Assembly: GCA_028697555.1 (NCBI GenBank)
Contig: JAQVEX010000012.1
Coordinates: forward strand, 1 to 48,429
DNA length: 48,429 bases
Reading direction: 5' to 3'
Source of the DNA: Lentimicrobiaceae bacterium
GTDB taxonomy: Bacteria; Bacteroidota; Bacteroidia; Bacteroidales; UBA4417
Shown: one piece after another, positions 1-48,429 of the stretch
Numbering within the stretch: the first letter of the stretch is position 1
Layout: the number at the start of each line of letters is the position of its first letter
Translations under genes and position numbers: made by a program
Notes under the pieces: generated by a model
Told to the model about the DNA's origin: nothing
Seen by the model: the letters and a program-made list of their open reading frames with translations, nothing else
The model's database searches: none

Positions 1-2
1 AT

Positions 3-134
3 ATTGTAATTAACAACGGTTCGGAATTTATTGTAGCTATTGCCGGTGAAATGATGCGTATGCCCGGACTACCAAAGGAACCGCAAGCTAAAAACATTAA
101 AATTGTTGATGGAAATATTGAAGGATTGAGCTAA
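3..134 (+). CDS. fhs: Formate-tetrahydrofolate ligase, C-terminal fragment
   Basis: Only the last 43 codons are in the window; the rest lies off the left edge. The reading frame starting at base 3 is open to a TAA at 132-134. It contains the segment [13 protein letters not shown], which matches the strongly conserved C-terminus of formate-tetrahydrofolate ligase (the family shows a TG-[ED]-IMTMPGLPK-P pattern), followed by a short tail ending in EGLS. The enzyme makes 10-formyl-THF from formate, THF and ATP in cytoplasmic one-carbon metabolism. A rho-independent terminator about 210 nt downstream probably ends this transcript. Identity rests on this short but very characteristic motif. Confidence 0.85.
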
Positions 135-173
135 GTGGTTTTTATTCTAAACATTTATTATACTATTACTGTC

Positions 174-208
174 TGATTGGTGATTGGTGAATTGTGATGG
201 GTGATGGG
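174..208 (+). repeat. Heptamer array, TGATNGG family
   Basis: Five back-to-back 7-bp units: TGATTGG twice, TGAATTG, TGATGGG twice, followed by a partial unit. It starts 40 nt after the fhs stop codon. The TGA-containing strand is the fhs coding strand. Confidence 0.85.
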
Positions 209-291
209 TGAGTTTTGAGTTAATATTTGATAATTCTAATTTCTGACTTTGGTTGCTGAGCTCGCCGAAGCACTAATTTCTAACTTTACCT

Positions 292-312
292 ACCAACAGC
301 CAAAAGCCAAAT
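292..312 (-). repeat. Short heptamer stretch, TNTTRGC family
   Basis: The plus strand reads as two and a half units related to CAACAGC and CAAAAGC. On the minus strand this is the TTTTGGC / TGTTGGC form seen in longer arrays at 12082, 31255 and 35970. It lies 3' of the minus-strand candidate RNA at 406-474 and just before the fhs terminator. Confidence 0.5.
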
Positions 313-346
313 ATATATTTATCTGACAACAATATCATAAAACAAG

Positions 347-375
347 CCCGACACTGAGAAGAGTCGGGTTTTTTT
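347..375 (+). terminator. Rho-independent terminator after fhs
   Basis: Stem CCCGAC (347-352) pairs with GTCGGG (363-368) across a 10-nt loop, followed by seven T residues (369-375). It is correctly oriented to end the fhs transcript. Confidence 0.8.
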
Positions 376-405
376 ATTTATTGTGAGATTTAGGAATAAT
401 GAAAT

Positions 406-474
406 AAAAAAACTCTTATGTGGGGTAGCTTTGTTTCAAGCAGAGCCGATACACTCCATAACCCACATAAGAGC
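406..474 (-). ncRNA. Candidate structured small RNA with its own promoter
   Basis: No gene is recognised here, but the minus strand carries every sign of a short RNA gene. A promoter at 480-510 would start transcription near 474. The predicted RNA opens at once into a perfect 12-bp stem (473-462 with 424-413) and ends in seven U residues (412-406), as an intrinsic terminator would. Inside the closing stem, two small hairpins abut: GGAG/CTCT (457-454 with 445-442, 8-nt loop) and GCTT/AAGC (441-438 with 431-428, loop GAAACA), giving a three-way junction. The plus-strand 72-codon reading frame over the same bases looks random. I do not recognise a named RNA family, and function is unknown. Confidence 0.55.
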
Positions 475-479
475 TTATG

Positions 480-510
480 CAAAAATAATAAATATTTATA
501 AACAAGCAAA
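480..510 (-). promoter_or_regulatory. Bacteroidetes-type promoter for the candidate small RNA
   Basis: On the minus strand, TTTG (510-507) is followed after exactly 19 nt by TATTTTTG (487-480). This fits the TTTG-N19-TAnnTTTG promoter of Bacteroidetes primary sigma factor. Expected start of transcription is about 474, the first base before the 12-bp stem. Confidence 0.65.
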
Positions 511-557
511 TAAAAAGAAACGAATTTGTCGTACAAACTTAGGACAAGTTAGGAAAC

Positions 558-590
558 AAAAAAACTGCCTTTTCAGCAGTTTTTTTTGTT
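558..590 (-). terminator. Bidirectional rho-independent terminator after tRNA-Arg
   Basis: Stem AAAACTGC (561-568) pairs with GCAGTTTT (576-583) over a 7-nt loop, with A runs on the left and T runs on the right, so it can work on either strand. On the minus strand it lies 28 nt after the tRNA-Arg 3' end and is the natural end of that transcript. Confidence 0.75.
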
Positions 591-617
591 TAAAATTATA
601 AAGTCATGAAAAAGTAG

Positions 618-691
618 CGATCTCGATAGGATTCGAACCTATGACCCACAGCTTAGAAGGCTGTTGCTCTATCCAGCTGAGCTACGAGACC
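618..691 (-). tRNA. tRNA-Arg (anticodon UCU)
   Basis: The minus strand folds as a complete 74-nt cloverleaf. The acceptor stem is GGTCTCG (691-685) with CGAGATC, containing one G-U pair. The anticodon stem ACAGC/GCTGT encloses loop CTTCTAA, giving anticodon TCT. The T arm is ATAGG-TTCGAAT-CCTAT. No CCA is encoded. It reads AGA codons, which are favoured in an A+T-rich genome. Confidence 0.95.
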
Positions 692-705
692 TTGTAAATT
701 TTTTG

Positions 706-736
706 CAAATATAATATTATTTTAAAATATGTCAAC
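706..736 (-). promoter_or_regulatory. Promoter of tRNA-Arg
   Basis: TATATTTG on the minus strand (713-706) fits TAnnTTTG. GTTG (736-733) lies 19 nt upstream. The upstream half overlaps the last codons of the DUF4340 gene, so the tRNA has its own start independent of the gldFG unit. Confidence 0.6.
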
Positions 737-1810
737 AAATTCTAGTTTTTCTTTCCAATTTTTATCAAACCAATCTATTGGTAGAATGATGTTTCCGAAA
801 GCATAATACTGAATTACGTAAACGTCTTTTGTTGTGCTGAGTGTGGCATGCATCCTGTCGGGGTCGAATTCTAAGTCGCTACCGTCGTCAATATTTATTG
901 CTCCGGGAGCAGCTTTTCTTTTCCATGCTTTAAGTTCAATGGCTTTATTATTAAAATCGACTATTTCTAAGCTAAAGTATGGCTTTTGACTGTTTAAAGA
1001 ATCCACCATTGCTTGCGAAAAATCGTTTCTTACAGCTTCACAATTAAGGTCTTTAAAATTGTTGAAATACTGAATAGCTTTTAGCGTATCGAAATCGTGT
1101 ATTTGCTTTTTGTGCGGATGCGTAAATAATGATATGGATTTATTGTCATTATTCACAAGTATAAACGATTCGGTAGGGGAGTCGGGATAAACAAGAGATA
1201 TTTGTTTAATATCATTTAGTTTCATGTTCAACAAATTACGGTTACGCCAATTCATAATATTGGTCGTGTATCGGGTACTAATAAATCCCCTTAAACCCGG
1301 AATGCTGACCACGTATGGTTGTTTGCTACCTTCCATAATCAAAAACGAACCCATTTTGTCCATTGTTTCGCTGCCTACATAATATGTTCGGGTCAATTTT
1401 TCGCGTGGAAACAGTTTAATGCGATTAAACAAATTAATACGATACACCTTTTGATATATTTCGGTCTTCACTGAGTTGATAGACAAACTCTTTATGATAT
1501 TTTCTGTAGCAGCATTAGAAACCGGATATTTAACATCTAAAGTTGCAAATGTTTCCAAAAGCAAATCTACAACTTCCTTATTTGCCGGAAAAGTATCATT
1601 TATAATCCATTTGCCGTCATCTTGTCGTGTACATTTAATATAACGATCGACTCTATCGGCAAGAAAGAATTTTGTAACGGAAGCAGTATCTTCTACTACG
1701 AAGTTGTTTTCTTTGCTTCTAAATTCTCTATTGCTCTGATAATTGGCGACAATTAATATTATTATCGCTAGCAATGCTAATATCAAAAGTGGTATTCTAA
1801 ATTTTTTCAT
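722..1810 (-). CDS. DUF4340-type membrane-anchored protein
   Basis: A 362-residue protein with an N-terminal membrane anchor (about residues 7-24, hydrophobic Leu/Ile/Ala run) and a large soluble domain expected in the periplasm. The segment DDGKWIINDTFPANKEVVDLLLETFATL resembles the repeated small domain of DUF4340 proteins, in which a pattern of 'W-I-----A-------L---L--L' recurs. It is the last gene of a minus-strand set after gldF and gldG, and DUF4340 genes commonly follow GldG-like genes, which suggests a part in the same exporter. Residue-level function is unknown. The 162-bp spacer to gldG holds two repeat arrays, so co-transcription is less certain than for gldF-gldG. Confidence 0.75.
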   Translation of the reverse strand: MKKFRIPLLILALLAIIILIVANYQSNREFRSKENNFVVEDTASVTKFFLADRVDRYIKCTRQDDGKWIINDTFPANKEVVDLLLETFATLDVKYPVSNAATENIIKSLSINSVKTEIYQKVYRINLFNRIKLFPREKLTRTYYVGSETMDKMGSFLIMEGSKQPYVVSIPGLRGFISTRYTTNIMNWRNRNLLNMKLNDIKQISLVYPDSPTESFILVNNDNKSISLFTHPHKKQIHDFDTLKAIQYFNNFKDLNCEAVRNDFSQAMVDSLNSQKPYFSLEIVDFNNKAIELKAWKRKAAPGAINIDDGSDLEFDPDRMHATLSTTKDVYVIQYYAFGNIILPIDWFDKNWKEKLEFVDIF

Positions 1811-1840
1811 ATAATTGTGTGTTTTTGTTTAATTGTGTTC

Positions 1841-1865
1841 GGTGGTGGGTGGTGGGTGGTGGGTG
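1841..1865 (+). repeat. G-rich heptamer array (TGGTGGG)
   Basis: Three tandem TGGTGGG units with flanking partial units, in the spacer between gldG and the DUF4340 gene. It is a variant of the TGATNGG family, and in inverse orientation to the array at 1884-1932. Four or more short G runs lie on the plus strand. Confidence 0.8.
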
Positions 1866-1883
1866 ATTAGAGTTTTGCCTCTC

Positions 1884-1932
1884 ACTCATCACTCATCACT
1901 CATCACTCATCACTCATCACTCATCACTCATC
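1884..1932 (-). repeat. Perfect heptamer array, seven copies of ACTCATC
   Basis: Seven exact tandem copies of the 7-mer ACTCATC on the plus strand (GATGAGT on the minus strand), ending 40 nt past the gldG stop. It is the most homogeneous array in the window, so it is either recently expanded or kept uniform. Exact copies make it a likely site of slipped-strand length change. Confidence 0.95.
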
Positions 1933-1972
1933 ACCATTTATTACATAATTTAACATATTAGTCTAATATCTA

Positions 1973-3712
1973 TTAATAAGAGTATTTTTTCTTTCTTGCA
2001 AAATACTGAACAATAGCGGCAAGTATAACAATAGCAACAGGTATAACCAAATTAATAATTTGCCATTTCAGTTTGTTTTCCGTTTTTTGTGTATCTAAAA
2101 GTCGCAGTTCAATTTTGCGTGAGCGAAGTTCAAACAAACGACTATCGTCGCATAGGTAGTCAATGCAGTTTAGGATAAAGTCACTGTTTCCGAATTTGGT
2201 TTGAGTGTATTTATCAAACCCTAAGGGCAGTGCAACAGGACTTCCGGATGTGAATTGAACCTGATTTTTAATAATATCGCCGTCGGCAACAAAAATCATG
2301 GCTGTATTTTCACTTTCAGGTAAAAACTTAATAGAAGGAGCCGTTGCTATTTCCTGCGGTATTCTGTTCCTGAACAGTGATGTGAATTTTCCTTCAACCA
2401 ACACCGAAACCGGCAAATTGCTCTGATTATATTGTTTTACGTCGGGTTGCTCGTACAGGTAGCTGAGCTTAACCATAACAGGAGCATTGTATGCTTTGCT
2501 ATATTGCGAAGTGCTTAGCAGTATGGTTTTCTTCAAATCGGGAACTTCAATAGTATCAATACTGCTTATAAATTCGGTTCTGATTAAATTTACATTTCTA
2601 ACAATTGGATGTTCGGCGGTTGGAACCAAAACAGGCATAAACACCCATGGTATCATTCTTTGTGTTCCGCTATTGTCAACAACGACAGGAATTGGAAGCG
2701 CATTTAGGTCGGTAACCAAGTTATGATTTATTCTAACGCCGTAGTTAAAAAGCATATCGTCGATGTTAAGGTCGTTGCTCATACCGACGGTCTGACTTTT
2801 GCTTTGCAGGCTGTCCATGCTTGCTCTTACGCCATCAATAAGCCACAACACTTTTCCGCCGTTCATAATGTATTGGTCTATAATGAATTTATCTTTTTCA
2901 TCGCGACTGAACATTTCGGTAGGCTTGGCAATAATAATAGCATCGTAATTGTTCTTTACAAAATAATTAGTCGAGTCTTCATCAACGGGATGCCTTTTCG
3001 TCAGAGATGAAAACTTGCCGTCAATTTCAACTTTTTCAACAACGTAAAACTCCGACAAGTCGGCAATTGCACCTTGTCTGTATAGCAGTGGAAGTTCGCC
3101 ATGTCCTTCAACAAAAGCTATTTTTTTCTTAGATTTACCAATGAGTTTACGCAAACTGTTAGCAAGATTATATTCAAGAGCTTCAACGGCACTGTTTAAA
3201 GCTAGTTCTGGGTTTTTACCACTCTGATTTTCAATAAGTTGAATTGCAACTTTTTTATCTTTATAATTTGCCACACCACCCGGGAAAATCAATTTTCTGG
3301 AATATCCGTCTTTGTCTTTTACCTGCAATTCTGTAGGATTAACACCTTCGCTGATAATCTGCTTAAAAAAATCTTCTCGCTGTTTTTGATTACTTATTTT
3401 GGACGGATCGGTAAACTCAAACTGTATTTTATTAGAGTATGCTCTAAACTGATTTAGCATCTCTCTTGTTTCTTTTTGCAATCTGATAAACCCTGGGGGA
3501 AAATCGCCGTCTAAGTAAATTTTAAAATATACAATGTCGTCTAAATCCTTAAGGATTTTTTTTGTAGCAGGAGCTAAGGTGTATCTCTTTTCTGAAGTTA
3601 TATCTATTCTGAAATGAATAAAACTCGACAGAATATTTATTACAATAATAAACAGAATACCAATCAGTAGCTTAGTAATTACATTTTTCTTTATATTTTT
3701 TTTATCTTTCAT
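1973..3712 (-). CDS. gldG: GldG, gliding-type ABC transporter substrate-binding component
   Basis: A 579-residue protein matching the GldG family in length and layout. There is an N-terminal transmembrane segment (about residues 12-32), then the sequence RIDITSEKRYTLAPATKKIL, typical of the GldG / ABC_transp_aux start. A long extracytoplasmic domain follows, and a second transmembrane segment lies near the C-terminus (about 552-570) before a basic tail ending KKKYSY. GldG works with permease GldF and ATPase GldA in an ABC transporter required for gliding in flavobacteria; in non-gliding Bacteroidales its cargo is not known. It starts 18 nt after the gldF stop, so the two are surely one transcript. 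gldA is not in the window. Confidence 0.9.
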   Translation of the reverse strand: MKDKKNIKKNVITKLLIGILFIIVINILSSFIHFRIDITSEKRYTLAPATKKILKDLDDIVYFKIYLDGDFPPGFIRLQKETREMLNQFRAYSNKIQFEFTDPSKISNQKQREDFFKQIISEGVNPTELQVKDKDGYSRKLIFPGGVANYKDKKVAIQLIENQSGKNPELALNSAVEALEYNLANSLRKLIGKSKKKIAFVEGHGELPLLYRQGAIADLSEFYVVEKVEIDGKFSSLTKRHPVDEDSTNYFVKNNYDAIIIAKPTEMFSRDEKDKFIIDQYIMNGGKVLWLIDGVRASMDSLQSKSQTVGMSNDLNIDDMLFNYGVRINHNLVTDLNALPIPVVVDNSGTQRMIPWVFMPVLVPTAEHPIVRNVNLIRTEFISSIDTIEVPDLKKTILLSTSQYSKAYNAPVMVKLSYLYEQPDVKQYNQSNLPVSVLVEGKFTSLFRNRIPQEIATAPSIKFLPESENTAMIFVADGDIIKNQVQFTSGSPVALPLGFDKYTQTKFGNSDFILNCIDYLCDDSRLFELRSRKIELRLLDTQKTENKLKWQIINLVIPVAIVILAAIVQYFARKKKYSY

Positions 3713-3730
3713 TCCAATAAATTATTAAGG

Positions 3731-4462
3731 TTACCACTTGCGTTTTTCAATGTTAAAACGCGTAATTAGTAAGAAAAATGCAATTAACGACAGGAAGTAA
3801 ATTACATCTCTCGTGTCGATAACGCCTTTGCTCATATTGATATAGTGCGTATTTATGCCTAATTGTTCGATGAAGTAAGCCACTTTATTGAAAATATTAA
3901 TACCGGCAACAAAGTCGGAACCAATGTACATTACTATAGAAAGAAGGAAGGCAATAATAAAAGCAACTACCTGATTGGACGATATTCCGGAAGAAAAAAC
4001 ACCTATTGCTGCAAAAGAGCTGGCAAGAAAAAACAAACCTATAAAAGCACCCCAAGTTCCGCCTGTATCGATGTTTCCAACAGGATTTCCGAGCATATAA
4101 ATGGAAATATAATATATGAGTGTTGGCGCTATCGAAAGTAATATCAGCAGTACCGAAGCCAAATACTTAGCCATAATTATACCCATTTCCGAAATTGGTT
4201 TGGTTAGCAACAATTCAATGGTGCCACTTTTGTTTTCTTCGGAAAAGGTACGCATGGTAATGGCTGGAACTAAAAACAGAAACAGCCATGGTGCCAACAT
4301 AAAATAGTTGTCTAAGCTGGCGTATCCGTAGTTGAGTAGGTTAAACGCCGATGGCAAGACCCATAACAACAAGCCGTTAAGTATTAGGTAAACAATAATT
4401 ACCAAATAACCGGTAACCGAACTTAAAAAGCCTTTAACTTCCTTTATTAAAAGTGAAAGCAT
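3731..4462 (-). CDS. gldF: GldF, gliding-type ABC transporter permease
   Basis: An ABC-2 type permease of 243 residues with six hydrophobic segments. The stretch FLVPAITMRTFSEENKSGT followed by IELLLTKP is the hallmark of this permease group (MR-F-EE---GT-ELLL-[TS]-P). I chose the ATG at 4460-4462, giving MLSLLIKEVKGF, over an upstream ATG at 4555. The upstream codons encode a hydrophilic, non-conserved stretch, and a promoter box at 4500-4507 lies inside it. The resulting length matches GldF proteins. It heads the gldF-gldG-DUF4340 set and is divergent from the aminotransferase gene. Confidence 0.9.
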   Translation of the reverse strand: MLSLLIKEVKGFLSSVTGYLVIIVYLILNGLLLWVLPSAFNLLNYGYASLDNYFMLAPWLFLFLVPAITMRTFSEENKSGTIELLLTKPISEMGIIMAKYLASVLLILLSIAPTLIYYISIYMLGNPVGNIDTGGTWGAFIGLFFLASSFAAIGVFSSGISSNQVVAFIIAFLLSIVMYIGSDFVAGINIFNKVAYFIEQLGINTHYINMSKGVIDTRDVIYFLSLIAFFLLITRFNIEKRKW

Positions 4463-4499
4463 GAATATAAATTTGTTTGTTAATTGTTTTAAAGTTTTG

Positions 4500-4507
4500 C
4501 AAATGTA
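4500..4507 (-). promoter_or_regulatory. -7 box upstream of gldF
   Basis: TACATTTG on the minus strand fits TAnnTTTG and would start transcription about 30 nt before the chosen gldF ATG. I see no TTTG at the usual distance upstream. Confidence 0.45.
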
Positions 4508-4712
4508 ATGTTTTAATGATAATTGCAGTTTATTATATTTGTTAAAATACATCAAAGCTATGTAAAAAAACGCTATACATAAGTAAATATAAGGGCTTTA
4601 CATATGACCAATTAAAACAAATTTGTCCTACAACTTTATCGTAAATAATTGAAGTTAAATTACAAAGACAACAATTTTATTGTAAAAAGATAGACGGTAT
4701 CAATAAAATAAT

Positions 4713-4756
4713 TACTTTTGCCTTTTGCAAACTCCTAATTTTGTTAGGATTTTTTA
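4713..4756 (+). promoter_or_regulatory. -7 box and leader hairpin of the aminotransferase unit
   Basis: The 326-bp divergent spacer (4463-4788) has no gene. TACTTTTG (4713-4720) fits the -7 box for the plus-strand unit. About 12 nt further on, a hairpin TCCTAA/TTAGGA (4733-4738 with 4744-4749, loop TTTTG) is followed by six or seven T residues (4750-4756), resembling a weak intrinsic terminator inside the 5' leader, 32 nt before the start codon. It may be an attenuator or only a 5' stabilising hairpin. No heptamer repeat occurs in this spacer. Confidence 0.4.
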
Positions 4757-4788
4757 TTTTGTTGAATCAATAATTAAATATTAAAAAG

Positions 4789-5994
4789 ATGAGCAATATT
4801 TTATCAAACAGAATTAATTCCTTAGCTGAGTCGGAAACCTTAGCTATGAGTCAACGTAGCCGTGAATTACAAGCGCAAGGTATTGATGTTATTAATTTAA
4901 GTATAGGCGAGCCCGATTTTGACACCCCCGAATATATAAAAGGTGCAGCCAAAGAAGCCATAGACAATAATTTTACTCATTATACTCCTGTTCCGGGGTA
5001 CATGGATTTACGTCAGGCTGTAGTTACTAAACTTAAACGCGATAATAATTTAGATTATAAAGCATCAAACATAGTTGTATCGACGGGTGCAAAACAATCG
5101 TTAGCCAATGCAATTTTATGTTTGATAAATCCAGGCGACGAAGTTATTATACCTGCTCCTTATTGGGTATCTTACAAAGAATTGGTAAAATTAGCCGAAG
5201 GTGTTGTTGTTAACATTTCAGCCGATATCAACTCCGATTACAAAATTACACCGCAACAGCTTGAAGCAGCCATTACCGATAAAACCAAAATGTTTATTTT
5301 CAGTAGTCCTTGTAATCCTTCGGGTAGCGTGTATTCACACGCAGAATTGGAAGCACTTTGCAAGGTTTTTGAAAAGCATGAAAACATCTTTATTATTTCC
5401 GACGAAATTTACGAATATATCAATTACGTCGGCAAACACGAAAGTTTGGCATCTTTTAATACAATAAAAGATAGAGTAATACTGATAAATGGAGTCTCAA
5501 AAGGTTATGCAATGACGGGTTGGCGTATTGGATATATGGCTGCAACCAACGAAATTGCGGCTGCTTGCACCAAGTTGCAAGGACAAATTACTTCGGGAAC
5601 TTCTTCCATTTCTCAAAAAGCAGCTATATCAGCTCTTAGTATTGGCGATGCTCCTGGTTCGGATGTTGCTAAAATGAGAGATGCTTTCAGAAAAAGACGC
5701 GATATGTTTGTTAAATTGCTTAACGAAATTGAAGGCATTAAAACTCCAATGCCTGACGGAGCATTCTACGTATTTTCGGATATTTCAGGTATTCTTGGCA
5801 AAAAATATAATGGCAAGACAATAAGCAACGACACCGAATTTTGCGACTTTTTATTAGATGTTGCTCATATTGCTAGTGTCCCGGGAGCTGCATTTGGTGC
5901 ACCAAATTGTTTCAGAATGTCGTATGCAACTACCGAAGAAAATCTTATTGAAGCTGTAAATAGATTGAAAAAAGCGCTTGATATGCTTCAGTAA
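4789..5994 (+). CDS. Class I PLP aminotransferase (aspartate aminotransferase-like)
   Basis: A 401-residue fold-type I aminotransferase. Visible motifs are SIGEPDFDTP (38-47), YTPVPGYMDLR (65-75), CNPSG (175-179), DEIYEY (205-210) and SKGYAMTGWRIGY (237-249), in which K238 should carry the PLP Schiff base, D205 and Y208 contact the cofactor, and R246 belongs to the conserved TGWR-GY block. Length and motifs fit the bacterial subgroup Ib aspartate/prephenate aminotransferases; the exact amino donor cannot be fixed from sequence alone. It leads a plus-strand set with rfaE1 (26 nt away), ubiE and porT. Confidence 0.9.
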   Translation: MSNILSNRINSLAESETLAMSQRSRELQAQGIDVINLSIGEPDFDTPEYIKGAAKEAIDNNFTHYTPVPGYMDLRQAVVTKLKRDNNLDYKASNIVVSTGAKQSLANAILCLINPGDEVIIPAPYWVSYKELVKLAEGVVVNISADINSDYKITPQQLEAAITDKTKMFIFSSPCNPSGSVYSHAELEALCKVFEKHENIFIISDEIYEYINYVGKHESLASFNTIKDRVILINGVSKGYAMTGWRIGYMAATNEIAAACTKLQGQITSGTSSISQKAAISALSIGDAPGSDVAKMRDAFRKRRDMFVKLLNEIEGIKTPMPDGAFYVFSDISGILGKKYNGKTISNDTEFCDFLLDVAHIASVPGAAFGAPNCFRMSYATTEENLIEAVNRLKKALDMLQ

Positions 5995-6020
5995 ACTTGT
6001 TTCATCATACAAAAATAATT

Positions 6021-7040
6021 ATGGATAATCTTATCGTTCAGGTAGAAACATTTTTTAAAGAAGTAAAAGACCAAAAAGTTGTTATTGTCGGCGATGTCAT
6101 GCTCGATACGTATCTGAATGGAACGGTAGATAGGATTTCGCCAGAAGCACCTGTTCCGGTGGTTAACCTAAAAGGACGAAAAAACATGCTTGGCGGTGCT
6201 GCCAATGTTGCTTTGAATATTAAAAAATTAGAAGCCGAACCTATTGTTTTTTCAGTTATTGGTACGGATAAAAGTGCCGATACTATTGTGAAATTGTTTG
6301 AAGAGAATAATATTTCTACTCAGGGGTTAATAAAAAACAGCAATTCGGTTACTACTACCAAGTTTCGCATAGTTAGTAATAAGGTTCAACTACTGCGAGT
6401 TGATGAAGAAAAAACAGACGATATTCCAAAAGAGGTTGAAAACCAACTTATCAGCAATATACAAAACTATTTTGCAAACAATTCACCAAAGGCTATTTTG
6501 CTTCAAGATTACAACAAAGGCGTGTTGACTGCCAATGTAATTAAAAGTATTGGCGAAATAGCTGCAAAATATAATGTTCCAGTGGCAGTTGACCCAAAGA
6601 AAAACAATTTTTTAGGTTTCAAAAATGTAACCTTGTTTAAACCTAATTTGAAAGAAATTTCGGAAGGTTTATCCGTAAAAATCAATCCTGATAATATTGA
6701 TTCGTTGGCGAGTGCTGCAATGATAATACATGACAAACTAAACGTTAAAAATGTTTTGATAACTCTTTCAGAAAAAGGTTCTTTTGTCAGCACCTTTGCC
6801 GAAAACAAGCAAACTTGCAGCTTGCACCCAACGATAGCACGCAGCATTTCTGATGTTTCGGGAGCAGGCGATACCGTTATTAGTGTCGCAACTCTCGGTC
6901 TGATTGCATCTATCGACTTCAAGCACATTGCAGTTATTTCAAATATTGCAGGCGGTTTGGTGTGTCAAAAGCCTGGAGTTGTGCCTATAAGCAAAAAAGA
7001 ACTTATTGACGAATTGCACAAAAACAATAAAATTGTTTAA
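6021..7040 (+). CDS. rfaE1: D-glycero-beta-D-manno-heptose-7-phosphate kinase (RfaE1/HldA type)
   Basis: A PfkB-family sugar kinase of 339 residues from ATG 6021. The frame is open upstream to a TTG at 5997, but those eight codons are not conserved-looking and ATG is the better start. Motifs are VGDVMLDTYL, RISPEAPVPV (typical of the RfaE N-domain), LGGAANVALN, and near the C-terminus DVSGAGDTVISVATL with the catalytic Asp of the GAGD loop. It phosphorylates heptose 7-phosphate at C1 during synthesis of ADP-heptose for lipopolysaccharide inner core. The nucleotidyltransferase half found in fused HldE proteins is absent, so a separate enzyme must supply it. Its stop overlaps the ubiE start by one base. 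Confidence 0.88.
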   Translation: MDNLIVQVETFFKEVKDQKVVIVGDVMLDTYLNGTVDRISPEAPVPVVNLKGRKNMLGGAANVALNIKKLEAEPIVFSVIGTDKSADTIVKLFEENNISTQGLIKNSNSVTTTKFRIVSNKVQLLRVDEEKTDDIPKEVENQLISNIQNYFANNSPKAILLQDYNKGVLTANVIKSIGEIAAKYNVPVAVDPKKNNFLGFKNVTLFKPNLKEISEGLSVKINPDNIDSLASAAMIIHDKLNVKNVLITLSEKGSFVSTFAENKQTCSLHPTIARSISDVSGAGDTVISVATLGLIASIDFKHIAVISNIAGGLVCQKPGVVPISKKELIDELHKNNKIV

Positions 7041-7750
7041 TGTCAGTGCCAAGTAGCAATTATTCAGACAAATCTGTTGTTAAAGATATGTTTAACAACA
7101 TTGCCCCAAAGTACGATACCTTAAATCGCTTGCTATCGTTTGGAATTGATAAAATTTGGAGAAAAAAGCTGATAAAACAACTGATTTCAAACAATCCCGA
7201 AAAAGTCCTTGACGTAGCTACAGGAACAGGCGACTTAGCTTTTCATCTATTAAAAAAACACGAAACCGAAGTTGTAGCTGTTGACATTTCCACAAATATG
7301 ATGGAAATAGCAAGACAAAAAGCTAAAAAAAACAATGTAACCAATGTGTCTTTTATGGAAGCAAGTGCCGAAAATTTACCTTTTGATGACAATAGTTTCG
7401 ATGCAGTTATGGTAGCTTTTGGGATTAGAAATTTCGCCGATTTAAATAAAGGTCTTACCGAGATGCATAGAGTGCTAAAAATAAAAGGTAAGGTGTTTAT
7501 ATTAGAATTTTCGGAACCGAATAAATTACTGCTTAAAAACTTGTACAAATTTTATTCTAAACAAATTATACCTGTAATAGGGAAGTTAGTTTCTAAAAAT
7601 AAATATGCGTATAAGTATTTGCCCGAAACAATTGCTGAATTTCCAAAGAATGATAAAATGGTCGAAATAATTGTAAACAATGGATACAGTAACTGTATTT
7701 ATTACAAATATACAGGTGGTATTTGCAATTTATATGTAGCGGAAAAATAA
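7040..7750 (+). CDS. ubiE: Demethylmenaquinone methyltransferase
   Basis: A 236-residue class I SAM methyltransferase of the UbiE/MenG family. Motifs are MFNNIAPKYDTLNRLLSFGID near the N-terminus (family signature block; given here as two parts, MFNNIAPKYD and TLNRLLSFGID), the SAM loop VLDVATGTGDLAF, AENLPF and AFGIRNFADL, and ILEFSEP. It methylates demethylmenaquinone to menaquinone at the membrane, the respiratory quinone expected in Bacteroidota. The start codon ATG shares its A with the TAA stop of rfaE1, which indicates translational coupling. The ubiE-porT order is a common arrangement in the phylum as I recall it. Confidence 0.93.
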   Translation: MSVPSSNYSDKSVVKDMFNNIAPKYDTLNRLLSFGIDKIWRKKLIKQLISNNPEKVLDVATGTGDLAFHLLKKHETEVVAVDISTNMMEIARQKAKKNNVTNVSFMEASAENLPFDDNSFDAVMVAFGIRNFADLNKGLTEMHRVLKIKGKVFILEFSEPNKLLLKNLYKFYSKQIIPVIGKLVSKNKYAYKYLPETIAEFPKNDKMVEIIVNNGYSNCIYYKYTGGICNLYVAEK

Positions 7751-7800
7751 TAAATACAAAATTCTAACGTTAGTAACTTGTAAAAATTGAAAATCAATAA

Positions 7801-8574
7801 ATGAAAAAAACATACATATTAGTTTTTATTGCTCTTTTTATCACTCTCAGAACCTACTCGCAATCGAGGCAAGTGCCTAATTTGTTATATTTCGACAATG
7901 CTAAATATCATTTTGGCTTTTTATTGGGAACCAATCAGATGCTATTTACCATAAAAACCGCCGATGATTTTCAAAATGTGATGTATTACAACAATAACAC
8001 TAAACAAAACATGCCTGATCTTAATTGCGATTCAGCAAGACTTTATAATGTTGAAGGCAGACCCAGTTTCGGGTTTGTTATTGGAATAATTGGCAATATG
8101 CGAATGAGCGAGCACTTCGATTTGCGACTTACACCTTCATTATCATTTGGTGAAAGAAGATTGCAGTACGATTTATTGATTTACAACGAAGATGAAACTC
8201 CATATATACACAGAGCAGATAAAGACATACAATCTACTTATATTGATTTTCCATTGTTTGTAAAATACAAAGGCGATCGTATGCATAACGTACGTCCTTA
8301 CGCGTTTGCAGGAGCTAAATATATGCTCGATTTAGCTTCAAATGCTAAGAAAAAAGAAAAGGAAAACGCAGGTTACGTTTTCCTTAATAGAAATGATTTT
8401 TATGCATTTGCAGGAGCCGGCTTTGATATTTATACGGCTTATTTTAAATTTGGTGTAGAAGCAAGTATGTCTTACGGTATAATTGATGTCATCAAGCGCA
8501 ACGACCAAATTTATACTTTGGGAATAGAAAAGCTATCGTCAAAAATATTCCAGCTCTCATTCACGTTTGAGTAG
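7801..8574 (+). CDS. porT: PorT, type IX secretion outer-membrane barrel protein
   Basis: A 257-residue exported protein with a clear signal peptide (cleavage expected after TYSQS, about residue 22). The rest alternates short amphipathic strands and ends in F-T-F-E (QLSFTFE), typical of an eight-stranded outer-membrane barrel. The block FGFVIGIIGNMRMSEHFDLR followed by TPSLSFGERRL is characteristic of PorT/SprT. PorT is needed for secretion of CTD-bearing proteins through the type IX system and for gliding. It sits 50 nt after ubiE. No other T9SS gene is in the window. It converges with the bTHX gene with only six bases between stop codons. Confidence 0.85.
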   Translation: MKKTYILVFIALFITLRTYSQSRQVPNLLYFDNAKYHFGFLLGTNQMLFTIKTADDFQNVMYYNNNTKQNMPDLNCDSARLYNVEGRPSFGFVIGIIGNMRMSEHFDLRLTPSLSFGERRLQYDLLIYNEDETPYIHRADKDIQSTYIDFPLFVKYKGDRMHNVRPYAFAGAKYMLDLASNAKKKEKENAGYVFLNRNDFYAFAGAGFDIYTAYFKFGVEASMSYGIIDVIKRNDQIYTLGIEKLSSKIFQLSFTFE

Positions 8575-8580
8575 TTGGTA

Positions 8581-8991
8581 CTATTCTTCCTCTTTCTTTT
8601 CAGCTTCAGTTGATTCTTCTTTTGTTGCGGTTTTTTTAGCCTTAGGTTTAGTTTCTTTTTCTACTTCTTTTTTCTCAGCGGCTTTTTCTTTTACTTCTTT
8701 TTTCTCAGTAGCTTTCTCCGCTGCTTCTTTTTTTTCTGCTACTTTTTTCTCAGTAGCTTTTTCTGCTACTTCTTTTTTCTCCGCAACTTTTTTCTCAGTA
8801 ACTTTTTCTACTACTTCCTTTTTCTCAACAACTTTTTCAGCTACTTCTTTTTTTGCAGTTGCTTTTTTCACTTCTTTCACTTCGGCAGGTTTCTCAGCAA
8901 CAGTTTGTTTTTTAACTTTACGCTTGCGAGTAACACCGTAGCTACCCATAATTATTTTACCCCTTTTTGTTTTTTTATCGCCTTTTCCCAT
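8581..8991 (-). CDS. 30S ribosomal protein bTHX with long Lys/Glu/Ala tail
   Basis: The first 26 residues (MGKGDKKTKRGKIIMGSYG, then VTRKRK) are a full match to the small bacterial ribosomal protein THX, which sits in the 30S head among 16S rRNA helices. In known THX proteins little follows this core; here about 110 more residues consist almost wholly of K, E, A, V and T. A 15-residue unit of the form VAEKKE-[VA]-AEKATEKK is repeated nearly exactly, with more degenerate copies around it, mirrored in the DNA by a roughly 45-bp period. The tail is highly charged and probably helical. It may be a variable-length extension. The plus-strand reading frame across it is an antisense shadow. Confidence 0.85.
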   Translation of the reverse strand: MGKGDKKTKRGKIIMGSYGVTRKRKVKKQTVAEKPAEVKEVKKATAKKEVAEKVVEKKEVVEKVTEKKVAEKKEVAEKATEKKVAEKKEAAEKATEKKEVKEKAAEKKEVEKETKPKAKKTATKEESTEAEKKEEE

Positions 8992-9037
8992 AATTGAACA
9001 TATTTTATGTTAAACATTTATTTAATAAGTAATTGTG

Positions 9038-9045
9038 CAAAGATA
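9038..9045 (-). promoter_or_regulatory. -7 box upstream of bTHX
   Basis: TATCTTTG on the minus strand fits TAnnTTTG, 47 nt before the ATG. The heptamer array at 9059 begins where the upstream promoter element should lie, and no TTTG is seen there. Confidence 0.5.
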
Positions 9046-9058
9046 GTAAAAATTTATT

Positions 9059-9112
9059 TGGTGATTGGTGATTAGTGATTAGTGGTCAGTGGTGGGTGAT
9101 TGGTGGTCAGTG
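9059..9112 (+). repeat. Heptamer array, TGATNGG family (left arm)
   Basis: Imperfect tandem units such as TGATTGG, TGATTAG and TGGTCAG on the plus strand. It faces, in inverse orientation, the array at 9120-9170, so the two could pair into a long imperfect hairpin. It lies upstream of the bTHX promoter. Confidence 0.8.
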
Positions 9113-9119
9113 AGTTTAC

Positions 9120-9170
9120 CATCCACCAGTCACCATTCACCATTCACTATCCTCTATTCACCATTCACCA
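9120..9170 (-). repeat. Heptamer array, TGATNGG family (right arm)
   Basis: Plus strand shows CACCATT and CACTATC-type units; the minus strand therefore reads TGAATGG. It ends three bases from the stop codon of the four-helix-bundle gene, and the TGA strand is that gene's coding strand. Confidence 0.85.
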
Positions 9171-9173
9171 TAT

Positions 9174-9530
9174 TTAATTTTTGACTTCTAATTTTCCTAT
9201 TAGAGCAAACAGTTGTTTCCTAATAATAGTTATCAGTTCAATAATGTCATCTATTGATTGTACGTATTTTTGGCGATAAGCTATTTCCACTTGAGTCTCT
9301 AATTCAGCTAAAGAACCAAGAGATATGTAGCAAAAATGAATGTATTCTTTTGTGTTCTTTCTATTAAATCCTTCTGCAATATTAGATGGAACGGAAATAG
9401 CACTTCTTTTTATTTGAGATGTTAGAGAAAATAATTCATCTTTGGGAAACTGTTTAGTTAATAAGTACACTTTATCAACTAAATCCATTGCATTATTCCA
9501 AACATCCATATCTCTAAATGAAATTACCAT
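9174..9530 (-). CDS. Four-helix-bundle protein, 23S rRNA-intervening-sequence (S23/bAvd-like) family
   Basis: A complete 118-residue protein. The blocks FRDMDVWNNAMDLVDKVY, FPKDELFSLTSQIKRSA, ISVPSNIAEGFNR and EYIHFCYISLGSLAELETQ are the standard signature of the family (DVW--A--L----Y, FP--E---L--Q--RA--S-P-NIAEG, F---A-GS--ELE-Q). Members are found inside intervening sequences of 23S rRNA in some spirochaetes and others, and are related to the Avd accessory protein of diversity-generating retroelements; their activity as stand-alone genes is not established. There is no 23S rRNA and no reverse transcriptase here. Both sides carry TGATNGG heptamer arrays, one three bases from its stop codon. 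Confidence 0.9.
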   Translation of the reverse strand: MVISFRDMDVWNNAMDLVDKVYLLTKQFPKDELFSLTSQIKRSAISVPSNIAEGFNRKNTKEYIHFCYISLGSLAELETQVEIAYRQKYVQSIDDIIELITIIRKQLFALIGKLEVKN

Positions 9531-9583
9531 GCCATTGTTTTTTTATTAGTTATTAGCGTTCTATGAAACACTCCACGTATTAC

Positions 9584-9645
9584 ACACCCATCACTATCCA
9601 CCCATCACCATTCACCATTCACCACTCACCAACCACCATTCACTA
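9584..9645 (-). repeat. Heptamer array, TGATNGG family, abutting the S9 peptidase stop
   Basis: Plus-strand CACCATT/CACCCAT-type units run without a break up to the TAG stop of the peptidase gene (9643-9645). On the minus strand the first bases after the stop already read TGAATGGTGG. It forms the second flank of the four-helix-bundle gene. Confidence 0.85.
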
Positions 9646-11673
9646 CTTCAGCCACATATCTAGCCAATTAAAAAACTCTCGTTGCCACATAACGCTATTT
9701 TGGGGACGAAGTACCCAGTGGTTTTCTTCATGGAAATGCAAGTATCTGGCAGGTACATTATTTAATCTAGCTGCGTTAAATGCTGCAATTCCTTGTGTAT
9801 ATGGTATTCTGAAATCGTATTCGCCTTCAATTATCAAAATAGGAGTGTCCCACTTGTGGACAAATTTATGAGGCGAATTGGCGTATGAATGCTTTACTTT
9901 GTCATTGTTTTCCCAGTACGCACCGCCCAAATCCCAATTTACAAACCACATCTCTTCGGTTGCTACATATTGTTGTTCCAAATTAAACATTCCGCAATGC
10001 GAGATAAATGCTTTAAAGCGTTTGTCGTGGTTACCTGCCAACCAAAACACAGAAAAGCCGCCGTAGCTTGCTCCAATAGCACCTAATTTGTCTTCATCAA
10101 CGTAGGGTTCTTTTGCCATTTCGTCAATTGCGACAAGGTAATCCTTCATGTTTTGTCCGCCATAGTCGCCGCTAATTTGGTCGTTCCATTCCTGACCGAA
10201 ACCCGGAACGCCGCGCCTGTTAGGTGCAACAACAATATAACCATTGGCAGCCATCATTTGAAAATTCCAACGATAAGAGAAAAACTGACTTACCATACTT
10301 TGCGGACCACCTTGACAGTAGAGTAGAGTAGGGTATTTTTTGTTGGCATCGAAATTTGGAGGTAAAATAATCCATGTTAGCATTTGTTTTCCGTCGGTGG
10401 TAGTTATCCAACGTTTTTCAACGCTTGCCGATGTAACGTCTTTTAAGATTTCGTCGTTGGTTTTAGATATTTTGGTTTGCTTGCCGTTTTCGCTTATTCT
10501 ATATACCTCAGTCGGCTCAAGCATTGATTGTTTTGTAGTTATTATGTCATTTCCGCATAACAAAATCGACAAATAGTCGTATTGGTCGGTGGTAATTTGT
10601 TTAAATGTTTTATTAGCCACATCTAGCTTGAAAATATGTTCGCATCCTTTATTCGGACTTATAAAATAAATATATTTATCGTCAGCCGACCAAACAAAGG
10701 AGCTTGCGTTGTTATCGAAATTTTCGGAATAATTAGTTGTGCGACCTGTGGCAAAATCGTGAATCATTATTCTATCTTTATCAGCTTCAAAGCCGTCGCG
10801 TTCCATGCTTCTCCAAACAATTTTATTGCCGTCGTGCGAAAAAACAGGGTCATGGTCATAACCCATCAATCCCTTTGATAGAACGGTCTCAGTGTTGGTT
10901 TGCAAGTCGTATAAATAAATTTCGGAGTTAGTGCTTTCCGAATACTCTTTTCCGTTAAGTTTTTTGCAGGTGTAAGCAATTTTATTTCCGTTGGGATGCC
11001 ATGCAATTTGCTCCATTCCACCCCATGGTTTCATTGGTGAGTCGAACTTTTGATTTAGCATAATGTCAGTTGCTTCTCCAATTTTATCTGTGCTAAAATC
11101 GGCGACAAAAATATGGTTGTAGCTATAATCCGACCACGAATCCCAATGCCTGTACATAAGGTCGTTTTCAATGCGAGCGTTTGCCTTTGGTAAGTCGGGG
11201 TGTATATCGTTAGGAGTTTCGTCTAATTTGATACGTTGAACAAATAGAATTTTTTTCCCATCGGGCGAAATTGAAAAGCCGCTAATATCATGGTCGGTAT
11301 TGCTTATTTGCACAGGATTTGAACCATCTGTCGAAGCACGCCAAATCTGACTTTTACCGTTTTTAGCCGACAAAAAGTAAATAAAGTTTTTATGAAAAAT
11401 TCCGTTGCCTTCGGAACCTTTAAAATCTGTTACTTTTTTTAAGTTATTACCGTCAATATCAACGGTATATAAATCTCTGTTGCCGGAATTTTCTTTCAGA
11501 TTATACCAAGAAACCCCGTAAATTAAGGTTTTATTATTTTCCGATAATTGCACATCGCTAACTCTGCCTAATTTCCAGAGTAATTCGGGAGTGTACACGT
11601 TGCTTTTGTTTTCTTGAGCAGAAATCATAATTGCCAAAATGGTTAATGTTAATACTAAAAATGTCTTTTTCAT
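9643..11673 (-). CDS. S9 family prolyl oligopeptidase (dipeptidyl-peptidase 5-like)
   Basis: A 676-residue exported serine peptidase. A signal peptide ends near residue 20 (MISAQEN). Residues about 30-400 form a beta-propeller with WD40-like PD40 repeats (FSISPDGKKILFV, IAWHPNGNKIAYT, VFSHDGNKIVW). The alpha/beta hydrolase domain follows: GASYGGF with nucleophile S536, EGEYDFRIP with D620, and HEENHWV with H652. The architecture and length match bacterial DPP5, which removes dipeptides from peptide N-termini in the periplasm of asaccharolytic Bacteroidales. The gene stands alone on the minus strand, bounded by repeat-rich spacers. Confidence 0.9.
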   Translation of the reverse strand: MKKTFLVLTLTILAIMISAQENKSNVYTPELLWKLGRVSDVQLSENNKTLIYGVSWYNLKENSGNRDLYTVDIDGNNLKKVTDFKGSEGNGIFHKNFIYFLSAKNGKSQIWRASTDGSNPVQISNTDHDISGFSISPDGKKILFVQRIKLDETPNDIHPDLPKANARIENDLMYRHWDSWSDYSYNHIFVADFSTDKIGEATDIMLNQKFDSPMKPWGGMEQIAWHPNGNKIAYTCKKLNGKEYSESTNSEIYLYDLQTNTETVLSKGLMGYDHDPVFSHDGNKIVWRSMERDGFEADKDRIMIHDFATGRTTNYSENFDNNASSFVWSADDKYIYFISPNKGCEHIFKLDVANKTFKQITTDQYDYLSILLCGNDIITTKQSMLEPTEVYRISENGKQTKISKTNDEILKDVTSASVEKRWITTTDGKQMLTWIILPPNFDANKKYPTLLYCQGGPQSMVSQFFSYRWNFQMMAANGYIVVAPNRRGVPGFGQEWNDQISGDYGGQNMKDYLVAIDEMAKEPYVDEDKLGAIGASYGGFSVFWLAGNHDKRFKAFISHCGMFNLEQQYVATEEMWFVNWDLGGAYWENNDKVKHSYANSPHKFVHKWDTPILIIEGEYDFRIPYTQGIAAFNAARLNNVPARYLHFHEENHWVLRPQNSVMWQREFFNWLDMWLK

Positions 11674-11855
11674 ATAAGTAATTAATTTTATGTTTAACGA
11701 ATTATCTTAGTTTGCTGTTTTATAGATAGATAAATTGATTTATTAAAACTTTTTATTTAAATGTAATTAGACTAATCACACATTATATTGAACTGCTAAA
11801 ATAATAAAAATACATAGTTGAATGATTTTTATCATTTTAATATTTAAAGTCTTTG

Positions 11856-12034
11856 TCGCTCGCTTTGCAAAAGCGAGCGAGCGTTGGTGATAAGAATTTG
11901 CTGGTGCGCTTTTGTAAAGCGTGCCAGCAGAATTAATTGTTCCACAAAGTTTCGGTGCGTGTTTAATGGAGTGTCTTAATTGCCGTGCCTTTAAAGACAC
12001 AGCAATAGAAACATTGCGATTAATAATGTGCAAT
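11856..12034 (-). repeat. Cluster of strong hairpins, REP-like element
   Basis: The 455-bp spacer 11674-12128 has no convincing gene. Inside it, four inverted repeats follow one another. The first is an 11-bp perfect stem TCGCTCGCTTT (11856-11866) with 11870-11880 and a 3-nt loop. The second is a 13-bp stem (11900-11912 with 11916-11928, two G-U pairs, 3-nt loop). The third is GTGTCTT (11971-11977) with 11994-12000. The last is ATTGC (12013-12017) with 12030-12034. These stems are far richer in G+C than their surroundings. A minus-strand 85-codon frame crosses them all, but its sequence reads like translated palindromes. Strand assignment is arbitrary. Confidence 0.6.
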
Positions 12035-12081
12035 AGCTGTAATCTTAATAACCCTTAATGCCTTACTGGTTCAAAAAAAAT

Positions 12082-12119
12082 GCTGACAGCTAATGGCTAA
12101 AAGCCAACGGCTAAAGGCA
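12082..12119 (-). repeat. Heptamer array, TNTTRGC family
   Basis: Plus strand shows GCTAATG, GCTAAAA, GCCAACG, GCTAAAG units; the minus strand reads TTTAGCC-GTTGGCT-TTTAGCC. It ends 10 nt from the msrA stop, with the TTAG strand being the msrA coding strand. Confidence 0.8.
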
Positions 12120-12128
12120 ATATTTAAA

Positions 12129-12680
12129 TCATTTTATAAAAGATTCAAAGTCGGTTTTAAATTTCAGAACCTTAGGCTTTATTATTGTTCGGCAGTACGG
12201 ATCATTTGGGTTTTGTTCAAGATAATTGTTGTGATAATCTTCGGCAGGATAAAATGTGCCGGCTTCTGTTATTTCGGTTACAATTATTTTTGATTTAAAC
12301 TTATCGCTGTTTTGCAATTCGTTTTTTACTTCAGTCGCAATTTTTTCTTGTTCTTTATTGTGAAAGAAAACAGCCGACCTGTACTGAGTTCCGATATCCA
12401 TTCCTTGTCTGTTTGGTGTAGTAGGGTCGTGGATGCTCCAAAAAACCTTTAAAATATCGCTGTACGAAATAACATCGGCGTTGTAAGTAATTTGGCAAAC
12501 TTCGGCATGGTTAGTATTGCCTGTACATACTTCTCTGTAGGTAGGGTTTGGGGTTGTTCCGCCCATAAATCCGCTTTGTACAGATATAACACCCTTTAGC
12601 TGAAGATAAATTGCTTCAACACACCAAAAACAACCTGCAGCCAAAGTTGCCGTTTCGGTTTTTATATTGTTATCAACCAT
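12129..12680 (-). CDS. msrA: Peptide methionine-S-sulfoxide reductase
   Basis: A 183-residue MsrA. The catalytic motif GCFWC lies at 16-20 with C17 as the nucleophile. Further family blocks are SGFMGGTTPNPTYREVCTG, HAEVCQITY, FWSIHDPTTPNRQG, DIGTQYRSAVFF and AEDYHNNYL. It reduces the S-epimer of methionine sulfoxide in proteins using thioredoxin. There is no fused MsrB domain. It begins 12 nt after the upstream barrel gene, so it is probably the last gene of a tex-barrel-msrA transcript. Confidence 0.95.
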   Translation of the reverse strand: MVDNNIKTETATLAAGCFWCVEAIYLQLKGVISVQSGFMGGTTPNPTYREVCTGNTNHAEVCQITYNADVISYSDILKVFWSIHDPTTPNRQGMDIGTQYRSAVFFHNKEQEKIATEVKNELQNSDKFKSKIIVTEITEAGTFYPAEDYHNNYLEQNPNDPYCRTIIKPKVLKFKTDFESFIK

Positions 12681-12692
12681 AATAGAAAAATA

Positions 12693-13382
12693 TTATTTGC
12701 TAAAATCTTTTGGTGGCTTACGTTTTGGCGGTTGTTCGTTTATCATATATACAATACGAAACGACCAAAGGTTATTGTAGAAGTCGCGAATATTCATATA
12801 TCCTGTCTTGGAATCTCTAATGTTACGAGTTGCAATTTTTTTGAGAGAGTACGAGTATCTTAGGTTTGCATGAAGATTTTTATACACTCTAACGCTAACA
12901 TCACCAAAACCAACCCAGTCGTTTAAGGAAAACACTCCCGATTTCATAGTAACAGTATCAATAGGAGCTTTATGACGCCACTCGCCAATATCAACGAGTC
13001 GATTATACGAAACACCAATTCCTGCCGAAACAATATCATCGGTGTAGTAAAACATAAGGGGGACTTCGGCATAATTCAATTTTAGTTTATACGATCCGTC
13101 TAAGGGTACGCCATCTAAAGTATCCCTGAATTGCGAACCAAGCCGGCTTCCTTTTTGCGAATATAGTGTTTCTAACGAAAAAGCAAAGTTTTTATGCACA
13201 TGGGCAGAAACACCCAACCCACCGGTAAATCCTATTTTTTTAAATCCGTAGGTTTCGTCTCCATCAACCTGACTAAGGTTGAAACCGCTAATTACTTTTG
13301 CTTTAAAAATTTGTGCTTCACTTATGTACGAATAAGTCAGAATTGTTACGGTTAGTAATGTTTTAATCAGTATTTGTTTCAT
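12693..13382 (-). CDS. Outer-membrane beta-barrel protein (porin/PorT-like superfamily)
   Basis: A 229-residue exported protein: signal peptide to about residue 23 (SEAQ), then repeated amphipathic strands (KAKVISGFNLSQVDGDE, GFTGGLGVSAHVHKNFAFSL, LNYAEVPLMFYY). This matches the outer-membrane beta-barrel domain common in Bacteroidetes, where 'E-PL---Y' is typical. The C-terminus ends in a Pro/Lys-rich tail (EQPPKRKPPKDFSK) rather than in a terminal aromatic. Substrate or partner is unknown. It lies between tex (46 nt upstream) and msrA (12 nt downstream). Confidence 0.75.
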   Translation of the reverse strand: MKQILIKTLLTVTILTYSYISEAQIFKAKVISGFNLSQVDGDETYGFKKIGFTGGLGVSAHVHKNFAFSLETLYSQKGSRLGSQFRDTLDGVPLDGSYKLKLNYAEVPLMFYYTDDIVSAGIGVSYNRLVDIGEWRHKAPIDTVTMKSGVFSLNDWVGFGDVSVRVYKNLHANLRYSYSLKKIATRNIRDSKTGYMNIRDFYNNLWSFRIVYMINEQPPKRKPPKDFSK

Positions 13383-13428
13383 ATTATAAATTATGAAGTA
13401 TTATTTTAATGATATTCAGCAGGCAAAG

Positions 13429-15567
13429 TTAAAGGTTTTTCATGCTTAACTGAATACGTTTCTTTTCTTTTTCGATTTTTACAACTTTTACCTTGACTTT
13501 TTGGTTGAGTTTAACAATATCGTGAGGACTTTTAACAAATTTATTAGCCATTTGACTTATATGAACCAATCCGTCTTGTCCAACGCCAATATCGACAAAA
13601 GCACCGAAGTTAGTGATATTTGTTACCACTCCGTTTAGAATAATCCCTTCTTTTAGGTCGTCTATAGAGTTGATATCGCTATTAAATTCTATTATTTCAA
13701 AATTTTTGCGAGGGTCTCTGCCTGGTTTCTCCAATTCGGAGATAATATCGACTATTGTCGGCAAACCAACCGTATCGGTGATGAAATCTTTTGGATTTAT
13801 TTTCTTTCCAATTTCCGGATTGTTAATGAGTTGCTTGATGTCGCAATTCAATTTTTCCGCCATGTTGTACGCTATATGATAGCTTTCGGGGTGAACGGCA
13901 CTTTCGTCTAAAGGATTTTCGGCATCTTTAATTCTTAAGAAACCTGCAGCTTGTTCAAAAGCTTTTTCGCCAAGGCGAGGCACTTTTTTCAGTTCGTTGC
14001 GAGATGTGAATTTACCGTTTTCTTCTCTATAATTGACAATATTCTTTGCCAAAGCGTTTCCAATACCCGAAACGTAGCTGAGCAGCTCTTTGCTTGCAGT
14101 GTTTAGTTCTACACCTACATTGTTTACACAACTTTCAACAACTGTAGTCAAAGCATCTTGCAGTTTGTTTTGGTTAACATCGTGCTGATATTGCCCAACA
14201 CCTATTGATTTAGGGTCGATTTTAACCAATTCGGAGAGCGGATCCATAAGTCGCCTGCCTATAGATACGGCGCCCCTGACGGTAATATCGTAGTCGGGAA
14301 ACTCTTCGCGGGCAACATCTGATGCTGAATAGATAGAAGCACCGCTTTCGTTTACCATAACGGCAATAATATCATCTTCGAAACGTATTTTCTTTATCAA
14401 ATTCTCCGTCTCTCTACCTGCAGTGCCGTTGCCAATGGCAATAGCATCAACTTTATAGCTTTTTACCAAAGTTTTAATTTTATTGATAGAATGTTTTACA
14501 TCATTTTGCGGTGGGTGAGGGTATATGGTTTCGTTATGCAACAATTTGCCTTGTGGCGAAAGAATAACAATTTTACAACCGGTTCTGAAACCAGGATCAA
14601 TAGCTAAAACCGTTTTTTGTCCCAATGGTGGCGACATTAAAAGCTGACGCAGATTGTCGGAAAAAACTTTTATTGCTTCTTCGTCGGCTTTTTCCTTGAA
14701 TATATTTCTATATTCAGTCTCAATAGATGGTTGTAACAGTCTTTTATACGAGTCGGCGATAGCAAGTTCAACATGTTTTGCAGCAACGGAATCGTTTTTT
14801 ACAACTTTTTTCTTCAGCAATTCGTTTGCTTTTTCCGTTTCAGGATAAATACTGATTTTAAGGAAACCTTCGTTTTCGCCTCTATACATTGCCAACAAAC
14901 GATGCGATGGTGTTTTATCTAAAGGCTCCTCCCATTCGTAATAATCTTCGTATTTAATACCTTCTAACTCTTTGCCCCTTACCATTTTGCTATATATTAT
15001 GGCTTCCTTATTGTACAAGTTTCTGACAATATCTCTGCAGGGCTTATCTTCATTAATCCATTCGGCAATAATATCTCTAGCGCCATCTATAGCTTCTTCT
15101 GCTGATTTTACTTCTAATTCTGCATTAATAAATTTTTCAGCAACGCTGTCGTTGTACGAAAAATCTTGTTTAAAGATGATTTCGGCAAGCGGTTCCAAAC
15201 CTTTTTCTTTAGCAACCGATGCTTTGGTGCGCCTTTTGGGTCTATACGGCAAGTAAAGGTCTTCCAAGTCGGTAAGAGTGGTGGCACTCAGAATTTGTTT
15301 TTCCAATTCTTCGGTAAGTTTACCTTGCTCTTTTATACTCTGAAGTATTGTATTTCTTCGGTTTTCTAATTCAATATATTTTTCGTATTGAAGTTTAATA
15401 TCTCCAATTTTAACTTCGTCAAGGCTACCAGTAACTTCTTTTCTATAACGTGCTATAAAGGGGATTGTGGCGCCATCATTCAGCAATTCTATAACATTTT
15501 TTACCTGAAATTCTCTAATTCCGAGCAGATTTGCAATGTTAATGGTGAAATTTTCTGTATTATTCAT
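13429..15567 (-). CDS. tex: Tex-family RNA-binding transcription accessory protein
   Basis: A 712-residue protein with the full Tex layout. The N-terminal helical domain includes GATIPFIARYRKEVTG and LEDLYLPYRPKRRT. A YqgF/RNase H-like domain begins KTVLAIDPGFRTGCK (about 318-332). A helix-hairpin-helix region follows (SGIGNALAKNIVNYRE, about 500-515). A C-terminal S1 domain spans about 640-710 (GVVTNITNFGAFVDIGVGQ, DGLVHISQMA). Tex binds nucleic acid and affects transcription and stress survival; its exact role is unsettled. It is divergent from the glycogen operon and probably heads tex-barrel-msrA. Confidence 0.93.
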   Translation of the reverse strand: MNNTENFTINIANLLGIREFQVKNVIELLNDGATIPFIARYRKEVTGSLDEVKIGDIKLQYEKYIELENRRNTILQSIKEQGKLTEELEKQILSATTLTDLEDLYLPYRPKRRTKASVAKEKGLEPLAEIIFKQDFSYNDSVAEKFINAELEVKSAEEAIDGARDIIAEWINEDKPCRDIVRNLYNKEAIIYSKMVRGKELEGIKYEDYYEWEEPLDKTPSHRLLAMYRGENEGFLKISIYPETEKANELLKKKVVKNDSVAAKHVELAIADSYKRLLQPSIETEYRNIFKEKADEEAIKVFSDNLRQLLMSPPLGQKTVLAIDPGFRTGCKIVILSPQGKLLHNETIYPHPPQNDVKHSINKIKTLVKSYKVDAIAIGNGTAGRETENLIKKIRFEDDIIAVMVNESGASIYSASDVAREEFPDYDITVRGAVSIGRRLMDPLSELVKIDPKSIGVGQYQHDVNQNKLQDALTTVVESCVNNVGVELNTASKELLSYVSGIGNALAKNIVNYREENGKFTSRNELKKVPRLGEKAFEQAAGFLRIKDAENPLDESAVHPESYHIAYNMAEKLNCDIKQLINNPEIGKKINPKDFITDTVGLPTIVDIISELEKPGRDPRKNFEIIEFNSDINSIDDLKEGIILNGVVTNITNFGAFVDIGVGQDGLVHISQMANKFVKSPHDIVKLNQKVKVKVVKIEKEKKRIQLSMKNL

Positions 15568-15623
15568 ATTGTAATCGATAATATTTCTGCAAAATAAACA
15601 ATTTCCTTTAAAATAAATCAGCG

Positions 15624-15641
15624 TTTCATAAAATTATGAAA
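15624..15641. promoter_or_regulatory. Operator-like inverted repeat upstream of tex
   Basis: TTTCATAA and TTATGAAA are exact 8-bp inverted repeats separated by AA, 57 nt upstream of the tex ATG. The symmetry and size would suit a dimeric regulator. A+T-rich palindromes of this size can arise by chance. Confidence 0.3.
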
Positions 15642-15685
15642 TTTTCAATCTAATATTAGCCTTTAATGAGTGAAAAAAATATTTA

Positions 15686-15717
15686 TTGGCTTTATTAAAA
15701 AAAATATATTAACTTTG
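15686..15717 (+). promoter_or_regulatory. Possible distal promoter of the glycogen unit
   Basis: ATTG with TTG at 15686-15688, a 21-nt gap, then TAACTTTG (15710-15717) fitting TAnnTTTG. It would give a leader of about 150 nt. Confidence 0.4.
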
Positions 15718-15828
15718 AACATTAAATGATAACTATACAAATATTGTAGGCTATCATTTATTAAAACAAATTTAAAAAAATAGTAACAATTGAGTTACTG
15801 AATATTAGCAAAATATGTATTAATATAT

Positions 15829-15836
15829 TACTTTTG
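15829..15836 (+). promoter_or_regulatory. Proximal -7 box of the glycogen unit
   Basis: TACTTTTG fits TAnnTTTG and lies 34 nt before the debranching-enzyme ATG, a usual leader length. The 303-bp divergent spacer 15568-15870 otherwise holds only A+T-rich sequence, with no repeats. Confidence 0.5.
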
Positions 15837-15870
15837 CCGCACAAAGAAAAACAGAAGAAAAGTTAATAAA

Positions 15871-17829
15871 ATGAGTTATATACAATTTGATAAAAGTCAG
15901 TTAGTGAACCTTGAGTATTCGTTAACTAGAGAGTTGGTGCGCTCAAATAGGGCAGGCTCGTACGCAAGCACTACCATAGTTGGTTGCAACACTCGTAAAT
16001 ATCACGGTTTATTAATAACCCCACAACCACAGTTGGATGGAGGAATGCACGTTTTACTTTCATCATTAGATGAGACTGTAATTCAGCATGAGAAAGAATT
16101 TAATTTAGGAATACACCTTTACAAAGGTGGAAAAGCAAATCCGGGAGGGCATAAATACATTGTCGATTATAATTTAGACCCAACACCTATCATTACATAT
16201 AAAGTAGGCGGAGTTAAATTGACGAAGGAATTGATTTTTGTTAGCAATTCCGATACAATTATTTTTAAGTACAAACTACTTGAAGCAAACTCACCAACTA
16301 TGTTGCGTTTCAGACCTTTTTTAGCGTTCAGAAATGCCAACTCTTTAAGTAAATCAAATCCCGATGTTGATTACAGGTACGAACAAGTTGCCAATGGTAT
16401 CAGGTTACGAATGTACATGGGATATCCGCATATTTACATGCAGTTTTCTAAAGAAAATGAATTTGTACCCAACCCTAATTGGTACTACGATTTTGAATAT
16501 TTTCAAGAACAACGCATGGGTTTTGATTATTTGGAAGATTTGTATACTCCGGGCTATTTTGATATGCCGATAAAAAAAGGCGAGTCAATTTACTTTGCAG
16601 CCAGCTTGCAAAAAGAAAATCCAAAATTATTTTCCAAAATATTTGCCATTGAGATAAACAAGCGTGTTGTAAGAGATTCATTTGAAAACAACTTGCAAAA
16701 TGCAGCCAGACAGTTTATTATAAAAAGAGGCAACAAAACCGAGATAATCGCAGGTTTTCCATGGTTTGGACGTGTTGCACGCGACACTTTCATTTCACTG
16801 CCAGGACTAACATTGGTTCAAGGCGACTATAAAACATTCAGAGAAATAGTTGATTTTATTATCAGTGAAATGAGAGGTCCGTTTTTCCCCAACTTTGGCA
16901 CAGGCGATAAAATGCAATTCGATTCGGTTGACGGTTCGCTTTGGTTCTTTTGGGCTTTGCAACAATATATAATTTTTGGCGGTCAAGCCAAGACTATTTG
17001 GACTCGTTATTCGGATACTATGAAACTTATACTTAATTCTTTTAAAGAGGGAACTTGGTATAATATTCATGCTATGGAAAACGGATTGCTGTACGCAGGC
17101 GAGCACGGCAAAGCCATTACTTGGATGGATGCTGTTGTTGACGGAATACCTGTTACGCCACGAGTTGGTTTACCCGTGGAAGTCAACGCATTGTGGTACA
17201 ACGCAATTTGTTTCTTAGTTGAACTTGCCGAAAAAATGGGCGACAAAAAAACTGTTGAGCAATGGAAACCGATAGCTGATAAAATTCCCGAAGTATTTGT
17301 CGATGCTTTTTGGTACGAAGAAAAACAGTACTTGTACGATTATGTTCATGGCGACTTTGCGGATAAATCGGTCAGACCAAATCAACTGTTTGCAGTATCG
17401 TTACCGTATAGCCCGCTAAATGAGGATCAGCAGAAAACCGTTTTAGACACCATAAAATCGGAATTATTAACAACAAGAGGCATAAGGACATTAGCTCCGA
17501 AAAACAAAGATTATCACTCTGAGTATGTTGGTACACAAAGAGAGCGAGATTTAGCATATCATCAAGGTTCGGTATTCCCTTGGCTTTTTGGAAGTTTTGC
17601 AGATGCTTGGCTTAAATTGCACGGCAAAAGTGGTTTGGCTTTGATAAAGCGCCACTACGACTATTTTAAAGAAACGATTGATAATTACGGAGTTGGCACA
17701 ATTTGCGAATTGTACGACGGTGATCCACCCCACAGAGACGCCGGAGCTATTTCGCAAGCCTGGAGTGTAGCCGAATTGCTTCGTGTTAAAAAAATCATAG
17801 ATAAATTTGAAAATAAAGATAATAAATAA
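15871..17829 (+). CDS. Glycogen debranching enzyme (amylo-alpha-1,6-glucosidase, GH133 type)
   Basis: A 652-residue protein with the two-part layout of archaeal/bacterial debranching enzymes. The N-terminal domain includes LTRELVRSNRAGSYAST and TRKYHGLLI. The C-terminal (alpha/alpha)6 catalytic domain includes AGFPWFGRVARDTFISLPGL, FPNFGTGDKMQFDSVDGSLW, LPVEVNALWYNA and GTICELYDGDPPHRDAGAISQAWS (each block is a separate conserved region). It removes alpha-1,6 branches from glycogen in the cytoplasm. It is followed after 3 nt by a glycosyltransferase and then a GH57 enzyme, the glycogen-metabolism trio of many Bacteroidales. Confidence 0.92.
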   Translation: MSYIQFDKSQLVNLEYSLTRELVRSNRAGSYASTTIVGCNTRKYHGLLITPQPQLDGGMHVLLSSLDETVIQHEKEFNLGIHLYKGGKANPGGHKYIVDYNLDPTPIITYKVGGVKLTKELIFVSNSDTIIFKYKLLEANSPTMLRFRPFLAFRNANSLSKSNPDVDYRYEQVANGIRLRMYMGYPHIYMQFSKENEFVPNPNWYYDFEYFQEQRMGFDYLEDLYTPGYFDMPIKKGESIYFAASLQKENPKLFSKIFAIEINKRVVRDSFENNLQNAARQFIIKRGNKTEIIAGFPWFGRVARDTFISLPGLTLVQGDYKTFREIVDFIISEMRGPFFPNFGTGDKMQFDSVDGSLWFFWALQQYIIFGGQAKTIWTRYSDTMKLILNSFKEGTWYNIHAMENGLLYAGEHGKAITWMDAVVDGIPVTPRVGLPVEVNALWYNAICFLVELAEKMGDKKTVEQWKPIADKIPEVFVDAFWYEEKQYLYDYVHGDFADKSVRPNQLFAVSLPYSPLNEDQQKTVLDTIKSELLTTRGIRTLAPKNKDYHSEYVGTQRERDLAYHQGSVFPWLFGSFADAWLKLHGKSGLALIKRHYDYFKETIDNYGVGTICELYDGDPPHRDAGAISQAWSVAELLRVKKIIDKFENKDNK

Positions 17830-17832
17830 ATT

Positions 17833-19113
17833 ATGAAGATATTAATGTTTGGTTGGGAATTTCCGCCCCATATAACAGGAGGTTTGGGTACAGCTTGTTT
17901 CGGATTAACAAAAGGTCTTTTAAAACATGATGTTGAAGTCTTATTTGTTGTTCCAAAAGCCTACGGAGACGAAGACCAAGAAGCAATAAAACTTATTAAT
18001 GCAAGCGATGTAAGTTTGATGACCAACGACGCATTGTTTTCGGAATATAACGAAAAGTTTAGCTACATGGAGGTTAGTTCCGGATTGTTGCCTTATATAG
18101 GTGAAGCGGAATTTAATAGTTACCGTGAAAAAGAAATAAAAGGCGTTGCTCAAATTGGAGAAAATCGTATTTATTCGGAAAGATATGAGTTTTCCGGAAA
18201 ATATGGCAGCAACCTGATGGAAGAAGTTGCCAGATATGCTCTTATTGGAGCTACAATTGCATCACAATACGATTTCGATATCATTCACGCACACGATTGG
18301 CTTACGTACTCTGCAGGTGTTTTAGCAAAAAAAGTATCGGGAAAGCCTTTGGTTGTTCACATGCACGCAACCGAATTTGACCGTACCGGCGAAAATTACA
18401 ATACCAATGTTTATGAAATAGAACAAAAAGGTATGCAAGCCGCCGATAGAGTCATTGCAGTTAGTAATTTAACCCGAAACACTGTAATAAACAAATACGG
18501 TATCAATCACGAAAAAGTTATTACCGTACATAATGCAGTTGAGCCTAGCACCAAAGATTATGTAGGAGTTGATAAACACGTTAAAGAAAAAGTTGTAACG
18601 TTCTTAGGTCGTATTACTTATCAGAAAGGACCTGAATACTTTATTGAGGCTGCCAGAAAGATATTGCAAAAAGATGATAATGTGCGTTTTGTTATGGCAG
18701 GTTCGGGCGACTTGATGGAAAAAATGATACGACGTGTTGCCGAACTGCGAATGGGTTCAAAATTCCATTTCACAGGATTTTTAAGAGGCGATAATGTAGA
18801 TAAAATGTTCGGAATGAGCGACGTATACGTTATGCCTTCAGTTTCCGAACCATTCGGAATTTCTCCACTTGAAGCAATGAGGTCAAACGTTCCTGTTGTT
18901 ATTTCTAAACAATCTGGAGTTGCCGAAGTTTTAAACCATGTTTTAAAAGTCGATTTTTGGGATATTGATGCTATGGCTGATGCAATATACGGATTGCTCC
19001 ATTACAAAGGAATTAATAAAATGTGTTCAGAAAATGGAGCTGTAGAAGTTGATAACCTTAAATGGGAAGAAGCAGCAAAGAAAGTCAGAAATATATACGA
19101 TACGCTTATTTAA
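17833..19113 (+). CDS. Glycosyltransferase, glycogen/starch synthase-like
   Basis: A 426-residue GT-B enzyme. The N-terminus reads MKILMFGWEFPPHITGGLG, the usual start of this Bacteroidetes synthase-like group, with the GGLG loop known to bind the nucleotide-sugar diphosphate. HAHDWLTY and HMHATEFDR follow in the middle. The C-terminal half shows FLGRITYQKGPEYFIEAA, MAGSGD and PSVSEPFGISPLEAM, in which the E(x7)E motif carries the conserved glutamates. Genomic position between a debranching enzyme and a GH57 amylase supports a part in glycogen synthesis. Family GT4 or GT5 cannot be settled by eye. Confidence 0.88.
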   Translation: MKILMFGWEFPPHITGGLGTACFGLTKGLLKHDVEVLFVVPKAYGDEDQEAIKLINASDVSLMTNDALFSEYNEKFSYMEVSSGLLPYIGEAEFNSYREKEIKGVAQIGENRIYSERYEFSGKYGSNLMEEVARYALIGATIASQYDFDIIHAHDWLTYSAGVLAKKVSGKPLVVHMHATEFDRTGENYNTNVYEIEQKGMQAADRVIAVSNLTRNTVINKYGINHEKVITVHNAVEPSTKDYVGVDKHVKEKVVTFLGRITYQKGPEYFIEAARKILQKDDNVRFVMAGSGDLMEKMIRRVAELRMGSKFHFTGFLRGDNVDKMFGMSDVYVMPSVSEPFGISPLEAMRSNVPVVISKQSGVAEVLNHVLKVDFWDIDAMADAIYGLLHYKGINKMCSENGAVEVDNLKWEEAAKKVRNIYDTLI

Positions 19114-19151
19114 TTAATACGATTACATTAAACTGAAAAAATTACAGACAT

Positions 19152-20561
19152 ATGAAATACATCACTTTATATTTTCAAGTACACCAACCATCACGTCTGC
19201 GTACATATCGCTTTTTCGATATGGGAGCCGATCATTACTACTACGACGATTATCAAAATAAACGAACCACAGAAAGAATTGCACAAAACTGTTATCTGCC
19301 AACCAATGAAATTTTGTTGGAGCTGATAAAAAAGTACGGTTCTGCATTCAAAGTCTGTTTTAGCATAAGCGGAACGGCAATAGAGCAGTTTCAAAAATAT
19401 GCTCCTGAAGTTATTAAGAGCTTTCAAAAGCTTGCAAAAACCGGTAATGTCGAATTTTTGGGCGAAACCTATTCACACTCATTAGCTTCGCTCAAATATC
19501 CCAACGAGTTCAGACGTCAGGTTAAACAGCATTATGAGTTAATGAAATCGTTATTTAATTACTCACCAACTGCTTTCAGAAACACCGAACTTATTTTCTC
19601 TGACCAAATAGTTGAGCAAGTGTGGGATATGGGATTTAGAACAATCCTTACCGAAGGAGCCAAACAAACTCTTGGTTGGAAGAGCCCTAATTTCTTGTAC
19701 TGTAGTGCTAATAACGAAAAGATGAAAATTTTGCTTCGCAACTACCAGCTTAGCGATGATATTTCATTCAGATTTTCGCAACAAGATTGGAGCGAATGGC
19801 CCCTTACAGCCGAAAAATACCTACAATGGCTGAACGAAATAGAACCAAAGCAAGAATTGGTAAATATTTTCTTAGATTACGAAACCTTTGGCGAGCATCA
19901 AAAAGCCGAAACAGGTATTTTTGAGTTTTTAAAAGCATTTCCGCAACAAGCTATAGCAAGCGGTAAGTGGAGTTTTAAAACACCGAGCGAAGTAGCTGTT
20001 GAGCTAAGTCCTGTTGCATCTGTAAGTGTTGATTATCCTATCTCGTGGGCTGACGAAGAAAAAGACCTTACTGCATGGCTTGGTAACGATATGCAAAAAG
20101 ATGCTTTTGAAAGTTTGTACAGCGTAGCCGAAGTTATGGAATACTGCGATGATGCCGAACTTGTAAACGATTGGAACAATCTTCAGATAAGCGACCATTT
20201 TTATTACATGTGTACAAAATGGTTTAGCGACGGAATGGTACATCACTATTTTAGCCCTTTCGATTCGCCATACAACGCTAGCATCAACTATATGAACATA
20301 ATCTCCGATTTTATAATTAGAGTTAAAGAATATCAGAAAAATAATCCAAAAGGTAAGGCTAAAATTAAAGCTGATACGCCAATAGTTCCGGCTTCGGCAT
20401 ATAGTAAGAAGCCTAAGATTAATAAAGATGCCATAAAAGCGACTAGTAAAACAACTGCTGTAAAATCAGAGAAAAAAACTACTACTACAACTGCTAGCAA
20501 AACAAAATCTGCTACAACTAAAAAAGCATCAACTACAAAAAAAGCTAAGCCAAAAAAATAA
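19152..20561 (+). CDS. GH57 family alpha-amylase/4-alpha-glucanotransferase with basic tail
   Basis: A 469-residue GH57 protein. Motif 1 is YFQVHQPSR (7-15). The nucleophile motif FRNTELI gives E146. The acid/base motif FLDYETFGEHQ gives D242. The catalytic part ends near residue 395. Residues about 398-469 form a low-complexity tail of K, T, A and S with runs such as KKTTTTTASKTKSATTKKAS, unlike the rest of the protein and resembling histone H1-like tails. The enzyme should act on alpha-1,4 glucans in the cytoplasm, since no signal peptide is present. It closes the three-gene glycogen unit, 38 nt after the glycosyltransferase. Confidence 0.9.
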   Translation: MKYITLYFQVHQPSRLRTYRFFDMGADHYYYDDYQNKRTTERIAQNCYLPTNEILLELIKKYGSAFKVCFSISGTAIEQFQKYAPEVIKSFQKLAKTGNVEFLGETYSHSLASLKYPNEFRRQVKQHYELMKSLFNYSPTAFRNTELIFSDQIVEQVWDMGFRTILTEGAKQTLGWKSPNFLYCSANNEKMKILLRNYQLSDDISFRFSQQDWSEWPLTAEKYLQWLNEIEPKQELVNIFLDYETFGEHQKAETGIFEFLKAFPQQAIASGKWSFKTPSEVAVELSPVASVSVDYPISWADEEKDLTAWLGNDMQKDAFESLYSVAEVMEYCDDAELVNDWNNLQISDHFYYMCTKWFSDGMVHHYFSPFDSPYNASINYMNIISDFIIRVKEYQKNNPKGKAKIKADTPIVPASAYSKKPKINKDAIKATSKTTAVKSEKKTTTTTASKTKSATTKKASTTKKAKPKK

Positions 20562-20614
20562 AATATTTTATAGGAAATTTTTATTCAGATTTACACTTCA
20601 AAGCCATACTTTTT

Positions 20615-20622
20615 TAATTTTG
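20615..20622 (+). promoter_or_regulatory. -7 box upstream of arcC
   Basis: TAATTTTG fits TAnnTTTG, 45 nt before the carbamate kinase ATG. No clear upstream element is seen. It suggests that arcC starts separately from the glycogen unit. Confidence 0.45.
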
Positions 20623-20667
20623 CAAGCTAATAATTAAAAAAAATCTGAATCTAATTTAATAAATATA

Positions 20668-21612
20668 ATGGGTAAAATTGCTGTTGTAGCTTTTGGTGGC
20701 AATGCCTTGTTAAGAGGCGACCAAAAAGGAACTATCAATGAACAAAGGGCTAATGCCAAAGAAACATGCGAAAAGTTATTGCTTTTGATAAAAAGAGGGT
20801 ACAATGTTGTACTAACTCACGGCAATGGACCGCAAGTGGGAAATATTTTATTGGCAAACTCAGCAGGTAATAAAGTTTACGGCTTGCCCGATATGCCAAT
20901 GGATGTTTGTGGAGCATATTCGCAAGGTTTTATTGGATACGTTTTAGAGCAGCAACTCAGAAATACCTTAGCTGAAAACAATATCAATAAAAATGTTGTT
21001 ACAATAGTAACTCAGGTTGTTGTTGATAAAGACGACGAGGCTTTCAAAAAACCTACAAAACCTGTGGGACCTTTTTACGACGAACAATCGTACAAAAAAA
21101 TGCTTGAAGAGCAGGGTGGAACTTATGCTATGGATCCCAGAGGCAGAGGGTGGCGCAAAGTTGTAGCATCGCCAAAACCACTCATGATTGTTAATCAGGA
21201 AGTTATAAGACAATTAGCGCTCGAGGGTAATATTGTTATTGCTTCCGGTGGAGGAGGAATACCGGTTGTCAGCGAAAATGGTTTTTTCCGCGGAGTTGAA
21301 GCCGTTATAGATAAAGACTTAGCTTCGGCGGTATTGGCTAAAAATATCAATGCCGACCAATTTTGCATTCTTACAGATGTACCTAAGGTTTGTTTACATT
21401 TTAACACTCCCGAACAAATAACTTTAAACAATTTGACTACTCAGGAAGCCAAACAATACTTGAACGAAGGTCATTTTGCCGAAGGAAGTATGGCTCCAAA
21501 AGTAAGAGCTGCAATTATTTTTGCCGAAAATACAGGAAAAGAAGCTATTATCACATCGCCCGAAACTGTCGGACTTGAAAATAGCGGAACAATAATATCT
21601 AATAGTAAATAA
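20668..21612 (+). CDS. arcC: Carbamate kinase
   Basis: A 314-residue amino-acid-kinase-fold enzyme of the expected length. Motifs are VVAFGGNALL (6-15), LTHGNGPQVGN (49-59), GGTYAMDPRGRGWRKVVASP, VIASGGGGIPV, VIDKDLASAVLA and LTDVPKV. It converts carbamoyl phosphate and ADP to ATP, CO2 and ammonia, the energy-yielding last step of arginine/citrulline or purine-derived carbamoyl phosphate catabolism. No arginine deiminase or ornithine carbamoyltransferase is in the window, but a CtlX-type citrulline hydrolase gene follows after 63 nt. Confidence 0.95.
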   Translation: MGKIAVVAFGGNALLRGDQKGTINEQRANAKETCEKLLLLIKRGYNVVLTHGNGPQVGNILLANSAGNKVYGLPDMPMDVCGAYSQGFIGYVLEQQLRNTLAENNINKNVVTIVTQVVVDKDDEAFKKPTKPVGPFYDEQSYKKMLEEQGGTYAMDPRGRGWRKVVASPKPLMIVNQEVIRQLALEGNIVIASGGGGIPVVSENGFFRGVEAVIDKDLASAVLAKNINADQFCILTDVPKVCLHFNTPEQITLNNLTTQEAKQYLNEGHFAEGSMAPKVRAAIIFAENTGKEAIITSPETVGLENSGTIISNSK

Positions 21613-21675
21613 TTTTTACTGTTATTAATTTGATATACAGAAACAAAATAAAACAAATAATTAATACCTAACACA

Positions 21676-22578
21676 ATGCAAACAACATCTAAAATACTTA
21701 TGGTTCGTCCGCTACAATTCGCATATAACGAAGAAACAGCCCAAAACAATCATTTTCAAAAAAAATCGGATCCCGTTTCCGTAGGAGAAAAAGCTAAAAA
21801 AGAATTCGACGACTTTGTTAGTCTTCTTAGAGAAAACGATGTTGAAGTTATTGTTGTGCAAGACACTATAGAACCTTGGACACCCGATTCGGTTTTTCCT
21901 AACAACTGGTTTTCGTCGCATGCAACGGGAGAATTAGTTTTATATCCTATGTTTGCCAAAAATCGCCGAAAGGAACGTAAGCCCGAAATTATGAATCTTC
22001 TTATCGAAAAACTTAAACATCAAAAAATTGTAGACTTAACGGAATGGGAACAAAAAAATGAATTTTTAGAAGGTACCGGTAGTATGATTTTCGACCGTGA
22101 TAATCGCATTGCTTATGCTTGCCGTTCGCCCAGAACTTCCGAAAAGGTACTAAGCGATTTCTGCTCACGCATGAATTTCGATTCGGTTGTTTTCGATTCT
22201 ACAGACCCAAACGGAAATTTGATATATCATACCAACGTTATGATGGAAGTTGGAACTCATATAGCCATTATTTGCTTGGAATCGATTAAAAATGAGAAAG
22301 AAAGGGAAAATGTAGTTTCCAGATTAAAATCGACAGGAAAAGCTATAATAGATATTACATTTGAGCAAGTAACGCATTTTGCCGGAAATATGCTCGAAAT
22401 AAAAGACAAAAACGGCAATCCTATTATGATCATGTCTGCTTCGGCTCGCCGTGCACTTACACCCGAACAAGAAGAAATTATATCCAAATATAATAAAATT
22501 ATTTCGCCCGAACTTAAAACAATAGAAACCAACGGTGGTGGTTCAGCCAGATGCATGATTGCTGAAATATTTCACTAA
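21676..22578 (+). CDS. ctlX: CtlX-type citrulline hydrolase (amidinotransferase/ADI superfamily)
   Basis: A 300-residue guanidino-group-modifying enzyme of the arginine deiminase fold. Expected catalytic residues can be seen: PDSVFPNNWFS with D71, FLEGTGSM with E132, IYHTNVMM with H185, and GGGSARCM with C293 near the C-terminus. The block MVRPLQFAYNEETAQNN matches the CtlX group. CtlX proteins hydrolyse citrulline, yielding ornithine, ammonia and CO2, which differs from the deiminase. The pairing with carbamate kinase suggests citrulline/arginine catabolism. A dimethylarginine- or arginine-directed activity is the main alternative. Confidence 0.8.
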   Translation: MQTTSKILMVRPLQFAYNEETAQNNHFQKKSDPVSVGEKAKKEFDDFVSLLRENDVEVIVVQDTIEPWTPDSVFPNNWFSSHATGELVLYPMFAKNRRKERKPEIMNLLIEKLKHQKIVDLTEWEQKNEFLEGTGSMIFDRDNRIAYACRSPRTSEKVLSDFCSRMNFDSVVFDSTDPNGNLIYHTNVMMEVGTHIAIICLESIKNEKERENVVSRLKSTGKAIIDITFEQVTHFAGNMLEIKDKNGNPIMIMSASARRALTPEQEEIISKYNKIISPELKTIETNGGGSARCMIAEIFH

Positions 22579-22634
22579 ATAATGCTTGTTTTATTGTTTG
22601 GTTTTATTGTTTCTCAAAACATTATCAATTTTAT

Positions 22635-22665
22635 TTTGATTTAAAACAGATTTATAATAGTTTTG
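22635..22665 (+). promoter_or_regulatory. Consensus Bacteroidetes promoter of the 22691 unit
   Basis: TTTG (22635-22638), exactly 19 nt, then TAGTTTTG (22658-22665). It lies 25 nt before the ATG of the Tyr-rich protein, giving a leader of about 20 nt. It should drive the Tyr-rich protein, prmC and the MFS gene to the terminator at 26840. Confidence 0.65.
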
Positions 22666-22690
22666 CTGTTTATTAAATAGGATAAACAAT

Positions 22691-24346
22691 ATGTTGAGAT
22701 TAATTTCATCAATAACCTTAGTTGTTTTGCTTTGTTTTTACGCCGATTATGCGTATTCACAATCTAAGCAAGCACCTATCCGCTACGAGTTGCCCATAGG
22801 GTCGGGTTATGCCACTGTCAACAAAGTTGATATGGGCGAAAAAGGTTTATGCTTAATTTATCCCACAACCGAAATTACAGCTAAAGACAGCACCGTTTGG
22901 GCTATAAACTACCGAAACAGCAATTTGGAAAACGTTTGGGTAATCAATATTACTTTTGCTAAAAACGTAAAATATATCTACGCCGAATACGACCAATTAG
23001 AGATTTATTTCTTGTTTCACGATGTAAAAGAAAGCGAAAGCGACAATCTACTCGTATACGCAGTAAATGCAGATTCACTCACAAGTAGAAGTCATACGAC
23101 CAAAATACCCGATAATTCACAAATTAATTCGGTACTTTATAATAACGGAATTTTTTGGTTAAGTTATTATAAACAAAAATACGGAACAGGCATAATAGGT
23201 GTTGGTGCTAACTCTAATTTTACTAAAAATATAATCTTCCAAAACCCTGTAAACACTATTGTTTTGGATATTTCTCCCAACTATAGTAAAAATGGCTTTT
23301 GGGTTGTACACAAGGAGAACGAAAAGAATAATCGCAATACTCTGTTCTGTTCGCAATATTCCAACTCGGGTACGCAAATATCAACACAAGAAATACGAAC
23401 AAGTCATAATTGGAAATATATTAATTCGGCTCAGTATGTTGCTACTTCTGAATACAGCGGACTTATAGCTGGTAGTTACGGGTACAACGACAAGGATAGT
23501 CGCAGACCGACCTACAACGACTACTATTACAGCTATTACAATCCTTTCTTTTATAGGTATAATCCGTACTATTATCGCAGCTATTACAACTACGATGCTA
23601 ACACTGATAATACGCCTGTTTCGGAAGGTTTTTTTGCCGTTAGCAGAAAAAACAGTAGATTTGATAGTATTAGGTATTATCCTTTCGGAAATTTCACCGA
23701 TTCGTATAAATATATCACCGATCAAGAAGCTATTGTAGCGAGTATCAAATCGGCAAAAACGGATAAACAAGATACTAAGAACAAAAAAAGTGCACCATCT
23801 TTGCAATTAAGATTGATAATGCACGACTTGTATTATGCCGATAATCAGCTTATTATTGTTGCCGAATCGTATTTGCCCGAATATAGAACACGAACAACTT
23901 CATCGTATGATTATTATGGCGGTCTTTATCCCAATACTTACTACGTATTCGACGGTTTTAGATATTCAAACGCATTTATTGCCGGATTTGACTCTGACGC
24001 CAATATGATTTGGAATAACGGAATTGAAATGAATGATATTTTGACGCCCTTACTGAATAAAAAACTCAATCTGCTGTTCAACGCCGACGAGATTGTACTT
24101 TTTTATAACGCTAATGCCAAAATCGCCTATAAATCGATAATTGGTAATGAGCAAGCCGAACCCATTTCTTACACTAAAATTCAAAGTAAATGGAACACCG
24201 ATAAACTCAACGAAGAATATAAAGGCAGTATTGAGTACTGGTACGATGACTACTTTATTATTTCAGGCTATCAAAAAATATACAATAGTTATCTGCACAA
24301 ATCGGATAGGCACGTGTTTTACTTGCAAAAAATGGCTTTCAGGTAA
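22691..24346 (+). CDS. Unrecognised exported Tyr-rich protein
   Basis: A 551-residue protein with a signal peptide (hydrophobic run to about residue 20, then YAYSQS) and no transmembrane segment after it, so probably periplasmic or outer-membrane associated. I do not recognise a family. Repeated strand-turn stretches (LIYPTTEITAKDSTVWAINY, GFWVVHKENEKNN) suggest a mostly beta protein, possibly propeller-like. Residues about 271-303 are extraordinarily Tyr-rich (YNDYYYSYYNPFFYRY is part of it), and a second Tyr cluster occurs near 400 (SYDYYGGLYPNTYY). It starts a three-gene unit and ends 10 nt before prmC. Confidence 0.7.
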   Translation: MLRLISSITLVVLLCFYADYAYSQSKQAPIRYELPIGSGYATVNKVDMGEKGLCLIYPTTEITAKDSTVWAINYRNSNLENVWVINITFAKNVKYIYAEYDQLEIYFLFHDVKESESDNLLVYAVNADSLTSRSHTTKIPDNSQINSVLYNNGIFWLSYYKQKYGTGIIGVGANSNFTKNIIFQNPVNTIVLDISPNYSKNGFWVVHKENEKNNRNTLFCSQYSNSGTQISTQEIRTSHNWKYINSAQYVATSEYSGLIAGSYGYNDKDSRRPTYNDYYYSYYNPFFYRYNPYYYRSYYNYDANTDNTPVSEGFFAVSRKNSRFDSIRYYPFGNFTDSYKYITDQEAIVASIKSAKTDKQDTKNKKSAPSLQLRLIMHDLYYADNQLIIVAESYLPEYRTRTTSSYDYYGGLYPNTYYVFDGFRYSNAFIAGFDSDANMIWNNGIEMNDILTPLLNKKLNLLFNADEIVLFYNANAKIAYKSIIGNEQAEPISYTKIQSKWNTDKLNEEYKGSIEYWYDDYFIISGYQKIYNSYLHKSDRHVFYLQKMAFR

Positions 24347-24356
24347 ATTTTAATTA

Positions 24357-25229
24357 ATGACGATAAAAGAAGCATATCAGACCTGTGTCAGCCAATTGTC
24401 TAAGCTCTACGGCGAAACTGAAAGCTACAATGTTATCGATATCTTATTTGAATATATTTTCAATTTCAATAAAGCCGAAAGGATTATTAATAATAATACC
24501 GAGATTGACGATATTAATCAAAAAAAAATTTCCGAAGCAATGAATAAGTTGTTAGCGTATCAGCCAATTCAGTACGTAACAGGTCGTGCTTTCTTTTGGA
24601 AATATTATTTCTACGTTAATGAAAATGTGCTTATACCACGTCCCGAAACCGAAGAATTAGTGAAACATATTATCAATAATGTTAGAAACACAAAAAATCA
24701 TGAAGACAATTTGAAAATTTTAGATATTGGAACAGGTAGCGGATGTATTGCCATATCACTGAAAAAAGAATTGCCTAATAGCGAAGTTTATGCGATTGAT
24801 AGTAGTGAACATGCCATAAATGTAGCCAAACACAACGCAAATAAATTAGGTGTTGAAATTAACTTTTTTAATGCAGATATATTTTCCAACCATCGTTTGT
24901 TTGAAAATAATTCTTTCGATATTATTGTCAGCAACCCACCATATGTAACGGAAAGCGAAAAGCAACTTATGAACAAAAATGTGTTGCTTTACGAACCAAA
25001 AAATGCCATATTTGTCAGCAACGAGCAACCAATTATCTTTTATAAGAGAATTGCCGACTTGTCGAACAAACTTTTAAAACCCAACGGACACATTTGGTTG
25101 GAGATAAATCCACTGTATTCGGAAGAAACTGAAGAATATTTTAAGAAAAATGTTAATAACAATTTGAGTATTTATTTGGACTTTAACAAAAAAAAACGAA
25201 TTTTGCACGTAATAAACAAGAATAACTAA
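24357..25229 (+). CDS. prmC: Release factor glutamine N5-methyltransferase
   Basis: A 290-residue SAM methyltransferase of the HemK/PrmC family. An N-terminal helical domain contains YQPIQYVTGRAFFW. IPRPETEELV (93-102) precedes the SAM-binding loop ILDIGTGSGCIAISL (GTGSG at 125-129), and the catalytic NPPY lies at 193-196. It methylates the glutamine of the GGQ motif in release factors RF1 and RF2. It sits 10 nt after the Tyr-rich protein gene and 17 nt before the MFS gene. Confidence 0.95.
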   Translation: MTIKEAYQTCVSQLSKLYGETESYNVIDILFEYIFNFNKAERIINNNTEIDDINQKKISEAMNKLLAYQPIQYVTGRAFFWKYYFYVNENVLIPRPETEELVKHIINNVRNTKNHEDNLKILDIGTGSGCIAISLKKELPNSEVYAIDSSEHAINVAKHNANKLGVEINFFNADIFSNHRLFENNSFDIIVSNPPYVTESEKQLMNKNVLLYEPKNAIFVSNEQPIIFYKRIADLSNKLLKPNGHIWLEINPLYSEETEEYFKKNVNNNLSIYLDFNKKKRILHVINKNN

Positions 25230-25246
25230 TTAAAATCACAACAATT

Positions 25247-26809
25247 ATGACAGAAATTATTCGTAAAACACTCAGAGATTCGAAAGCAGCTAGATGGACA
25301 GCTTTGGTAATAGTTGCCTTTACAATGCTTACGGGGTATTTCTTTACCGAAGTCATTTCACCGCTTAAACCCTTGTTAGAATCGCAGTACGGTTGGAGCA
25401 GCACTGATTTTGGCTATGTTACAGGTGCCTACGGTTGGTTCAACGTATTTTTAGGTATGCTTATTATAGCCGGTATTGTTCTGGATAAAGCTGGAATACG
25501 CTTTTCAACCCTAACTTCAGCTTCAATCATGGTGATAGGAGCATTTATTAAATTTTATTCGGTAAAATACCTTGCTACCGATACCACATTTTCATTTTTA
25601 GGAATGCATTTTACTCCACAAGTTTTCGGTGCATGTATAGGTTACGCAATATTTGGTGTAGGTGTTGAGTTTGCCGGAATAACAGTTTCGCGTGTTATTG
25701 TAAAATGGTTTAAGGGTTATGAAATGGCTCTTGCTATGGGTCTAGAAATGGCTTGTGCTCGTTTGGGTACTTTTGCTGCAATGGCTTTTGCACCAACACT
25801 TGCTAGTGCTTTTTCTATCCCTGGCGCTATTCTTTTTGGTGTTGTATTGCTACTTATCGGACTAATTTCCTTTATCGTCTACTTCTTCATGGATGTTAAA
25901 CTAGACAAACAAACTGCAGAAGATGATTTGGACTTTTCTGACGAGAAATTTCAATTTAAAGATATACTTTTAGTTATTAAAAACCCTGGTTTTTGGCTAA
26001 TAGCTTTACTTTGCGTTCTGTTTTATTCGGCTGTATTCCCATTCTACAAGTATGGCACCGACCTAATGTTCAACAAATTTGGCGTACCGCTCAACAACGG
26101 AACAATCTTAGGATTTATCCCTAAGGGTGCAAATATTATTCCTGCATTGTTGCCATTCGGAACACTGTTTTTAACACCACTTTTCGGTAATATCTATGAT
26201 AAAAAAGGGAAAGGTGCAACAATTATGATTATAGGAGCTTTCTTGTTGGTAATTGCACACGTCTTACTTTATTTACCCGGAATGACCAGCACCTTTTTGG
26301 CATTCTGTGCAGTTATTATTATTGGTATTGCTTTCTCGCTTGTACCTTCGGCAATGTGGCCCTCGGTTCCAAAAATTATCCCCGAAAAAATATTAGGTAC
26401 AGCTTATTCACTAATTTTCTTTATCCAAAATATTGGTCTTATGCTTGTTCCTACATTTTTGGGCAGAATATTGGAAAAAACCAATCCTGAAGTTACAAGC
26501 GCAATAGCAGGTGCAAAAGAAGCATTGTCGAACGGCATTGTTCCCGAAGGCGCTCAACCTATTATCGATAATATGGTACAAGCTGGTCAGCAAGTTGATA
26601 TTGCAAATCTTAGCTCTTCGCAAATTGCCGATATAGTTACTGCAATGAGAGAAGGTGCTAATCCTATTATTGCTCCTTACGATTATTCCCAAACATGGTT
26701 GCTTTTTATTGCTTTAAGCGCTATAGCAGTTATATTTGCATTTGCTCTTAAATTTGTTGATAAAAAGAAAGGTTACGGACTTGAAAAACCAAACATTGTC
26801 AAACAATAA
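25247..26809 (+). CDS. MFS transporter
   Basis: A 520-residue membrane protein with about 12 hydrophobic segments typical of the major facilitator superfamily. The loop after TM2 shows GIVLDKAGIRFS, a variant of the G-x-x-D-x-x-G motif A, repeated in the second half as GNIYDKKGKGA. Between the last two transmembrane segments lies an unusually long hydrophilic stretch (about residues 412-480, rich in Ala, Glu and Gln), which topology places outside the inner membrane. Substrate unknown. It ends the unit and is followed by a strong terminator. Confidence 0.88.
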   Translation: MTEIIRKTLRDSKAARWTALVIVAFTMLTGYFFTEVISPLKPLLESQYGWSSTDFGYVTGAYGWFNVFLGMLIIAGIVLDKAGIRFSTLTSASIMVIGAFIKFYSVKYLATDTTFSFLGMHFTPQVFGACIGYAIFGVGVEFAGITVSRVIVKWFKGYEMALAMGLEMACARLGTFAAMAFAPTLASAFSIPGAILFGVVLLLIGLISFIVYFFMDVKLDKQTAEDDLDFSDEKFQFKDILLVIKNPGFWLIALLCVLFYSAVFPFYKYGTDLMFNKFGVPLNNGTILGFIPKGANIIPALLPFGTLFLTPLFGNIYDKKGKGATIMIIGAFLLVIAHVLLYLPGMTSTFLAFCAVIIIGIAFSLVPSAMWPSVPKIIPEKILGTAYSLIFFIQNIGLMLVPTFLGRILEKTNPEVTSAIAGAKEALSNGIVPEGAQPIIDNMVQAGQQVDIANLSSSQIADIVTAMREGANPIIAPYDYSQTWLLFIALSAIAVIFAFALKFVDKKKGYGLEKPNIVKQ

Positions 26810-26839
26810 TCTATTTATTGTAATATTTTTCATGATCTT

Positions 26840-26870
26840 GAGCAGAAGTTTAATCTTCTGCTCTTTTTTT
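26840..26870 (+). terminator. Rho-independent terminator after the MFS gene
   Basis: A perfect 9-bp stem GAGCAGAAG (26840-26848) with CTTCTGCTC (26855-26863), a 6-nt loop, then seven T residues. Confidence 0.92.
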
Positions 26871-26923
26871 GTAATATTTTCAGAATGTTTACAACAAAAT
26901 AGGGTTTAATCAATATCTTTTTA

Positions 26924-26931
26924 TAATTTTG
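26924..26931 (+). promoter_or_regulatory. -7 box upstream of the glycosyltransferase-ettA-hisS set
   Basis: TAATTTTG fits TAnnTTTG, 25 nt before the ATG at 26957. No upstream element at the standard spacing. Confidence 0.45.
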
Positions 26932-26956
26932 CCTTATAAATCAAAAAACTAATATT

Positions 26957-28132
26957 ATGAAATTGTTGGTAATACTTCCGCGCGTTCCTTATCCAACCGA
27001 AAAAGGCGATAAGTTAAGAGCTTTTCATCAATTGCGTATATTGTCAAAATATCATGATATTGTTTTGTGCTCTTTATATGATGAAGACATTGACCCCGAT
27101 GCGAAAAAGGTTTTAAAAGAATTTTGCACAAAACTTTACTTTTTTAAGTTAAATCGTTGGGGATTGTTTGTCAATATGCTTAAAGCATTGTTTAGCTGTA
27201 GGCCTTTTCAAGTTGCCTATTTTTACCGAAGAAGTATTAAAAACAAAATTGAAACCATAATAGAAAAAGAAAAGCCCGAACACATATATTGTCAGCTATT
27301 ACGAACTGCCGAATACGTCAAAAATATTGATATACCCAAAACAATTGACTACCAAGATGTTTTTTCAATAGGTATTAAACGCCGTATGGATAAGGTAAAC
27401 TTATTGCTCAGACCTGTATTTTGGATGGAATATGTTAGACTGCGAAAATACGAAAACAAAATATTTTCATGGTTCGATAACAAAACTATCATTTCATATC
27501 CCGACAGAGACCTGATACCACACAAGAATTATGAACAAATACACGTTATTCCCAACGGTGTTGATTACGATTTTTTTACTGCTAATAAAATGGCAGAGCA
27601 AAGTTACGACATAGTTTTTACAGGAAATATGAACTATCCGCCCAACATTATGGCTTGCTTGTATTTGGTAAACGATATTTTACCTTTGGTAAATAAAACG
27701 TATCCCAATTGTAGCGTACTTCTGGCAGGTGCAACACCACATGCAAAAGTAAAACAGCTTAAATCCGAAAATGTTGCCGTTAGCGGATGGTTGCACGATA
27801 TTAGAGATGCATACAATAATGCAAAAATATTTATTGCACCAATGCAAATAGGTACAGGCTTGCAAAACAAGTTGTTGGAAGCAATGTCAATGCAAAAGCC
27901 TTGTATTACCACAGCTTTGGCAAATAATGCCTTAAAAGCTATTCCCGACGAACATTTGCTTATAGGTAATAATGCTCAAGAGCTTGCCGATTGTATAGTT
28001 AGGTTATTAAACGATGCCGAATTATGCACAAAAATTGGAAATCAGGCTCGCGAGTTTATTTTAGAAAATTATAGCTGGGAAAAAAATACTGAACAATTAA
28101 GCAATATCATCATCAATACTAATAAGAAATAA
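26957..28132 (+). CDS. GT4-like glycosyltransferase (sugar transferase, TIGR03087-like)
   Basis: A 391-residue GT-B enzyme. The start MKLLVILPRVPYPTEKGDKLR is like the group of transferases first described beside PEP-CTERM/exosortase loci; Bacteroidetes homologues occur away from such loci. The central HVIPNGVDYDFF and the C-terminal FTGNMNYPPNI, VSGWLHDIRDAYNNAKIFIAP and GTGLQNKLLEAMSMQKP blocks are those of family GT4. The acceptor is unknown, possibly cell-surface polysaccharide or glycolipid. ettA starts one base after its stop codon. Confidence 0.82.
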   Translation: MKLLVILPRVPYPTEKGDKLRAFHQLRILSKYHDIVLCSLYDEDIDPDAKKVLKEFCTKLYFFKLNRWGLFVNMLKALFSCRPFQVAYFYRRSIKNKIETIIEKEKPEHIYCQLLRTAEYVKNIDIPKTIDYQDVFSIGIKRRMDKVNLLLRPVFWMEYVRLRKYENKIFSWFDNKTIISYPDRDLIPHKNYEQIHVIPNGVDYDFFTANKMAEQSYDIVFTGNMNYPPNIMACLYLVNDILPLVNKTYPNCSVLLAGATPHAKVKQLKSENVAVSGWLHDIRDAYNNAKIFIAPMQIGTGLQNKLLEAMSMQKPCITTALANNALKAIPDEHLLIGNNAQELADCIVRLLNDAELCTKIGNQAREFILENYSWEKNTEQLSNIIINTNKK

Positions 28133-28133
28133 T

Positions 28134-29807
28134 ATGAGCGACGATAAGAAAATAATTTTTTCGATGGTTGGAGTTGGCAAAGTAGTTCCACCAAATAGGC
28201 AAATACTAAAAGATATTTACCTATCGTTTTTCTACGGAGCCAAAATAGGTATTATTGGTTTAAACGGTTCCGGAAAATCGACTTTGCTAAAAATTATTGC
28301 AGGTAAGGATAAATCATATAACGGAGAAGTTGTTTTTTCGCCAGGCTATTCGGTTGGTATGCTAGAGCAAGAACCCGAATTGGATAACAATAAAACTGTA
28401 AAAGAAATAGTTGAAGAAGGCGTTGCCGATATTGTCAGTATTTTAAAGGAATACGAAGAAATAAACAATAAGTTTAGTGAACCAATGACTGATGATGAAA
28501 TGAATAAGTTGATTGAACGCCAGGGCGAATTAACCGAACTTATTGAACAGAAAGACGGTTGGGAATTAGATTCCAGATTGGAAAGAGCTATGGAAGCCTT
28601 ACGTTGCCCCGATGGTGACGTAAGTGTCAGTGTGCTTTCGGGTGGCGAAAGGAGAAGGGTGGCACTTTGCAGACTGCTTTTGCAAAAACCTGATATTTTG
28701 TTGTTAGACGAGCCTACCAATCACTTGGATGCCGAATCGGTAGAGTGGTTAGAGCAATTTTTGCAACATTACGCAGGTACAGTAATTTCAGTTACCCACG
28801 ACCGTTATTTTTTGGATAATGTTGCAGGTTGGATATTAGAATTAGACAGGGGAGAAGGAATACCTTGGAAAGGAAATTATAGCAGTTGGTTGGAACAAAA
28901 AACTCAAAGACTTGCAATGGAAGAAAAAGCCGAAAGTAAGCGAATGAAAACTTTGCAACGAGAGTTGGAGTGGGTGAGAATGGCTCCAAAAGCCAGACAG
29001 TCAAAAGGAAAAGCTCGTTTAAATTCGTATGAAAGATTGCTTTCGGAAGATGTAAAACAAAAAGAAGAAAAATTAGAGTTGTACATACCTAACGGTCCTC
29101 GACTTGGAAATCAGGTAATAGAAGCAGTTAACGTTTCAAAATCGTTTGGCGACAAATTACTCTTCGATAATTTAAACTTCAATTTACCTCCCGGAGCTAT
29201 CGTAGGTATTATTGGACCTAACGGAGCCGGTAAAACCACCTTGTTCAGAATGATTATGGGAACCGAAGCTCCTGACAAAGGCTCGTTTACCATAGGACCT
29301 ACCGTAAAAATAGGCTATATAGATCAGGCTCATGCCGAAATTGACCCCGAAAAAACTGTTTGGGAAGTTATTTCCGAAGGAAATGAAAATATTGAAATGG
29401 GTGGAAGACTCATAAACTCACGTGCTTACGTGTCAAGGTTCAATTTCAGCGGCGTCGATCAAGGCAAAAAAGCAGGTGTGCTTTCGGGTGGCGAAAGAAA
29501 CAGACTACATTTGGCTCTTACACTTAAATCGGAAGCTAATGTTTTACTTTTAGACGAGCCGACTAACGATATAGACATCAACACCTTACGTGCTTTGGAA
29601 GAAGGCTTGGAAAACTTTGCAGGCTGTGCCGTTATCATCTCTCACGATAGGTGGTTTTTAGACAGAATAGCCACTCATATATTAGCATTTGAAGGCGATT
29701 CGGAAGTTTATTTCTTTGAAGGCGGTTACACCGATTACGAAGAAAATAAAAAGAAACGTTTGGGCGACGTAACTCCAAAAAGAATTAGATACAGAAAATT
29801 GATATAA
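28134..29807 (+). CDS. ettA: Energy-dependent translational throttle protein EttA (ABC-F)
   Basis: A 557-residue ABC-F ATPase, close to the 555 residues usual for EttA. There are two ABC domains and no membrane segments. Walker A motifs are GLNGSGKST (42-50) and GPNGAGKTT (361-369). Signature motifs are LSGGERRRVAL and LSGGERNRLHL, and Walker B motifs LLLDEPTNHLD and LLLDEPTNDID. The P-site tRNA interaction motif includes ARQSKGKARLNSYERLL, and the start KVVPPNRQILKDIYLSF is also EttA-like. It binds the ribosomal E site and restrains the first elongation step when the ATP/ADP ratio is low. Confidence 0.95.
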   Translation: MSDDKKIIFSMVGVGKVVPPNRQILKDIYLSFFYGAKIGIIGLNGSGKSTLLKIIAGKDKSYNGEVVFSPGYSVGMLEQEPELDNNKTVKEIVEEGVADIVSILKEYEEINNKFSEPMTDDEMNKLIERQGELTELIEQKDGWELDSRLERAMEALRCPDGDVSVSVLSGGERRRVALCRLLLQKPDILLLDEPTNHLDAESVEWLEQFLQHYAGTVISVTHDRYFLDNVAGWILELDRGEGIPWKGNYSSWLEQKTQRLAMEEKAESKRMKTLQRELEWVRMAPKARQSKGKARLNSYERLLSEDVKQKEEKLELYIPNGPRLGNQVIEAVNVSKSFGDKLLFDNLNFNLPPGAIVGIIGPNGAGKTTLFRMIMGTEAPDKGSFTIGPTVKIGYIDQAHAEIDPEKTVWEVISEGNENIEMGGRLINSRAYVSRFNFSGVDQGKKAGVLSGGERNRLHLALTLKSEANVLLLDEPTNDIDINTLRALEEGLENFAGCAVIISHDRWFLDRIATHILAFEGDSEVYFFEGGYTDYEENKKKRLGDVTPKRIRYRKLI

Positions 29808-29855
29808 ATTTATATATTCAGCAAATTTATTTCAAATAATTTTTAAATAATAAAA

Positions 29856-31217
29856 ATGTCAAGTTTAACACCTCCAAAAGGAACTCGCGATTTTGGTCCC
29901 GAAGAAATGAGCAGAAGGGACTACATATTTAATACTATCAGAAATGTTTTTGTTCAGTACGGATATCACCATATTGAAACGCCGGCTATGGAAAACTTAT
30001 CGACTTTGTTAGGAAAATACGGAGACGAAGGTGATAAACTCTTATTCAGAATTCTAAATTCCGGTGATTTTTTGAAAAAAACCGATAAAAAAGTCTTGGC
30101 TCAAGGAAATTACGAAGATATTATTTCAGATATAGCCGAAAAAGGCTTACGCTACGACCTTACTGTTCCTTTCGCTCGATTTGTGGTTCAGCACCGAAAC
30201 GAAATTACTTTTCCGTTCAAACGCTTTCAAATTCAGCCTGTTTGGAGAGCCGACAGACCGCAAAAGGGTAGGTACAGAGAGTTCTACCAATGCGATGTTG
30301 ATGTTATTGGTTCCGACTCATTGCTCAACGAGGTTGAAATGATAAAAATGGCGGAAGTTATTTTTAAAAGACTCAATATCAACGTAAACATTTTAATAAA
30401 TAACAGAAAGATTTTGACCGGTATTGCCGAAGTTATTGGTCATGCCGATAAAATTGTGCCTATAACTGTTGCCATTGATAAAATGGATAAAATAGGCTTA
30501 GATAATGTTAAAAACGAACTTATTGAAAAAGGAATTAGCGAAGACGATTTCGGTAAACTGAAACCTTTTTTAGAACTTAAAGGTAGCAACGCAGAAAAAA
30601 TCAATGTTCTTTCCAAATATTTAGAAAAATCGGAGATTGGAATGAAAGGAATAGACGAAATAAGAACCGTTTTCAATTATTTAAGCAGTATCAGTGTTGA
30701 TTTTCCTGTTATTCTCGATGTTTCATTAGCAAGGGGTTTGAACTATTACACCGGAGCAATTTTAGAAATTAAAGCTCAAGATGTAGCGATAGGTAGCATT
30801 TCGGGCGGTGGAAGATACGACGACCTTACAGGTATTTTCGGTTTGGAAAACACATCGGGAGTAGGTATTTCGTTTGGTGCCGACCGCATTTACGACGTAA
30901 TGAGTGAACTTAATTTATTTGAAAAAATTGATACCGATAAATTGCAAGTTTTACTTATCAATTTTGGCGGCGAACCCGAAATAAAAGCATTGAAAACACT
31001 TTATTATTTGCGAGACAACAACGTTTCGGCACAACTTTACCCCGATGCTGCTAAAATTAAAAAACAATTTGCTTACGCCGATTCGTTAAATGCTAAATAC
31101 ACACTAATAATAGGTCAAAACGAAGTTGATAACGAAGTCTATCAGGTAAAAAATATGATAACAGGTGAGCAGAAGACTGTAACTCACCAAGAATTGTTAG
31201 ACGCTGTCAGTGCTTGA
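29856..31217 (+). CDS. hisS: Histidyl-tRNA synthetase
   Basis: A 453-residue class II aminoacyl-tRNA synthetase. Motif blocks are PPKGTRDFGPEE at the N-terminus, LRYDLTVPFARFV (motif 1 region), QPVWRADRPQKGRYREFYQ (motif 2), the histidine-binding LARGLNYYTGAI, and motif 3 GGGRYDDLTGIFG. The C-terminal anticodon domain is present (VLLINFGGEPEIKAL to KYTLIIGQNEV). It charges tRNA-His. It lies 48 nt after ettA. Its 3' end converges with the sensor kinase across repeat arrays. Confidence 0.95.
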   Translation: MSSLTPPKGTRDFGPEEMSRRDYIFNTIRNVFVQYGYHHIETPAMENLSTLLGKYGDEGDKLLFRILNSGDFLKKTDKKVLAQGNYEDIISDIAEKGLRYDLTVPFARFVVQHRNEITFPFKRFQIQPVWRADRPQKGRYREFYQCDVDVIGSDSLLNEVEMIKMAEVIFKRLNINVNILINNRKILTGIAEVIGHADKIVPITVAIDKMDKIGLDNVKNELIEKGISEDDFGKLKPFLELKGSNAEKINVLSKYLEKSEIGMKGIDEIRTVFNYLSSISVDFPVILDVSLARGLNYYTGAILEIKAQDVAIGSISGGGRYDDLTGIFGLENTSGVGISFGADRIYDVMSELNLFEKIDTDKLQVLLINFGGEPEIKALKTLYYLRDNNVSAQLYPDAAKIKKQFAYADSLNAKYTLIIGQNEVDNEVYQVKNMITGEQKTVTHQELLDAVSA

Positions 31218-31254
31218 TGTTTGCTTGTTATTAATTGTCGTCCGATAAATATCT

Positions 31255-31337
31255 TTAGCTGTTGGCTGTTAGCTTTTGGCTCTTAGCCATTAGCTAGATT
31301 TTGCCAACGGCTAAAAGCTAAAGGCTAACGGCTAAAA
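31255..31337. repeat. Two inverted heptamer arrays, TNTTRGC family
   Basis: Bases 31255-31294 read TAGCTGT-TGGCTGT-TAGCTTT-type units on the plus strand, starting 38 nt after the hisS stop. Bases 31303-31337 hold the reverse form (CCAACGGCTAAAAGC), pointing back from the sensor-kinase side. The two arms can pair into an imperfect hairpin of about 30 bp. Confidence 0.85.
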
Positions 31338-31343
31338 ACCCCG

Positions 31344-31388
31344 CATCACCCATCACCATTCACCATTCACCATTCACTATTCACCCAT
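31344..31388 (-). repeat. Heptamer array, TGATNGG family, overlapping a gene's 3' end
   Basis: Plus-strand CATCACC/CACCATT/CACTATT units; the minus strand reads TGAATGG. The array runs through the TAG stop of the sensor kinase (31377-31379) and covers its last codons, GTG ATG GGT GAA. Confidence 0.88.
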
Positions 31389-33788
31389 CACTTCTTGTAT
31401 TTTTTCAATTAGTGTATCCGGATTAAAAGGCTTTGTAACGTATTCGTGAACAATATCAAACTCTTCAATTAAAGTTCTTAATTCGGCATCTTCATCAATT
31501 TTTACTGCTGTTAGAATAATTATAGGAATGTTTTTAGTTATTTCATTGTCTTTTAACATTTTGCAAAGACCGTAACCATCAACATTAGGCATCATGATAT
31601 CGGATATTATTAAATCGGGTATATTGCTAACAGCCTTGTCGTAGCCCATCTGTCCGTCAATTGCTTCAATAATATTAAATCTGTTCGACAAAATAGATGT
31701 TAAGTAATATCTCAATTCATCGTTGTCTTCTACAAGCAATATTGTTATTTCGTGTTTATTGTTGTTTTTATGGTGAGTAAAATCAGTTTCGTCGTACAAA
31801 TGACGATTTATTGATGACGAAAGTTTTTGTTCTCCTATCTCAATACTAAACTCATTCTGCTTAAAATGATTTTTACCTATAGGCAGACTGAAAGCAAACT
31901 CAAGTTCGTTGTCTTCATTCATGTAAGCTTTGATACTCATTCTGTACAAATCGCAAAGCTCCTTAACCAGCGATAAACCAATGCCAAAACCGCTTTCGCC
32001 TACATTTTTATTGCTAAAAAACCTATTAAAAAGCAGGTTGATTTCATTTTGGGTCATAGTTTTGTACGTGTTGGAAACGCGAATTAAGTAATTATTGTTC
32101 ATTTTTTTTCCGTAAAAACTGACATTTGCATTCGGCGCTGAATGTTTAAAAGCATTTGAAAGCAGATTTAAAACAATAATTTCAACAACACCCAAATCGG
32201 CGTATACTATGCCACTATCATCAATATTTACTTTGTAATTTATGCTTTTACTATCGGCAATAATAGAAAAAGACTCACAAATTAAGTTTAAATTAGCCGA
32301 TAAATCAACTTGACTTACTTTGAGCGAATACTTTCCGGCTTCTGCCTTTGCTAATGTGAGCATCTGTTCAACAAGAGCCAAAAGCTTATTCGAATTGTTG
32401 TATATCAACTTCATCATATTTAACTTATCGGGGTCTTCTTCCGATTTTATTAAATTTTCTATTGGAGAGTGTATTAAAGTGAGTGGAGTGCGAAATTCAT
32501 GCGAAATATTGTTTAATAAACGTGTCTTTATTCTTTGAATTTCCAACAGTTCGTTGTTTTTACGTTGTCGAGTGATAATCATATAGATTAAAAAAGAAAT
32601 AAATCCCGCAACGATTATTCCGCTTAGAATAAAGGTTCGTCTTTGTATTAAATTATTTTTTAAAGCCAATTCGTTTTGAGCTGTCAGCAGTTTGATTTTA
32701 TAACTGGCTTCGGATAATTGATACTGATTTTGCCTTTCAAGGATTTCTATATCGTTGTTTATACGCTTTAAACTATCATCGTAAATTGAAGCCTTTTCCT
32801 TTGCCAAATATGCCAATTCGTGCTTGCCTGTTTTGTTGTACAACTTCGATTGAAATGTGTAACTACGTTTCTTTAGTTCGTACGATGTGCTATTATATAT
32901 TTCGTCGTTTATTTCATCCATCACATAATAAGCTTCTTCGTACCTGCCATTGTTAACCAATGCAAAACCCAAATCAATTTTTATCGATAATTTATGAAAC
33001 AAATCTTTAGAGTCTTTGTTGATTTCATCGGCTTTTTTAAGCAAGTCTATTCCTTCATTTACTCTTTTTTGTTCTATTAATATATTGCCAATTGCTGATA
33101 GGCAAAGCGAAACCCCCAAGTTGGATTTGATGCTTTCATTTAACTTCAATGATTTTTGATAATTGTATAAAGCATTTTCGTAATCTCCGCTTTTATGATA
33201 TATTTCGCCAATATTTGCATAATTTATTGCTAACCCTAAATCACTATTGAGTTCTCTTTCAATAGCCATGGCTTCTTCAAAAAATGCAAAAGCATCTTCA
33301 AATTTATTTAAAGACAAAAAAATGTTACCCAAACTGTTCAAAGAAATTGCCTTACTTTTTTTATACTTCGGATTGTGAGAAGCCAAACTAACAGCTTCAA
33401 AATGATATTCGGCTGCTTCGGTATATGCATGCGACCTTCTTAAATCGGTGCCTAAATTATTTAACGAAATGATTGTCAAGCCTGTATCCATAATCGATTT
33501 AGCTTGTTCGTAAGCATTTTTATGATACTCAAATGCCAATTTTAAATGCGATTGATTTCTGTAGACATTACCTTTTTTATTGAGAGTATTAATAGACTCT
33601 CTTATGCTATCTTTCTCAATTTCAGACAAGTATCCGTATGACTTTACAGACGGATTTTGTATAATGCTACTGGCAACACTACTTTCAGCCTTGTTGCTCT
33701 TTTTCTTATTACACGAGCAAAATGATAACACAACACTTATCACTACAAATAATACTATGGTAATGCGTTTTATCATCTTATTATTCAT
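31377..33788 (-). CDS. TPR-containing hybrid sensor histidine kinase/response regulator
   Basis: An 803-residue membrane protein. An N-terminal hydrophobic anchor (about 8-24) ends in a Cys-containing stretch. Residues about 55-340 hold TPR units (e.g. AINYANIGEIYHKSGDYENAL), expected in the periplasm, then a coiled-coil-like stretch and a transmembrane segment (386-404). The kinase core has H430 in LNNISHEFRTPLTLI, the N box LLSNAFKHS and the G box GFGIGLSLVKEL. The C-terminal receiver (about 680-800) has phospho-acceptor D730 and K786 in TKPF. No AraC-type DNA-binding domain follows, unlike typical one-piece hybrid regulators, so output must go elsewhere. The stop lies inside a heptamer array. 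Confidence 0.9.
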   Translation of the reverse strand: MNNKMIKRITIVLFVVISVVLSFCSCNKKKSNKAESSVASSIIQNPSVKSYGYLSEIEKDSIRESINTLNKKGNVYRNQSHLKLAFEYHKNAYEQAKSIMDTGLTIISLNNLGTDLRRSHAYTEAAEYHFEAVSLASHNPKYKKSKAISLNSLGNIFLSLNKFEDAFAFFEEAMAIERELNSDLGLAINYANIGEIYHKSGDYENALYNYQKSLKLNESIKSNLGVSLCLSAIGNILIEQKRVNEGIDLLKKADEINKDSKDLFHKLSIKIDLGFALVNNGRYEEAYYVMDEINDEIYNSTSYELKKRSYTFQSKLYNKTGKHELAYLAKEKASIYDDSLKRINNDIEILERQNQYQLSEASYKIKLLTAQNELALKNNLIQRRTFILSGIIVAGFISFLIYMIITRQRKNNELLEIQRIKTRLLNNISHEFRTPLTLIHSPIENLIKSEEDPDKLNMMKLIYNNSNKLLALVEQMLTLAKAEAGKYSLKVSQVDLSANLNLICESFSIIADSKSINYKVNIDDSGIVYADLGVVEIIVLNLLSNAFKHSAPNANVSFYGKKMNNNYLIRVSNTYKTMTQNEINLLFNRFFSNKNVGESGFGIGLSLVKELCDLYRMSIKAYMNEDNELEFAFSLPIGKNHFKQNEFSIEIGEQKLSSSINRHLYDETDFTHHKNNNKHEITILLVEDNDELRYYLTSILSNRFNIIEAIDGQMGYDKAVSNIPDLIISDIMMPNVDGYGLCKMLKDNEITKNIPIIILTAVKIDEDAELRTLIEEFDIVHEYVTKPFNPDTLIEKIQEVMGE

Positions 33789-33801
33789 ACTTAATTTATC
33801 G

Positions 33802-33809
33802 CAAATTTA
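33802..33809 (-). promoter_or_regulatory. -7 box upstream of the sensor kinase
   Basis: TAAATTTG on the minus strand fits TAnnTTTG, 13 nt before the ATG, so the leader would be very short. Confidence 0.4.
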
Positions 33810-33867
33810 ATTAAATTTTAAAACCAATTAAAATTTTTATAATAATCTTTATATTATTTTTATATTA

Positions 33868-33899
33868 TTGCGCAATTCCCCAAAAAAATAATAAATTTG
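33868..33899 (+). promoter_or_regulatory. Promoter of hutH
   Basis: TTG (33868-33870), 21 nt, then TAAATTTG (33892-33899), 18 nt before the hutH ATG. The short divergent spacer shared with the sensor kinase contains no repeats. Confidence 0.5.
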
Positions 33900-33917
33900 C
33901 AGGAAAAATAACGACAT

Positions 33918-35423
33918 ATGAGAAACATATTTAAGATTAGTCCTGCCACATTAACTCTCAACGATATAAAAGATATACTTCATAATAATTTATTTATCGA
34001 ACTTTCTGATGAATCGGTGCAACTGATAAACAATTGCCGTGATTATTTGGACAAAAAGATGGATGAGCAGGATGGACCTATATACGGTATTAACACTGGT
34101 TTCGGCTCTTTGTATAATCGTTCAATTTCTAAAAACGACTTAACCAAATTGCAAGAAAACCTGATTAAGAGCCATGCCTGTGGTTTCGGCGAAGAAGTAA
34201 ATCCAATAATTGTCAAGATTATGCTGTTGCTCAAGGCTCACGCATTATCTTTGGGCAAGTCGGGAGTGCAATTGCAAACCGTACAGCGTTTGTTAGATAT
34301 GTTTAACAACGACATTTTACCCGAAGTTCGTCAGCAAGGTTCGTTAGGAGCTTCCGGCGATTTGGCTCCTTTGGCTCATTTGGTTTTACCCTTGCTTGGT
34401 TTAGGAAAAGTTTATTACAAAGGCGAAAAACGCGATTCAGCCGATGTTTTCAACAGCTTAGGATTAGAAACCATTAATTTAAAATCGAAAGAAGGTTTGG
34501 CATTGCTCAATGGAACTCAGTTTATGAGTTCACATTCCGTTTATGCCTTGTTGCGAGCCAAACGTCTTATAAATCTTGCCGATGTTACGGGAGCTATTTC
34601 TATTGAAGCATACGACGGCAGATTAGACCCGTTTGTAGAGCAGTTACATCGTATTCGTCCACATCAAGGTCAAATTACTACTGCAAATAACATTCGTAAT
34701 GTGTTAAAAGACAGCAAGTTGATAAAAAGGGAGGGCAAGGCAGTACAAGACCCATATTCATTCAGATGTATACCTCAGGTTCACGGTGCAGTTAAAGATA
34801 CTATTGAATACGTTGAACAAGTCGTTACACGCGAAATAAACTCCGTTACTGACAATCCGACTATTTTTCCAGAAGATGACCTTATCGTTTCGGGTGGCAA
34901 TTTCCACGGCGAACCTTTAGCTCTTGTCTTAGATTTTATGTCAATGGCTTTATCGGAGTTAGGTAATATTTCCGAAAGACGAGTTTATAGACTAATATCC
35001 GGACAGCGAAATTTACCCGAATTTTTGGTTAAGCATCCCGGACTTAATTCCGGCTTTATGATTCCTCAATATACATCGGCATCTATTGTTTCGCAAAACA
35101 AGCAATTGGCAACTCCGGCATCGGTTGATAGTATACCTTCGTCAAACGAACAAGAAGACCACGTTAGCATGGGGGCAAACGCTGCAACTAAAACCGTCAG
35201 AATAATTGATAATTTGGAAAGGATTTTATCTATTGAGCTGTTTGCAGCTTTTCAGGCTATTGAGTTCAAGGGTATTGAAAACACATCGTCAAGTATAAAA
35301 AAATTGCATGAAAAATATCGTCAGAGTGTTTCTTTTGTCGAAGATGACGTTGTAATGTACCAATTGATGGATAAATCATTAGAGTTTGTTAAAAACAATA
35401 ATTTTGATATTTATTTGGAATAA
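33918..35423 (+). CDS. hutH: Histidine ammonia-lyase
   Basis: A 501-residue aromatic amino acid lyase of the usual length. The MIO cofactor triad A145-S146-G147 lies in GSLGASGDLAPLAH. Y56 in YGINTGFG is the catalytic Tyr region. The selectivity site reads SH (NLIKSHACGFG), as in histidine lyases rather than tyrosine or phenylalanine lyases. Further blocks are GTQFMSSHS, VTDNPTIFPEDD and GGNFHGEPLAL. It converts histidine to urocanate and ammonia. No hutU, hutI or ftcD gene is near, so the rest of the pathway must be elsewhere or the product has another use. Confidence 0.93.
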   Translation: MRNIFKISPATLTLNDIKDILHNNLFIELSDESVQLINNCRDYLDKKMDEQDGPIYGINTGFGSLYNRSISKNDLTKLQENLIKSHACGFGEEVNPIIVKIMLLLKAHALSLGKSGVQLQTVQRLLDMFNNDILPEVRQQGSLGASGDLAPLAHLVLPLLGLGKVYYKGEKRDSADVFNSLGLETINLKSKEGLALLNGTQFMSSHSVYALLRAKRLINLADVTGAISIEAYDGRLDPFVEQLHRIRPHQGQITTANNIRNVLKDSKLIKREGKAVQDPYSFRCIPQVHGAVKDTIEYVEQVVTREINSVTDNPTIFPEDDLIVSGGNFHGEPLALVLDFMSMALSELGNISERRVYRLISGQRNLPEFLVKHPGLNSGFMIPQYTSASIVSQNKQLATPASVDSIPSSNEQEDHVSMGANAATKTVRIIDNLERILSIELFAAFQAIEFKGIENTSSSIKKLHEKYRQSVSFVEDDVVMYQLMDKSLEFVKNNNFDIYLE

Positions 35424-35462
35424 TTATACATGTTTTTTTTGATGGATTAAGGAAAGATATCT

Positions 35463-35909
35463 ATGTTTCAGTTAAACAGCGATAAGCAAAAAGCACCACA
35501 AGAATTAGATGCACAAAACGAAGTGTTTTTACGTTTTCTTTGCATAATAACTTTTATTTACTGTGGTCTGTACACGTTTTCAAATACGTTTTTGGCAATA
35601 ACTAAAGATAGCTTAAGTCAGATAATGGAAATATTTGAAGACGAAACAATGCACGAAATCGCGACTTTACTTATCGAAGCTAACGTATGGTTTTTTATTT
35701 TTTCGGCAATATTGTATGCAGTTTCTATATACGGAGCATATAAAATGCTTAAACTGAACAAGATAGGATTTCATTTTTATGCAATGTCGCAATTACTGCT
35801 ACTTATTGTTTCGGTTTACTTTTTACCCGAAACTTCAAGTATGCTATCATTTATAGTTACAATATTGTTTATATACTTCTTTAGCAGGTTTTTAAAATAT
35901 ATGCATTAA
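35463..35909 (+). CDS. Small integral membrane protein, unknown function
   Basis: A 148-residue protein with four hydrophobic segments (about residues 25-45, 75-95, 103-120 and 125-143) and a hydrophilic N-terminus, ending FLKYMH. It starts 39 nt after hutH on the same strand and could be co-transcribed with it. I do not recognise a family. The hydrophobic pattern and absence of a stop-rich frame make it a likely real gene. Confidence 0.65.
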   Translation: MFQLNSDKQKAPQELDAQNEVFLRFLCIITFIYCGLYTFSNTFLAITKDSLSQIMEIFEDETMHEIATLLIEANVWFFIFSAILYAVSIYGAYKMLKLNKIGFHFYAMSQLLLLIVSVYFLPETSSMLSFIVTILFIYFFSRFLKYMH

Positions 35910-35969
35910 CTCTACTGAAAAGCTATATTATCTGTTAGATAAGTATCTTTAACTACGAAGCTTATATTA

Positions 35970-36043
35970 TCTGTTGGCTTTTAGCTCTTAGCTCTTGGCT
36001 GTTGGCTTTTGGCTCATAGCCGTTGGCTGAGTAAGCTAAAAGC
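35970..36043 (+). repeat. Heptamer array, TNTTRGC family
   Basis: The spacer 35910-36240 (331 bp) between two converging genes holds no gene but several repeats. This one has about nine units of the form T-N-TTRGC (TTTTAGC, TCTTAGC, TCTTGGC, TGTTGGC, TTTTGGC, TCATAGC, CGTTGGC) on the plus strand, ending in an inverted fragment AAGCTAAAAGCC at 36033-36044. Confidence 0.88.
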
Positions 36044-36057
36044 CCCGAAACTTCGGG
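36044..36057. other. Small hairpin CCCGA/TCGGG
   Basis: CCCGA and TCGGG pair over a 4-nt loop, directly after the heptamer array. No T run follows, so it is not a standard terminator. Confidence 0.4.
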
Positions 36058-36082
36058 ACAACACGAAACACTATCTACTCTC

Positions 36083-36129
36083 CATTTTCGGCACTTCGAT
36101 ACGCCTACGGCACTCAGTGACCGAAAATG
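36083..36129. repeat. Long imperfect palindrome of a Bacteroidetes intergenic repeat type
   Basis: CATTTTCGG (36083-36091) pairs exactly with CCGAAAATG (36121-36129), and CACT (36092-36095) with AGTG (36116-36119), one base bulged. The interior resembles the 'CACTGAGT-GCCGTAGGC-TATCGAAGTG' sequence widespread in Bacteroidetes spacers as I recall it. A related fragment, GCTGAGCTCGCCGAAGCAC, is at 255-273. Confidence 0.7.
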
Positions 36130-36143
36130 TCTAACTCAGTACT

Positions 36144-36170
36144 AACCCGCAACCCGTAACCCGCAACTCG
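36144..36170 (-). repeat. Heptamer array, AACCCGY family
   Basis: AACCCGC, AACCCGT, AACCCGC and a partial fourth unit, ending about 70 nt from the yebC stop. It has the same 7-bp period with an unrelated unit sequence. Confidence 0.8.
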
Positions 36171-36240
36171 ATATTGTTAAAAATTGCAAGAGTATTTCCA
36201 GATATCAATTAAGGTAATAAAAAAGAAAATTATGTATTTT

Positions 36241-36993
36241 TTAAGCATTATTTTCAATGGCTTCCATAAGCTCATCGGTAATTTCCATGTTATGATATAC
36301 CGATTGCACATCGTCGTCATCTTCAAAAACATCAATCAGCTTAAGAATTTTTTGTGCAGTTTCAAGGTCAACAATATTTGTATCCTTTGGTATTCTTTGC
36401 AGTTCTGCGTTTTCGGGCTCTATATTTAGTTCTTCTAATTTTTTCATCATGTTGCCAAAGTCTTCCATAGCAGTATAAACTGTATAAAAACCGTCTTCTA
36501 CTTCAATATCTTCGGCACCTGCCTCAATAATGTTAAGTTCAAATTCATCTCTATCAATATCTCCGACGGGGATTGTAAAAACGCCTTTACGGTCGAACAA
36601 AAAACTCAAAGAACCGTTAGTACCCAAACTACCGCCATGCTTATTAAAATAACTACGTACATTGCTAATGGTGCGTTGTTGATTGTCGGTAGTAGCTTCA
36701 ATAAATATTGCTATACCGCCATTGGCATAACCTTCAAAAGTAATCTCGCTGTATTGGCTACCGTCTTTGTCGCTTCCTTTATTTATAGCTCTTTGGATAT
36801 TATCCTTAGGCATACTTGCACCCTTGGCGTTAGCAATAGCTAATCTCAATCTGGGATTAGTATCCGGATCGGGTCCACCTTCTTTAACAGCAACGGTTAT
36901 TTCTTTTATTATCTTCGAAAATATTTTTGAGCGTTTGGCATCTGCCGCGCCCTTTTTACGTTTTATAGTTGACCACTTACTATGTCCAGCCAT
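36241..36993 (-). CDS. YebC/PmpR/TACO1-family protein
   Basis: A 250-residue protein with the invariant start MAGHSKWSTIKRKKGAADAK (20 residues), then SKIIKEITVAVKEGGPDP, NPRLRLAIANAKGASMPKDNI, and GYANGGIAIFIEATTDN. The family comprises DNA-binding regulators by older reports and, more recently, ribosome-associated factors easing translation of proline stretches. The C-terminus is rich in Asp and Glu (DVFEDDDDVQSV). It lies 48 nt after clpC but has its own -7 box. Confidence 0.95.
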   Translation of the reverse strand: MAGHSKWSTIKRKKGAADAKRSKIFSKIIKEITVAVKEGGPDPDTNPRLRLAIANAKGASMPKDNIQRAINKGSDKDGSQYSEITFEGYANGGIAIFIEATTDNQQRTISNVRSYFNKHGGSLGTNGSLSFLFDRKGVFTIPVGDIDRDEFELNIIEAGAEDIEVEDGFYTVYTAMEDFGNMMKKLEELNIEPENAELQRIPKDTNIVDLETAQKILKLIDVFEDDDDVQSVYHNMEITDELMEAIENNA

Positions 36994-37022
36994 CTCTGTG
37001 TTTCTTTATGTTAATAATATTA

Positions 37023-37030
37023 CAAAGGTA
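37023..37030 (-). promoter_or_regulatory. -7 box upstream of yebC
   Basis: TACCTTTG on the minus strand fits TAnnTTTG, 30 nt before the yebC ATG and inside the 48-bp spacer after clpC. Confidence 0.45.
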
Positions 37031-37041
37031 ATGTTTTTTTA

Positions 37042-39609
37042 TTAATTGTTAATTTCTTCGACAGTAATATTGTTTTCAATTTCTTTTGTGGGTTTAGATA
37101 CGGAAATAACAATATCTTTAAGAGTAGCATTATAATCAACCAAAATATTATCGCCCGATTTAAGCTTACCTTTTATAATTTCTTCCGAAATTTTATCCTC
37201 AACATATTTTTGAATAGCTCTCTTTAAAGGTCTAGCTCCATATTGTTCGTCCCAACCTTCGTCTAAAATAAAGTCTTTAGCTTTTTTGGTAATACTGATG
37301 TTGTAATTCAAGTTACTAATTCTTGAAAAAACTTCTTTCAATTCAATATCTATGATTTTGTACAAGTCTTTTTTACCTAGCGAATCAAATATTATTATAT
37401 CATCAACTCTGTTGATAAATTCAGGTGTAAAGGTCTTTTTCATTTCTTTTTCAATAATACCTTTAACAATAATATCCGTTTGCGATGACTTTGCACCTGT
37501 GTTAAAACCGACTCCTGTTCCAAAATCTTTCAAACGCTTACTTCCAATATTAGAAGTCATTATTATAATAGTGTTTCTAAAGTCAACCTTTTTACCCAAA
37601 CTATCTGTTAGTTTTCCTTCGTCAAGAACTTGTAGCAAAATATTGAAAATATCAGTATGTGCTTTTTCAATTTCATCTAACAGAATAATAGAGTAGGGAC
37701 GATGTCTAACTTGTTCGGTAAGCTGACCGCCTTCCTGATAGCCAACGTATCCCGGAGGAGCTCCTACCAATCGCGAAACGTTGAATTTTTCCATATATTC
37801 ACTCATATCTATCCTGATAAGATTTTCTTTTGAGTCGAACAAAAATTCGGCAAGCACCTTAGCCAAATGAGTTTTTCCAACTCCGGTAGGACCTAAAAAT
37901 ATAAAACTTCCAATAGGTCTGTTCGGGTCTTTAAGTCCGGCTCTGTTTCTGCGAATAGCTTTCGATATTTTTTCTATTGCTTTGTTTTGTCCTACGACTT
38001 GTTTAGACAATTCCTTCTCAATGTTAAGCAATCTGTCGGTTTCATTTTCGGCTATGCGCTGTACTGGAACGCCTGTCATCATTGCAATAACTTCGGCTAC
38101 GTTTTCGTAGGTAACAATCTGACGGTTCTTTTTAGACTCGTTAGTCCACTGTATTTTTTGTTTCTCTATTTTCGACTGAATAAGTCTTTCTTCATCTCTG
38201 TAAGATGCAGCCTTTTCAAACTGCTGACTTTTTATAGCTTCAAGTTTTTTCTCTTGAACAACTTCGAGTTCTTTTTCCAAATTTTGAAGCTCTGTAGGCA
38301 CATTTATATTCGAAATATGAACTTTTGAACCGGCTTCGTCCATAGCATCTATAGCTTTATCGGGCAAAGCTCGATCCGACAAATACCTATTAGTTAAGGT
38401 TACACACGCTCTTATAGCTTCATCGGAGTAAATAACGTTATGATGGTCTTCGTATCTGTCTTTTATTTGTTTTAATATTTGAATGGTTTCTTCGGGCGTG
38501 GTAGGCTCGACCATAACTTTTTGAAATCGTCTTTCCAAAGCACCGTCTTTTTCAATATTTTCTCTGTATTCATCAAGGGTGGTTGCACCAATACACTGAA
38601 TTGTTCCGTTGGCAAGAGCCGGCTTGAATATATTGCTGGCATCTAATCCGCCACTAACATTACCTGCACCGACAATAGTATGAATTTCATCGATAAATAA
38701 AATTACATCTTTGTTGCTTTCCAATTCGGTGATAAGAGCTTTCATACGCTCTTCAAACTGCCCCCTGTACTTAGTGCCGGCAACCATGCTAGCCATATCA
38801 ATATTGACAACTCTTTTGTTGAATAAAGTTCTGGGGATTTTCTTCTGAACTATCCTTTGAGCCAAGCCTTCTGCAATAGCAGTTTTACCAACTCCGGGCT
38901 CGCCTATAAGTATTGGGTTGTTTTTTTTGCGGCGACTTAATATTTGCGATATCCTAATAAGTTCTTTTTCACGACCAATAATTGGGTCTAAAAGGTTTTC
39001 GGCTGCTGCTTTTGTTAAATCTTTGCCAAAGGCATCTAGTACGGGAGTACTTACCTTTGAGCTACTCGAACTTGACCCGTAGCTACTTGAGCGTGATGAT
39101 TTTTTTGCATCAACGTCGCTTTCTTCGTTGAAAACATTATCTTCGCTATCGTTTTTACCGTAGTCGGCTATGGTAATATCTTCAACATCTTCTTTAAAAC
39201 TTTCGTAATCAACCTCGTAGTCTCTTTCTAAAATTTTGGTAACTATATTATCCTTATCTTTTAAAATAGCCAACATAACGTGCTCAGTATCAATATACTC
39301 ATCGTTAAAATTTCTTGCTTCCAAATATGTTGACTTTAAGGCTCTTTCGGCTTGTTTTTGCAAAGGAATATCGTCGTTTGCGTTAGAACCTAAATTGTAG
39401 TTTTTAGCGACTATAAGCTCAATTTTGTGTTTCAATTCAATAATATCAACACCTTCTAAGGTAAGAATTTCTATAGCAACACCTTTACCTTCTCTTATAA
39501 GTCCTAACATTAAATGTTCAACTCCAATATGGTCGTTACCCAAACGTATAGCTTCTTCACGGCTATATGCCAGTACATCTTTTACTCTTTTTGAAAATTT
39601 TGCTTCCAT
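37042..39609 (-). CDS. clpC: ClpC-type AAA+ unfoldase, Clp protease ATP-binding subunit
   Basis: An 855-residue class I Clp ATPase. The N domain (1-145) begins FSKRVKDVLAYSREEA, followed by a Ser-rich linker (about 170-190). The first AAA+ domain has Walker A GEPGVGKTAIAEGLA near 235. A UVR-type coiled-coil middle region lies at about 435-475 (EAIKSQQFEKAASYRDEE), which distinguishes ClpC from ClpB. The second AAA+ domain has GPTGVGKTHLAKVLA near 573. A VGF loop (GTGVGFNTGAKSS), the usual ClpP docking tripeptide, is present. It unfolds substrates for ClpP in the cytoplasm. No ctsR or mcs genes adjoin it. It is divergent from gyrA. Confidence 0.95.
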   Translation of the reverse strand: MEAKFSKRVKDVLAYSREEAIRLGNDHIGVEHLMLGLIREGKGVAIEILTLEGVDIIELKHKIELIVAKNYNLGSNANDDIPLQKQAERALKSTYLEARNFNDEYIDTEHVMLAILKDKDNIVTKILERDYEVDYESFKEDVEDITIADYGKNDSEDNVFNEESDVDAKKSSRSSSYGSSSSSSKVSTPVLDAFGKDLTKAAAENLLDPIIGREKELIRISQILSRRKKNNPILIGEPGVGKTAIAEGLAQRIVQKKIPRTLFNKRVVNIDMASMVAGTKYRGQFEERMKALITELESNKDVILFIDEIHTIVGAGNVSGGLDASNIFKPALANGTIQCIGATTLDEYRENIEKDGALERRFQKVMVEPTTPEETIQILKQIKDRYEDHHNVIYSDEAIRACVTLTNRYLSDRALPDKAIDAMDEAGSKVHISNINVPTELQNLEKELEVVQEKKLEAIKSQQFEKAASYRDEERLIQSKIEKQKIQWTNESKKNRQIVTYENVAEVIAMMTGVPVQRIAENETDRLLNIEKELSKQVVGQNKAIEKISKAIRRNRAGLKDPNRPIGSFIFLGPTGVGKTHLAKVLAEFLFDSKENLIRIDMSEYMEKFNVSRLVGAPPGYVGYQEGGQLTEQVRHRPYSIILLDEIEKAHTDIFNILLQVLDEGKLTDSLGKKVDFRNTIIIMTSNIGSKRLKDFGTGVGFNTGAKSSQTDIIVKGIIEKEMKKTFTPEFINRVDDIIIFDSLGKKDLYKIIDIELKEVFSRISNLNYNISITKKAKDFILDEGWDEQYGARPLKRAIQKYVEDKISEEIIKGKLKSGDNILVDYNATLKDIVISVSKPTKEIENNITVEEINN

Positions 39610-39665
39610 AGTATCTTATAATCCGCATATTTAATGCCAAACTAATAATGCAGCTAATTATTCCA

Positions 39666-39673
39666 CAAAAGTA
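39666..39673 (-). promoter_or_regulatory. -7 box upstream of clpC
   Basis: TACTTTTG on the minus strand fits TAnnTTTG, giving a leader of about 50 nt. I see no heat-shock (CIRCE- or CtsR-like) operator in the spacer. Confidence 0.45.
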
Positions 39674-39831
39674 AAAATTTAATATGGTATCTATAAACTT
39701 TTTAACAATCTTTATCGTTAAACAATGGGTTAAGATATTGAAAATCTGCACAATAAACTTATTAACAATTATTTGTTCAAAACCATTTAATTAAATGACA
39801 AGTTGTCAGACTGAGATTAACAAAAAATGTG

Positions 39832-39839
39832 TAAATTTG
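39832..39839 (+). promoter_or_regulatory. -7 box upstream of gyrA
   Basis: TAAATTTG fits TAnnTTTG, 47 nt before the gyrA ATG. The 277-bp divergent spacer has no repeats and no gene. Confidence 0.45.
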
Positions 39840-39886
39840 TAAAATAAAGTATAAATCACAATAAACTGATAATGAATTAAATGTAG

Positions 39887-42454
39887 ATGAAAGACAATAG
39901 AGAAGAATTTACAACTGAGAACGAAAAAATAATACCGGTAAATATTTCAAAGCAAATGAAGACCGCATACATCGATTATGCTATGTCGGTAATTGTTTCG
40001 AGAGCTTTACCTGATGTTAGAGACGGCTTTAAGCCCGTGCATCGTAGGGTATTATACGGTATGCAAGAGTTAGGATTGTATTCTAATAGGGGATATAAGA
40101 AATCGGCACGTATTGTTGGAGAAGTAATGGGTAAATATCACCCACACGGCGACAGTTCCGTTTACGGTGCTATGGTCAGGCTGGCTCAACCATGGGCTAT
40201 GCGATACCCATTGGTTGACGGACAAGGCAACTTCGGCTCTATTGACGGAGATAGTCCGGCAGCTATGCGTTATACCGAAGCCAGAATGAAAAAAATGGCT
40301 GAAGAAATGCTTGTCGATATTGATAAAGATACGGTTGACATGCAGCTCAACTTCGACGATAGTTTGAAAGAGCCTACAGTATTACCTTCAAAACTGCCTA
40401 ATTTGCTTATAAACGGAACTTCGGGTATAGCTGTAGGTATGGCTACAAATATTGCTCCGCATAACCTAACCGAAGTAGTTAATGGTTGTATTGCATATAT
40501 AGATAATAGAGATATTACAATAAAGGAACTTATGCAGTACATTACTGCACCGGATTTCCCGACAGGTGGAACAATTTACGGGTACGATGGGGTTATTCAG
40601 GCTTTTGAAACAGGAAAAGGTCGTATTGTTGTTAGGGGTGATGCCAAAATAGAAACAGACAGTAAAGACAACGAAATGATAGTGGTAACTTCAATACCAT
40701 ACGTTGTTAATAAATCGGAAATGATTAGAAAAACAGCCGACCTTGTTAATGACCGTAAAATTGAAGGAATTAGAGATATAAGAGACGAAAGCGATAGAAA
40801 TGGTATAAGAATAGTTTATGAAGTTAAAAGAGATGCTCTTGCAAGTGTTGTGCTGAATTTGTTGTATCAAAATACTGAACTTCAATCCAGTTTTAACGTT
40901 AACACCATTGCACTTGTTAATGGTCGTCCGCTTCAGCTAAATCTTAAAGAGATGATTGAACACTTTGTCAATCACCGCCATGAAGTTATTGTCAGACGTA
41001 CACAATTTGAGTTAAATCAGGCTGAAGAAAAAGCTCATATATTAGAAGGTCTTGTTATTGCGATTGACAATATCGACGAAGTAATATCAATTATTCGTGC
41101 AGCTTCAACTCCTGATATTGCCAGAGAAAATCTAATTGAAAGATTTGGCTTTACCGATGTTCAGGCTAAAGCTATATTGGCTATGCGTTTGCAGCGTCTT
41201 ACAGGTTTGGAACGCGAAAAACTTAAAGCCGAATACGAAGATTTATTAGTCCTTATTGCCAAGCTAAAAGAAATTCTTGCCGACGTTAATAAGCAGCTAG
41301 AAATAGTTAAAGACGAGCTTATTGAAGTTAGAGAAAAATACGGCGACGAAAGAAGAACAAAAATTGAGTACTCGTCAGCCGATTTCAGAATTGAAGACAC
41401 AATAGCCGACGAAGGTATGGTTGTTACTGTGTCGCATATGGGATATATTAAAAGGACTTCGTTAGATGAATATAGGTTGCAGAATAGGGGAGGCAAAGGC
41501 TCCAGAGGTTCTGATTTTAGAGACGAAGATTATCTAGAACACCTATTTATTTCCAACACACACGGATATTTATTAATTTTTACCGAAAGCGGAAAATGCC
41601 ATTGGTTAAGAACATTTGAAATCCCCGAAGGGTCTAAAAATTCAAAGGGTAGAGCTATTCAAAATTTATTGAACATAGATAAAGACGATAAAATTAAATC
41701 TATCCTAAATATTTCAAATCCAAACGATGAAAAATTCGAGTCTTCGCATTTTGTTGTTTTTTGTACCAAAAACGGAACTATAAAAAGGACAAGTCTGGAA
41801 GCATTTTCAAGACCTAGAAGTGGTGGTATTAGAGCTATAGTTATCAACGAAGGCGATAGTTTGCTTGAAGCAAAACTAACCAACGGCAAACAAGAAATTA
41901 TATTAGGGATAAAGAGCGGTAAAGCCATCAGATTTAACGAAACAACCGTTAGAGAAGTGGGTAGAAATGCTGCCGGAGTTAAAGGAATTACATTAAATAA
42001 ACATAAAGATGAAGTAATTGGCATAATTTGTGTTGATCCTGATGATGAAGACGAATCTATTTTGGTAGTTTCGGAAAACGGATACGGAAAACGATCGAAA
42101 CTCGAGGATTATAGAGTTACCAATAGGGGAGGCAAAGGTGTAAAAACCATTAACATAACGGAGAAAACAGGTGATTTGGTAGCTATAAAAGATGTTAAGG
42201 ATGGAGACGAGTTGATGATTATTAACAAGGAAGGAATAATTATCAGAATAGCAGTCGAAGATATTAGAATTATTGGTAGAGTAGCGCAAGGTGTTAAACT
42301 TATTGACATGCAAGAAGGTGACCAAATAGCAGCAGTTGCTAAAGTACCTTACGCAGTTATTAACTTAGATGCCGAACCTGATGAAGAAAATAATATTTAT
42401 GACAACGAGGAACATGCAGAAGAAGCTGAGGCAGATTATGAAAATGAAGAATAA
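39887..42454 (+). CDS. gyrA: DNA gyrase subunit A
   Basis: An 855-residue type IIA topoisomerase subunit. The breakage-reunion domain has [40 protein letters not shown] and catalytic Y129 in [10 protein letters not shown]. The C-terminal half is a beta-pinwheel with GyrA-box-like sequences ([12 protein letters not shown] and [12 protein letters not shown]). The second one, with the QRRGGKG-like form, favours gyrase over topoisomerase IV ParC. The C-terminus is acidic ([15 protein letters not shown]). The residue corresponding to E. coli D87 is G94. It is followed by a TPR protein gene after 77 nt. Confidence 0.93.
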
Positions 42455-42462
42455 ACTATGTT

Positions 42463-42491
42463 CATTAAAACATTAAACATTAAACATTATA
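42463..42491 (+). repeat. Short heptamer array CATTAAA
   Basis: CATTAAAA, CATTAAA, CATTAAA, CATTATA directly after the gyrA stop. It is A+T-rich and short, so it is less secure than the other heptamer arrays. Confidence 0.5.
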
Positions 42492-42531
42492 AATTATAAC
42501 AAATAACATTAAATCACAAAAATTTTAAACC

Positions 42532-43710
42532 ATGAAAAAATTATTAATTCTTATTATCTTACTAACAACAGTTAGTGCATCTTTTGCTCAGATGAAGAGA
42601 GATAGAACAACAGCTTTCAACTATTGGCAAAAGAGACAATACGAAAAAGCTAAAGAGTATATCGATAAAGCTGTTGAGTATCCCGAAGCTGCTAGCGATG
42701 CAAAAGTTTGGTACTATAGAGGAGGCATTTACCTTGATATTTATACAAGCGGTAAAGCTAACGAAATTGACCCACAATCCCTTGATAAAGCCTACGAAGC
42801 TTTTGTTAAATCAAAAGAAGTTGACAAAAAAGGAAATTACACTAAAGACGCTAACAGGCAAATTAGCGGTATAGCAGGCGAGTTCTTTAATCAAGGACTT
42901 GAATTTTTTAAAGTCAACGACTTTAAAGGCGCTATTCCTAATTTCCAAAAAGCAATTACCCTAAATAAACAAAGCAATATTGTCGATACTATGTCGTACT
43001 ACGCTCTAGGTATGTCGTATAGGGGAGAAGCTGCCAACGATCCGAGTGCTGTACAATCTGCTATAGAAAGCTATCGTTATATTGTTGATTTGGGATATAG
43101 CAGGCAGGAAGTATATTCGGAACTTAGCTCATTGTACATTTTCGACAAACAATTTGATAAAGCTTTGGAAATTATTAACATAGCAAAACAAAAATTTCCA
43201 AATGATGCTAACGTTTTAATTACCGAAGCTAACTATTATCTACAAACCGATGATTTTCCAATGGCTATAGAAAAATTGGAGTTGGCTATACAAAATGACG
43301 ATTCAAATCTGCAGCTATATCACGCTTTGGGTTCTTCGTACGACAGAATGATTGATGCTGAAAAACATACCGCCGAAGAAAATGAAAATTATTTCAATAA
43401 GGCTATAAAAGCATACGAAAAAGCTTTACAACTTGATAGCACATTTTTTGATGCTATATTTAACACAGGTGTATTATACTACAATAAAGGTGGTGATATT
43501 GTTAACGAAGCAAATCAGTTGCCTATAAATGAAGTAGAAAAATACAATGAACTTATTGCAGAAGGTAATCAATATTTAGAAAAAGCACTTCCATATATGG
43601 AAAAATGCTACAGTTTACAACCAAATGATCCTGCAACAATTGCATCTCTAAAAGAAATTTACACTCGTTTGGGCTTACTCGAAAAACTAAAAGAGTTGAA
43701 TGCTCAATAA
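42532..43710 (+). CDS. Exported tetratricopeptide-repeat protein
   Basis: A 392-residue protein with a signal peptide (MKKLLILIILLTTVSASFAQ, cut expected after residue 19 or 20) and about six TPR-like helical pairs (FNYWQKRQYEKAKEYIDKAV, NQGLEFFKVNDFKGAIPNFQ, LEIINIAKQKFPNDANVLIT, AIKAYEKALQLDSTFFDAIF). It is expected to be periplasmic and to mediate protein contacts; no catalytic motif is visible. TPR genes directly after gyrA are, as I recall, a repeated arrangement in Bacteroidetes. It ends with a strong terminator. Confidence 0.85.
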   Translation: MKKLLILIILLTTVSASFAQMKRDRTTAFNYWQKRQYEKAKEYIDKAVEYPEAASDAKVWYYRGGIYLDIYTSGKANEIDPQSLDKAYEAFVKSKEVDKKGNYTKDANRQISGIAGEFFNQGLEFFKVNDFKGAIPNFQKAITLNKQSNIVDTMSYYALGMSYRGEAANDPSAVQSAIESYRYIVDLGYSRQEVYSELSSLYIFDKQFDKALEIINIAKQKFPNDANVLITEANYYLQTDDFPMAIEKLELAIQNDDSNLQLYHALGSSYDRMIDAEKHTAEENENYFNKAIKAYEKALQLDSTFFDAIFNTGVLYYNKGGDIVNEANQLPINEVEKYNELIAEGNQYLEKALPYMEKCYSLQPNDPATIASLKEIYTRLGLLEKLKELNAQ

Positions 43711-43734
43711 GTTTTAATTATTAATGTTTAAATT

Positions 43735-43772
43735 TTAAACTGCCTTATCTTTTCAGATAGGGCAGTTTTTTT
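43735..43772 (+). terminator. Rho-independent terminator after the TPR gene
   Basis: AAACTGCC and TATCT on the left pair with AGATA and GGGCAGTTT on the right around a TTTC loop, followed by a T run. One base is bulged on the left arm. Confidence 0.85.
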
Positions 43773-43894
43773 ATATTTAAATCGCATTTTACAATATTCT
43801 ATTTAACATAATATTAATTATGGGAAAATAATGCTTGGTTAAATAGCATCTTTATAGAGGCAAAATTAAGATTATTGTAGCTATAAAGCATAAA

Positions 43895-43928
43895 TAAAAA
43901 AGGACTTGAAAATAAATTCCAAGTCCTC
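43895..43928 (-). terminator. Rho-independent terminator after the OsmC-family gene
   Basis: On the minus strand, AGGACTTG (43927-43920) pairs with CAAGTCCT (43908-43901) over an 11-nt loop, followed by six T residues. It lies 22 nt after the stop codon. Confidence 0.8.
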
Positions 43929-43949
43929 ATAAGGTTAATATTAACAAAA

Positions 43950-44387
43950 TTACTTACTAATTTTTATTTTAACTGGAGTTTCGTGTTGGATATTGTCACT
44001 AATTGGGCAACGCTCTTCAATATTTTTTAGCCATTTATTAATTGTATTTTCGTCGGCATCACAATCAGGATTTATACTAACATTTATTTGATTAAATCCT
44101 GCTCTCTCCTTATTATCGATACCCATAAATTTATTAGGATTTAAACTGCCGTCAATATTGATTTCTATCTTACGTAGTTCAAATCCCATTTCTTTAGCAA
44201 TAACGTGACCTACAACATTCAGACAACCTGCAAATGCTGCTAAAAGAAATTCAACAGGTGTTGCACCATGGTCTGTGCCACCTATGTTTGCCGGTTCATC
44301 AACGATAATTTCAAAATGACGAGTTTTTACAATGGTTTTGGTTGGATTTTCACTTTGAGCTTTAACTCTTGCTTTCATTTCTGCCAT
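43950..44387 (-). CDS. OsmC/Ohr-family peroxide-reducing protein
   Basis: A 145-residue OsmC-fold protein. The two redox cysteines are C55 in LLAAFAGCLNVVG and C127 in IEERCPISDN. GGTDHGATPVEFLLA is the usual block before the first Cys. Family members reduce organic hydroperoxides in the cytoplasm; whether this one is Ohr- or OsmC-like is not clear by eye. Single-gene unit with a -7 box (TAATTTTG) at 44434-44441 and its own terminator. Confidence 0.9.
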   Translation of the reverse strand: MAEMKARVKAQSENPTKTIVKTRHFEIIVDEPANIGGTDHGATPVEFLLAAFAGCLNVVGHVIAKEMGFELRKIEINIDGSLNPNKFMGIDNKERAGFNQINVSINPDCDADENTINKWLKNIEERCPISDNIQHETPVKIKISK

Positions 44388-44433
44388 AATAAATAAATTT
44401 TAATTGTTATTCATATATATAGATTTAACAATA

Positions 44434-44441
44434 CAAAATTA
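44434..44441 (-). promoter_or_regulatory. -7 box upstream of the OsmC-family gene
   Basis: TAATTTTG on the minus strand fits TAnnTTTG, 46 nt before the ATG. Confidence 0.4.
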
Positions 44442-44484
44442 ATATTTATTCATTTTCTGTACGTGGTATTAATAAACATTAACA

Positions 44485-44523
44485 CAAAAAAAAATACTTT
44501 CAAGTATTTTGAAAGTATTTTTT
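44485..44523 (-). terminator. Rho-independent terminator after rpsT
   Basis: An exact 11-bp stem (44492-44502 with 44510-44520) with a 7-nt loop, flanked by A and T runs so it could work both ways. It lies 22 nt after the rpsT stop. Confidence 0.85.
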
Positions 44524-44544
44524 TAACTTTTAAAATTTATACAC

Positions 44545-44799
44545 CTACGCCATTGTATTAACCTTGCGTGCAATTTTAGATTTTAAATTAGCTGCCTTAT
44601 TTTTATGGATAATTCCGCGCTTAACTAATTTGTCAATCATAGATGTCATTTCGGGAATTTTTTCGGTAGCTTCCGATTTATTTTCAATATTTCTGAAGCT
44701 CCTTAAAGAGTTTCTCATTGTACGAGCGTAATATCTGTTTCTCAAACGTTTTTTATCGTTCGAACGTATTCTTTTTTTAGCTGAAATATGATTTGCCAT
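44545..44799 (-). CDS. rpsT: 30S ribosomal protein S20
   Basis: An 84-residue basic protein of normal S20 length. The start MANHISAKKRIRSNDKKRLR and the block HKNKAANLKSKIARKVN are the S20 signature (its family shows N-SA-KR-R---K-- at the start and H-N-A-R-KS-L at the end). It binds the 5' domain of 16S rRNA. The tRNA-Glu gene ends 52 nt upstream on the same strand with no terminator between, so both may share one transcript. Confidence 0.95.
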   Translation of the reverse strand: MANHISAKKRIRSNDKKRLRNRYYARTMRNSLRSFRNIENKSEATEKIPEMTSMIDKLVKRGIIHKNKAANLKSKIARKVNTMA

Positions 44800-44851
44800 A
44801 TATTAAAGTATATTTTATTTAATAAAAAAAGTTTTGTTAGCCAAAACCTTG

Positions 44852-44923
44852 CAGTCCGTAGGGGAATCGAACCCCTGTTACCAGGATGAAAACCTGACGT
44901 CCTAACCCCTAGACGAACGGACC
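44852..44923 (-). tRNA. tRNA-Glu (anticodon UUC)
   Basis: The minus strand folds as a 72-nt cloverleaf: acceptor GGTCCGT (44923-44917) with ACGGACT, anticodon stem TCAGG/CCTGG enclosing loop TTTTCAT, giving TTC, and T arm AGGGG-TTCGATT-CCCCT. No CCA is encoded. A small reading frame overlapping it is spurious. Confidence 0.95.
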
Positions 44924-44941
44924 GTTTCAAATTTGAGATTG

Positions 44942-44972
44942 CAAAAATAGTAATTTTTTTATAACTACCAAA
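44942..44972 (-). promoter_or_regulatory. Consensus promoter of tRNA-Glu (and probably rpsT)
   Basis: On the minus strand, TTTG (44972-44969), exactly 19 nt, then TATTTTTG (44949-44942). The expected start is a few bases before the tRNA. Confidence 0.65.
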
Positions 44973-45091
44973 TAATTGTTAGCTTTTTTAGCATTATTTC
45001 CAATTCTTTGTAGTAGTAGTATAAAAAACAAAGGGCTTTGAATCGTAGTCATAGCCCTTTGTTTAATGAACTTTTAACAGATGTTTGTTAA

Positions 45092-46012
45092 TTAGTTTAC
45101 TCTGTACTTGTCGTCGCCGTTTTTAAAATAATTAACAATTTGGTTAGCTGCTGCCAATCCTGCATTTATGTTTGCTTCTGAAGTTTGAGCACCCATTTTT
45201 TTAGGAGTGAAGAAATATCTTCCTGCAAATTTCTCAGCAATTTCAGCACTATTGTCAGGAGCTACGTCTGATGCATATTTGAAGTCTGGTCTGTCTGTGA
45301 ATACTTTAATCAAATCTGCTTCGTTAATAACTTCTTTTCTTGCAGAGTTGATAAGAACAGCATTCTTAGGCATTTTCGACAACAAGTTGTAGTTAATTGA
45401 GTTTATTGTTTCGGGTGTTGCGGGTGTGTGCAATGAAACAAACTGACATGTTGAATATAACTCTTCAATGGTGTTAACAGGAGTAACTCCTTCGGCTTTC
45501 ATAGCTTCGGGTTTAACAAATGGGTCGTAAGCGTAAACTTCCATTCCAAATCCTTTGGCAATAGCATTTACAGCTTTACCTGTGTAACCAAATGCATGTA
45601 AGCCTAATTTTTTGCCTCTAAGTTCAAATCCTGATGTACCGTTAAAGCTGTTTCTTGCAGTGTAAACCATCATACCAGCAACCAACTCTCCTACTGCGTT
45701 TGAGTTTTGTCCGGGAGTGTTCATTACTATGATGTTCTTTTCTTTAGCAAAATTTTTATCAACGTTATCAGTACCTGCACCGGCTCTAACAACTAACTTC
45801 ATGTTTTTTGCCGCTTCAAGCACGCGTTTATCAACAATATCGCTACGAATTATTACAGCGTCAACATCGCTTACTGCTTTGATAAGGTCTTCTTGTTCGG
45901 TATAGTTTTCTAAAAGAACAAGCTCATAACCAGCGTCTGCAATAATTTTTTTAATTCCGTCAACAGCAACTTTAGCAAAAGGCTTTGATGTTGCTAAAAG
46001 TATTTTTTTCAT
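45092..46012 (-). CDS. serA: D-3-phosphoglycerate dehydrogenase, lysine type
   Basis: A 306-residue short PGDH without ACT or regulatory domain. Blocks are VVRAGAGTDNVD, the NAD-binding LGLHAFGYTGKAVNAIAKG, SLHTPATPETINSI and LINSARKEVINEADL with the catalytic Arg R225. Where most PGDHs read TPH-IG-ST, this one has TPKKMGAQTSEA (K271, K272), so Lys replaces the catalytic His. That is the IIIK type known from Bacteroides and Entamoeba, so it should still be active. It oxidises 3-phosphoglycerate in serine synthesis and is in one unit with serC, 21 nt upstream. Confidence 0.9.
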   Translation of the reverse strand: MKKILLATSKPFAKVAVDGIKKIIADAGYELVLLENYTEQEDLIKAVSDVDAVIIRSDIVDKRVLEAAKNMKLVVRAGAGTDNVDKNFAKEKNIIVMNTPGQNSNAVGELVAGMMVYTARNSFNGTSGFELRGKKLGLHAFGYTGKAVNAIAKGFGMEVYAYDPFVKPEAMKAEGVTPVNTIEELYSTCQFVSLHTPATPETINSINYNLLSKMPKNAVLINSARKEVINEADLIKVFTDRPDFKYASDVAPDNSAEIAEKFAGRYFFTPKKMGAQTSEANINAGLAAANQIVNYFKNGDDKYRVN

Positions 46013-46033
46013 ATTATATTCAAATTAAAATGT

Positions 46034-47101
46034 TTATAAATTTTTTTGTTCAAATTCTTTCATGCACTCAACAAGAGCTTTTACGCTTTCTATTGGAAGT
46101 GCGTTGTAAGTTGAAGCTCTGAAGCCGCCAACCGAACGGTGTCCTTTAATACCAACCATTCCTTTAGTTTTTGCAAATTCCATAAAATCGGCTTCTTTGT
46201 CTTTGTATTCTTCTTTCATAACAAAGCAAATGTTCATTAGCGAACGTGAGTTTTTTTCAACTGTTCCGACAAACATTTTACTGTTATCAATAGCATCGTA
46301 AAGTAGTTTTGCTTTTTCGACATTCATTTTTTGGATTGCCTTAACTCCACCCATTTGTTTTACCCATTTTAGAGTTTCTTTAACTGCAAAAATGCTAACG
46401 CAAGGAGGTGTGTTAAACATTGAGCCGCTTTCAATATGAGTTCTGTAGTCAAGCATTGTTGGGATTACTCTGTCAACTTTTCCTAAAATGTCATCTCTAA
46501 TAATAACAAATGTAACGCCGGCAGGACCTGTATTTTTTTGAGCTCCACCATAAATAATAGCGTATTTTGAAACATCGATAGGACGGCTGAATATGTCGCT
46601 CGACATGTCGGCTACTAATGGAATTGGGCTGTCAAAATCTTCGAAAATTTCGGTGCCGTAAATTGTGTTGTTTGATGTAATGTGGAAATAATCTGCATCT
46701 GCCGGTATTTTCCATCCTTTTGGAATATAGGTATAATTTTTATCGGAAGAGCTTGCTACAACTTCAACTTCGCCAAAAAGTTTTGCTTCTTTTATAGCTT
46801 TTTTCGACCATACACCGGTATCAAGGTAAGCTGCTTTTTTATTTAGCAAGTTGAAAGGAACCATAGCAAATTGTAAGCTTGCGCCGCCTCCTAAAAATAA
46901 TACGTGATAATTTTCGGGAATATTAAGCAATTCTTTAAAAAGAGCTTCTGCCTCATCTATTACAGCTTGAAAATCTTTGCTACGATGAGAAATTTCCAAT
47001 AAAGAAAGACCAATTCCTTCTAAATCTAAAATAGCTTTTGCTGTGTTTTCGATTGCAATTCGTGGTAGAATTGACGGACCTGCATTAAAATTGTGTTTCA
47101 T
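46034..47101 (-). CDS. serC: Phosphoserine aminotransferase
   Basis: A 355-residue PLP enzyme. The start [13 protein letters not shown] and the blocks [55 protein letters not shown] (PLP Lys K189) and [14 protein letters not shown] are diagnostic. It makes phosphoserine from phosphohydroxypyruvate and glutamate. Order serC then serA gives the first two steps of serine synthesis as one transcript. Confidence 0.95.
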
Positions 47102-47178
47102 AAAATATTGTGTTTTATATAGTTATATAATTAATTTGTTATAATTTATTGTATTTTCAATTCTTCTTAAATCTGGAA

Positions 47179-47186
47179 CAAAAGTA
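47179..47186 (-). promoter_or_regulatory. -7 box upstream of serC
   Basis: TACTTTTG on the minus strand fits TAnnTTTG; leader about 70 nt. No upstream element at the standard spacing. Confidence 0.4.
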
Positions 47187-47280
47187 ATAATAATATTTAA
47201 CATAAAGGGTTAAATTAAGTCAATTATTTTGGTTTTTTAAGGAATTTAAGACTTAAACTTATTTTATTTGCATAAAACAA

Positions 47281-47317
47281 AAAACACTGCACTTTATTAG
47301 TTTTAGTACAGTGTTTT
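47281..47317 (-). terminator. Terminator after the 106-residue protein gene
   Basis: AAAACACTG (47281-47289) pairs with CAGTGTTTT (47309-47317) across a 19-nt loop, with A and T runs outside. It lies 26 nt past the stop codon. Confidence 0.65.
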
Positions 47318-47343
47318 TAGATACGAGAAAAAGCCTACTCGAA

Positions 47344-47664
47344 TTAATTTCTTGGTCTTCTCACATTTCTGTATGGCGTTTGATTGGCAGCATCAGATTC
47401 ATCGGATGTATCGTACGAGTTTTTTCCGGCGGGAGCATCAATTCTACCACCAGACGATGATGGTCTCACAGGAGGATCAGATGGTCTTACACCGGAATCT
47501 ACCGGTCTTTCTGTTTGAGTAGGTCTTACACCAGAGTCAACAGGTCTTTGGTTATCAACAACTTCAATAGTTGGTTTTGTGTTTGTCGCATTTTCGGGTA
47601 TAGAAATATGGATAGAAATTTGGCAACCTGATTGCGGACATGTAATATTAATTGTTGTGTCCAT
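47344..47664 (-). CDS. Unrecognised small Pro/Arg/Ser-rich protein with 13-residue repeat
   Basis: A 106-residue protein with no family I recognise. The first 25 residues could form a short beta structure with two cysteines (C9 and C14 in CPQSGC). From about residue 40 the sequence is low complexity and probably disordered. A 13-residue unit occurs twice in tandem (RPVDSGVRPTQTE, RPVDSGVRPSDPP), followed by a partial copy (VRPSSSGG). The C-terminus is basic (RNVRRPRN). No signal peptide. It has a downstream terminator and lies 71 nt after the 47736 gene on the same strand. Confidence 0.6.
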   Translation of the reverse strand: MDTTINITCPQSGCQISIHISIPENATNTKPTIEVVDNQRPVDSGVRPTQTERPVDSGVRPSDPPVRPSSSGGRIDAPAGKNSYDTSDESDAANQTPYRNVRRPRN

Positions 47665-47735
47665 AGTTTTATTTATTAAGTTTATTGTTATAAATTATTA
47701 TTGTTACTCCCCTACTCGCCTTTTTTTAAAGTAAA

Positions 47736-48429
47736 TTAAGCCGAACACATAGAATCATCTACAAAAGCTATCTTCCAACCCGAAGGCGTATTTATAAAGT
47801 AAAACGCGCGTACGTTTACGTTATCTTTATAATAATCGGGCAGATAAACAGCCATAATTTCAGCATCGGGGTACGGTAGCGCAACTTCTTGCATTTCTAA
47901 TGTTTCTGAATCTACCACTACGTAAGGAACAGCACCTACCGACCAGAAATATATTTCCATAGAGCCTTTCATTTGATTAAATTCAATTTCGCAGGGCATG
48001 GCTTCGTAGGATAATTCTTTTATTGAAAACTTGCCACCCGATTTTGCTTTAGTTTCAAAGTCGTTGAAATCTTCGAAACCAAAATTATCGGCACGCGTAT
48101 AAAGATAAGCTACTGAGCCCGGATTATAATATCGGCGGATATCCATTTGCGGGTCTGTGTATTTTGCCAATCGTTTGTCGTTGTTTTTGAGTAAAGAGTT
48201 AAAATTTACGTCCCAAAAACAATCGTTCAAGAACTCTTCTAAAAACGCCACAAACTCCTCAGATTCGATATTGCCAGCACCTACTTTAAATGATTCGTAC
48301 ACGTATTGGCTTATGCTCTCAAATAAGTCTTCATCATCTTTTGGATATTCAAAGTAGATTACAAAGTATTCGTCGTTCTCCAAAATAGTATAAGTTTTAT
48401 AAAGAGTGCTTTCGTCCAATTCTCCTTTT
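47736..48429 (-). CDS. Unrecognised acidic protein, N-terminus off the window
   Basis: The frame is open to the right edge (the last in-frame bases encode KGELDEST), so a TTG at 48417-48419 need not be the start and the gene is probably cut. At least 230 residues are visible, rich in Asp, Glu, Phe and Tyr (YFEYPKDDEDLFESISQYVY, VAFLEEFLNDCFWDVNF), with a final beta-rich part (AFYFINTPSGWKIAFVDDS). The last block resembles the end of NTF2-like or DUF4878-like folds ('--G-WKI-----'), but I cannot assign a family. No membrane segment is visible. Confidence 0.65.
   Translation of the reverse strand, partial: KGELDESTLYKTYTILENDEYFVIYFEYPKDDEDLFESISQYVYESFKVGAGNIESEEFVAFLEEFLNDCFWDVNFNSLLKNNDKRLAKYTDPQMDIRRYYNPGSVAYLYTRADNFGFEDFNDFETKAKSGGKFSIKELSYEAMPCEIEFNQMKGSMEIYFWSVGAVPYVVVDSETLEMQEVALPYPDAEIMAVYLPDYYKDNVNVRAFYFINTPSGWKIAFVDDSMCSA

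Follow-up and report, generated by a model that had tools for sequence, protein, structure and literature searches.

Genes of the S23 family (PF05635) between inverted arrays of short repeats: candidate small genetic elements akin to REPtrons and 23S rRNA intervening sequences

Genes of the S23 (23S-IVP) family, PF05635, are often bracketed by inverted arrays of short repeats, and this bracket is a property of the family as a whole. The case from which we start lies in a window of 48,429 nt, which is the entire contig C12 of a 2.33-Mb assembly. We consider positions 9058-9643 of this window to be, probably, a copy of a small genetic element that is widespread and resembles REPtrons or the intervening sequences (IVS) of 23S rRNA, and that may move, or may once have moved, as a unit.

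The S23 gene of the window and its arrays

The gene (9174-9530, minus strand) encodes a four-helix-bundle protein of 118 residues, with matches to PF05635 (3.5e-36) and TIGR02436 (2.5e-35). Its PF05635 score of 124 bits, against a curated cutoff of 33.8, places it within the family; the nearest solved structure is PDB 2gsc (XCC0516 of Xanthomonas campestris; 7.6e-25). S23 and Avd, which assists the reverse transcriptases of diversity-generating retroelements (DGRs), are homologous four-helix bundles (PMC10053308), and the window protein gives weak hits below the cutoffs of both Avd profiles (24.1 bits against 80 for DivGenRetAVD, 27.7 against 40 for bAvd). Profile search detected no catalytic or nuclease domain in S23. 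The dN/dS ratio between the window gene and its paralogue is 0.19, within an overall range for S23 of 0.03 to 0.19; the gene is under purifying selection and is therefore more than filler. A search of 50,697 phage records for a phage origin of the element gave 0 matches.

Upstream of S23 lies a dipeptidyl-peptidase Dpp5 (S9) gene (9643-11673, minus strand; NCBIfam NF053518, 990 bits), and downstream a bTHX-like gene with a long Lys/Ala/Glu-rich tail (8581-8991, minus strand; TIGR04560, 3.7e-13 over residues 1-25). Both point in the same direction as S23. Rfam finds two tRNAs in the window and nothing else, hence no rRNA, and S23, sitting between Dpp5 and bTHX, is outside any 23S rRNA gene. The tail of the bTHX-like protein, encoded by imperfect repeats of 15, 30, 45 and 75 nt, shows weak similarity to histone H1-like HC2.

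Three arrays flank the gene. The upstream arm (9585-9643, minus strand; TRF and sequence) is a heptamer array of TGAATGG and TGATGGG units, G-rich on the S23 sense strand; its near end lies 55 nt ahead of the ATG, and its far end takes in the first base of the stop codon of Dpp5 (9643-9645). An inner downstream array (9118-9171, minus strand; TRF and sequence), also G-rich on the sense strand, begins 2 nt past the S23 stop codon, and beyond it lies the outer downstream arm (9058-9105, plus strand; TRF), a heptamer array that is C-rich on the sense strand and inverted with respect to both others. Along the S23 sense strand one thus meets the stop codon of Dpp5, a G-rich array, S23 itself, a second G-rich array, the C-rich array and finally the bTHX-like gene. 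The outer arrays are inverted around S23: the G-rich arm ahead of the gene has its reverse complement in the outermost arm behind it. The two downstream arrays, being of opposite orientation, form a predicted hairpin of -50.6 kcal/mol (z -7.1).

The original prediction held that an S23-like gene is bounded by heptamer arrays on both sides, and the three TRF arrays and the PF05635 match bear this out. It also named the repeat TGATNGG. Here the period-7 arrays are real, but the strict motif occurs 21 times in the window against 14.6 expected, barely over chance, and the true unit at this locus is degenerate (TGAATGG, TGATGGG, TGGTTGG). Counts of strict TGATNGG were replaced by tests that assume no unit, namely a period score and an alignment of flanks. 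The bracket itself had been recognized; what had been overlooked is that its arms are inverted, that each element has a unit of its own, that the arms have a G-rich/C-rich polarity, and that the pattern extends beyond TGATNGG.

Short-period arrays beside S23 genes across genomes

Period-7 arrays occur in the source genome at 21 per 100 kb, with almost none at period 6, 8 or 9, and shuffled DNA yields no arrays. This genome has seven PF05635 genes, and short-period arrays bracket six of them. There are about five different units: the window gene and L010 have a TGATGGG-like one, L011 has AGTCGGA, L012 a GAGTTCT-like and L014 a GTGCGTG-like unit, and L013 has AGTTTAA. All of these units are present on both sides of their own S23 gene. 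No arrays were found at L049/L015, the most distant of the seven genes at 45 bits. Across the source genome, 61 of 141 arrays match the unit of a resident S23 gene, against 22 expected with scrambled units. Arrays without S23 outnumber those with it, and the commonest family sampled, the AGCTGTTGGC-type unit with 22 arrays, has no resident S23. The window also contains S23-less heptamer arrays of several units (174-211, 1835-1934, 31255-31384, 35971-36014, 36144-36170 and 42468-42508). A small sample of 220 kb from six S23-less genomes of the source order held no arrays.

To compare the flanks of homologues, the 200 nt ahead of each gene were aligned locally with the reverse-complemented 200 nt behind it. 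Among 51 PF05635 genes from the source genome and its relatives, 23 reached a flank score of at least 16, as did 9 of 585 other genes serving as controls (Mann-Whitney U, 1.5e-16); direct-repeat scores separated S23 from other genes in this sample far less than inverted scores did. These counts overstate independence, because some of the relatives' genes are orthologous (e.g., at sdhA-sdhB). A second sample is far more diverse: when GTDB genomes were scanned with an alignment of S23, 80 loci turned up in about 20 phyla, where 43 of the 77 S23 genes scored, and 2 of 165 other open reading frames of those loci, reached at least 14 (Fisher, 6e-24). When both samples were pooled, 73 of 128 genes passed with their own partner flank, and 1.1 would be expected with flanks re-paired between elements. 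Five of six S23 loci on cyanobacterial plasmids score at least 15. The unit is mostly 7 nt long, with lengths of 8 and 9 in some elements, and in about 40% of S23 genes paired arms cannot be detected. The S23 gene at L333 (genome G129) is flanked by a longer repeat, CTGGGGAACG, with variable small palindromes, unlike the short-period arms.

The arms also have a polarity. On the sense strand, 40 of 51 upstream arms are G-rich and 41 of 51 downstream arms C-rich. In the sample of about 20 phyla, where the flanking genes are co-directional, S23 points along with them in 43 cases and against them in 8. In the relatives, S23 is co-directional with both neighbours in 37 of 45. Frequent sites are gaps in core operons, with gene names taken by eye from translations and without family search: sdhA-sdhB, accB-accC, hisB-hisH, guaB-guaA, secD-secF and ruvA-ruvB. 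On plasmid pANA02 of Anabaena sp. 90 (L351), a type I-D CRISPR operon has an S23 element with inverted arms between its cas6 and cas4 genes.

Occupied and empty sites, and turnover of the unit

At fixed intergenic sites, whole S23 elements are found in some relatives and missing from others. The sdhA-sdhB spacer measures 1-50 nt in most genomes of the source order; it holds S23 with TTTAGGG-like arrays in five same-genus genomes, another S23 with a different unit in G034, and bare arrays only in the source genome, whereas G012 and G014 have a GxxExxY gene there, its arms ACGCAAAG-like. At L111:859-1490 (G012), this GxxExxY (PD-(D/E)XK) gene and its ACGCAAAG-like arms lie inside a remnant TTTAGGG array, so that elements of two kinds are nested at sdhA-sdhB. 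In most Xanthomonadaceae relatives the accB-accC spacer is empty and 5-13 nt long. With S23 and arrays in it, the spacer measures 440-470 nt, and in L300 and L306, where it holds gene-less inverted arrays (AGGGGCC-like), about 110-130 nt. The S23 genes at accB-accC form one clade (support 100/99), and this site therefore fits one old insertion followed by losses.

Within the source genome, the window S23 and the copy at L045 share 81% DNA identity from 12 bp before the ATG through to the array. Their neighbours are unrelated, and the likeness does not extend beyond the arms. The proposal that array, gene and array form a unit, perhaps a mobile or repeat-maintaining one, came with two checks. 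Repeats beside homologues were to be tabulated, and PF05635 proved strongly enriched for flanking arrays in all samples. A clean empty site was to be sought at the bTHX to S9-peptidase interval, and none was found among the relatives examined, because the sequence after Dpp5 differs in every one of them (synteny is lost). The enrichment and the presence or absence of whole units at fixed sites support the unit; movement we infer. No recent insertion with a target-site duplication was seen among the relatives compared, which are strongly diverged.

The arm unit is often a dispersed repeat of the host genome. AGTTCTC in two tandem copies has 186 matches in the L260 genome, whose S23 arm consists of that unit, and 0-15 in 42 others; two copies of GGGAATC occur 36-188 times in five Xanthomonadaceae and about zero times elsewhere. 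Of 45 Xanthomonadaceae-related genomes, 18 have S23 and 27 lack it; dispersed GGGRATC is present in 9 of the former and in none of the latter (p 5e-5), and seven of those nine carry S23 with GGGAATC arms. There are 34 dispersed GTGAATS dimers in the L221 genome, whereas the L232 genome has GTGAATS in its own array only and the unit is not dispersed. GTGATTG arrays lie away from S23 in G065 and G111.

We also considered a unit tied to the protein lineage. This holds only weakly, since units are replaced more quickly than the protein changes: the accB-accC clade has GGGAATC arms in part and GTGATTG arms in part, each on both sides. Similarity of units between elements is at background, and the arms agree within each element. 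The two arms thus change together, because the unit differs between elements but matches on both arms of each. This joint change is the strongest pointer to a copying or conversion mechanism and hints at one; selection for pairing could also produce it. Changes between the arms that are compatible with G.U pairing are not enriched (73 vs 114), which is evidence against a stem kept by selection in the sense RNA.

Likeness to known systems and possible mechanisms

Besides Avd, three known systems resemble the S23 elements. With RAYT/REP systems (REPtrons, REPINs) they share a gene enclosed by a short repeat in inverted copies, a repeat also dispersed in the host genome, intergenic placement and lineage-specific repeat families (PMC3733652); the REPtron trait of inverted flanking copies of a genome-dispersed repeat is found in S23 elements, with the L232 unit and the AGCTGTTGGC family as exceptions. 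In contrast, the RAYT gene is an HUH/Y1 tyrosine transposase and S23 is not, the S23 arms are tandem arrays of 7-9 nt rather than single palindromes with a GTAG tag, and in S23 elements the unit turns over while the gene stays. The IVS of 23S rRNA in Leptospira and Coxiella have the S23p protein family and inverted-repeat ends in common with them, and pairable ends are found here both by the flank tests and in the downstream hairpin. In Coxiella, tandem heptamers (GACAGAT) stand directly ahead of the S23p open reading frame, and RNase III excises the IVS (PMC4990558); this fits the array-S23 architecture, here at an rRNA site. Elements of the window type, however, occupy gaps between protein genes and not 23S rRNA, and neither of two conserved 23S motifs was present in any of 355 loci examined. 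S23 elements are accordingly REPtron- and IVS-like and belong to neither class, because the defining feature of each was looked for and found absent.

The third likeness is to the GGGAATC repeats of Xanthomonas and the TAACTGA repeats of Beggiatoaceae, which have period 7 and are intergenic, as S23 arrays are. The GGGAATC heptamers are G-rich on the sense strand just past stop codons and frequently form inverted pairs (PMC4692102). The bare arrays of the source genome follow this published placement rule, being G-rich on the sense strand just past a stop codon in 51 cases against 18, and C-rich just ahead of a start codon in 12 against 5. The arms of Xanthomonas S23 genes carry GGGAATC. The papers, however, link these repeats to no gene family and leave S23 unmentioned, and they ascribe the over-representation of heptamers to polymerase slippage (PMC4692102, PMC4679880). 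We found no report that links PF05635 to heptamer arrays in the open-access literature (subscription papers and most preprints lay outside the search).

As we picture it, the element would consist of a G-rich short-period array, an S23 gene and an inverted C-rich array, and would reside in intergenic gaps, mostly inside operons and along the direction of transcription. Gene-less arrays elsewhere in the genome would be its derivatives, as REPs and REPINs are to RAYT genes, and the element would move, or have moved, as a unit. Renewal would affect both arms at once, since in the accB-accC clade the gene is retained and its unit differs on either side alike. S23, a pentameric homologue of Avd, may bind its own repeat or the RNA of it and, because it has no known catalytic domain, would recruit host enzymes or enzymes acting in trans. 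We favour copying at the DNA or cDNA level at the hairpin arms; S23 is a structural homologue of Avd, so that a route through RNA and cDNA would be conceivable. More tentatively, and with odds that we put somewhat against it, S23 could be the trans-acting agent that creates, homogenizes and spreads short-period inverted arrays, in a selfish element without transposase whose non-catalytic pentamer recognizes its own repeat of 7-9 nt. If so, many orphan heptamer families of bacteria would be accounted for, and the 23S rRNA IVS would be one special landing site. PF05635 is a common family that lacks a known function, and catalogues of dispersed heptamer repeats give no cause for them; tying the one to the other makes both testable, and it offers a concrete hypothesis of why an S23 gene, inverted ends and heptamers occur in the 23S rRNA IVS.

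Other explanations have to be weighed against such an element. Chance, or a compositional artefact of a repeat-rich genome, has next to no probability left: at 21 period-7 arrays per 100 kb some genes of the source genome must adjoin arrays, but the controls refute this reading, with 73 brackets observed against 1.1 for cross-paired flanks, recurrence in about 20 phyla with different units, and empty and occupied orthologous sites at sdhA-sdhB and accB-accC. Alternatively, arms that pair in the transcript could let RNase III free the S23 segment from the operon mRNA, with S23 binding the stem, which would make insertion into operons tolerable. Such an IVS-like cassette for RNA processing is compatible with mobility. 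Sites within operons, the sense-orientation bias (43 against 8 in the wide sample, 37 of 45 in relatives), the strong predicted hairpin and the Coxiella precedent, with RNase III cutting and GACAGAT heptamers ahead of the S23 frame (PMC4990558), all speak for it; still, we regard it as unlikely, since G.U-compatible changes are not enriched and RNA processing alone explains neither dispersed arrays nor turnover of the unit.

Rather less likely again is that the arrays spread by themselves through slippage and recombination, with S23 a passenger carried by homologous recombination and the match between arms due to gene conversion among the arrays of one genome. Slippage has already been put forward for heptamer excess (PMC4692102, PMC4679880), S23 lacks a catalytic domain, S23-less arrays are the more numerous, and some dispersed families, such as AGCTGTTGGC, have no resident S23. 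Passengers, however, should be of any function, and bracketed genes belong to the S23, PD-(D/E)XK and Y1 families, with a bracket at about 0.7% of other genes. Moreover, the arms are inverted rather than direct, the G-rich arm comes first, and dispersed GGGRATC is absent from all 27 S23-less relatives.

An element that moves, or has moved, as a unit stays the reading that we prefer. S23, itself devoid of a catalytic domain, shares its bracket with nucleases and with a transposase of the RAYT type. Among the ten genes other than S23 whose flanks match best are three GxxExxY/PDDEXK_3 nucleases, two DUF559 genes and one Y1_Tnp (IS200-like transposase). A score of at least 14 is reached by 18 of 29 GxxExxY genes. 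Strongly matching repeat flanks are also seen at L067:1521-1964, L093:4952-5368 and L090:18690-19151, which are DUF559 (endonuclease-like) and Y1_Tnp genes.
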